Part shown: in pieces, positions 1 to 36,136 of the stretch
Position numbering within the stretch: the stretch's first letter is position 1
Layout: each line of letters begins with the position of its first letter
Virus record (IMG/VR): IMGVR_UViG_3300013014_000071
Coordinates: 1-36,136 of that record
Source of the DNA: a virus
Length of the DNA: 36,136 nt
Direction: 5' to 3' (one strand)
Program-made: the position numbers and the translations under genes
Notes under the pieces: model-generated
Seen by the model: only the letters and a program-made list of their open reading frames with translations
Database searches by the model: none
Told to the model about the DNA's origin: nothing

Positions 1-61
1 AGCACACTGTAATAAAAGGGTGATGCTCGGTTAATTTAGTAAAAAAATCTTTTTGAACCAT
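1..61 (-). CDS. 5' end of a conserved phage protein (truncated by window edge)
   Basis: An open frame begins at ATG on the minus strand (59-61) and runs off the window after 20 codons; the visible start reads MVQKDFFTKLTEHHPFITVC. From memory this opening resembles a short conserved hypothetical protein of marine T4-like phages, but that is recall and not a search. An AGTAAATA late-promoter-like octamer lies 6 nt before the ATG and no Shine-Dalgarno is present, the same arrangement as several other genes here. It lies downstream of the HNH gene on the same strand, about 44 nt away. Its function is unknown. Confidence 0.5.
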   Translation of the reverse strand, partial: MVQKDFFTKLTEHHPFITVC

Positions 62-67
62 ACAGAA

Positions 68-75
68 TATTTACT
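68..75 (-). promoter_or_regulatory. Late-promoter-like box AGTAAATA, 6 nt before ATG
   Basis: Minus-strand AGTAAATA matches the TAAATA core of T4-type late promoters. By the T4 rule (last base of the box at about -6), the transcript would start within 1 nt of the ATG at 61. It is weaker than the GATAAATA copies because the second base is G. Confidence 0.4.
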
Positions 76-104
76 CTAGTTTACCCGAATTAATAATTAA
101 ATAC

Positions 105-743
105 TTAAAAGATTACTCTCCAGCCTTTATATGATTTTATCTTTTTGCTTACTATTTGGCTAATTCCATTTCTACAAGGTAAATTATATTTCAAGTATAG
201 TTGACGTTGAGTAAGGTGTTCTATAATACCGGTTTTGTGCTCAAATACAAAAATTGTCTCACAGTTTGGTTGTACTTTTCCTGTCATATTGGGTGATTCT
301 TTTTCAGACATTCTCCACCCTTTTGTAGATTTTTGATTACCTCGTATCACCTCACTGAGATTAGGACCTTGTAAATTATATTTTATTCTTAGGTCATATT
401 GAGTACAAACTTCAATAGCACCGTCTTTGTGGTAAAAAGTATAAACAGTATGATCATAGCTAGGATTATTGCTACCTTTTTGAAGTGCCCCTAATTTTTT
501 GTAATCATCACCTGTTAATTGCATCCTATTTGAAATTAATAAACATGCATTATAGTCTCCTTGGCTATAATGAATATCAAAATGTTCCTGAATAGAAACA
601 CATTTCAAATTACTAATATCGTTATTTTGATGATTTCCGTCGATATGATGAATCTCGTAACTTCGACCTAAAGTATCTCTAGGTATTGGTCCAAAATAAG
701 ATTCATAAATAGACCTGTGGTTATTTTTAGAATAAATAGTCAT
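105..743 (-). CDS. HNH homing endonuclease with two C-terminal DNA-binding repeats
   Basis: A 212-residue protein that probably makes a site-specific double-strand break to copy itself into related genomes. The HNH core is visible at about residues 30-55 (EIHHIDGN, then NDISNL). It is followed by two copies of a roughly 45-residue module at about 99-145 and 163-211, each with the pattern F-H-x-x-G-x-I-E, KYNL and ending SxKGWR. These modules resemble NUMOD/IENR-type DNA-binding repeats of phage HNH enzymes. The start ATG is preceded by GAAGGAG. Its promoter, a leader hairpin, RBS and first codons lie in an 80 bp module found again at 6756-6835. Homologous pieces occur at 6621-6767 (remnant) and 13398-13604 (lone repeat). 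The frame is intact, so the enzyme may be active. It stands free in an intergenic space, with no sign of an intron or intein. Confidence 0.88.
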   Translation of the reverse strand: MTIYSKNNHRSIYESYFGPIPRDTLGRSYEIHHIDGNHQNNDISNLKCVSIQEHFDIHYSQGDYNACLLISNRMQLTGDDYKKLGALQKGSNNPSYDHTVYTFYHKDGAIEVCTQYDLRIKYNLQGPNLSEVIRGNQKSTKGWRMSEKESPNMTGKVQPNCETIFVFEHKTGIIEHLTQRQLYLKYNLPCRNGISQIVSKKIKSYKGWRVIF

Positions 744-811
744 GCTGATTGCTCCTTCATAGCATTAGAGTAGTTGGGGATTGCCGTCCCGCGAACTACA
801 CTTTTATTTAT
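732..811 (-). repeat. 80 bp cassette module, copy 1 (late promoter, hairpin leader, RBS, start codons)
   Basis: This segment is strongly similar to 6756-6835, same orientation and same length. Conserved parts, read on the minus strand, are: an ATAAATA box at the 5' end, AGTGTAGTT, GCGGG, CCCCAACTACTCTAAT, a purine-rich RBS, and ATCAGCATGACTATTTAT, which includes the first codons. Differences cluster in the hairpin loop and around the RBS. It belongs to the homing endonuclease rather than to the plus-strand genes. Confidence 0.9.
767..802 (-). promoter_or_regulatory. 5'-terminal leader hairpin of the HNH mRNA
   Basis: AGTGTAGTT pairs with AACTACTCT (8 of 9 positions), with an inner GGGA/TCCC pairing in this copy. 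Placed at the 5' end of the predicted late transcript, it could protect the mRNA or tune translation of the downstream GAAGGAG site. The same stem is conserved at 6790-6826 although the loop differs. Confidence 0.6.
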
Positions 812-812
812 C
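805..812 (-). promoter_or_regulatory. Late promoter GATAAATA for the HNH gene
   Basis: The minus strand reads GATAAATA here. The T4 late rule puts the start of transcription near 799, which is exactly the 5' base of the GTAGTT stem of the leader hairpin. The octamer is also present as CATAAATA in the second cassette copy. Confidence 0.6.
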
Positions 813-821
813 AAATATTCT

Positions 822-829
822 GATAAATA
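822..829 (+). promoter_or_regulatory. Late promoter GATAAATA
   Basis: A GATAAATA octamer 22 nt before the ATG at 852. It is back to back with the minus-strand GATAAATA at 805-812, so this 25 bp region would fire late transcripts in both directions. Confidence 0.6.
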
Positions 830-851
830 TACACAACGGATAAACGTACTT

Positions 852-1622
852 ATGGCTTATACAACCGCAGTTTTCGTCTACACTCAACGCCAAATTGTTG
901 TTCTTTTGTCCGGTAACTCAGCGAGAAGGTACATGCCCGTATATTCAAAACCCCTAACTCTTAACAGAGGTGTAGATAATCAAATCCAATTTCAATTTTT
1001 GAACCAAGAGCAGCGCCCGGTTGATATAACAGGTAAGCAAATTACATGTAGAATTATTAATTATGAAGGTAATGCAACACTTTTACAAAAGAGTCTTACC
1101 TTACAATTGCCCGCTACAGGTATAGCGGCTCTTGAAGTAAGTGCTGCTGATTTAGTAGCCATTGATCCACAAAAATGCTATTACTCATTAGAAATACCAG
1201 TTGGTGCTTTTGATTATCCTGTTTTCGTAGATCAAAATGCAGGTGCTAGGGGCGACATGTATATCGTTAATTCGGTATTACCTAGCTTTGTTCCCTCAAT
1301 TGAAGTTAGTATTCCAACTGGGCAAGCATTTCCTAACAACAATCCAAATCAAAATTCTCAACCTGATGTTACTTATTATTCTAGTGTGATTGAAAGTAGT
1401 GATAGTTCCATACTTACCTTCCAAGTCAAACTAGAAGAATATTATGGGAACGTTGACATTCAAGGTTCTACTATAGTAGATGGAGATTGGTATCCAATTA
1501 CTAATAATACATATGATGATGTTACTGACACAATTGGGTACACCATTACTGGATTTCATCCTTACGTAAGAATTGGATTTACTAGTAATGCAGGCGCGAT
1601 AACCAATATATTGTCTCGCTAG
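852..1622 (+). CDS. Baseplate/fibre-like virion protein with BppU-like N-terminal region
   Basis: A 256-residue protein if started at ATG 852. The first 150 residues have the look of a BppU-type baseplate N-terminal domain: a strand-rich stretch ending QIQFQF, then a DITGK motif, then CRIINY and YYSLEIP motifs. The C-terminal part (about 180-256) is a separate beta-rich region. I chose 852 because a GATAAATA late promoter sits 22 nt upstream and the sequence from there (QRQIVVLL) reads as a strand continuous with the rest. A later ATG at 933 has AGAAGG in front but only about 3 nt away, and an upstream TTG at 774 lies inside the endonuclease leader. It is probably a virion surface or baseplate component; the exact position in the particle is not shown by the sequence. 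Confidence 0.65.
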   Translation: MAYTTAVFVYTQRQIVVLLSGNSARRYMPVYSKPLTLNRGVDNQIQFQFLNQEQRPVDITGKQITCRIINYEGNATLLQKSLTLQLPATGIAALEVSAADLVAIDPQKCYYSLEIPVGAFDYPVFVDQNAGARGDMYIVNSVLPSFVPSIEVSIPTGQAFPNNNPNQNSQPDVTYYSSVIESSDSSILTFQVKLEEYYGNVDIQGSTIVDGDWYPITNNTYDDVTDTIGYTITGFHPYVRIGFTSNAGAITNILSR

Positions 1623-1635
1623 TTCTCCGTTGTAG

Positions 1636-1664
1636 TTGTTCAATTATTAAATTTATGCTATAAT
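1636..1664 (+). promoter_or_regulatory. Sigma70-like promoter, extended -10
   Basis: TTGTTC (1636-1641), a 17 bp spacer, then TATAAT (1659-1664) preceded by TGC, giving an extended -10 TGCTATAAT. Transcription would start at about 1671, which is the A of the primase ATG, so the message would be leaderless. A host-type promoter fits early expression of the replication genes. Confidence 0.65.
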
Positions 1665-1670
1665 ATAGGG

Positions 1671-2645
1671 ATGTTTGATATCCTATCTATTATTCCAGGT
1701 AAAAAAAAGAATACTCAATCTGGATGGACTTCTTTTAATGCCATATGTTGTGGGTATCGGGGGCATAAGCCAGACCAAAGAATGCGGGGTGGTATTAAGT
1801 TTGATGGCGATACTGCGTGGACTATGCATTGCTTTAACTGTCAATTTAAGTGCGGGTTTATCTTAGGTAAAAGTATTTCTCCAAAGACTAGACAGTTGCT
1901 ACAATGGTCTGGAATCGAAGATTCTCAGATAACTAAATGGAGTCTAGAAAGTCTACAACATAAAGATTTGTTAGATTATATACGAGTAAAAAAACAAAAA
2001 AGTAGAATTAAATTTCAGGATCATACATTACCTGAAGGAGAATTAATTGATATTAATAATCCTCAGCACACTGTATTCTCAGAGTATTTGTTGAGTAGAA
2101 GTATCAATCCTAATAGTTATCCATTTTTAATTACCCCTCACGAAAAAGGTAGAAATGGTAATCGTATCATAATTCCATATACTTATAAAAATAAAATAGT
2201 TGGACATACTAGTAGATTCTTAGATAATAGAATCCCCAAATATATTAATGAGCAACAACCCGGTTATGTTTTTAATATTGATAGTCAAAAACCTGATTGG
2301 CAAGTATGTATTGTTACTGAGGGAATATTTGATGCACTAAGTATTGATGGGGTGGCAGTAATGCACAATGATATTAATAACGACCAAGCAACATTATTGG
2401 GATCATTGAATAAGCCAATCATACTAGTTCCTGATAGAGATAATACAGGATTAGCGTTATGTGATAAAGCATTAGAGTTAGGATATAAAATTAGTTTACC
2501 AAATTGGGATATAGATGTTAAAGATGTAAATGATGCAGTAGTAAAATATGGAAAATTACCAACATTGTTAAGTATATTGCAGGCAGCAACTAGTAGTAAA
2601 ATTAAGATAGAATTAAAGAGGAAGCAAATTGCTAAAGGAATATAA
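1671..2645 (+). CDS. DNA primase, DnaG/gp61 type
   Basis: A 324-residue primase that would lay RNA primers for lagging-strand synthesis in the primosome with the helicase encoded next. A zinc-binding N-terminus is visible: CC at 26-27, H32, then HCFNC at 53-57 and C61. A TOPRIM domain follows, with the acidic motif VTEGIFDALS (E near 217) and the DRD motif PDRDNTG (around 255-257). Its length is close to T4 gp61 (342 residues). The ATG has no real Shine-Dalgarno and coincides with the predicted transcription start of the promoter at 1636-1664. Its 3' end overlaps the helicase start by 17 nt, which suggests translational coupling. Confidence 0.92.
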   Translation: MFDILSIIPGKKKNTQSGWTSFNAICCGYRGHKPDQRMRGGIKFDGDTAWTMHCFNCQFKCGFILGKSISPKTRQLLQWSGIEDSQITKWSLESLQHKDLLDYIRVKKQKSRIKFQDHTLPEGELIDINNPQHTVFSEYLLSRSINPNSYPFLITPHEKGRNGNRIIIPYTYKNKIVGHTSRFLDNRIPKYINEQQPGYVFNIDSQKPDWQVCIVTEGIFDALSIDGVAVMHNDINNDQATLLGSLNKPIILVPDRDNTGLALCDKALELGYKISLPNWDIDVKDVNDAVVKYGKLPTLLSILQAATSSKIKIELKRKQIAKGI

Positions 2646-4047
2646 TAGGGACGTTCAATTACTTTTCTTACAAATGATGTTAACCAATGCAGAATTGTAT
2701 ACTAGAGTAATGAATATTATGAACTCGGATAATTTTGATAGGTCAATTAGACCAGTTGCCGAGTTTATTAAAGAATATAGTACTAAGTATAGCCTGTTGC
2801 CCGACATTACTCAAATCAAAGCGACTACTGGTATTGACGTTGAGCTAATTGAAGATTTTAGTGATAAACATACTGAATGGTTTCTTGCAGAATTTGAATC
2901 ATTTACTAAGCGTCAAGAATTAGAACGTGCGATTCTTAAATCAGCCGACTTGTTAGAGAAGGGTGACTTTGGGCCAGTTGAAAAATTAATTAAAGATGCG
3001 GTTCAAATCAGTTTACAACGTGACATGGGTACTGACTACTTTGCAGATCCTAAAGCACGTATTAACAAATATTTCAATGCAGGTGGACAACAAAGTACAG
3101 GGTGGCCTCAACTTGATAAACTGTTATATGGTGGTTTTAGTCGTGGTGAACTGAATATTTTTGCAGGTGGATCAGGATCAGGTAAGTCATTAGTAATGAT
3201 GAACATTGCACTAAATTGGTTGCAAATGGGTTTGAGCGGAGTATATGTATCATTAGAACTTTCAGAAGAGTTAACTTCACTAAGAACCGATGCAATGTTA
3301 ACTAGTATGAGTACTAGGGATATTCGTAAAGACATTGATTCTACTGAACTCAGAGTTAAAATGGCTGGCAAAAAAGCTGGTCAATATAGAGTTAAAGGTC
3401 TTCCAGCGCAAAGTAATGTCAACGATATTCGTTCATACTTAAAAGAAGTGCAAATTCAAACAGGTATGCGTGTAGATTTTGTGATGATTGATTATTTAGA
3501 TTTAGTTATGCCTGTATCTGTTAAAGTTAATCCTAATGATCAGTTTATTAAAGACAAATATGTTTCAGAAGAATTACGTAACTTGGCAAAAGAGTTAGGT
3601 ATCCTTATGGTAACAGCAAGTCAATTGAATAGGTCAGCAGTAGAAGAAATTGAATTTGATCATAGTCATATTGCAGGTGGTATCAGTAAAATTAACACAG
3701 CGGATAACGTGTTTGGTATTTTCACAAGCCGTAGTATGCGTGAACGTGGACAATATCAAATTCAATGTATGAAAAGTCGTAGTAGTACTGGTGTTGGTCA
3801 AAAGATTGATTTAGATTATAATATAGAAACTATGCGTATTACTGATAGTGATCCTGAAGGTCATGGAGAACAGCAAAATTCATATACTCCTAAACTCAAT
3901 CCTAACAATATAATGAGTACATTAAAAGCAACATCTATGGTAATAGATCAGTCTACGGGAGAAATATTAGAGCCTGAAAACAAGCGAGTAGTTGCAGATG
4001 TGCAAGGAAGTAAATTAAAATCATTACTTAATTCACTAAAGAAATAA
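2629..4047 (+). CDS. Replicative DNA helicase, DnaB/gp41 family
   Basis: A 472-residue hexameric 5'-3' helicase that unwinds DNA at the fork and partners the primase. The N-terminal helical region is followed by a RecA-like motor with Walker A AGGSGSGKS (about 180-188) and Walker B VMIDYLDL (about 285-292); further motor motifs are TASQLNR and KSRSS near the C-terminus. It is similar in size to T4 gp41 (475). The start is a TTG at 2629 with AGAGGAAG a few bases upstream; it keeps the YNRDVQLLFLQMM helix expected at the N-terminus, whereas the next ATG (2674) would remove it. It overlaps the primase end by 17 nt. A rare start codon plus overlap may keep helicase output tied to primase output. 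Confidence 0.93.
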   Translation: MLKEYNRDVQLLFLQMMLTNAELYTRVMNIMNSDNFDRSIRPVAEFIKEYSTKYSLLPDITQIKATTGIDVELIEDFSDKHTEWFLAEFESFTKRQELERAILKSADLLEKGDFGPVEKLIKDAVQISLQRDMGTDYFADPKARINKYFNAGGQQSTGWPQLDKLLYGGFSRGELNIFAGGSGSGKSLVMMNIALNWLQMGLSGVYVSLELSEELTSLRTDAMLTSMSTRDIRKDIDSTELRVKMAGKKAGQYRVKGLPAQSNVNDIRSYLKEVQIQTGMRVDFVMIDYLDLVMPVSVKVNPNDQFIKDKYVSEELRNLAKELGILMVTASQLNRSAVEEIEFDHSHIAGGISKINTADNVFGIFTSRSMRERGQYQIQCMKSRSSTGVGQKIDLDYNIETMRITDSDPEGHGEQQNSYTPKLNPNNIMSTLKATSMVIDQSTGEILEPENKRVVADVQGSKLKSLLNSLKK

Positions 4048-4060
4048 TTATTACATATAG

Positions 4061-4068
4061 AATAAATA
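4061..4068 (+). promoter_or_regulatory. Late-promoter-like box AATAAATA, 4 nt before ATG
   Basis: AATAAATA is followed by TAAT and then the ATG at 4073. No Shine-Dalgarno is present. If used as a late promoter, the transcript would begin at the start codon itself. Confidence 0.45.
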
Positions 4069-4072
4069 TAAT

Positions 4073-4330
4073 ATGCAGAAAAAAACTCGTAGCCTTTTGG
4101 AAGAATTAGAAGCTTTAGGCGATAATCGTGATGTAAATCATATTATTGAGAACCGAGCCCACAACATTATTACCAGTGCTATTAATTTATTAGAACTAAT
4201 TAATAAGCATTATGATAGTGAGAGATCGGAAATCTTAGAAAGAAAGCTATTAAGTGCTATAAAAGGCAGAGACCAAACTAGGTTTGCAAAATCATTAAGG
4301 AAGAAAAATGAAGCTCCAGGAAATCAATGA
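4073..4330 (+). CDS. Small conserved phage protein, function unknown
   Basis: An 85-residue, charged, mostly helical protein (LLEELEALGD at the N-terminus, LLELINKHY in the middle, a basic C-terminus FAKSLRKKN). I recognise it only as the type of small hypothetical protein that recurs in marine T4-like phages. The frame overlaps the next gene by 23 nt. There is no Shine-Dalgarno; an AATAAATA box lies 4 nt before the ATG. Nothing in the sequence shows an enzymatic motif. Confidence 0.75.
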   Translation: MQKKTRSLLEELEALGDNRDVNHIIENRAHNIITSAINLLELINKHYDSERSEILERKLLSAIKGRDQTRFAKSLRKKNEAPGNQ

Positions 4331-5495
4331 GGCATCGGTAAATGAAGAAGGGATCATAGGGCGTGGTGTTGCCGCTGCTCAGCAGCTTGGTTCTAAACTA
4401 ATTGGTAGTGAGTTAAGCCGAATGTCTGTCACTGATAGACATGCCATGAATATCTTTATTAAAGATTTTCTTGATAAAGTTTCAGTTGCATTAGGTGTTG
4501 CTGTTAAAAGTAGCGTAGTTGACCCTACTATAGTAGATACTTCAAGTGTAAGCAGTGGGGGAGGAGCAATTAAACCTACTGGTGCACCATTAAGTCAGTT
4601 AGGAAAACAAACACAACAACAGATGTTAGCTCAACGAGCGGCTAATGCAGCTCCAGGTACAGGTAGAAAACCTTCAGCTCCTGGTCAACCAGCAGCACCG
4701 ACGGCTGCTGCCCCAACAGCACCCACATTACCAGCAGCGCCGGCGGCTCCCGCGACACCATTAACTGATTTTGGCACTGTTGGGGCCAAAAGAGCGGAAA
4801 GGGCTCAGGCAAGAGCAGCGATTCCTGATCCAGATCTTAATGTAGGAAGAAGAGAACCTAAGGTAGGCTCACTAAGTGAAACACAATATCAAAAATTAAA
4901 TTCAATTTTTGAAAGCATTCTTCTTACCGAAGCAAAAAGCATAGCTACTTTTGTCAAAGATTTCCTTAATACCAATGTACCACAACTTAATACTAAAGAT
5001 CCTGATATTGCCAAAGCCTTAGATAAACTTATTGCTCAAGTTCAAACTGATTGGACTAAAGATAAAGGTAAAAGTGCATTCACCAAATTAGCACAAGCAG
5101 CTTACCTCTTGGCTAAAGTTCCAACCTCTAGTGGCACTGGTGGACAACTAGGTTCCAAAACACAAGGACCAGCAGGTGCACAAGGACAAGCAGGTGCACA
5201 AGGTACTAGAACTCAGGGAGCAGGTGCTACTCAAGCAGCTCCTGATATAGCACAATATACTAATAATATATTGTCACAAATTAATAGAATGCAAAGAAAT
5301 GATGCGGATGATTTAGATGCTATTATTATGAATTCTTTGCGTAGATTATATAAAGTTAACTCTTCTGCCTATATGGACACTGCACAACATCTTAAAACAA
5401 TGCTCCAAACTAGTGCGCCAGTTACACCTGCATCTACACAAGGCCCACCCAATCTATCAATAGCTAGAGAATCTAAAAACAGAGTTAGAAAATGA
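4308..5495 (+). CDS. Ala/Pro/Gln-rich protein with capsid-targeting-like N-terminus
   Basis: A 395-residue protein of unknown function. It opens with MKLQEINEAS, which looks like the T4 capsid targeting sequence (short basic/hydrophobic peptide ending in I/L-x-E then a small residue, the prohead protease cut site); a second such site, LLTEA, is near residue 205. Residues about 95-165 are a low-complexity Ala/Pro/Thr linker and about 275-310 a Gly/Ala/Gln linker, separating three helical segments. AGGAAG precedes the ATG at good spacing. It overlaps both neighbours (23 nt upstream, 4 nt ATGA downstream). I infer an internal head or core component; an alternative is a flexible scaffold. Confidence 0.7.
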   Translation: MKLQEINEASVNEEGIIGRGVAAAQQLGSKLIGSELSRMSVTDRHAMNIFIKDFLDKVSVALGVAVKSSVVDPTIVDTSSVSSGGGAIKPTGAPLSQLGKQTQQQMLAQRAANAAPGTGRKPSAPGQPAAPTAAAPTAPTLPAAPAAPATPLTDFGTVGAKRAERAQARAAIPDPDLNVGRREPKVGSLSETQYQKLNSIFESILLTEAKSIATFVKDFLNTNVPQLNTKDPDIAKALDKLIAQVQTDWTKDKGKSAFTKLAQAAYLLAKVPTSSGTGGQLGSKTQGPAGAQGQAGAQGTRTQGAGATQAAPDIAQYTNNILSQINRMQRNDADDLDAIIMNSLRRLYKVNSSAYMDTAQHLKTMLQTSAPVTPASTQGPPNLSIARESKNRVRK

Positions 5496-6649
5496 ATTTG
5501 ACTGAATCATTAGCCTCTCTTAGAAATAAGTTAGAAACTATTGATGTCCCTTTATTAACTGAAGACAAGGGACACTTGGATCATCCTGAGGATTTGGTAT
5601 TTTTAGGAGATGTTACTGGTGCTAATCGGGCAGTAGATGCAATTGCAAAAACAGTTACAAATCCAAAAACTGTTACTATTAAGTGGGATGGATATCCTGC
5701 TCTTATATTTGGGCGTGATACTAATGGTAAATTTAGTATCATGGACAAACATATGTTCAACAAGAAAGATGGTACTGGAAGACAAGTTTATAGTCCTGAA
5801 GAATTTAGAAAATATGATATAGACCGTGGGGTAGATCGTTCTGATTTACATAGACTAATAGCTGAAATTTGGTCTGGTCTAGAAAAAGCAAGTAATGGAA
5901 CTAAAGGTTATTACTGGGGAGACTTACTCTTCAATAAGCCACTAGCCGATAATAATGGATTGTACACATTCAAAGCTAACCCTAATGGCATAACATACAC
6001 CGTAGACATTAATAGCGACACAGGTAAGTTGATGAAAGGCAAAACTGCTGGTATAGCAGTACATCAATATATAACTCCTGAGGCCCCCAATACTGATTCT
6101 GCTGTGCCATTGGATGGAACGATAGGACAGCTTAAGAACAATAGTAACGTTGCTATTATTCCTAGCAAAATGCCTATTACTCCTAACTTGAAACTAGATC
6201 AAAAGTTATTAGCTAAAACTAAACAAGATATTTTAAAATATGGTCAGGCTGTTGACCAGTTAATGAATTCAGCACCGCAAGCTAGAAATACATTTAATCA
6301 ACTGTTTACCGTGTATATTAATAAGCGTATTGTAGGTGGTAACTTAAATGATTTATTATCAGGATTTATGGAGTTTATCGCAAGTAGACCCATGACTGAC
6401 AAGATGAGAGCCAAGATAGATGAGCATCTACAAGTTAATAAAGAAGGGTTGATTGGTGCATTTACTATATGGATGGATATTTATAATCTTAAGATGAATG
6501 TAGTTGAACAACTAAACAAAGCCGCTGAAGCTAGTCCTGTAAAAGGATATTTACAAGATGGTACACAAACTCAAGAAGGATTTGTTTCTAATGGTCTTAA
6601 GTTTGTAGATAGAATGGGCTTCAGCAGACAGAACCTCCAGGGTCGCTGA
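5492..6649 (+). CDS. DUF6267-like protein with ligase/nucleotidyltransferase-type motifs
   Basis: A 385-residue protein. It contains KWDGYPA (K64-W-D-G67), which has the K-x-D-G form of the nucleotide-binding lysine motif of ATP-dependent ligases and capping enzymes, followed by a strand FSIMDKHMF, then YYWGDLLF (G143-D144), which fits the later G-D motif of that fold, and GIAVHQY. I believe this family is catalogued as DUF6267 in T4-like phages, by recall. A true ligase C-terminal OB domain is not evident; the last 150 residues are helical. The N-terminus MNLTESLAS also carries an L-x-E-S prohead-protease-like site. The start overlaps the upstream stop (ATGA). Its last 29 bases overlap, antisense, the end of an endonuclease remnant. 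Function remains open: end-joining, nucleotidyl transfer, or a non-catalytic relative. Confidence 0.72.
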   Translation: MNLTESLASLRNKLETIDVPLLTEDKGHLDHPEDLVFLGDVTGANRAVDAIAKTVTNPKTVTIKWDGYPALIFGRDTNGKFSIMDKHMFNKKDGTGRQVYSPEEFRKYDIDRGVDRSDLHRLIAEIWSGLEKASNGTKGYYWGDLLFNKPLADNNGLYTFKANPNGITYTVDINSDTGKLMKGKTAGIAVHQYITPEAPNTDSAVPLDGTIGQLKNNSNVAIIPSKMPITPNLKLDQKLLAKTKQDILKYGQAVDQLMNSAPQARNTFNQLFTVYINKRIVGGNLNDLLSGFMEFIASRPMTDKMRAKIDEHLQVNKEGLIGAFTIWMDIYNLKMNVVEQLNKAAEASPVKGYLQDGTQTQEGFVSNGLKFVDRMGFSRQNLQGR

Positions 6650-6767
6650 ATAATTTCCACCCTTTATAACTTTTTCTGTCGCCCCTAGACAGCGCAGAAG
6701 TATGCCCTTGACCTAGATATTTGAGGTCAGTTACATTGTGGGTTTTCTTGTATAGATAAATAGTCAT
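6621..6767 (-). pseudogene. Deleted remnant of an HNH homing endonuclease
   Basis: A 48-codon frame starts MTIY exactly as the intact HNH gene does (MTIYSKNN), with the same upstream RBS and leader. It then jumps directly to a piece matching the last DNA-binding repeat: LKYLGQGHTSALSRGDRK followed by SYKGWKLF, against the intact ending KIKSYKGWRVIF. The HNH core and the first repeat are gone, so roughly 160 codons are missing. The stop codon lies past the natural end and inside the antisense end of the DUF6267-like gene. The remnant might still make a small DNA-binding peptide. Confidence 0.7.
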
Positions 6768-6835
6768 GCTGATGTTCCTTTACAACATTAGAGTAGTTGG
6801 GGTTTCCGAGGCCCGCGAACTACACTTTTATTTAT
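6756..6835 (-). repeat. 80 bp cassette module, copy 2
   Basis: Second copy of the promoter, hairpin, RBS and start-codon module described at 732-811. The stem AGTGTAGTT/AACTACTCT spans 6790-6826; a minus-strand CATAAATA box lies at 6829-6836; AAGGA serves as RBS. The copy is retained although most of the gene behind it has been lost. Confidence 0.9.
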
Positions 6836-6862
6836 GCTAAACCGATATTTTTTGCCATTTTG

Positions 6863-6870
6863 TATAAATA
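6863..6870 (+). promoter_or_regulatory. Late promoter TATAAATA (perfect T4 consensus)
   Basis: TATAAATA is the exact T4 late consensus and the only exact upstream copy noted in the window. The T4 rule puts the transcript start at about 6876, one base before the hairpin at 6877-6893. Confidence 0.75.
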
Positions 6871-6876
6871 ATTATA

Positions 6877-6893
6877 TGAGACAGTAGGTCTCA
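6877..6893 (+). promoter_or_regulatory. 5'-terminal mRNA hairpin
   Basis: TGAGAC, loop AGTAG, GTCTCA: a perfect 6 bp stem at the predicted 5' end of the late transcript. Such 5' hairpins are known to protect abundant mRNAs. The RBS AAGGA (6903-6907) is downstream and unpaired. Confidence 0.6.
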
Positions 6894-6914
6894 ACAAATA
6901 TAAGGAATTTTAAA

Positions 6915-7298
6915 ATGGCTCAATTTACAAAAGTTAATGGTGACTTTCTACCAGTTCTAAACTTAGACACATTTGCATACACAAACAGTGGTGCTAATGC
7001 TCTTAGCAGTGCTAACACAGTTCAACCACAAGGTCCTAAGCTTCAGTACTTTACTGTTACAGGTACAGGCGAGTTAAGTGGTGCTCAAATCAACATCATT
7101 ACTCAGACAGTTCAGCAATTAGCAACAATCTATATCTATGAGTATACCAATACAACAAATGATACATTTGCGTTTGCTTCATATCCAGCTGGTGCTTGGA
7201 CAACTGGCACATTAGACACAGCAGTTAATGCTGCTCTAACTGCTGCAGGTATTGCTAACACAACATCTTCAACAGCTTCAGCTACATTTACAAACTAA
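6915..7298 (+). CDS. Small, probably abundant virion protein
   Basis: A 127-residue protein, acidic and rich in Thr, Ala, Asn and Gln, with no Cys. It opens MAQFTKVNGDFLPVLNLDTF and contains a helix-like QTVQQLATIYIYEYT. It stands as a single-gene unit: perfect late promoter, 5' hairpin, AAGGA RBS and its own strong terminator. That layout and the composition suggest a major structural protein, for example a head decoration protein. I recall similar small proteins in marine T4-like phages but cannot name the family. Clean ATG start with a conventional spacing. Confidence 0.72.
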   Translation: MAQFTKVNGDFLPVLNLDTFAYTNSGANALSSANTVQPQGPKLQYFTVTGTGELSGAQINIITQTVQQLATIYIYEYTNTTNDTFAFASYPAGAWTTGTLDTAVNAALTAAGIANTTSSTASATFTN

Positions 7299-7315
7299 TT
7301 ATTAGTTTTGTATTT

Positions 7316-7347
7316 AAAAGCCCGAGAATTATTCTTGGGCTTTTTTT
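7316..7347 (+). terminator. Rho-independent terminator
   Basis: AAAGCCCGAGAA pairs with TTCTTGGGCTTT (one G-U pair) around a 3 nt loop and is followed by an unbroken run of seven T. It ends the transcript of the small virion protein 18 nt after its stop codon. Confidence 0.9.
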
Positions 7348-7350
7348 ATG

Positions 7351-7358
7351 GCTAAATA
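7351..7358 (+). promoter_or_regulatory. Late-promoter-like box GCTAAATA, 4 nt before ATG
   Basis: GCTAAATA, then GTTA, then ATG at 7363. It lies directly after a terminator, so some promoter must be here to feed the following genes. No Shine-Dalgarno is visible. Confidence 0.5.
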
Positions 7359-7362
7359 GTTA

Positions 7363-7818
7363 ATGACGTATAGAATACAATGTTATACACTTTTTGATGT
7401 AACTAATACAGGAGTGCTTAATCGGTCAAAGCCAGCCGATGTTACTGATGAAGATACTTGGCGATTCAAAAGAAACACGCAAGCAAATTTTGATACAGTA
7501 CTTCAATCTATATCATTACGTTCACAACCGGATGTACTAAAAAAGCCTGAAAAAATTAATATTCGTTTTGATAAATTTCAGAATTTTGGTTTTTTGTTTG
7601 AGCAATTAGAAGATGAGACTTATCCATGTTGGTATTTTGAATTTGAAGTTTATCATAACAGTGTATTTGACAATGGTATAATAGAGTTTGGCTTTTTATA
7701 TAGTGATTGTGATAGAGTGCCAATGATATTGTGTGGTACAGAATGGGATAAGTTGTCTCCATTTTTAGATACTAGTTCTGAATTACGAAACATATATTTT
7801 ACATTACAAAATGATTGA
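7363..7818 (+). CDS. Conserved phage protein, function unknown
   Basis: A 151-residue acidic and aromatic-rich protein (MTYRIQCYTLFDVTNTGVLN at the start; FDTVLQSISLRSQP in the middle; a Trp/Tyr/Phe-rich stretch near 90-115). The pattern is familiar to me from conserved hypothetical proteins of T4-like marine phages, without an assigned role. It follows a terminator and has a TAAATA box 4 nt before its ATG. Its last 8 nt overlap the next gene, suggesting coupled translation. Confidence 0.72.
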   Translation: MTYRIQCYTLFDVTNTGVLNRSKPADVTDEDTWRFKRNTQANFDTVLQSISLRSQPDVLKKPEKINIRFDKFQNFGFLFEQLEDETYPCWYFEFEVYHNSVFDNGIIEFGFLYSDCDRVPMILCGTEWDKLSPFLDTSSELRNIYFTLQND

Positions 7819-8287
7819 AGAAAAAATAGTTGATAAAATTAATAAGTTCTTGACAAAAGAGCTTGTTCAGAATATGGGTGATTTTGTTATTTTTAAAAAC
7901 GAAAATAACATTTATGAGTTGTTTAATCAGTACATAATTCACCCCTATACAAATAATAGTTATAAAATAGTTTGTAAATTTAATTCGGTTGAAAAAACAT
8001 TTTCTTCTGTAAAGAATGCGGTTACATGGTGTGTGTTTGATAAGAACCAAAAAATTAATGAATGCAATAGAATTCAAGAGATTGACGTATTTTTGGATAG
8101 CATTGAGCTAGAGACCATACTGTGTAAAAAATATTTAAAGAAACCAAAAAATCTAGATTCAAAGTTACTTTATCTCAACAAACTAAGAGAGAATCAAGAG
8201 AAAAAAAAGAGACTAACTGGGGAATTAGATGAATTTATCAAGTTGTCAAAGTATTGGCAAGACAAGAAATTTATTCGCAAAGACTAA
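7811..8287 (+). CDS. Conserved phage protein, function unknown
   Basis: A 158-residue, very Lys/Asn-rich protein, helical at both ends (IVDKINKFLTKELVQNM at the start, a charged coiled-coil-like LNKLRENQEKKKR near 128-140). The middle has a strand-rich part with WCVFDKNQ. It overlaps the preceding gene by 8 nt and has no clear Shine-Dalgarno, consistent with re-initiation. I do not recognise the family. The A+T content is higher than in the neighbouring structural genes. Confidence 0.68.
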   Translation: MIEEKIVDKINKFLTKELVQNMGDFVIFKNENNIYELFNQYIIHPYTNNSYKIVCKFNSVEKTFSSVKNAVTWCVFDKNQKINECNRIQEIDVFLDSIELETILCKKYLKKPKNLDSKLLYLNKLRENQEKKKRLTGELDEFIKLSKYWQDKKFIRKD

Positions 8288-8302
8288 TAAACATGTGTTT
8301 AA

Positions 8303-8310
8303 GATAAATA
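8303..8310 (+). promoter_or_regulatory. Late promoter GATAAATA
   Basis: GATAAATA 22 nt before the ATG at 8333, placing a late start near 8316 with a leader of about 17 nt. It would drive the five-gene run 8333-10349. Confidence 0.6.
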
Positions 8311-8332
8311 TATTATAGACTGGGAAAATATT

Positions 8333-9013
8333 ATGAAATTAACTGACTTTGATAACAACAGCACCGCACAAAAAGCACTGAATGAAACTTATGCTATACC
8401 ATTCAATGTTGAAAAAATGCCGTTGCAAACCGCTGCATCAATGCTTAAGAAGGTAAGAAAGCTTACCAATGAAGCCAAACAGTCAAAAGATTTTTACAAA
8501 AATCAGACGAATCCTTCTTACATGAAATTAGTTTTCATGGAACAGGCTCTGAATTCTCATTTATATAGCTTAAAGAATTCTCCTAAGCCAAGGATCGTAG
8601 TAGAGAATGAGGAAGTTGAAAAGTCACAGGTTATTCTAGCAGCACAAGACATGATTGATACAGTTCAAAAAATGTTAGAAGAAGTTAGTGATATGATGGT
8701 TAAAGAACTTCCTGCTCTAGTAAATAGTATTCAATCTGAAATGGGTGTAAATGAAAGCACACAGTTTAATACGCAAGCAACGGAAGCACTAACATCGTTA
8801 AGTAGTTCAATTCAACAATCTAGAGCAACATTAAATGATGCCTTAAATACACTTACTGGTCAGGGCAATGCGGATGCATTTGCTATGGATACCCCACCTG
8901 AAATGGGTCCACCTGAAGAGGAAGTTCAAGATATTAGTATAGATACTACGGAAGTTCCCGCTGAACAACCTGAACCACAGCCAGTTGGTGGTGCCGGCAG
9001 ACTAAAGAGATAA
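8333..9013 (+). CDS. Putative prohead core/structural protein
   Basis: A 226-residue helical protein. Prominent motifs are YAIPFN near 21, NPSYMKLVFMEQAL near 60-75 and VENEEVEKSQVILAAQDM near 88-107, all of a kind I recall from conserved T4-like marine phage proteins sometimes annotated as prohead core. The C-terminus is acidic and Pro/Glu-rich, ending in a short basic tail GRLKR. LNETY and VNEST are possible prohead-protease sites. The heptad-like central region (about 95-185) suggests oligomerisation. The assignment to the head core is an inference; another structural role is possible. Confidence 0.68.
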   Translation: MKLTDFDNNSTAQKALNETYAIPFNVEKMPLQTAASMLKKVRKLTNEAKQSKDFYKNQTNPSYMKLVFMEQALNSHLYSLKNSPKPRIVVENEEVEKSQVILAAQDMIDTVQKMLEEVSDMMVKELPALVNSIQSEMGVNESTQFNTQATEALTSLSSSIQQSRATLNDALNTLTGQGNADAFAMDTPPEMGPPEEEVQDISIDTTEVPAEQPEPQPVGGAGRLKR

Positions 9014-9016
9014 TTA

Positions 9017-9352
9017 ATGTTTCTGTCCGAAATTGCGGAACCCAGTCCAAAGATTACTAGATTAGTTACCGTTGTTGACCAGCTTAAAACTGATTTAGAC
9101 AATGGTAAAATCAAATCTGAATGGACTGTGGATCAGCTATTGAATTACTTTAGAAAGTATGATATAATTATAGACAAAACTGATTTGTACAAAATGATTA
9201 AAAAACCTCCACTAAAAAATGTAATTTCAAATATTCAAGGTGAAAAAGTAGTGTTTAAAGGGCAAGCTGGTGAAACACCTGATATAGAATCTACTACTCC
9301 AGACGATCAAAAAAAGATAGTCGCTCAAATGGCTAAAAATACACTTAAATGA
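9017..9352 (+). CDS. Small conserved phage protein, function unknown
   Basis: A 111-residue Lys/Asp-rich protein opening MFLSEIAEPS, with a helical middle (WTVDQLLNYFRKYDIII) and a linker-like C-terminus. The opening resembles a capsid targeting peptide with an I-x-E cut site, but the next residue is Pro, which is unfavourable. AGAGA precedes the ATG. It is 3 nt from the upstream stop and overlaps the Fe-S carrier start (ATGA), so it is translationally tied into this operon. Confidence 0.7.
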   Translation: MFLSEIAEPSPKITRLVTVVDQLKTDLDNGKIKSEWTVDQLLNYFRKYDIIIDKTDLYKMIKKPPLKNVISNIQGEKVVFKGQAGETPDIESTTPDDQKKIVAQMAKNTLK

Positions 9353-9669
9353 TAACAGCTACTGAAATAGCCGCTACCAAAATAAAACAACAATTAGAAC
9401 AAAGAGGTAAAGGGTTAGGAATTAAAATCGGAGTAAAAACGACCGGTTGTTCTGGTCTTGCCTATACCTTAGAATTTGTTGACCAGATAGATCAAACTTA
9501 CGCTATATTTGAAATCAACGGAGCACATATATATGTAGATCCAAAACATGTTCCTTATTTGCAAGGATTAGAAATGGATTGGGTAAAAAAAGGACTAAAT
9601 GAAGGTTTTGAATTTATTAACCCGCAGGAAAAAGACCGTTGCGGTTGCGGCGAAAGTTTCAGAATATGA
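9349..9669 (+). CDS. A-type iron-sulfur cluster carrier (IscA/ErpA family)
   Basis: A 106-residue protein with the full A-type carrier signature: C34 in TGCSGLAY and the C98-G-C100 pair in DRCGCGESF, the three cysteines that hold a 2Fe-2S or 4Fe-4S cluster. Length and domain match host IscA/ErpA. In the cell it would deliver clusters to client enzymes during infection. It overlaps its neighbours by 4 nt upstream and 4 nt downstream (both ATGA), so it is an integral operon member and not a recent stray insertion. The downstream nuclease has only two cysteines and so is not an obvious client. Related genes are known as auxiliary metabolic genes of marine T4-like phages. Confidence 0.93.
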   Translation: MITATEIAATKIKQQLEQRGKGLGIKIGVKTTGCSGLAYTLEFVDQIDQTYAIFEINGAHIYVDPKHVPYLQGLEMDWVKKGLNEGFEFINPQEKDRCGCGESFRI

Positions 9670-10349
9670 TAGTAGAAAAATTTAAATATACTGCCCTTGA
9701 TAGGGCCACTGTAGATGGTAGTCGTAAGTATGCTACTCCAGATGGTGAAAAACTCCCTAGTGTTACAACTATATTAGATGCAACTAAGACTGAAGAATCC
9801 AAACAGGCTTTGCAAAATTGGAGAAATAGAGTAGGGCATAAACAAGCTCAAGCTATTACTACTGAGGCTGCAAGTCGAGGTACTAGAATGCACAAATGGT
9901 TAGAAAACTATATAAAAACAGGTGCTACTGGAGAACCAGGTAGTAATCCATATAGTTTACAAAGCCATCAAATGGCTCATAGTATCATTAGCCAAGGATT
10001 AGTAAAGTGTAACGAGTTTTGGGGCACAGAGGTTTCCTTATACTATCCAAAAATATATGCAGGTACTACTGACTTAGTGGGCCTACATGAAGGTAGCGAG
10101 GCTATTATGGATCATAAACAAACTAATAAGCCTAAAAAACGTGAATGGATTGATGATTATTTCATTCAATTAGCCGCTTATGCCGCAGCACATGACGAAC
10201 TATATGGAACTAAAATCCGTAAAGGTGTTGTGTTTATGTGTAGCCAAGACAATCAATACCAAGAATTCATTGTAGAAGGCAGTGAATTTGACAAATATTC
10301 TGATTTGTGGTTCAAGCGAGTAGAACAATATTATATGAAGTTCATTTAA
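9666..10349 (+). CDS. PD-(D/E)XK nuclease, RecB/Cas4-like exonuclease
   Basis: A 227-residue nuclease. The core reads YAGTTDLVG (D136) followed by AIMDHKQTNK (D149, K151), the D...D-x-K metal site of the family, with WIDDYFIQLAAYAAA as the QxxxY-like helix typical of RecB nucleases. An N-terminal helical part includes RGTRMHKWLE, also common in this group. It probably degrades or resects DNA during replication, recombination or host genome breakdown. I chose ATG 9666, which overlaps the Fe-S carrier stop; a TTG-type start 27 nt upstream lies inside that gene. Only two cysteines are present, so it lacks the four-Cys cluster of true Cas4. Confidence 0.88.
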   Translation: MIVEKFKYTALDRATVDGSRKYATPDGEKLPSVTTILDATKTEESKQALQNWRNRVGHKQAQAITTEAASRGTRMHKWLENYIKTGATGEPGSNPYSLQSHQMAHSIISQGLVKCNEFWGTEVSLYYPKIYAGTTDLVGLHEGSEAIMDHKQTNKPKKREWIDDYFIQLAAYAAAHDELYGTKIRKGVVFMCSQDNQYQEFIVEGSEFDKYSDLWFKRVEQYYMKFI

Positions 10350-10367
10350 CTGTCATCAAGGTATTAA

Positions 10368-10375
10368 GATAAATA
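10368..10375 (+). promoter_or_regulatory. Late promoter GATAAATA
   Basis: GATAAATA whose last base is also the first base of the hairpin at 10375-10402. A start near 10381 would give a late mRNA carrying only the 3' arm of that hairpin. Confidence 0.65.
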
Positions 10376-10402
10376 ATTGTGATACATTAACTAATCACAA
10401 TT
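10375..10402 (+). promoter_or_regulatory. Start-codon-blocking hairpin of the fibre mRNA
   Basis: AATTGTGAT (10375-10383) is a perfect complement of ATCACAATT (10394-10402), loop 10 nt, and the stem ends on the base before the ATG. Read-through RNA from upstream would fold it; late-promoter RNA starting near 10381 would lose most of the left arm. Confidence 0.6.
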
Positions 10403-12865
10403 ATGGCCATAATACAAATCTCAAAAATACAGCAGCGTTCAGGTAATATCGTTGATTTACCTCAACTTGACGAAGCAGAATTTGGTTTTGCATCTGATGT
10501 AAAAAAACTTTATATAGGTAAAGAATCACCCACTGAAAACATAGAGATACTTACATCTTATTCAAATATCAGCTTTAGTCAAATTGAAGGAGCATGCCAA
10601 AGTAATTTAAATATTGACTGTGCTAATGTAGCTAACGGACAAGTATTGACCTTTACTGGAACTGAATGGACTAATCGTGGTGGAAATCTAGGTGGTTTAA
10701 TAACATTGGGCAATGCCGCTGATGTTAAACTTACAGGTGGTCAAGAAAACTATTCACTGATAACAGATGGAACCGGTAATTTATCTTGGGCACCTACTAC
10801 TGCAATTATTGCTACTATTCAAAACGTTACTCAATCAAATCCGGCTGTTGTTACTACCGCAGATAATAATTTTTTTACTAGTGGAGCTCAAATAACGATC
10901 ACTAACGTAACAGGGATGACTGAGTTAAATGGTAATACTTATTATGCAAATGTTTTAACAGCAAATACACTTGCATTGTATGCTGATAGATATTTAACTT
11001 CCGGTATTAATTCAACAAGCTATGGTAAATTTCCATTCGCTAATGTAACTGCTACAACAGCAGGCACTAATTACATAACAGTAGCTAATTCAGTACCATT
11101 TACAATTAATGCTCCTGTAGTATTCACAGGAAATACATTTGGTAATATAACTGCAAATATAATTTATTATGTTCAAGCAGTTCCAACTCCAACTGCAATG
11201 GTTATTACTACCGCAATAGGAGGTACTCCAGTACCACTTACTACTGCTTCAGGCTCGTGTGGTGTTTATGTAACAGGTGGAAGAATTATTTCTTCTGTCA
11301 GCGGAGGTGCCAGTAACGGAGCAGCCGGTGGATCAAACACTACAGTTCAATATAACCTTACTGGACAATTAGATGGTAATTTAAATTTTACATATGATTA
11401 CCTTACTAGTAATTTAACATTAACTGGAAATGCAAATGTTAGTAATTTATTAGTTACAGGTAATGCTCAAATTGATGGGGATTTAGTAGTTAATGGTAAT
11501 ACAACATCAATTAACGTTACTACATTAAATGTTGAAGATCCTATTATATCATTGGGTAGAGGACCTAATAATACACCACTAACAGGAAATGACGGAAAAG
11601 ATCGTGGTGAACAACTTTGGTATTACACAACTTCAGAAAAAGCTGCTTTTATTGGATTTCAAAACAGTACTGGAAACTTTTTAGCGGCTACTGATGTAAC
11701 AATTACGAATGAAATAGTTTCTGTAAATAGTTATGGTAATTTTATACTTGGAAATGTGTATGGTATTAATTTTGTTGCATCAGCTAATGCAGCAATTAAC
11801 GGAGGTTCCATAACTTCTACCTCGGCAAACTTTAATTTATTACCTACATCTACTACAGTTAATATTGCTGCTAGCGGAACAGCGGTTAATATTGGAGCTA
11901 GTATAGGCGTTACTAACGTTCTCAATAACTTAGATGTTAATGGCAATGTTAACATTGATGGTGGTAATTTAACAGTAAGTACAAGTACATTTAATCTAGC
12001 CAACGCTAATGCCACAACAATTAATTTTGGTGGTGATGCATCTAATATTAATATTGGTAATACCAATGCAGGTAATACTACAATTAAAAATAATTTAGTA
12101 GTCAATGGTAATACTACTGTATTAGGATACTTGGCTCCTAGTACAGGTAATTCTAGCACAACTGGTATAATATTTCCCGCTGATCCCGGCGGTGGTACAG
12201 GAGACATAGCTAAGATTCAATATTATGCAGTGACAGGTGAGCAAACTGAGTTACTGATTTCTGTTGGTAATGAATCTACCGATAATATTACACTTACTGC
12301 TTCTGGTATAGTTAACATAACTAATTCTATGTATGTCGGTGGTAATGCTAATGTCGCAGGTAATACTAATATCACAGGTAATGCTAACGTTGGTAACCTT
12401 ATTACTACTGTAATAACAACAGGCGCTAGTGGAACAGCAGGGACAATAACAGGTAATTGGACATTAACTTCGGGATCTAGATTAGAAGCTACTTATGCTG
12501 ACTTAGCTGAGTATTATGTCGCTGATTTTGATTATGAACCAGGCACAGTATTAGAATTTGGTGGAGAATTTGAAGTAACTATAGCTGAAGACAGCACACC
12601 GCGCGTAGCAGGTGTAGTTAGTACAGATCCTGCTTATGTAATGAATTCTTCGTGTGAAGGTGAACACATTGTAGCATTGGCTCTCCAAGGACGCGTTCCT
12701 ACAAAAGTCCGCGGCGCTATTAAGAAAGGAGATATGCTTATTAGTGGTGGTGAAGGTTATGCAAAACCTAGTCCTACACCTATCATAGGGACAGTGATAG
12801 GTAAAGCATTAGAAAACTTTGACGGAATCGAAGGCGTCATTGAAGTCGCAGTCGGAAGATTATAA
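10403..12865 (+). CDS. Large modular tail fibre
   Basis: An 820-residue fibre, likely homotrimeric and involved in host contact. The N-terminus (about 1-65) has the EFGF...KLYIG pattern found at the start of many phage fibres (LDEAEFGFASDVKKLYIG). A module around 105-135 (VKLTGGQENYSLITDGTGNL) is shared with the fibre at 33649. Residues about 215-295 form a PVVFTGNTFGNITANIIYYV module, also seen in the 13710 protein. The middle is built of repeated NANV..L.V.GN beta strands. The C-terminus from about 695 (YADLAEYYVADFDYEPGTVL, later VAGVVSTDPAY) is a conserved terminal domain of phage fibres, possibly a folding or chaperone domain. No Shine-Dalgarno is present; a hairpin abuts the ATG. Confidence 0.88.
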   Translation: MAIIQISKIQQRSGNIVDLPQLDEAEFGFASDVKKLYIGKESPTENIEILTSYSNISFSQIEGACQSNLNIDCANVANGQVLTFTGTEWTNRGGNLGGLITLGNAADVKLTGGQENYSLITDGTGNLSWAPTTAIIATIQNVTQSNPAVVTTADNNFFTSGAQITITNVTGMTELNGNTYYANVLTANTLALYADRYLTSGINSTSYGKFPFANVTATTAGTNYITVANSVPFTINAPVVFTGNTFGNITANIIYYVQAVPTPTAMVITTAIGGTPVPLTTASGSCGVYVTGGRIISSVSGGASNGAAGGSNTTVQYNLTGQLDGNLNFTYDYLTSNLTLTGNANVSNLLVTGNAQIDGDLVVNGNTTSINVTTLNVEDPIISLGRGPNNTPLTGNDGKDRGEQLWYYTTSEKAAFIGFQNSTGNFLAATDVTITNEIVSVNSYGNFILGNVYGINFVASANAAINGGSITSTSANFNLLPTSTTVNIAASGTAVNIGASIGVTNVLNNLDVNGNVNIDGGNLTVSTSTFNLANANATTINFGGDASNINIGNTNAGNTTIKNNLVVNGNTTVLGYLAPSTGNSSTTGIIFPADPGGGTGDIAKIQYYAVTGEQTELLISVGNESTDNITLTASGIVNITNSMYVGGNANVAGNTNITGNANVGNLITTVITTGASGTAGTITGNWTLTSGSRLEATYADLAEYYVADFDYEPGTVLEFGGEFEVTIAEDSTPRVAGVVSTDPAYVMNSSCEGEHIVALALQGRVPTKVRGAIKKGDMLISGGEGYAKPSPTPIIGTVIGKALENFDGIEGVIEVAVGRL

Positions 12866-12878
12866 TAGGAAAAACAAA

Positions 12879-13397
12879 ATGGCATCATATGTATATACGG
12901 GAAATTTAGTATCACAACAATCAGCTAACATTGCTACTGACAAGATTAGAATATCAACTACTGGCACTGGTATTCATGCTGTTACCGGTTATCCTAGAGT
13001 AGCTGGTACTGGTACAGCAACGGCAGCAACTAACAGTGTAACAGTTACTGGAGTTGGAACAGCATTTAACACTCAACTTGAAGTTGGTGCTTGGATAGGT
13101 AATACAACCGGAACAACAGTTGGAATAGTGTCAAGTATTGCAAACGCTACTAGCTTAACATTAACTGCTAATGCAGGAGTAGCACTGTCAAATGTTGCAT
13201 ACACTTTCAATAATGCAGGAGTTCCCTACGCAATCGCCACACAACAGTCACAAATTTTCCCACACCAATCCCAGTTTAATACTGTTTATTGTGGTCAAGG
13301 TAATGTAGTAGCATTTCTTACAACAGGTGGCGGTGCAGGAACTGAATTCAGTATTACTGAATTAGGTATGCCTCACGCGGTTACCGGTACAGAATAA
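12879..13397 (+). CDS. Fibre-associated virion protein
   Basis: A 172-residue Thr/Ala/Gly/Val-rich beta protein. The start is ATG 12879 with TAGGAAA in front; an in-frame extension to 12819 overlaps the fibre gene and is out of character in composition. The middle (about 45-110) has a TVTGVGTAFNTQLEVGAWIG motif, a common module of phage surface proteins, and the end FSITELGMPHAVTG looks like a conserved tip. It lies 13 nt after the fibre gene and is probably co-transcribed. It could be a fibre tip, adaptor or head decoration; the sequence does not decide. Confidence 0.72.
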   Translation: MASYVYTGNLVSQQSANIATDKIRISTTGTGIHAVTGYPRVAGTGTATAATNSVTVTGVGTAFNTQLEVGAWIGNTTGTTVGIVSSIANATSLTLTANAGVALSNVAYTFNNAGVPYAIATQQSQIFPHQSQFNTVYCGQGNVVAFLTTGGGAGTEFSITELGMPHAVTGTE

Positions 13398-13604
13398 TTA
13401 TTCTTTTACTCGCCATCCTTTTACCATACGGTGTCTCTCGTGGATCATATTAGATATGTGTCCACTCGGGAGATTATATTTTTCTATTAATTTAGTCCTA
13501 GTACAGTTCTCAATAAGACCGGTAATATGATAAAATTCATAGATTGTAGGGTCAGATAAGTTAACTCTCACTTTTTCTCTTGTAAATTTATGCATGTTGT
13601 TCAT
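13398..13604 (-). CDS. Lone NUMOD-like DNA-binding repeat (homing endonuclease relic)
   Basis: A 68-residue protein consisting almost only of one DNA-binding repeat: TIYEFYHITGLIENCT, then KLIEKYNLPSGHISNM, ending VKGWRVKE. It lines up with both repeats of the HNH enzyme at 105-743 (F-x-H-x-x-G-x-I-E, KYNL, KGWR). There is no HNH core. Its stop codon directly abuts the stop of the preceding plus-strand gene, so it fills the space between two plus genes on the opposite strand. The ATG has a TGTAAATA box about 22 nt upstream on its own strand but no clear RBS. It is either a decay product or a small DNA-binding protein with a new role. Confidence 0.7.
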   Translation of the reverse strand: MNNMHKFTREKVRVNLSDPTIYEFYHITGLIENCTRTKLIEKYNLPSGHISNMIHERHRMVKGWRVKE

Positions 13605-13617
13605 TTTTTGGTAAAAT

Positions 13618-13625
13618 GATAAATA
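13618..13625 (+). promoter_or_regulatory. Late promoter GATAAATA
   Basis: GATAAATA about 85 nt before the ATG at 13710. The following leader, unusually long for this genome, can form two short hairpins: TACG/CGTA near 13644-13657 and GCGGTT pairing with AACCCGC (one bulged C) near 13674-13688. The RBS is TAGGAGA. Confidence 0.55.
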
Positions 13626-13709
13626 TATTTACATAGCACAATACGGTGCTTCGTAATGATAACTCATTAACGGCGGTTAGAACCCGCAACCCATATTAGG
13701 AGAAATCAA

Positions 13710-15146
13710 ATGGGACGCCCTTTAAAAATCGCAAAGGCTCAAACAGTCTTAACAATTACTGACACAGCAACAGCAGGTAGTGTCGTTACAATATCAGGTG
13801 GAAATTTAACAACTTCACCCACAGTCGGTGTAACATCTGGTATGTCATTTGTACCTGCATCAAGTATCAGTGGTTTAGTAGCTAACACAATATATTATGT
13901 TGATACTATTTTATCAAATACCACATTCAGCGTTTCAACAACTCAACTAAGTGTTCAACCACGTGTAATGGCTACATTAACTAATTCAACAGGTGGCACG
14001 GTTAGCGCATCATTTAATGTGGTTGATGCTTACTTCAACAATCCATTAGGTGGCACTGGTTTTCCGACAACAAACAGTAATACATATTCTGTAGTTGGTG
14101 GTAATACAGCTATTATTGGACCACAAGTACTAGCACAAGTTGCTATCGGTATCAATGGCACCGGTACTCTATATTCTACTAGTGGTAACGCAACCGTATT
14201 TGGTGTTGGTACTGATCTTGCTAACACATTATCTGTAGGTTCTGCAATTCAAGTAGGAGTTGCCAACATCAATGGTTCTACTGATTATGTTAATTTAGGA
14301 TTTGCTGCTACACTTTCGGGATATGCAAATATTGAAATTTCCAATGCTACTGCTACAGGTAATTTCTTAACAACAGTTGGCAATGCTCAAACATTGTTCG
14401 CAAGTAAACCAGTTGTATTGACAGCTAACATCGGTGGTTTGGCAGCTGGCACAACATACTTTGTTAATACAATTTCCAACGCGGCCGCATTCAGCGTATC
14501 TTCCTATGTAGGTGGTGCTAACGTTCCATTAACGAATCAAAATGCCACTTCTTATGCTGTACAAGATCGTGTGATATTATCAACTACTGCTGCCACTTCT
14601 TATGCAAATGTACCATTCGTTTATGCAAATGATGAAGCTGGTTACATTGTACGTCAAAAAGGTAAGCAAAAGTACTTAGTAAAAGGCGGAACAACTGGTT
14701 TAACAGCACAATGTTTAACAGCAAACGTTGCAAATACAGCATTGACACCAAATTCTATGCGTATTCTTGCTACATATGCTAACTCAACCACTCAAACAGT
14801 TCAGTATCTTTCTGATCACAATGCAGGATTGTTTACTGCTAGTTCTAGTCCTATTGCAACAGCTAATATTGTATCTGCCGGACAACCAACTGGTAACTTG
14901 GGATATATCAACACAGCTCCAGTAATTGCAACATTCAATAGTGCGGTAACTACCGTAACTGCTGGATCGTTTGTTGTCGGAGTAGCTTATGTTATTGTAT
15001 CACTTGGTGATACTGACTGGGCGGCAGTAGGTGCAAATAATGCATCTGTAGGAGCAATCTTCACTGCAACCGGTGTTGGCTCTGGTACAGGTACGGTGTC
15101 TATCGCCGGTGCAATTGGTCCAATCGTAACCATAGCTAACGCATAA
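13710..15146 (+). CDS. Modular virion structural protein
   Basis: A 478-residue Thr/Val/Ala/Asn-rich beta protein with strong RBS (TAGGAGA). Visible modules: two SGLVANTIYYVDTI / GGLAAGTTYFVNTI units (about 53-75 and 233-255) of the type shared with the 10403 fibre; a conserved block EAGYIVRQKGKQKYLVKGG near 310-330; and a C-terminal VAYVIVSLGDTDWAAVGAN module near 430-450 ending in FTATGVGSGTGT, widespread in phage surface proteins. It is probably on the virion surface. The stop codon shares one base with the start of the next gene (TAATG). Confidence 0.75.
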   Translation: MGRPLKIAKAQTVLTITDTATAGSVVTISGGNLTTSPTVGVTSGMSFVPASSISGLVANTIYYVDTILSNTTFSVSTTQLSVQPRVMATLTNSTGGTVSASFNVVDAYFNNPLGGTGFPTTNSNTYSVVGGNTAIIGPQVLAQVAIGINGTGTLYSTSGNATVFGVGTDLANTLSVGSAIQVGVANINGSTDYVNLGFAATLSGYANIEISNATATGNFLTTVGNAQTLFASKPVVLTANIGGLAAGTTYFVNTISNAAAFSVSSYVGGANVPLTNQNATSYAVQDRVILSTTAATSYANVPFVYANDEAGYIVRQKGKQKYLVKGGTTGLTAQCLTANVANTALTPNSMRILATYANSTTQTVQYLSDHNAGLFTASSSPIATANIVSAGQPTGNLGYINTAPVIATFNSAVTTVTAGSFVVGVAYVIVSLGDTDWAAVGANNASVGAIFTATGVGSGTGTVSIAGAIGPIVTIANA

Positions 15147-15457
15147 TGGCTATTATAAAAATGACTAAAGCGCAGCAAGTTGAGACTGAAATCGCTGTGC
15201 TTCAAGTTCAAGTTAATAACATTGAAACAAAAATCAATGACATTAAGGAGAGCTTGAAGGAAGTGCATGATTGCGTTCATTTAAACGCTGAGGAAACTCA
15301 GCGTTTAATTAAAGAATTGCAAGAGTCTAACGAGAAGTCTCATAAAACATTATCTGAAAAGGTCACTGCTTTAGAGAAATGGAGATGGATGTTAATGGGC
15401 GCCGGCGTTGTTATTGGATCTATTGGATTCGATTCTTTAGCAAAATTGCTGAAATAA
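15146..15457 (+). CDS. XhlA-like coiled-coil membrane protein
   Basis: A 103-residue protein with a long heptad-rich coiled coil (about 8-78: IAVLQVQVNNIETKI and similar) and a single C-terminal membrane segment (about 80-96, WMLMGAGVVIGSIGF). This architecture is that of XhlA-type haemolysin/holin-accessory proteins, which sit in the inner membrane and help lysis. No signal peptide. The start overlaps the upstream stop (TAATG), and a terminator follows at once. No holin or lysozyme neighbour is visible in the window, so a lysis role is an inference; it could instead be a membrane anchor. Confidence 0.65.
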   Translation: MAIIKMTKAQQVETEIAVLQVQVNNIETKINDIKESLKEVHDCVHLNAEETQRLIKELQESNEKSHKTLSEKVTALEKWRWMLMGAGVVIGSIGFDSLAKLLK

Positions 15458-15483
15458 AAAAGAGAGACTTAGGTCTCTCTTTT
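15456..15483. terminator. Bidirectional palindromic terminator
   Basis: AAAAGAGAGAC, loop TTAG, GTCTCTCTTTT: an 11 bp stem flanked by A-run and T-run, so it ends both the plus transcript of the coiled-coil gene and the minus transcript of the Nudix gene. The Nudix stop codon lies in the loop. Confidence 0.88.
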
Positions 15484-15882
15484 CGTAAGTGCATATAATT
15501 TTGATTGTACAATATCAAAATTAACCGTACTAAATAATCCAGGATGTAATGGTTTAGGATATTGATTTCCTCCGACCCAAGCATATCCACAATGTTCTTC
15601 GTTTAGTATAGGAATAAATTCTTCTGTTACTGAACAAAAAAATGTGTGATAAGTAAAGGCTTTGTTTACGAATTTTTGTATTGGAATCAGTTTAATGTTT
15701 TCAGGAAAGTAGTTAATCTCTTCTAAACATTCACGTTCTAAACCTTCTAATAGAGTTTCACTTTCTTCAATTTTGCCACCGGGTATACCCCAGTTACCTA
15801 AATTTTTAGGATCTGTTCTAAGAAGATAAAAGAATCTGTCAGTACTTGAACAATAGAAAAATACACCTGCTGATTGGTTCAT
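15469..15882 (-). CDS. Nudix hydrolase
   Basis: A 137-residue Nudix enzyme that would hydrolyse a nucleoside diphosphate linked to another group, perhaps damaged or excess nucleotides. The Nudix box is clear: GKIEESE (G36-E42), then RECLEE (R50-E55), with Ile-Asn replacing the usual x-G-hydrophobic end. A Trp-Gly-Ile-Pro-Gly-Gly approach to the box is classical. The start overlaps the stop of the gp15-like gene (ATGA), so it is a coupled, last gene of the minus-strand unit; its end lies in the shared terminator. The substrate cannot be read from the sequence. Confidence 0.93.
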   Translation of the reverse strand: MNQSAGVFFYCSSTDRFFYLLRTDPKNLGNWGIPGGKIEESETLLEGLERECLEEINYFPENIKLIPIQKFVNKAFTYHTFFCSVTEEFIPILNEEHCGYAWVGGNQYPKPLHPGLFSTVNFDIVQSKLYALTKRET

Positions 15883-17249
15883 ATTACTATAGAATAGTCA
15901 CCTTGATCATACCATCCATCTACTGATTTCATCCAAGCTCCATTAATGTATCTATACTGAATATTTGTTGTAAGATTTGTAACGTATTCTACTGTAGTAG
16001 AAGTATTACTATCAAAAGATACATACCATTGACCTAAACTAGAACTATATTCAATAATGTCATTAGCCGCTGCTACTAAATTTCCCCAAGCTACTGTACT
16101 ACTACCCGGTGCACCAATATCTTCGACAATTAAATACCTAACACCATTAATAGGACCTGGTAAGCCTGCATTTGGTCCTGAAGTAAGAGGGTTAACTACA
16201 CTATAAACAGGATCTAACGTATTTTGCGGAAGTGTGTCTGGATCGATATTATAAATTAGTAACCTATCATCAAGTGGATCAGGTACAATAGTACCAACTA
16301 TGTCAGTTGACATATATGGATTTTGTAACCATATTTGTGATATGCCAGGTCTTACCGTACCGTAGACATTTAATAAACTTGACCAATACAATGAAGTATT
16401 TGGATTTGTTGGATTGTCTAAATCACTATTAGGAGGATTAAATGGTTGATTAGCAGGTAGTATTTGTAATGTATTGTTTATTAATAGAACTTTGTAACCA
16501 TATGGCGTAATTTTTTGTCTGGTCCCTAATAAGAACTCGTCATTTTGCATATCTTCTAATGCAGCGCCCGTATAAATTGAAGCAATGATCTTATGTATAA
16601 CACCCATTTTCTTCAACTTAGCAGGCGGAGTTAGCCACACCGGCATGTAAAATTTCCAAGTCATTACATCTATTGGATTATTAGTTCCTTGTGGAATTGA
16701 TCTACTAGAGAAAGTTAATCCATCTTGAAATACTGCACTCAACGATGTCCAATCAATATAATTGTCTGTACTTTGAATCTCTAGTGCTGGATTAAACAGT
16801 GTACCCAATTGTTCTAACAATTCTAATTTTTGATTGTAATTAGTAGTCCAAAAATCTACATTAATTCGTAATGTATATGGAACTGGCATTATTCTTTCAA
16901 CTGTAAATGCTTGCCCTTGAGTAGAATCATAACTTTGAGTTTCTGAATTATATGCTCTTTGTCTTACGTTTATTTTATCAACAAATGTAGGATCTTGAGT
17001 CCATCTTTGATTATATTCCAATCCAGATATATAGTATGTTATTAATGGTGCAGATGGTAAATTACTTGCACTATTATCAGCAATGATAGTAGCGGCTTGT
17101 CTACTGCTATCACCATACATAATAGGGACTCTAACTAGTATAGGATTTCCTGAAGGATCTTTCCCCTTAGTAACATACCATGAACTGAAAATTTTTGCAA
17201 ATTGAATTAAAAATCTTCGTATTTGCTGATCGTAGAAAAATTGTGCCAT
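15879..17249 (-). CDS. Tail sheath stabiliser and completion protein, gp15-like
   Basis: A 456-residue protein. The N-terminal 230 residues have the gp15 pattern of marine T4-like phages: MAQFFYDQQIRRFLIQFAKI, then VRVPIMYGD, ISGLEYNQRW and VPYTLRINVDFW followed by ELLEQLGTLFNP. In T4 gp15 forms the ring that caps the tail and binds the neck. The C-terminal 200 residues are an addition relative to T4 gp15 (272 residues) and contain repeated aromatic modules (RYLIVEDIG, LGQWYVSFD, IQYRYINGAWMKS) seen in phage surface proteins. It starts 3 nt after the gp14-like stop and overlaps the Nudix gene. There is no obvious RBS, so translation is probably coupled. Confidence 0.8.
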   Translation of the reverse strand: MAQFFYDQQIRRFLIQFAKIFSSWYVTKGKDPSGNPILVRVPIMYGDSSRQAATIIADNSASNLPSAPLITYYISGLEYNQRWTQDPTFVDKINVRQRAYNSETQSYDSTQGQAFTVERIMPVPYTLRINVDFWTTNYNQKLELLEQLGTLFNPALEIQSTDNYIDWTSLSAVFQDGLTFSSRSIPQGTNNPIDVMTWKFYMPVWLTPPAKLKKMGVIHKIIASIYTGAALEDMQNDEFLLGTRQKITPYGYKVLLINNTLQILPANQPFNPPNSDLDNPTNPNTSLYWSSLLNVYGTVRPGISQIWLQNPYMSTDIVGTIVPDPLDDRLLIYNIDPDTLPQNTLDPVYSVVNPLTSGPNAGLPGPINGVRYLIVEDIGAPGSSTVAWGNLVAAANDIIEYSSSLGQWYVSFDSNTSTTVEYVTNLTTNIQYRYINGAWMKSVDGWYDQGDYSIVI

Positions 17250-17252
17250 GTA

Positions 17253-19103
17253 TTAAACTTTTGGTGGTAGTGGGTCAGGGGCAATTTGCAATATAGTAGA
17301 TAGGGCTTGTTTTTGAGGAATAACAGTACCTGTAGTAGACAAGAATACAGTACTATCATTAATAAATCCTGATAATAATGATTTATCATCTTCAGTAAAT
17401 CCGGTGTCTGTTCTTACATTACTAGAAATTCTTACCCATATTTTACCACTCCAACGATATAATATCTGAGGTAAATAATCTATACGTAAAAAATAATCTC
17501 CGACTTGTGGATTTTGCGGAAATGAAATTCCTGATCCAGTTGGAGATGCATTAGTATTTGATACACCCACTGCGCCTAAAGCGTCATTTGCAGTAGCTGC
17601 CATATTAGCAGCTTGGACCGCCCCGACTGAGTTTTCAGGTAATGGGTATAATGGTGGAGTATTAGTAATACCAGTTGATATTCCATTTGGTGCAGAACCA
17701 TCTCCAGTCATATAACCAATACTATACCCAAATGATCTCGGAGTTGATCTAGCAATGAATTGAAATCTAGGATCACAATCAGCACGGAAATCCATTTGTT
17801 GCGAGACTGTGCCTGTAAACCCGGGTAATTCAGGGTCTTGATCAGCCGTCGCATAAGTGTTATCAGCAGTACCATATGGTCCTATTATCATACCTGTTGA
17901 TGTAGCAGATAATACCATATCTCCTTGAACTGCCCCCGAACCTGAACCTATTACTTCAGGTGCAATTTCTACTAATTGTAGATTAACTTGCATAAATTTA
18001 TCAATCGGAGATACTTCGGGAGCCATATCAACTGTCATATCCCAAATACTTTGTACTACATCTTTTTTAATTCTAATTACTGGACTTGGATTTTTATACT
18101 GAGCACTTGTCATAAGTGAAACTGTGCCTGTTGCAACAGTAGAACCAGTAGATGTGGGTACTAACACTCCTACAGGAGGAGCCGGCTGATTATATTTACC
18201 TGATAATTGCGTATTCGTGTCATATACACCGTATGTAGGAACTATATAAAAATTACTTGTATCATAGCCTGATAATGGTACAATTCTAGCTGCTTCATTA
18301 AGATTGGCATTATTAATCTCAATGTTTCTATTATAAGTTGCTAATATATCTTTTAGGTTTCTTGACAAATCTAATTCCCAATAATTTGGATCAGGAGGGT
18401 TAACTCCGATTGGTACTTCTTTTGTAGATATATAATTTTTATCACCATATGTAATTACATATCCCGGCGGATATGTTCTATCTTTATCCCATAGTCCTAA
18501 ATAATTATCCTGATTAATTGGTTCAGTTAATATTTGTGAAAATTCTTCACTATCTACTAGTGGTTCGCATTTGATTCTCCATAAATGCGGATACCAAGTT
18601 GGAGAAAACCCTTCACTTGCATAGTTACTGTCAGTGATTTGATAAAATCTTTTAAGTGCAGTTGGTATTGTTTCTCTAAGAGGATTATAATCTAATAAGT
18701 GTGGTAATTCTAATACATCCCCGACCATTAATTTACGACCTACAATTTCAATCATGTCATTGTAATGTACCGTAATAAAGATAATGTCATTGTTTAAAAA
18801 TAAACCAAATTGACTTAAATCAAAATCTAAGTTTTGTACACTGTAATGTCCACGTAACCTATATATACTAGTATCGTAAGTTCTATCTCTGTTTTCTAAG
18901 AATAACAAATCTTGTATATTATTAGGGTTTAATGCATCATACTGAGGTTGGGTATAATCAATTGATGGACCTTGATCTGTAGGACCTAAATACTTATGAA
19001 TGTATAAATCAGTTCCACCCGCAGTAAATTGTTCGGATATATTCCTATCAAAAAAACGATAATCGTTGGATTTTGTGGTATGGTAAAGTGATAAGCGGGG
19101 CAT
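17253..19103 (-). CDS. Neck protein, gp14-like, with long C-terminal extension
   Basis: A 616-residue protein. The region about 95-200 carries the gp14-type pattern: FGLFLNNDIIFITVHY, LMVGDVLELPHL, KRFYQITDSN and HLWRIKCEPLVDSEEFSQI. Gp14 joins the head to the completed tail. T4 gp14 is 256 residues, so this version is more than double; the extra C-terminus includes a YLGLWDKDRTYPPGYVITYG module (about 210) and a GDYFLRIDYLPQILYRWSGK module (about 540), probably exposed. It is first in the minus-strand unit with gp15-like and Nudix genes. A GATAAATA box lies 4 nt before the ATG with no Shine-Dalgarno. The assignment rests on motif recall. Confidence 0.7.
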   Translation of the reverse strand: MPRLSLYHTTKSNDYRFFDRNISEQFTAGGTDLYIHKYLGPTDQGPSIDYTQPQYDALNPNNIQDLLFLENRDRTYDTSIYRLRGHYSVQNLDFDLSQFGLFLNNDIIFITVHYNDMIEIVGRKLMVGDVLELPHLLDYNPLRETIPTALKRFYQITDSNYASEGFSPTWYPHLWRIKCEPLVDSEEFSQILTEPINQDNYLGLWDKDRTYPPGYVITYGDKNYISTKEVPIGVNPPDPNYWELDLSRNLKDILATYNRNIEINNANLNEAARIVPLSGYDTSNFYIVPTYGVYDTNTQLSGKYNQPAPPVGVLVPTSTGSTVATGTVSLMTSAQYKNPSPVIRIKKDVVQSIWDMTVDMAPEVSPIDKFMQVNLQLVEIAPEVIGSGSGAVQGDMVLSATSTGMIIGPYGTADNTYATADQDPELPGFTGTVSQQMDFRADCDPRFQFIARSTPRSFGYSIGYMTGDGSAPNGISTGITNTPPLYPLPENSVGAVQAANMAATANDALGAVGVSNTNASPTGSGISFPQNPQVGDYFLRIDYLPQILYRWSGKIWVRISSNVRTDTGFTEDDKSLLSGFINDSTVFLSTTGTVIPQKQALSTILQIAPDPLPPKV

Positions 19104-19107
19104 ACAG

Positions 19108-19115
19108 TATTTATC
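19108..19115 (-). promoter_or_regulatory. Late promoter GATAAATA, 4 nt before ATG
   Basis: The minus strand reads GATAAATA, CTGT, ATG. The T4 late rule would start the transcript at the initiation codon, giving a leaderless message for the neck operon. Confidence 0.6.
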
Positions 19116-19146
19116 TGTTGTTTCTGTACAACTAAATATCAGAGGC

Positions 19147-19175
19147 TTGACAGAAATGCCAAGCTAGTGTAAAAT
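19147..19175 (+). promoter_or_regulatory. Sigma70-like early promoter
   Basis: TTGACA (19147-19152), exactly 17 bp, then TAAAAT (19170-19175). This is a near-consensus host promoter, in contrast to the late boxes elsewhere, and points to early transcription of the next two genes. The leader carries ACGGAG as RBS. Confidence 0.8.
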
Positions 19176-19203
19176 AAGAAATAATCAAGTTAACGGAGTT
19201 AGT

Positions 19204-20391
19204 ATGAGCCGAAAATCAGCGCCCCAGTTTGTTGTGAAAACCCTTAATCCTAAGGATGAGGATTCGAAATATTACGGAACCGAACCCGAGTTTAAAGAGC
19301 AACCTACAGTTGAAGGTCGAACCTCAGCACTATCGAACGGTCTTCGTTGGTACAGCCGATTCTTTGGACGAAAGGATGCTAAAGAATTGCTGATTCAATA
19401 TACCGAATTTAAAGGCAATCCTGAACAAGGTAAACTTTTGCGTAAAGTGGAAGATAGCGAAATTGCAATGTCTCTATGCTGGTTGGCTCGCATGAATATG
19501 CGTGGGCTAGTATTGACTACCGAAGAGCAAACGAAAGTAAACAATGAACTTACTCGGTTGACAGAAACATTCACAAATCCTAAACTTGCTAAAGCAAGTA
19601 TGACCTCAGTTGCAAAAGAAGAGGTTAAAGAAACCCCTACTAATCGTCCTAATGTACAAGAAATTATGCGGGAAAAAGCCTCTGAAGTAGCAGGGGAGCT
19701 TGAAGGTATTTTTGATGAATACATTAAAGATGGTGCAAAAGCTAGCCATAGTTTTAAAATCATTGATGAAGTAAAAAAGAAAAATATTCTATCTCAACAT
19801 ATCAGTATCATTAGCGATGTTTGGAAAAAGAAACTAGTAGAGTTTTCATTGGTTCTAGAAGGCAAAGATAGCGACTTAGCTCAAGGTTATGCTTTCTTGA
19901 CTAAAACTCAAATCAAAAATATCATCAAATTCATCGAGCAAGTGCTTAGTGAATTGAATAGTTACATCTCTGTTAAAAAGACTACTAGAGCACCTAGGGC
20001 ACGTAAACCTGTTTCAGTAGAGAAACAAGTTTCAAAACTAAAGTACCTCAGGTCTTTTAAAGATGAAGCCCTTAAACTAGACTTGACTAGTATTCATCCT
20101 ACTAAACTTCATGGTGCAAGCGAATGTTGGGTTTATGATACTGCAAAGCGTAAGCTTCATCATTATGTGGCTGATGAGTATAGCAAAACGTTTACAGTTA
20201 AAGGTAATACTATTTTGGGTTTTGATACTCGTAATAGTGAGATGAAAACACTACGTAAACCCGCTGAACAATTGAAAGAAATTATGGGTAGTAAGCCGGC
20301 CGCACGTAAATACTTCAAAGAGATTAAAGCGGTGGCTACTACCCCAAATGGTAGATTCAATGAAAATCTTATTATTTTAAAGGCATTTTAA
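19204..20391 (+). CDS. Conserved early phage protein, function unknown
   Basis: A 395-residue Lys-rich protein. Residues 30-115 are a compact helical domain (NGLRWYSRFFGRKDAKELLI); about 130-160 a linker; 165-255 a charged helical region; 260-275 a basic hinge (TTRAPRARKPVS); and 280-395 a beta-containing domain with ECWVYDTAKRKLHHYVADEY and FTVKGNTILGFD. I do not recognise an enzyme motif; nucleic-acid binding is plausible from the basic hinge. It has ACGGAG before its ATG and a strong sigma70-like promoter. Its stop lies 1 nt before the MazG start region, so the two form an operon, which suggests a role in early takeover or nucleotide and DNA metabolism. Confidence 0.75.
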   Translation: MSRKSAPQFVVKTLNPKDEDSKYYGTEPEFKEQPTVEGRTSALSNGLRWYSRFFGRKDAKELLIQYTEFKGNPEQGKLLRKVEDSEIAMSLCWLARMNMRGLVLTTEEQTKVNNELTRLTETFTNPKLAKASMTSVAKEEVKETPTNRPNVQEIMREKASEVAGELEGIFDEYIKDGAKASHSFKIIDEVKKKNILSQHISIISDVWKKKLVEFSLVLEGKDSDLAQGYAFLTKTQIKNIIKFIEQVLSELNSYISVKKTTRAPRARKPVSVEKQVSKLKYLRSFKDEALKLDLTSIHPTKLHGASECWVYDTAKRKLHHYVADEYSKTFTVKGNTILGFDTRNSEMKTLRKPAEQLKEIMGSKPAARKYFKEIKAVATTPNGRFNENLIILKAF

Positions 20392-20392
20392 T

Positions 20393-20833
20393 ATGACAAA
20401 GCAAATTGACTTAAACAAGTATAGCGAATTTGTAGAGGCTGTAACTAGCCGAGATAGTAACGATTTAGCATCATTTATCAATCGTTTAGATTACCTAGAT
20501 GGAATGTGGGATGATAAACTTGAAGAAAAGGGTCCAACAATTAATGTCCCTCTATTACTAACTTCTGCAATTGGATTGGGTAGTGAATCAGGAGAGTTCC
20601 AAGAAATTGTTAAAAAACTGTTTTTTCAAGGTAAATCTCTTACTGAAGAAACCAAATTTCATATGAAGAGGGAATTGGGAGATATTTTATGGTATTGGAC
20701 CAATGCCTGTAGGGCACTTGAATTGGATCCTAATGATGTTATTTCTGAAAACGTTACTAAGTTAAAAGCAAGATATCCCGGTGGAGACTTTGATCCCTTT
20801 TATAGCGAGAATCGTAAAGAAGGAGATTTGTAA
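20393..20833 (+). CDS. MazG-like nucleotide pyrophosphohydrolase
   Basis: A 146-residue all-helical NTP pyrophosphatase. The metal site pattern E-x-x-E...E-x-x-D is visible as ESGEF (E65, E68) and KRELGDILWY (E94, D97), followed by the family's ENVTKLKARYP motif. The length fits single-domain phage MazG. Phage MazG proteins are proposed to hydrolyse dNTPs or to lower host alarmone; the substrate cannot be told from the sequence. It sits 1 nt after an early unknown gene and probably shares its sigma70-like promoter. Confidence 0.92.
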   Translation: MTKQIDLNKYSEFVEAVTSRDSNDLASFINRLDYLDGMWDDKLEEKGPTINVPLLLTSAIGLGSESGEFQEIVKKLFFQGKSLTEETKFHMKRELGDILWYWTNACRALELDPNDVISENVTKLKARYPGGDFDPFYSENRKEGDL

Positions 20834-20848
20834 CATTAATGATTGCTT

Positions 20849-20856
20849 GATAAATA
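20849..20856 (+). promoter_or_regulatory. Late promoter GATAAATA
   Basis: GATAAATA 22 nt before the gp13-like ATG at 20879, just after the MazG stop. It separates late neck expression from the early operon upstream. Confidence 0.6.
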
Positions 20857-20878
20857 TAGTTATTATCAGGTAATCATT

Positions 20879-21676
20879 ATGAGCATAGGACCAGTTGCAA
20901 GTGTTTTAAGTACCCCATCTGGATTAACATTAGATCAATTAAAACAAGCATTATTTAATAACGTTAGTCTTAGATTGGGTCAAGGTATCATTGATTTAGA
21001 ACTTGATCCTCAACATTATGAGGCTGCATACAATTATGCCATTAAAATTTATAGACAACGGGCGCAAAATGCCACTGCTGAATCCTATACTTTAATGACG
21101 GTTATTAAGAACATTGACACTTATACATTACCACAAGAATTTATTAATGTTCGTTGTTTATTCAGAAGAACGGTTGGCTTAGAAACTGGGCCTAGTTCTA
21201 CAGCATTTGATCCTTTTTCAAGTGCTATTCTTAATACTTACTTATTGAATTACAACTATACAGGTGGTATGGCAACATATGATTTCTATGCTGGTTATGT
21301 TGAATTAGCAGCAAGAATGTTCGGTGGATATGTTACATATACATTTGATCCAGTAACAAAAGTATTGCGTGTAGTGAGAGATTTTAAAGGTACTGGTGAG
21401 CGTATTCTTATTTGGGCGGATGTTCAAAGAACAGAAGAAGTATTGCTACAAGATCCAGGTGCTGGTGTTTGGATTGGTGACTTTGTGTTAGCTAATCTTA
21501 AGACAATTATAGGTGAGGCACGTGAGAAATTTGGAACCATTGTTGGTCCAGGTGGTGGAACACAATTAAATGGTACTGCTATGAAAGCTGAAGGTAAGGC
21601 TGCAATGGAACAATTAATTGATGAATTAAAACGTTATGTGGACTATTCGCAACCATTGACATGGGTGCAAGGCTAA
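20879..21676 (+). CDS. Neck protein, gp13-like
   Basis: A 265-residue protein matching the gp13 neck pattern: an N-terminal helical region (QLKQALFNNVSLRLG, then YEAAYNYAIKIYRQRA), the TYTLPQEFINVRCLFRR strand, and a C-terminal helix with LANLKTIIGEAREKFG and MEQLIDELKRY. Gp13 binds the portal and receives the tail through gp14. T4 gp13 is 309 residues. The start at 20879 is chosen over an upstream TTG because CAGG lies before it and the TTG would sit upstream of the late promoter at 20849. The partner gp14-like gene is on the opposite strand about 1.8 kb upstream, an unusual split. Confidence 0.8.
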   Translation: MSIGPVASVLSTPSGLTLDQLKQALFNNVSLRLGQGIIDLELDPQHYEAAYNYAIKIYRQRAQNATAESYTLMTVIKNIDTYTLPQEFINVRCLFRRTVGLETGPSSTAFDPFSSAILNTYLLNYNYTGGMATYDFYAGYVELAARMFGGYVTYTFDPVTKVLRVVRDFKGTGERILIWADVQRTEEVLLQDPGAGVWIGDFVLANLKTIIGEAREKFGTIVGPGGGTQLNGTAMKAEGKAAMEQLIDELKRYVDYSQPLTWVQG

Positions 21677-21696
21677 CCTAAATACTTTATTTTGTA

Positions 21697-21731
21697 AAGC
21701 TCCTGTAATATAATATATCTTACAGGAGCTT
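21697..21731 (+). promoter_or_regulatory. RBS-sequestering hairpin with TATAAT in its loop
   Basis: AAGCTCCTGTAA (21697-21708) and TTACAGGAGCTT (21720-21731) form a perfect 12 bp stem. The right arm holds the RBS AGGAG (8 nt before ATG 21737). The 11 nt loop starts with TATAAT; a transcript starting about 7 nt after it (near 21721) would have no left arm. No T-run follows, so it is not a simple terminator. Confidence 0.7.
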
Positions 21732-21736
21732 ACCAT

Positions 21737-22372
21737 ATGATCATCGGTATCACCGGATTAATAAATTCTGGCAAGGACACTATAGCAGACTATCTAACTA
21801 CATTTCATGATTTTAAAAGATTAAGTTTTGCCGCTTCTCTAAAAGATGCTGTAGCATCAGTGTTTAATTGGGATCGTGAAATGCTAGAGGGTACTACTAA
21901 GTCTAGTAGGGAATGGCGTGAACAGGTTGATCATTGGTGGGCAGAACGTTTAGGTATCCCTCATCTTACCCCTAGATGGATTCTACAATATTGGGGAACA
22001 GACGTTTGTCGTGATGCATTTCATACGGATATTTGGGTAGCATCAGTAGAAAACAAATTAAGAAACTCTACAGATAATATCGTCATCACTGATTGTAGAT
22101 TTTTCAATGAAATTGGGGCTATTAAAAATGCCGGTGGAATTACTATTAGAGTTGAAAGGGGTCCAAACCCAGAATGGTATTCACATGCTATAAACTTTAA
22201 TAAAGGTGAAAACGGTAATTTAGGCTGGGCTCTTGGGAGGAACCATCTTGAACAATTGGGTATCCATGCTAGCGAATACAGCAGTGTTGGATTAGAGTAT
22301 GACTATGTTATTGCTAATGATGGCACAATAGATGGACTTCATAAAAAGATTGAATCAATAATCAACCTTTAA
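21737..22372 (+). CDS. Deoxynucleoside monophosphate kinase, gp1-like
   Basis: A 211-residue kinase that phosphorylates dNMPs to dNDPs for phage DNA synthesis. The P-loop GLINSGKDT is at residues 6-14. Other family motifs are RWILQYWGTDVCRD (about 87-100) and ITDCRFFNE (about 117-125). Length is close to T4 gp1 (241). The RBS AGGAG is buried in a perfect hairpin at 21697-21731, so translation is probably switched by promoter choice. The 3' end overlaps the antisense HNH-like gene by 18 nt. It is set among late virion genes, not among other nucleotide genes. Confidence 0.92.
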   Translation: MIIGITGLINSGKDTIADYLTTFHDFKRLSFAASLKDAVASVFNWDREMLEGTTKSSREWREQVDHWWAERLGIPHLTPRWILQYWGTDVCRDAFHTDIWVASVENKLRNSTDNIVITDCRFFNEIGAIKNAGGITIRVERGPNPEWYSHAINFNKGENGNLGWALGRNHLEQLGIHASEYSSVGLEYDYVIANDGTIDGLHKKIESIINL

Positions 22373-22708
22373 ATCCCCTCTAGTCCAATTTACCTTTTGG
22401 TTTTTTACGACTTCTATGCAGTTAAGGCAAATACTGCGTAGATTACTATATCCCGTATTTTCTAAACTACCATCTATATGGTAGACTATGATTTGTGTTG
22501 GAAGTATACTATGAAACCCACACAAGTCACATTGTTTTTTCTTTTTGTAACCACTAGCCATCCATTTTGGTTTCCTAGGTTTTAATTTCTTTTTAGTACT
22601 ACCGCATTCGTCGCATATACTGCGGTAATGGGTTATACCATTGCGTTTGTAATTTATCGCGCAAACGTTTTTATTGCACTCTTTGCATATAGGGCGTAAT
22701 ATATCCAT
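22355..22708 (-). CDS. HNH-type endonuclease with zinc-finger cysteines
   Basis: A 117-residue protein with a Cys-rich N-terminus (CKECNKN, then CDECGS, two CxxC pairs) and an HNH-like core: CDLCGF, then VYHIDGSLENTGYSNLRSIC and CLNC. The paired cysteines would hold structural zinc. The normal first His of the HNH motif is replaced by Tyr-His in VYHIDG, still compatible with the fold. The ATG at 22708 is used; a GTG at 22738 would lie inside a plus-strand terminator-like hairpin. It is convergent with, and overlaps by 18 nt, the dNMP kinase gene. It differs in family from the HNH enzyme at 105-743 and is probably another free-standing homing nuclease. Confidence 0.75.
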   Translation of the reverse strand: MDILRPICKECNKNVCAINYKRNGITHYRSICDECGSTKKKLKPRKPKWMASGYKKKKQCDLCGFHSILPTQIIVYHIDGSLENTGYSNLRSICLNCIEVVKNQKVNWTRGDLKVDY

Positions 22709-22733
22709 ATATATATTTAGCACAACCTTCGAA

Positions 22734-22757
22734 GGCACGGTAATACCGCCTTTTTTT
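22734..22757 (+). terminator. Probable rho-independent terminator
   Basis: GG-CA-CGG pairs with CCG-CC around loop TAATA (a 2 nt bulge), followed by seven T. It would stop plus transcripts from the dNMP kinase side before the sheath promoter. The stem is short, so its strength is uncertain. Confidence 0.45.
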
Positions 22758-22765
22758 ATTTATTT

Positions 22766-22773
22766 CATAAATA
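22766..22773 (+). promoter_or_regulatory. Late promoter CATAAATA for the sheath gene
   Basis: CATAAATA 53 nt before the sheath ATG, giving a leader of about 48 nt with the RBS AAGGAAA. It follows directly after a terminator-like element. Confidence 0.55.
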
Positions 22774-22826
22774 AGAGTATACAATCAGGTGGTAAGCCTC
22801 AAAATTTTACAATAAGGAAAAAGAAA

Positions 22827-25800
22827 ATGGCATTAGTTAGTCCAGGCGTAGAAGTAACAATCATTGACCAAAGTCAATATTTACCTGCCGCAGTAAATTC
22901 AGTTCCGTTTATTCTATTAGCAACTGCACAAAATAAAGCAGATGCTAGTGGAACAGCAGTTGCGCCTGCAACTACAGCCGCAAATGCAAATAAATTGTAT
23001 CAAGTTACTAGCCAAAGAGACTTGGTATCTTTATATGGTACGCCTTTCTTTTATACAACAACTGCTGGTACACCTATTCAGGGTTACGAATTAAACGAAT
23101 ATGGCTTGTTAGCTGCATATTCATTATTAGGTGTAACAAATCGTTGCTATATATTACGAGCCGATATTGACTTAGCTAGTTTAATTGGTCAAACAGGTAG
23201 ACCAGTTGGTGCACCAGCAAATGGAACATGGTGGTTAGATACTACTAATACAACTTGGGGTATCTCTGAATTTAACTACACTACTGGTCAATTTGTAACT
23301 AAAATTCCTATTATAATTACTGATTCAGCTAATATAAGCGGTGGAGTACCTGTTTCTAGCATTGGTAACATAGGTGACTATGCTGTTAATGCCATACAAA
23401 CAACAACATTTCCTTCATCTCCTACTGCATCTCAGTACTTTTATAAAACTTTATCAAATGTTTGGGTATCTGTTGGTGAAGCAGCTTGGTTAGGAAATTG
23501 GCCAACAGTTCAAGGTACAAATTCTAATCCAACCTTGACCGCTGGAGATATATTTTATATTGTTGTTAATGGAGATTTTTCTCTTGAAGTAGAAGTACCT
23601 GTCTCCCCTAATAACAATGTTCAAGGGATAGCCAATGTAATTAATTCTAAATTAATAACTTATATTTCTGCTTCTGTTAGAAGTGGTAAGCTATGTATTT
23701 TCTCTAAACAAACAGGTGGTAACAATGTGTTACCGTATAATATTGAAATTGTTGCTAATGGTACAGACACCGTATTAGATGATGTAGGTATCGATGCAGG
23801 TACATATAATCAACCTCAATTTGAATATGGTACAGCAGCACAACAACCATTATGGTATGCGGGTCAAACATACCCGGCTCCTACTGGATCAGTATTCATT
23901 AAAGTTGGCAATGTCGGTGGTGGATTATATCCAGTAGTTTCGCAATTTAGCACTACAACTGGTACTTGGGGTGTAAAAACAGTAGGGTTAGCAACAGCAG
24001 ATTGGGAGGCTACTGCAAGTAGTGATTCCACTGGTGGACAAGTAATTCCAATTGGTACAGTTTACGGACAATATGCATTTAATAGTGAATATAATTATGG
24101 CCCGGTATACTTATGGGAAAGATATGCTACTGGTCCTACGGTAGTTACCGGTACAGTAATTAACCCTACATTTACAAACGGTCCTTATACTTTTACTGTA
24201 AATGTGTCGATTCCAGGTAGTAGCGCATTATCAAGTGATTATACAGTAAGTTTAGCAGACAACACAGATGCAATTGATTTTGTAACAGCTTGGACTGCTG
24301 CTGGTATTCCATACACTTCTGCTCTTGTAACAACAGATGGCGCAATTCAATTGATTCACACAGAAGGTGGTGAAATCATTATCAATGATACTCGCACAAC
24401 AGATACTAATGGTAGATTGTTAACAGCCTCTGCTGGAAGTATCGCAGGAACTAGTGTCAGTGCTGCTGCTACATACACTGGTGTAGCTGTTACTACAGTC
24501 TCAGGTAGTGGATCAGGAGCTATAGCTACTGTAACTAAAACAGGTGGAGGTACAACTTATTCCAGTTCTAACACAGTAATAACAATTACTACTACTGGTG
24601 GAGGATATGCAGTTGGTAACTCAATGAAGATTTTAGGAACAGCATTAGGTGGTGCATCACCTGCAAATGATCTTACATTTACTGTGGGTACAGCTGGCGC
24701 TGGTCAAGGTGTGTCATATGGGTTGTGTACTGAGGCAGGTTTGGTTAGTGGTACTACTAATGGATGCAAATATGGTCCATCAGACTATCAAACATTTAGC
24801 ATTACCCAAACTTCTACTAGTGGATCTGGTACAGGCCTAGGAATAGACGTAATAAGAAGTTATGGGGTGTACGATGTAGATCCAATTGCAATTAACACAG
24901 CAGGTACAGGATATGCCGTTGGCAATACAGTTACATTCTCTGGTATACAACTAGGTGGATCTACTACTGCTAATGATTTAGTAGTAACAGTCACAGCGGT
25001 CGCATCTTTAACCGGAGCAGTTACAGCAGTTACATATAAATCAGGAACTGCTCCTCAAATTTACTCAACACAGTTAAGTAACTGGAGATATTTTACATAT
25101 ATTCCTAATGAAGGAGCACCTACTATCGCTCCTCCTGATGGAACTAATTGGTTCTATAGCGTGGTAAATCAAGTTGATATAATGATTAACTATAATGGAG
25201 CTTGGAGAGGTTATAGCAATCAAGGTTATAGCTCTAGTGGATTCCCTTCTCCTACAGTAGTAAATGCTACCGATCCAAATGGACCTATCGTTGCTAATAC
25301 AGCACCTACAACTCAAAGTGATGGTACAGCTTTAGAGTATGGTGATCTTTGGATAAGCACAGAAAATTTAGAACTTTATCCAGTAATTTCACGTTGGCAA
25401 TTAGTTGATGGTGAAGATCAATGGGTAACTATTGATAATGCTAATGGTACAAGTCCAACCGGAATTATATTTGCTGATGCACGTTGGGCAACTAATGGTA
25501 ATACAAGTCCTACAGATGATCCGATTCCATCAATCACAAGTTTGTTAACAAGTAATTATCTTGACTTAGATGCACCGGATCCATCACTATCTCCAATTGG
25601 AATGTTGTTGTTTAATACAAGACGTTCAGGCTACAACGTTAAGCAGTTTAATGTTGACTACTTCAACAGTACTAGTTTCCCAGGAGCTACTTTACCTACT
25701 GAGACTGATGCTTGGGTTAGTGCAAGTGGTCTACAGTCTAACGGTGCACCTTATATGGGTAGAAAGGCTCAACGTGCTATGGTTGTTGAGGCATTAAGGG

Positions 25801-26699
25801 CAGCAATTGACTCTAACTTTGCTATTAGAGATGAAGATAACTTCTTTAACTTACAAGCATGTCCTTACTATCCTGAGCTACAACCTAACATGGTTGTATT
25901 GAACGTTGATCGTGGTGAAACCAGTTATATTATTGGTGATACTCCAATGAGATTACCTGATTCAGCTACAGATATTCAAGCTTGGGCAACTAATGCTGCT
26001 GACGCAACTTCAACAGGTGAAGAAGGTTTAGTAACTCGTAATACTTATTTAGGATTGTTCTATCCAAGTGGGATAACTGGTGATTTATCAGGTAACTTAG
26101 TTGCTGTTCCCCCATCACATATGATGTTGAGAACTTTCTTAAGAAATGATACGCTAGCTTACCCTTGGTTAGCTGCTGCAGGTACAAGACGTGGTATTAT
26201 TGACAATGCAACTAACATTGGTTATTTGGATGCACAAACAAGTGAATTCCAAGTTATCAAAAATAGAATTGGTATTAGAGATGTATTATACTTGAACTTC
26301 ATTAACCCTCTAACCTTCTTTACAGGCAATGGATTATTGAACTACGGTAATAAGACCAGCTTTGACTCACAAAGTGCATTGGATAGAACAAACGTTGCAA
26401 GATTGATTGCTTATATCCGTCGTCAATTGACTATAGCGGCTCGTCCGTTTGTCTTTGAACCTAACGATGCATTTACTAGACAGCAGATAGCAGGAGTAGT
26501 TCAAACTCTAATGGTTGATTTGGTTGCTAAACGTGGCTTGTACGATTATATAGTCATTTGTGATGAATCTAATAATACACGTGAAAGAATTGACAGAAAC
26601 GAATTATGGGTTGATGTTGCAATTGAACCAGTGAAAGCTGCTGAATTCATTTATATTCCGGTTCGTGTGCTAAACACGGGCGAAATAGCTAATGCGTAA
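22827..26699 (+). CDS. Contractile tail sheath protein, gp18-like, very large
   Basis: A 1,290-residue sheath protein, about twice T4 gp18 (659). The N-terminus MALVSPGVEVTIIDQSQYLP is typical of the family. The C-terminal 300 residues hold the sheath core: EFQVIKNRIGIRDVLYLNFI, NVARLIAYIRRQL, RPFVFEPND and ELWVDVAIEPVKAAEFIY. Between about 150 and 860 lies a large insertion of surface-type modules: GTWWLDTTNTTWG near 132, TAGDIFYIVVNGD near 235, and two related GYAVGN...LGG...ANDL modules near 593 and 695. The true start at ATG 22827 has AAGGAAA in front; longer in-frame reading upstream crosses the antisense gene and promoter. It would polymerise around the tube and drive contraction. Confidence 0.92.
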   Translation: MALVSPGVEVTIIDQSQYLPAAVNSVPFILLATAQNKADASGTAVAPATTAANANKLYQVTSQRDLVSLYGTPFFYTTTAGTPIQGYELNEYGLLAAYSLLGVTNRCYILRADIDLASLIGQTGRPVGAPANGTWWLDTTNTTWGISEFNYTTGQFVTKIPIIITDSANISGGVPVSSIGNIGDYAVNAIQTTTFPSSPTASQYFYKTLSNVWVSVGEAAWLGNWPTVQGTNSNPTLTAGDIFYIVVNGDFSLEVEVPVSPNNNVQGIANVINSKLITYISASVRSGKLCIFSKQTGGNNVLPYNIEIVANGTDTVLDDVGIDAGTYNQPQFEYGTAAQQPLWYAGQTYPAPTGSVFIKVGNVGGGLYPVVSQFSTTTGTWGVKTVGLATADWEATASSDSTGGQVIPIGTVYGQYAFNSEYNYGPVYLWERYATGPTVVTGTVINPTFTNGPYTFTVNVSIPGSSALSSDYTVSLADNTDAIDFVTAWTAAGIPYTSALVTTDGAIQLIHTEGGEIIINDTRTTDTNGRLLTASAGSIAGTSVSAAATYTGVAVTTVSGSGSGAIATVTKTGGGTTYSSSNTVITITTTGGGYAVGNSMKILGTALGGASPANDLTFTVGTAGAGQGVSYGLCTEAGLVSGTTNGCKYGPSDYQTFSITQTSTSGSGTGLGIDVIRSYGVYDVDPIAINTAGTGYAVGNTVTFSGIQLGGSTTANDLVVTVTAVASLTGAVTAVTYKSGTAPQIYSTQLSNWRYFTYIPNEGAPTIAPPDGTNWFYSVVNQVDIMINYNGAWRGYSNQGYSSSGFPSPTVVNATDPNGPIVANTAPTTQSDGTALEYGDLWISTENLELYPVISRWQLVDGEDQWVTIDNANGTSPTGIIFADARWATNGNTSPTDDPIPSITSLLTSNYLDLDAPDPSLSPIGMLLFNTRRSGYNVKQFNVDYFNSTSFPGATLPTETDAWVSASGLQSNGAPYMGRKAQRAMVVEALRAAIDSNFAIRDEDNFFNLQACPYYPELQPNMVVLNVDRGETSYIIGDTPMRLPDSATDIQAWATNAADATSTGEEGLVTRNTYLGLFYPSGITGDLSGNLVAVPPSHMMLRTFLRNDTLAYPWLAAAGTRRGIIDNATNIGYLDAQTSEFQVIKNRIGIRDVLYLNFINPLTFFTGNGLLNYGNKTSFDSQSALDRTNVARLIAYIRRQLTIAARPFVFEPNDAFTRQQIAGVVQTLMVDLVAKRGLYDYIVICDESNNTRERIDRNELWVDVAIEPVKAAEFIYIPVRVLNTGEIANA

Positions 26700-26720
26700 G
26701 AAAGTAGAGTAAAAAATTTA

Positions 26721-26728
26721 GATAAATA
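26721..26728 (+). promoter_or_regulatory. Late promoter GATAAATA for the tube gene
   Basis: GATAAATA 20 nt before the tube ATG; the short leader contains a strong RBS CAGGAGA. A separate promoter for the tube allows it to be made in excess of the sheath. Confidence 0.65.
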
Positions 26729-26748
26729 AATATACAGGAGAAATAAAA

Positions 26749-27387
26749 ATGGCAACAGCCTCACAATCGCTTTTTAATATGACCGTCGCTAGTGATAATG
26801 CTGGCGGTAACCAAGGTCTGTTAATGCCAAAATTACAATTTAGGTTCAGAGTATTATTTTTGAATTTTGGTGTAGATACAGTAAATGGTTTACAATTAAC
26901 AAAACAGGTTATTGATTGCTCAAGACCTCAAGTTACATTTCCTGATATCGTTCTTCCTGTATATAACTCTACTCTTTATCTAGCAGGTAAGTACTCATGG
27001 TCACCGATGACAGTAAACGTCAGAGATGATGCTAGCGGAACCGTTTCTAAAGCTGTTGGTCAACAGTTACAGAAGCAATTAGATTTCGTTGAACAAGCTA
27101 GTGCTGCAACAGGGCAAGATTACAAGTTCCAAACTAATATAGAAATATTAGATGGTGGTAACGGTGCATCTGCTCCGGTGGTTCTTGAAACTTGGGAACT
27201 TTATGGTTGCTTCTTACAAACAGCAAACTATAATAACTTGAATTATGGTACAAGTGATGTTGTAACAATTGGTCTTACCCTTAGATATGATAACGCAATT
27301 CAATCTCCTCTTGCTTCTGGTGTTGGTGCACCAATTGGAAGAATATTGTCCGGAGCATCTGTAACAGGTATAGGGGCAGCTACTTAA
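26749..27387 (+). CDS. Tail tube protein, gp19-like
   Basis: A 212-residue tube protein that stacks as hexameric rings inside the sheath. The gp19 pattern is present: KLQFRFRVLFLNFG, LTKQVIDCSRPQVTFPDIVL, WSPMTVNVRDDASG, then LETWELYGCFLQTANYNNLNY and VTIGLTLRYDNAI. T4 gp19 is 163 residues; the extra length lies mostly in the C-terminal tail (ASGVGAPIGRILS). It follows the sheath, the normal gp18-gp19 order, but with its own late promoter and RBS. High output is expected. Confidence 0.92.
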   Translation: MATASQSLFNMTVASDNAGGNQGLLMPKLQFRFRVLFLNFGVDTVNGLQLTKQVIDCSRPQVTFPDIVLPVYNSTLYLAGKYSWSPMTVNVRDDASGTVSKAVGQQLQKQLDFVEQASAATGQDYKFQTNIEILDGGNGASAPVVLETWELYGCFLQTANYNNLNYGTSDVVTIGLTLRYDNAIQSPLASGVGAPIGRILSGASVTGIGAAT

Positions 27388-27396
27388 TAGCTCTTT

Positions 27397-28608
27397 ATGG
27401 CAGGATTTTTTCAAAATCTATTAAAAGACGCTACCGGAGCATTTTTCGGTAGCGAATATCTAAGAGATTATACTCACGCATCAAAAACATTTAGGCCTAA
27501 TTTTTATCAATATAGTCCTAAATTTAAATATCTATTTCATACCTTTTTTGATATAGACGCCGGTGCGTATAATCAGAGCCTTTCCACAGGGGCAAATTTT
27601 GGTTTAGCAGTTAAAACAGTAAAACTACCAGGTTACACCTTTTCAACTGCTAATATGAATCAGTACAATCGCAAAAGAATTGTACAAACTAAAATTAATT
27701 ACGATCCAGTTACTATTACATTTCATGATGACAATGGGAATTTGATTAGAAATTTATGGAAAGCATATTATACATATTATTACAAAGATGGTAAAAATGC
27801 AGGAGCTCTTTATAGAGGAGCAAGAGGTGGAGCACTAGCTACTCAAACAGGTGGAGGTGGAACTCAGTCGGCACCTACTAGTGCTAATTATTACGACAAA
27901 ACAACTTATTCTACATCCATAACTGGAAATGCAGATTGGGGCTATATCGGCGAAACTAGCACACCTTCAAATCCTGATGCATCTAAATCTCCTTTTTTTA
28001 AAAATATTACTATATATGGTTTAAGCCGCCACGAAGGTGCTGCTTATACACTTATTAATCCTATAATTACTTCATTTAGCCACGATACATATGATTATGC
28101 TCAAGGTACCGGTACTATGGAAATGTCAATGACATTAGAATATGAAACAGTGGTTTATAATGAAATTAAAATGAGTGGAGCTGAACCTGATAAACTCATC
28201 CCTGGATTTGGTGTTGGTACAACATATGACAGAACTCTAAGTCCAATTAGTAAACCTGGAGCCAATGCTACTGTATTAGGTCAAGGTGGATTAGTAGACG
28301 CAGCGGGAGGCTTCTTGAGTGATGTACAAAGTGGAAACTTGTTAGGCGCTATACAGAAAGCAGGTACAGCATATAATACATTTAAAAATGTTAATTTGAA
28401 AACGGTTGCAAAACAAGAATTACTAGGCGGTCTTCAAAACTCATTAAATAATCAGGCAAACATTACTAGAAACTCTCAGTATGATATTCCTGTTAATGCA
28501 GCATCACCCGGTCCCTTAAATCTTGCCGGAACACCTACTACCGGAGCGAGACAACAACCCGTTCAACTGGGTGGACCTGGTTATGCAGGTAACCAAGTTC
28601 CCAAGTAA
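27397..28608 (+). CDS. Tube-like baseplate or tail protein
   Basis: A 403-residue protein downstream of the tube gene. The N-terminal part (about 20-110: DYTHASKTFRPNFYQYSPKF, then FFDIDAG, VKTVKLPGYTF and RIVQTKINYDPVTITFHDDN) and the later block FKNITIYGLSRHEGA with MTLEYETVVYNEI have the strands of a tube-fold protein, as in T4 gp48/gp54 at the baseplate junction. Central Gly-rich (about 145-160) and C-terminal Gln/Pro/Gly-rich regions are linkers. It has no evident RBS and starts 9 nt after the tube stop, so translation is likely coupled. I favour a tube initiator or cap but cannot choose between gp48 and gp54. Confidence 0.68.
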   Translation: MAGFFQNLLKDATGAFFGSEYLRDYTHASKTFRPNFYQYSPKFKYLFHTFFDIDAGAYNQSLSTGANFGLAVKTVKLPGYTFSTANMNQYNRKRIVQTKINYDPVTITFHDDNGNLIRNLWKAYYTYYYKDGKNAGALYRGARGGALATQTGGGGTQSAPTSANYYDKTTYSTSITGNADWGYIGETSTPSNPDASKSPFFKNITIYGLSRHEGAAYTLINPIITSFSHDTYDYAQGTGTMEMSMTLEYETVVYNEIKMSGAEPDKLIPGFGVGTTYDRTLSPISKPGANATVLGQGGLVDAAGGFLSDVQSGNLLGAIQKAGTAYNTFKNVNLKTVAKQELLGGLQNSLNNQANITRNSQYDIPVNAASPGPLNLAGTPTTGARQQPVQLGGPGYAGNQVPK

Positions 28609-28616
28609 ACAATTTC

Positions 28617-28624
28617 CATAAATA
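28617..28624 (+). promoter_or_regulatory. Late-promoter-like box CATAAATA, 2 nt before ATG
   Basis: CATAAATA, AA, ATG. This is the tightest case in the window. A transcript made by the T4 rule would start just inside the gene, so either the start site is closer to the box here or the element works only as an A-rich translation signal. Confidence 0.4.
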
Positions 28625-28626
28625 AA

Positions 28627-28989
28627 ATGCCTAGAATATTAGATAACAGAACCTCATTAGATCAAACTGTAAGAATTTTTGATACTTTTTATTCCACTGA
28701 TTTAATTGTTGGTGCCGATCAGTACGATATAGTATATGGTTATTTTTCAGGGGTATGTGCTACTAAAAATATAGCCGCTAATTTCACAGCAGTTCTTTTT
28801 AGAATTGCACAAGAAGCAGATATAAACGTGCTAGATCTATTAGATACTATTCAAGGTGCTGAAAACAAATTACAAATGAATAAAATCATTTGTTATTATC
28901 TTAACAGTTTTAAATCCAAAACTTCTTTATATGGTGTAGGTGTTGTCCCTCGCCCCGTTCAACCTGTAGCAAGAAACATAGTACAATGA
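28627..28989 (+). CDS. Conserved small tail/head gene, function unknown
   Basis: A 120-residue protein, mixed helix and strand (MPRILDNRTSLDQTVRIFDT at the start, a helical FTAVLFRIAQEADINVLDLL in the middle, basic-Pro tail PRPVQPVARN). Position between a tube-like gene and the head-completion gene suggests a virion assembly role, but no motif names it. There is no Shine-Dalgarno; a CATAAATA box lies 2 nt before the ATG. It is followed 1 nt later by the gp4-like gene. Confidence 0.7.
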   Translation: MPRILDNRTSLDQTVRIFDTFYSTDLIVGADQYDIVYGYFSGVCATKNIAANFTAVLFRIAQEADINVLDLLDTIQGAENKLQMNKIICYYLNSFKSKTSLYGVGVVPRPVQPVARNIVQ

Positions 28990-28990
28990 A

Positions 28991-29416
28991 ATGGGTAAAT
29001 GGGCACAGGGGATATTTACCCCTAAAAATCCGAAAAAATATGTAGGCAATCATTCCCCTAGATACCGCTCAGGGTGGGAACTTACATTTATGACATTTTG
29101 TGATTCTAATGACAATATACTATATTGGGCTAGCGAAGCATTACGCATTCCTTATAAGCATCCATTAACAGGTAAACCTACTATATATGTACCTGATTTT
29201 TTTGTAGTCTACAAAAACAGACAAGGTAAACAAGTAGCAGAAGTAGTAGAAATTAAACCAAAAAAACAAAGTATTATTGAAAATAAAGTATCTAATGCTA
29301 AAGATCGTATAGTAGTAGCTATAAATCATGCTAAATGGGCAGCCTGCTCTGCATACTGTAAGCAGCAAGGGTATACTTTTAGAGTTGTAACCGAAGACGA
29401 TTTGTTTAGAAAATAA
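28991..29416 (+). CDS. Head completion nuclease, gp4-like
   Basis: A 141-residue protein with the TnsA/PD-(D/E)XK-like nuclease pattern of T4 gp4: E30 in YRSGWELTF, D69 in YVPDFF, and E87-x-K89 in VVEIKPK. Surrounding family blocks KWAQGIFTPKNPKKYVGN, ILYWASEALRIPYKHPLTGK and INHAKWAACSAYCKQQGY are present. Gp4 trims DNA ends and is needed to complete the packaged head before tail joining. Length is near T4 gp4 (150). It starts 1 nt after the preceding stop and lies upstream of the small terminase. Confidence 0.9.
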   Translation: MGKWAQGIFTPKNPKKYVGNHSPRYRSGWELTFMTFCDSNDNILYWASEALRIPYKHPLTGKPTIYVPDFFVVYKNRQGKQVAEVVEIKPKKQSIIENKVSNAKDRIVVAINHAKWAACSAYCKQQGYTFRVVTEDDLFRK

Positions 29417-29450
29417 TATATTCACAAATACATTTTGGGTAACAACCTTA

Positions 29451-29458
29451 ACTAAATA
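29451..29458 (+). promoter_or_regulatory. Late-promoter-like box ACTAAATA, 5 nt before ATG
   Basis: ACTAAATA, ATAAT, ATG at 29464. By the T4 rule the start base of the mRNA is the A of the ATG. No Shine-Dalgarno is present. Confidence 0.45.
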
Positions 29459-29463
29459 ATAAT

Positions 29464-29946
29464 ATGACAAAAAAATTACAGGAATTATTTGAATTACCTT
29501 TGGACGAAGTTAATGAACTCGCCAAACCTATTCCTGATTACGCACAAGAAGTTACTACTGACGCTATAACTAATTTAGAAAAAATTGAAAATGCATTACC
29601 TCAAGTTAGAGGTTTAGAAGTCGCTGACATTGAAATGGACGGCTTAGCTGATTTAGCTACATCTAGTTATAAAGATTTAATGGATCTTGGTATGCAAGTT
29701 GATAGCAGATTTAGCAGCGAAATATTTAATGTAGCTGGAACAATGTTGGGACATGCTATTACTGCTAAAACAGCAAAATTAAATAAAAAATTAAAAATGA
29801 TAGAATTGCAACTTAAAAAAGCTGCATTGGATCAAAAACAAGCCGCAAGAAATGAAGAAATCGAAGCAACTCCGTTAGGTGAGGGTCGAGCATTAGATAG
29901 AAACGAATTACTTAAAATGTTCACCTCAAAATCAGAGGATAAATGA
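29464..29946 (+). CDS. Terminase small subunit, gp16-like
   Basis: A 160-residue helical protein. The C-terminal 100 residues carry the gp16 pattern of T4-like phages: ADLATSSYKDLMDLGMQVDS, RFSSEIFNVAGTMLGHAITA, then KTAKLNKKLKMIELQLKKA. It forms rings that recognise DNA and regulate the large packaging ATPase, which lies outside the window. T4 gp16 is 164 residues. Preceded by the head-completion nuclease, so two DNA-packaging genes are neighbours. No Shine-Dalgarno; a TAAATA box lies 5 nt before the ATG. Confidence 0.88.
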   Translation: MTKKLQELFELPLDEVNELAKPIPDYAQEVTTDAITNLEKIENALPQVRGLEVADIEMDGLADLATSSYKDLMDLGMQVDSRFSSEIFNVAGTMLGHAITAKTAKLNKKLKMIELQLKKAALDQKQAARNEEIEATPLGEGRALDRNELLKMFTSKSEDK

Positions 29947-29952
29947 TAAATA
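29945..29952 (+). promoter_or_regulatory. Late promoter GATAAATA
   Basis: GATAAATA overlapping the terminase stop region and 16 nt before the ATG at 29969; a short leader carries CAGGAAA as RBS. Confidence 0.55.
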
Positions 29953-29968
29953 TTAGATACAGGAAATT

Positions 29969-30592
29969 ATGATGAAAAGTTTAAAGCGATATATAGCCGA
30001 ATCAGTGAAAACTTACAATTACACTATCAAGATTGCCGGCGAGATAGATAAGAATTTTTTAGATATGTTTACATACAATCTAAACAAATTTGATCCTATT
30101 GACGTTAGCGATCCTGTTAAAACTCCTATACAAAAAGATCCGTATGGTTTTCCTAATTTGAGTAATGAACCTGTTACTATTATTAAAGCTAAGTTCAGAT
30201 ATCCAGCTAATGAACCAATGATTCAGCAAATCGCTCAATTATTAGGTTATAATGTTAATATGGTTCGTGTTATTAGTACTAAATTTGATGATAGTATTAC
30301 TGATGAGTATGACAAATATGCTAACCAAATGGAAGAAAGCCCACTTCTTACTCATGAAGAAATGGCAGATAATGGTAAAGAAGCAAGCAAAGCATATGGC
30401 AATTCTTATTTAGATAGCATTAAAAAACAAATGGAAGATGGCAATGAAGTAGATATTCCATATGCTGGTAAAAAAACTCCTCCAGCATTTGACCCATTTA
30501 AACCATATTTAGATGACAAGAAATTGGGTGATCAAAGCCCGATGTCAAAAATCACAAGACCACCTAAGCCAAAAACTGGCGCAATGGCTTAA
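29969..30592 (+). CDS. Capsid-targeting-like protein, function unknown
   Basis: A 207-residue acidic protein. The N-terminus MMKSLKRYIAESVKTY strongly resembles the T4 capsid targeting peptide (MKTYQEFIAEA in internal proteins), with I-A-E-S as predicted prohead protease cut. After it comes a compact alpha/beta part (about 15-110, YTIKIAGEIDKNFLDMF and ITIIKAK-type strands, MIQQIAQLLGYNVNMVRV) and a Pro/Lys-rich tail. ATG ATG tandem start; the first has CAGGAAA upstream. It precedes another protein with multiple such sites. I infer packaging into the head; molecular function unknown. Confidence 0.72.
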   Translation: MMKSLKRYIAESVKTYNYTIKIAGEIDKNFLDMFTYNLNKFDPIDVSDPVKTPIQKDPYGFPNLSNEPVTIIKAKFRYPANEPMIQQIAQLLGYNVNMVRVISTKFDDSITDEYDKYANQMEESPLLTHEEMADNGKEASKAYGNSYLDSIKKQMEDGNEVDIPYAGKKTPPAFDPFKPYLDDKKLGDQSPMSKITRPPKPKTGAMA

Positions 30593-30611
30593 TTATTAAG
30601 GACGTATTAAC

Positions 30612-33563
30612 ATGGACATGAAACACCTACTTTCAACAATTGATCAACTTCAAAGTAAAGAAATACTTAATGAAGGTAAAGAAGCAAGCTATTCACCATC
30701 ATACCGTGTAGGTAAAACTGGTGATTTTAGTGATAAACCTCACATGAAAAGAGGCACACCAGTTGCTGGTAAAATAGGTAGGTATGGAAAAACTTCAGAT
30801 GAGTTAGGTGATCCTGATCATGATCCTGATGATGATACTCCTACTGGTGCAGAGAAACGTGGGCGTGGTCGTCCTAAGAAAGCAGGTGGAGAAGCAGACA
30901 CTAAAGATAGATACTCTGGTGCAAAAGACCTTCAAAGCATTATGATTGGTAAAGCGCCCAAGACATTGCCAGGTAAAAAAGGTAAGGTACATAAATCTCC
31001 TCAGGATAAAGAAGTTACAGAAAGTAAGAGTTTAAAAGATTGGTTTGAAAGACTTGATGAAGCATTGAATGAAGCTAGTCTATCACCAACACAAACGTTA
31101 GTTCCTGGAATGCAAACAGGTTCACAAAAAGCACAACCTACTGTAATTGACGTTAAAAATAATCCTGCATTAAAGGCAGCATTAGACAAAGCTACAAAAG
31201 ACAAGCAGTTATCAGTAGTTGGAATCACACAACCTTCATCAGGTATGACTTCAGGTACATCTACTACGGGTATGTCTACTACGGGTATGTCTACCTCTGG
31301 TACAAAGATTGCAGAAAAAATTGAACCACCAATCAAAACTAATCCTGCTGAAAAGGGTAAGTATGATGGTAAGACAGTAGCAGAACTTAAAAAATCATTA
31401 GCTAGTGTTAAGGCTCGTATGGCTTCTATGAAAGAACAAGGTAAAAAAGTTCCACATGATTTACGTGGTCATTTTAGTGAGTTAACTTTTGCTATTCGTG
31501 CTAAGCAAGAAGGATCAGGCAAGTGGGGAGCTATTAAAGAAGCAGATCCTCCTCCTGATGGTGGTACAATATCTCCTTTAACTCTTGAGGGTAAAAAGCA
31601 ACATTATGATAAAGGTTATTATGATAGTTTAGCCGCTAGTAAAAAAGACGGTGCTAAATCAATTGTAAAAACTCGTAAAGATACGGTAGCTGAAGAAAAA
31701 ACAGTTACCCGTGACAATCACGCCGAAAAAGCTGGTAAGAAAGTTACTAAAGATATTGAATATGATGAAAAAGTCAAAGACAAGATCCATGGTAAAAAGC
31801 GTGGACCCGAAGATCAAAAAGCTGAAAGAGCTGGTCGTAAAGTAACTAAAGATATTGAGTATGATGAGAAGAAATTACCAACTATGGCTCATGTTAAAAA
31901 AATGTGCAAAGATGGCTTAACTGTCGCTCAAATCTTAAAAATGCATCCAAAGTGCGATGCAACAGCATTAAAGAAAATGATTAGTGATTGCAAAAAGAAA
32001 ATGGTAAAAGAAGGTAGAGACCAGCATTTACATGCAGCTTACCATGAAGGTAAATCACATGGTCTAAGCAAGATGCCATATAGCTGCCGTCATGATGACA
32101 TGGAAGAATCCCGTATGTATCATGAAGGGTACAAGTGTGGTCTTGATGAGTGCTATGGTCAACAACCAATTGTAGGTTATGTTGGCGAAGAATCTGATAG
32201 CGACATTGTAGACACAATGGCAAGTTATGGTGCTCGTGGTATGGAAGAAGGTGTTCTTGGTACGTTAGGCGGCGGCGCACTTGGTACAATGTTAGGTGGA
32301 CCAATTGGCGGAGTTATTGGCGCAGGATTAGGTCAGTCATATACTCAAGGTGGATCTGATTTAATAGAAGTATCAGGTGATACAGTCTACCCTAACGCAG
32401 AAGTAATCAAGTCAAAAAATGGCAAGCCAGTTGGAGAAATTTACCAAGACGGTAATGATTGGGGTTGCTTCCACTATCGTGCTGACCGTGGATATGATAT
32501 GATAGACAGTAGAGAAGATGCTATTGAAGCACTCAAAGACCTACATCAAGAAACAGGTCGCAGTCGTCCAGACCATACTATCAAAGGTATGGCAGAAGAT
32601 GGTATGGAAGAAGGCAATGCTTTCACTGGCATGTTAGCCAAGACTCCAAAAGGTGGTAAATTCTCTTTCGGTGGAAAGACATTTACTGACACCAGTGACA
32701 TTGACGAAATGGCATTTGAAAGTTTAGATAGACAACTAAATTCACTATTAAATGAAGGTGTGTCAGTATCTATATCACAAGGTCAACAAGGCGCTCCAAA
32801 CTCAGTTAACGTAAATGCAACTGATGCTGAAGCAGATAAGCTATTGGCATTTGTTAAACAAGCTGGTTTAGGTATTTTCGGTGGCGATGCTGAAAGTTCA
32901 CATTCATCTATGCCTGCTGATAAGGTTATGGATAATAGCAAAGAAGATGAAGCTGAAATCGCGGTTGTTGATGACCATGATGATATGTTAAGCTTAATTC
33001 GTAAAATGACTGGTCAAGGTCCTGCTAAGTCAAGTGATGATTATGAAGATGAAGAAAGCCACGGCCATGAAGAATGTAATGAATGTGGTGGAATGATGGA
33101 AGCCGGCCATTCATGTGGTTCAAAAGAAATGGTTGATGAAGTTCAGTCAGAAGACCAAATGACTTATGAAGTAGCGGAAGATGCTGCTGAAGAAAATGCA
33201 GCAAACGCTCAAGCTGGTGCAGAAGCAGAAGCAGCCGCAGATAAGGCAGAAGAAGCCGAAACTTCAGCCGATGAACATACCGAAGCTGAAGAAGATATGG
33301 CTATTGGTGTTTCTCATGGTGGTAATGGTAAAACATACGGTGGAGAAGAAGAGGAATTAGAAGAATCGTTTGCTAATGCAGCAGATGACGATTTTGAAGC
33401 TGACATTGACTTTATGACTAAAGTTATTTCTGGTGGATTAAACAAACAAAAATCTACTGGTCAGACAACGATTCCTGTAATCGCAGGTCAAACTGATCGC
33501 ATGGGATATTCTACTACTAATGAATCTATCAACGATTGGAAAAAATTAGCAGGTCTCAGATAA
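30612..33563 (+). CDS. Large acidic/basic modular protein, probable internal head protein
   Basis: A 983-residue, highly charged protein. Features in order: a short N-terminal peptide ending ILNEG; an AT-hook-like RGRGRPKK (about 82-90); a Gly/Ser/Thr linker with MSTTG repeats (about 215-230); two copies of GKKVTKDIEYDEK / GRKVTKDIEYDEK (about 375 and 412); a helical DNA-binding-like block GLTVAQILKMHPKCDATALK (about 436-455); His/Cys-rich repeats with YHEG; a glycine zipper LGGGALGTMLGGPIGGVIGA (about 552-575); a CNECGGMMEAGHSCG zinc-knuckle-like motif (about 823-837); a long Glu/Ala-rich helix; and a C-terminus SINDWKKLAGLR. I/L-x-N-E-A/G sites recur. RBS AAGGACG. A terminator follows. Role inferred: processed core or DNA-associated head protein. 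Confidence 0.68.
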   Translation: MDMKHLLSTIDQLQSKEILNEGKEASYSPSYRVGKTGDFSDKPHMKRGTPVAGKIGRYGKTSDELGDPDHDPDDDTPTGAEKRGRGRPKKAGGEADTKDRYSGAKDLQSIMIGKAPKTLPGKKGKVHKSPQDKEVTESKSLKDWFERLDEALNEASLSPTQTLVPGMQTGSQKAQPTVIDVKNNPALKAALDKATKDKQLSVVGITQPSSGMTSGTSTTGMSTTGMSTSGTKIAEKIEPPIKTNPAEKGKYDGKTVAELKKSLASVKARMASMKEQGKKVPHDLRGHFSELTFAIRAKQEGSGKWGAIKEADPPPDGGTISPLTLEGKKQHYDKGYYDSLAASKKDGAKSIVKTRKDTVAEEKTVTRDNHAEKAGKKVTKDIEYDEKVKDKIHGKKRGPEDQKAERAGRKVTKDIEYDEKKLPTMAHVKKMCKDGLTVAQILKMHPKCDATALKKMISDCKKKMVKEGRDQHLHAAYHEGKSHGLSKMPYSCRHDDMEESRMYHEGYKCGLDECYGQQPIVGYVGEESDSDIVDTMASYGARGMEEGVLGTLGGGALGTMLGGPIGGVIGAGLGQSYTQGGSDLIEVSGDTVYPNAEVIKSKNGKPVGEIYQDGNDWGCFHYRADRGYDMIDSREDAIEALKDLHQETGRSRPDHTIKGMAEDGMEEGNAFTGMLAKTPKGGKFSFGGKTFTDTSDIDEMAFESLDRQLNSLLNEGVSVSISQGQQGAPNSVNVNATDAEADKLLAFVKQAGLGIFGGDAESSHSSMPADKVMDNSKEDEAEIAVVDDHDDMLSLIRKMTGQGPAKSSDDYEDEESHGHEECNECGGMMEAGHSCGSKEMVDEVQSEDQMTYEVAEDAAEENAANAQAGAEAEAAADKAEEAETSADEHTEAEEDMAIGVSHGGNGKTYGGEEEELEESFANAADDDFEADIDFMTKVISGGLNKQKSTGQTTIPVIAGQTDRMGYSTTNESINDWKKLAGLR

Positions 33564-33575
33564 TTAATTAGTGTT

Positions 33576-33607
33576 AAAAATACCCAGCTTAAGCTGGGTA
33601 TTTTTTT
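33576..33607 (+). terminator. Strong rho-independent terminator
   Basis: A perfect 30 nt palindrome (AAAAATACCCAGC, centre TTAA, GCTGGGTATTTTT) followed by further T, 13 nt after the stop codon. The A-run on the other side would make it work in both directions, though no minus gene is present here. Confidence 0.92.
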
Positions 33608-33620
33608 GGTTATACTATTT

Positions 33621-33628
33621 GATAAATA
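33621..33628 (+). promoter_or_regulatory. Late promoter GATAAATA for the repeat fibre
   Basis: GATAAATA 20 nt before ATG 33649, right after a terminator, with RBS AAGGTG in the short leader. Confidence 0.65.
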
Positions 33629-33648
33629 ATAGATAAGGTGAACTAAAG

Positions 33649-35424
33649 ATGGCGCAACGCAATATTGACTTCGGTGGATTTCCAAATGATCCTAATTCAG
33701 ATGCTATAAGAACGGCATTTCAAAAAGTCCAATTAAATTTTACTGAACTGTTTAATGCTGGTGTAGTTTCTTCTATTAATAGAAATCCACAGCCTGGGTT
33801 AACAGTTAGCCCTACAACAGGAGCTGTTTTAATTACAGCTAATATTGCCTGTGTACAGGTTCATACCAGTACGTTAAGTATAGGTAGAAATGCAAATGGC
33901 AGCCAAGATACTTCTATCACTCAATCATCACAAGTTCTTTGGGTAGATTTACCTGCAAATATAGCAAACGTGGCTAATATTAATTTAAGTGGTTATGCTA
34001 ATGTTGTTGGTAATGTTACAGCAGGCAATTTAATAGGAGCTAATTTAAATGTAAGCGCAACTAGTAATCTAGGTGGTGTAGCCAATGTAAAAATTACAGG
34101 CGGTACTAACGGTTACTTTTTACAAACAGATGGCACAGGCAATTTAACTTGGAATGCTGGTACTTCTACCCCTGGTACAGGTACTCCAGGTGGGGCAAAT
34201 ACTCAAATTCAATATAATGATGGAAATGGTAACTTCGCCGGTACTGCAGGTTTCACCTTTGATTCAGTTACCAGTAATGTTAATGCTCCGGGGAATATTA
34301 TTGTAGCAGCAAATATAGTAGGTGGAAATCTAACAACTGCAGGTGTATTATCAGTAACAGGAACTGCTAACGTAGGAAATCTTAGTACTCCTGGACTAAT
34401 ATCAGCCGTAGGTAACATTACTGGAGCTAATTTAATAACAACTGGATTAGTATCATCTCCTGCTATCGAAAATGGTAGTAGTAATGTAAGACTTGCTTCT
34501 AGTGGCAACGTTAGTATCTCCGTAGATGGAACTAGTAATGTCATGGTAGTTACTGATTTAGGTGCTAATATTACAGGAACTGCCGATATTACTGGTAACA
34601 CTACTGTAGGCAATCTAGGTACCGCAGGATTAATATTAGCTACAGGAAATATATCTGGTGGTAATTTAATAACAGCAGGCGCACTTTCTGCTACCGGTAA
34701 TGCTAATGTGGGTAACTTAGGTACAAGTGGCCTAATTATAGCTACCGGAAATATTACAGGAGCTAACTTAACATCAACAGCCCGTGTAACAGCTACAGGC
34801 AATATAACAGGTGGAAATTTAATAACATCAGGAACACTATCAGCTACAGGTAATGCTAATGTAGGTAACTTAGGTACCGCAGGATTAATATTAGCTACAG
34901 GAAATATAACTGGTGGAAATTTAATAACATCAGGAACACTATCAGCTACAGGTAATGCTAATGTAGGTAACTTAGGTACCGCAGGATTAATATTAGCTAC
35001 AGGAAATATAACTGGTGGTAACTTAATTTCTGCCGGAAGTTTAAATGTTAACGGTACTGCTTCCATTGGTAATTTATCCACTGCTACAGTATTAGCTACT
35101 ACAGGTAATATTGCTGGTAAATTATTATTAAGTGGCAGTGAGAATTTAGCCAACGCAACCGCAGCAAGCTTAAACTTAATAACGAGTTATTTTTCAACAA
35201 CAGGTGCTAGTACTGCTACATTGGCTGCAGGTACTGCAGGACAAATCAAAACATTTATGATGGTGGCCGATGGCGGAGATATGACTATTACAGTTACTAA
35301 TGCTGGATGGAAGTCAAGTGGCACAGGTACACTTACTTTTAACAGTATCGGTGATGGATGTACACTACAATATGTTGCTAGTAAGTGGTTCTGTATAGGT
35401 AATAATGGCGTTGTGTTTGCTTAA
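33649..35424 (+). CDS. Repetitive tail fibre
   Basis: A 591-residue fibre. The N-terminus MAQRNIDFGGFPNDPNSDAI followed by AFQKVQLNFTELFN is a typical attachment start. A module at about 140-165 (VKITGGTNGYFLQTDGTGNL) is shared with the fibre at 10403. Residues about 215-490 are tandem 34-residue units of the form TAGLILATGNITGGNLI followed by TSGTLSATGNANVGNLG, likely a trimeric beta-helix shaft; two units are identical at the DNA level. The C-terminal 100 residues (STATLAAGTAGQIKTFMMVA, then FNSIGDGCTLQYVASKWFCI) form a conserved tip domain. It probably contacts the host surface or links to a distal fibre. Confidence 0.88.
   Translation: MAQRNIDFGGFPNDPNSDAIRTAFQKVQLNFTELFNAGVVSSINRNPQPGLTVSPTTGAVLITANIACVQVHTSTLSIGRNANGSQDTSITQSSQVLWVDLPANIANVANINLSGYANVVGNVTAGNLIGANLNVSATSNLGGVANVKITGGTNGYFLQTDGTGNLTWNAGTSTPGTGTPGGANTQIQYNDGNGNFAGTAGFTFDSVTSNVNAPGNIIVAANIVGGNLTTAGVLSVTGTANVGNLSTPGLISAVGNITGANLITTGLVSSPAIENGSSNVRLASSGNVSISVDGTSNVMVVTDLGANITGTADITGNTTVGNLGTAGLILATGNISGGNLITAGALSATGNANVGNLGTSGLIIATGNITGANLTSTARVTATGNITGGNLITSGTLSATGNANVGNLGTAGLILATGNITGGNLITSGTLSATGNANVGNLGTAGLILATGNITGGNLISAGSLNVNGTASIGNLSTATVLATTGNIAGKLLLSGSENLANATAASLNLITSYFSTTGASTATLAAGTAGQIKTFMMVADGGDMTITVTNAGWKSSGTGTLTFNSIGDGCTLQYVASKWFCIGNNGVVFA
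34810..35013 (+). repeat. Two identical 102 bp tandem repeats in the fibre shaft
   Basis: Units 34810-34911 and 34912-35013 are identical base for base and encode two 34-residue shaft repeats. Further, diverged units flank them on both sides (for example before 34810 and from 35014). The exact copy points to recent duplication by slippage or recombination. Confidence 0.92.
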
Positions 35425-35438
35425 TTTGGAATAATAAT

Positions 35439-36136
35439 ATGACAACAATATCAGGGATAAAGATTACGGCACTACAAGATATTGGTGCATCAAATATTTC
35501 ATATACTACTCTTGTACCTGTGGTTAAACTTGGTAATGCTGCTACTATCACAGAAAAAGCTAATTTACAAATTGTCGGTAATTTAATTTTAAATGGCGCA
35601 GGTGGATTTTATTTTCCTCCAGCCGCGGTATCAATAGTAGCGCAAAGTGTAGCTAATGCTGCTCAACCAAGTATTACTAGTGTAGGAACATTAACATCAT
35701 TGACAGTTAGTGGTAATTTAAATGCCAGTAATATAATATTAACCGGTCAACTATCTGCTTCTACACAATCAGGTATTATTGCTAATGGCACAAATCAATC
35801 TACAGCAGTATTACTTACTAGTGCTATTAATGTAATAGGAACTGCTGGTGCGGGACAGGGAGTAAGATTACCTATTGTATCAGGTGCAACTATTACTTTA
35901 GTAAATTCAACTGCAAATGCTGTTTTAGTGTATCCAAATTCAGGCGCTTCAATAAACTCAAACTATGCAAATATCCCATTGACACTAAATCCATCAGTAG
36001 TTTTGCAAATTATTTCTAGCTCAACTACACAGTGGTATACAGTAGGAGGTGATGCTACACCACCTACACCTACATCAACTACAACGACTACGACAGCACC
36101 GACAACCACTACAACAGTAGCACCGACAACTACTAC
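35439..36136 (+). CDS. Tail fibre-like protein with Thr-rich tail (truncated by window end)
   Basis: An open frame of 232 codons starting MTTISGIKITALQDIGASNI and running off the window. It has strand repeats (SVGTLTSLTVSGNLNASNII), a bacterial/phage surface domain GAGQGVRLPIVSGATITLVN (about 128-150), and then from about residue 208 a mucin-like run of Thr with Ala-Pro and Val-Ala-Pro interruptions. GGA is the only RBS trace before the ATG. It is the third fibre-type gene in the region and lies 14 nt after the previous stop, so co-transcription is likely. The Thr-rich part would be an extended, flexible or adhesive segment. The end of the gene is not visible. Confidence 0.78.
   Translation, partial: MTTISGIKITALQDIGASNISYTTLVPVVKLGNAATITEKANLQIVGNLILNGAGGFYFPPAAVSIVAQSVANAAQPSITSVGTLTSLTVSGNLNASNIILTGQLSASTQSGIIANGTNQSTAVLLTSAINVIGTAGAGQGVRLPIVSGATITLVNSTANAVLVYPNSGASINSNYANIPLTLNPSVVLQIISSSTTQWYTVGGDATPPTPTSTTTTTTAPTTTTTVAPTTT

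Follow-up and report, generated by a model that had tools for sequence, protein, structure and literature searches.

The translation of the deoxynucleoside monophosphate (dNMP) kinase gene in a group of uncultured T4-like phages is probably controlled by a cis-acting switch, a hairpin that hides the Shine-Dalgarno (SD) sequence of the gene and carries the promoter of the gene inside it. The kinase gene follows a neck gene whose leader contains a hairpin of the same design with a promoter of the opposite, late class, and judging from the sequences, the two adjacent genes appear to be insulated by class-matched promoter-in-hairpin switches. The window (the whole stretch of DNA that was analysed, 36,136 nucleotides) is a 36-kb fragment of one such phage, and the features given with coordinates between 19147 and 22773 below are on its plus strand.

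The kinase hairpin

The kinase gene (21737-22372; phrog_139, E 5e-48) encodes a T4 gp1-like protein of 211 aa. It is preceded by a left, anti-SD arm AAGCTCCTGTAA (21697-21708), an 11-nt loop TATAATATATC (21709-21719) and a right arm TTACAGGAGCTT (21720-21731) containing the SD AGGAG (21724-21728). The loop opens with TATAAT (21709-21714), a predicted sigma70-type -10. All 12 bp of the stem are paired and AGGAG is buried, exactly as the original prediction had described. The window has three sites with a perfect stem of 12 bp or more and a loop of 3-20 nt, and none of 20 whole-window dinucleotide shuffles has any; the local fold of the kinase hairpin is -32 kcal/mol (z -2.45 vs shuffles).

The kinase transcript is predicted from this geometry to start at ~21721, about 7 nt past TATAAT, which would drop the entire left arm; this earlier claim holds positionally. 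For the homologous gene 1 of T4, a start at 75393 is mapped and listed as middle promoter P1 (PMC2988021, Table 1). The nucleotide 7 nt past its TATAAT is exactly 75393, the listed P1 start, which supports the 7-nt rule and a start near 21721 in the window. Read-through RNA from upstream would contain both arms and fold, so that the SD would be hidden and the kinase left untranslated, while RNA started from the loop would lack the left arm and expose AGGAG before the AUG at 21737. Kinase translation would in this way depend on the gene's own early/middle-type sigma70 promoter and be independent of late transcription, and any early read-through, crossing the gene.

Folding predictions agree with this scheme in most leaders. 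The unpaired probability of the kinase SD was 0.00 in read-through RNA of both the window and G001, a relative of 335 kb that shares the kinase leader, and 0.64-0.76 in own-promoter RNA. The median SD accessibility in 51 distinct kinase leaders was 0.00 in read-through RNA, 0.53 in RNA from their own promoter and 0.31 after shuffling of the left arm; the read-through value was <0.2 in 35 of the 51 leaders vs 10 after left-arm shuffling, and at least 0.2 in ~16. In one subgroup (L021, L026, and L043) the promoter is retained, but the predicted fold leaves the SD largely exposed. Among 235 SD-bearing starts in the window and G001, only those of the kinase and neck genes of both sequences (four starts) had a fully buried SD that an internal promoter would release; these four SDs had unpaired probabilities of 0.5-0.86 in RNA from the predicted starts. 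Our first switch scan listed the G001 neck gene and other genes; the window neck gene, whose SD is only CAGG, was recovered by the accessibility scan.

Conservation and covariation among relatives

Kinase-encoding loci with 65-93% identity (n = 80) were compared, and most of them have a TATAAT-like hexamer ~25-30 nt 5' of the ATG, between complementary arms, with the SD in the right arm. The 39 distinct kinase leaders of alignment A1 were chosen for having the element, and the pair counts describe such leaders: 91.5% of the cells of the ten inner stem pairs are paired, eight of the ten pairs are doubly changed, and 35 cells are doubly changed vs 11.0 ± 2.6 in shuffles (0/500 shuffles reach 35). 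Pairing falls to 35-50% when the partner is slid by 1-3 columns, and RNAalifold recovered the same helix. There are 48 G.U cells vs 11 A.C cells, an asymmetry as expected for plus-strand RNA; the fixed SD and AT bias account for part of this excess, and relatedness and AT bias make its p-value indicative only. Comparison of the stem in related phages had been proposed as a check of the original prediction; the covariation in the 39 leaders is strong, and this conservation was decisive in our accepting the kinase hairpin as real.

The same data bear on a DNA-level reading, in which the inverted repeat is an operator, a dimeric repressor blocks the central -10, and the SD in the arm is accidental. 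A palindrome centred on a -10 is indeed typical operator geometry, but the arm sequences change while pairing is kept, G.U cells far exceed A.C cells, and the loop length varies between relatives. In addition, the genomes have only one copy of the element: covariance model R1 gave one strong match each, located at the kinase, in 11 of 12 large records. The neck leader has the same geometry with a different sequence. We therefore consider an operator improbable.

It is even less probable that the hairpin is the 3' end of the neck mRNA (a terminator, processing or stability element) and not a control element of the kinase, although it starts only 20 nt past the neck stop codon. There is no U tract, ACCATATG follows the stem, and the hairpin is absent from the terminator scan; the lack of a U tract rules out an intrinsic terminator. 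Genes lie between neck and kinase in ~20 loci, and in most of these the element remains before the kinase, even though the genes directly upstream are then unrelated ones and not neck. All exact copies that were found precede a kinase, except in L003/L083, where the copy stands before an HNH gene that is inserted at the start of the kinase. In this locus (L003:3966-5000; L083) the HNH homing-endonuclease ORF separates the kinase from its promoter hairpin, whose loop has the inverted orientation.

The element is absent before the kinases of L032, L052, L074, and L080. A near-identity search of isolated phages gave no match, and the kinase hairpin with TATAAT in its loop was not found in the leaders of the isolates T4, CBB, GAP32, XbC2, BF, Kaldavass, 121Q, PA5oct, RaK2, and Phosso. 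In the isolated jumbo phages CBB, GAP32, XbC2, and BF, the place of the hairpin before the kinase is taken by an intrinsic terminator. The kinases of L019, L024, and L040 are without an SD and have TATAAT or TACAAT 16 nt 5' of the ATG, with a predicted 4-nt leader. Both the terminator and the SD-less arrangement may be alternative means of making the kinase depend on its own promoter. Two further leader types were seen: in Sinorhizobium phage Phosso (L098:1440-1492) a long stem extends into the kinase SD and has a loop without TATAAT, and in L044, L062, L072, L075, and L079 a sigma70-type promoter is followed by a different hairpin, whose loop contains the SD and whose right arm ends directly at the ATG (e.g., AGAGT..ACTCT-ATG).

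The predicted promoter in the kinase loop

The loops of all 39 kinase leaders contain a sigma70-type -10 (TATAAT in 28, TATACT in 7, and one-off variants in the rest). In the window this -10 is perfect, and it lies a 17-nt spacer downstream of a weak -35-like TTTATT (21686-21691), which is part of a conserved upstream element, CCTAAAnACTTTA(T/C)T (21677-21691), in alignment A1. TTTATT matches the consensus at 3/6 positions, and at 4/6 in several relatives; the window kinase promoter did not pass a consensus promoter scan. Most of the 39 leaders have TTTATT, TTTACT, TTTTCT, or TTTATA 16-18 nt upstream of the -10. The distant relatives L044, L062, L072, and L079 have a TTGACC- or TTGACG-type -35 with TATAAT or TATACT at the same place, including a near-consensus TTGACC-N17-TATAAT before the kinase. 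The original prediction of no good -35 is thus right about strength (3/6), but it overlooked the CTTTA(C/T)T conserved near that spacing and the TTGACC of the distant relatives.

The kinase promoter, as read from these alignments, is compatible with a sigma70-type middle promoter that has a weak -35 and needs an activator; an activator may be needed at this -35. A MotA box (TGCTTTA at 12 ± 1 bp from the -10) was not found, 21687-21696 reading TTATTTTGTA; CTTTA of the relatives lies at about 17-19 bp from the -10, which is not the T4 MotA spacing, and a MotA box at the kinase promoter was ruled out by this wrong spacing. The kinase leader resembles that of T4 gene 1 with its P1 promoter in having its own TATAAT shortly before the ATG of a homologous gene and a short leader, but in T4 gene 1 a MotA box lies 11 nt from the -10 and the SD is not in a hairpin, while the leader in the window has the hairpin and lacks a MotA box at that spacing.

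Could the loop promoter instead be of the late class, making the element an ordinary late switch of the T4 e type? The resemblance of TATAATATA to TATAAATA and the presence of TAAATA in the window at 21679 favor such an assignment, but the late core ATAAATA occurs in 0/39 kinase loops vs 49/49 neck leaders, and the distant relatives have TTGACC-N17-TATAAT; we regard a late loop promoter as unlikely. TAAATA at 21679 was also rejected as a real late promoter in its own right: it is not conserved (CCTAAACAC, CCTAATAC), and its RNA would start at ~21690, upstream of the hairpin, which that RNA would retain.

In G001, many small genes are preceded by strong TTGACAATAA-N-TATAAT promoters and other genes by ATAAATA-type motifs; in the window the ATAAATA-type motifs precede structural genes.

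The neck gene and the order of genes

The neck gene (head-tail adaptor Ad2, late structural; 20879-21676, ATG at 20879; phrog_211, E 7e-24) has a left arm AATGATTGCTTGATAA (20838-20853) and a right arm TTATCAGGTAATCATT (20863-20878) that buries the SD CAGG (20867-20870). The late-type promoter GATAAATA (20849-20856) lies across the left arm and loop, and the late RNA is predicted to start at ~20862, just before the right arm. All of the 49 distinct neck leaders from relatives with an identity of 55% or more contain ATAAATA. In 45 of these 49 leaders, 78.8% of stem cells are paired, vs 31-52% in slid controls, and 100 cells are doubly changed vs 49.5 ± 5.3 in shuffles; two of five covariation measures did not exceed shuffles because the outer stem is variable. 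An equivalent neck hairpin, CCCCTAAATA...TTTAGGGG, is found in the isolates CBB, GAP32, XbC2, and BF. From its layout, the neck hairpin would be the classical T4 e/I-TevI arrangement, with the late RNA start before the right arm. The original prediction did not mention this matching late-promoter hairpin. It would act as the mirror device of the kinase switch, so that for either gene only a promoter of the matching class would lead to expression.

Upstream of the neck gene, a strong sigma70-type promoter, TTGACA-N17-TAAAAT (19147-19175; 11/12 matches, the best in 4 kb), precedes a 395-aa gene and mazG, a MazG-like pyrophosphatase gene of nucleotide metabolism (20393-20833; phrog_229, E 4e-43). 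Downstream of the kinase are the tail sheath and tube genes. A possible intrinsic terminator, GGCACGGTAATACCGCC-T7 (22734-22757), read from the sequence and not in the terminator scan, lies between the kinase/minus-strand ORF and the tail sheath gene, which has a late-type promoter, CATAAATA (22766-22773), before it. The order is thus sigma70-type promoter (19147), 395-aa gene, mazG, late-promoter hairpin, neck, sigma70-type-promoter hairpin, kinase, possible terminator, late promoter and sheath, and it suggests that the hairpins separate expression classes.

This order also leaves some room for the same switch having a different main target, namely early read-through RNA from the 19147 promoter (395-aa gene, mazG, neck, and kinase), with the kinase being delayed to the middle phase. 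The strong upstream promoter on the same strand, the weak kinase -35, which suits a middle promoter, and the middle promoter of T4 gene 1 (PMC2988021) are in its favor. On the other hand, the hairpin would silence both kinds of read-through, and late RNA from the neck promoter would begin 0.85 kb upstream and meet no clear terminator on the way to the kinase. We see early RNA as a possible main target, though a doubtful one.

Comparison with known systems

RBS-sequestering hairpins with internal late promoters were described for T4 e, soc, I-TevI, segB, and mobE (PMC3014915; PMC2988022), and every gene under such control is a late one that is also carried on early/middle RNAs (PMC2988022). Like T4 e, soc, and I-TevI, the kinase SD is in a helix of the read-through RNA according to folding and covariation, and the kinase promoter is placed so that its own RNA would lack the left arm. 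Unlike T4 e and I-TevI, the kinase loop is without the late-class TATAAATA, while the neck leaders carry the late motif throughout. The kinase promoter appears to be sigma70-type, and the gene is a dNMP kinase among late virion genes. The T4 e/I-TevI comparison made in the original prediction is therefore sound for the mechanism (PMC3014915; PMC2988022) but not for the class, because those systems use late promoters on late genes. Since both the kinase promoter and the gene are of the early/middle kind, the timing appears to be reversed relative to the published T4 late-gene cases. The kinase switch, with its opposite promoter class, is a new variation on the T4 late-gene scheme; tandem switches of opposite classes were not found in the literature searched (open-licence papers).

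In the IS10 and IS50 transposase genes, fold-back of external read-through RNA protects from read-through expression. By analogy, the kinase element may be compared with these, having a host-type promoter at an inverted repeat and an SD that would be hidden in read-through RNA; the IS elements use this for transposon self-protection, while the kinase case would belong to the temporal programme of a phage metabolic gene.

clpP and other leaders

The ClpP leaders of related jumbo phages (L128:8540-8610, corresponding to G001 248605; L148, L149, L159, L171, L173, L183, and L186) have a TTGACA-N17-TATAAT type promoter in a stem-loop hiding an AAGGAA-type SD. Median SD accessibility in 21 clpP leaders was 0.30 in read-through RNA, 0.73 in RNA from their own promoter and 0.43 with the left arm shuffled. 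The clpP -35 is consensus, unlike that of the kinase, and the stem is weaker and less uniform. We take clpP to be a probable further early-class case, in a weaker version.

Some other leaders are described here in their own right. The gap between the late promoter NATAAATA and the ATG is bimodal in G001 (L116-L132), being 4-8 nt (26 sites, mostly 4-5) or 16-26 nt, and the window sites 4073, 7363, 28627, and 29464 were noted together with these. RNA of the short-gap class would start on or beside the AUG, predicting leaderless late mRNAs. A leaderless mRNA is also predicted at window 1659-1673 and G001 102939, where TATAAT lies exactly 6 nt 5' of the ATG in both; this gene adjoins a helicase-like ORF and is putatively primase-like by its position. 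The 301-aa gene at G001 190618 (L125) has its SD in a stem and AGTAAATA in the loop, and is possibly another late-type switch.

Biological meaning

We propose a general scheme in which these T4-like jumbo phages alternate early/middle genes with late ones on a single strand, and in which the insulation between them acts on the RNA. Boundary genes would carry an SD-hiding hairpin with an internal promoter of their own class, so that the initiating holoenzyme would select the translated gene; the opposite-class tandem of neck and kinase would be the main example and clpP a further early one. We put the chances of this general scheme at about even. The arrangement is compact and the silencing would need no protein, so it can easily be tested with short reporter segments. 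If the scheme is true, the T4 lysozyme-type switch would be a two-way insulator, beyond a brake on late genes, and a phage could mix expression classes within one operon without terminators. It would also explain why a nucleotide-metabolism gene lies between the neck and tail sheath genes, and hairpin loops would predict the promoter class in uncultured phages.
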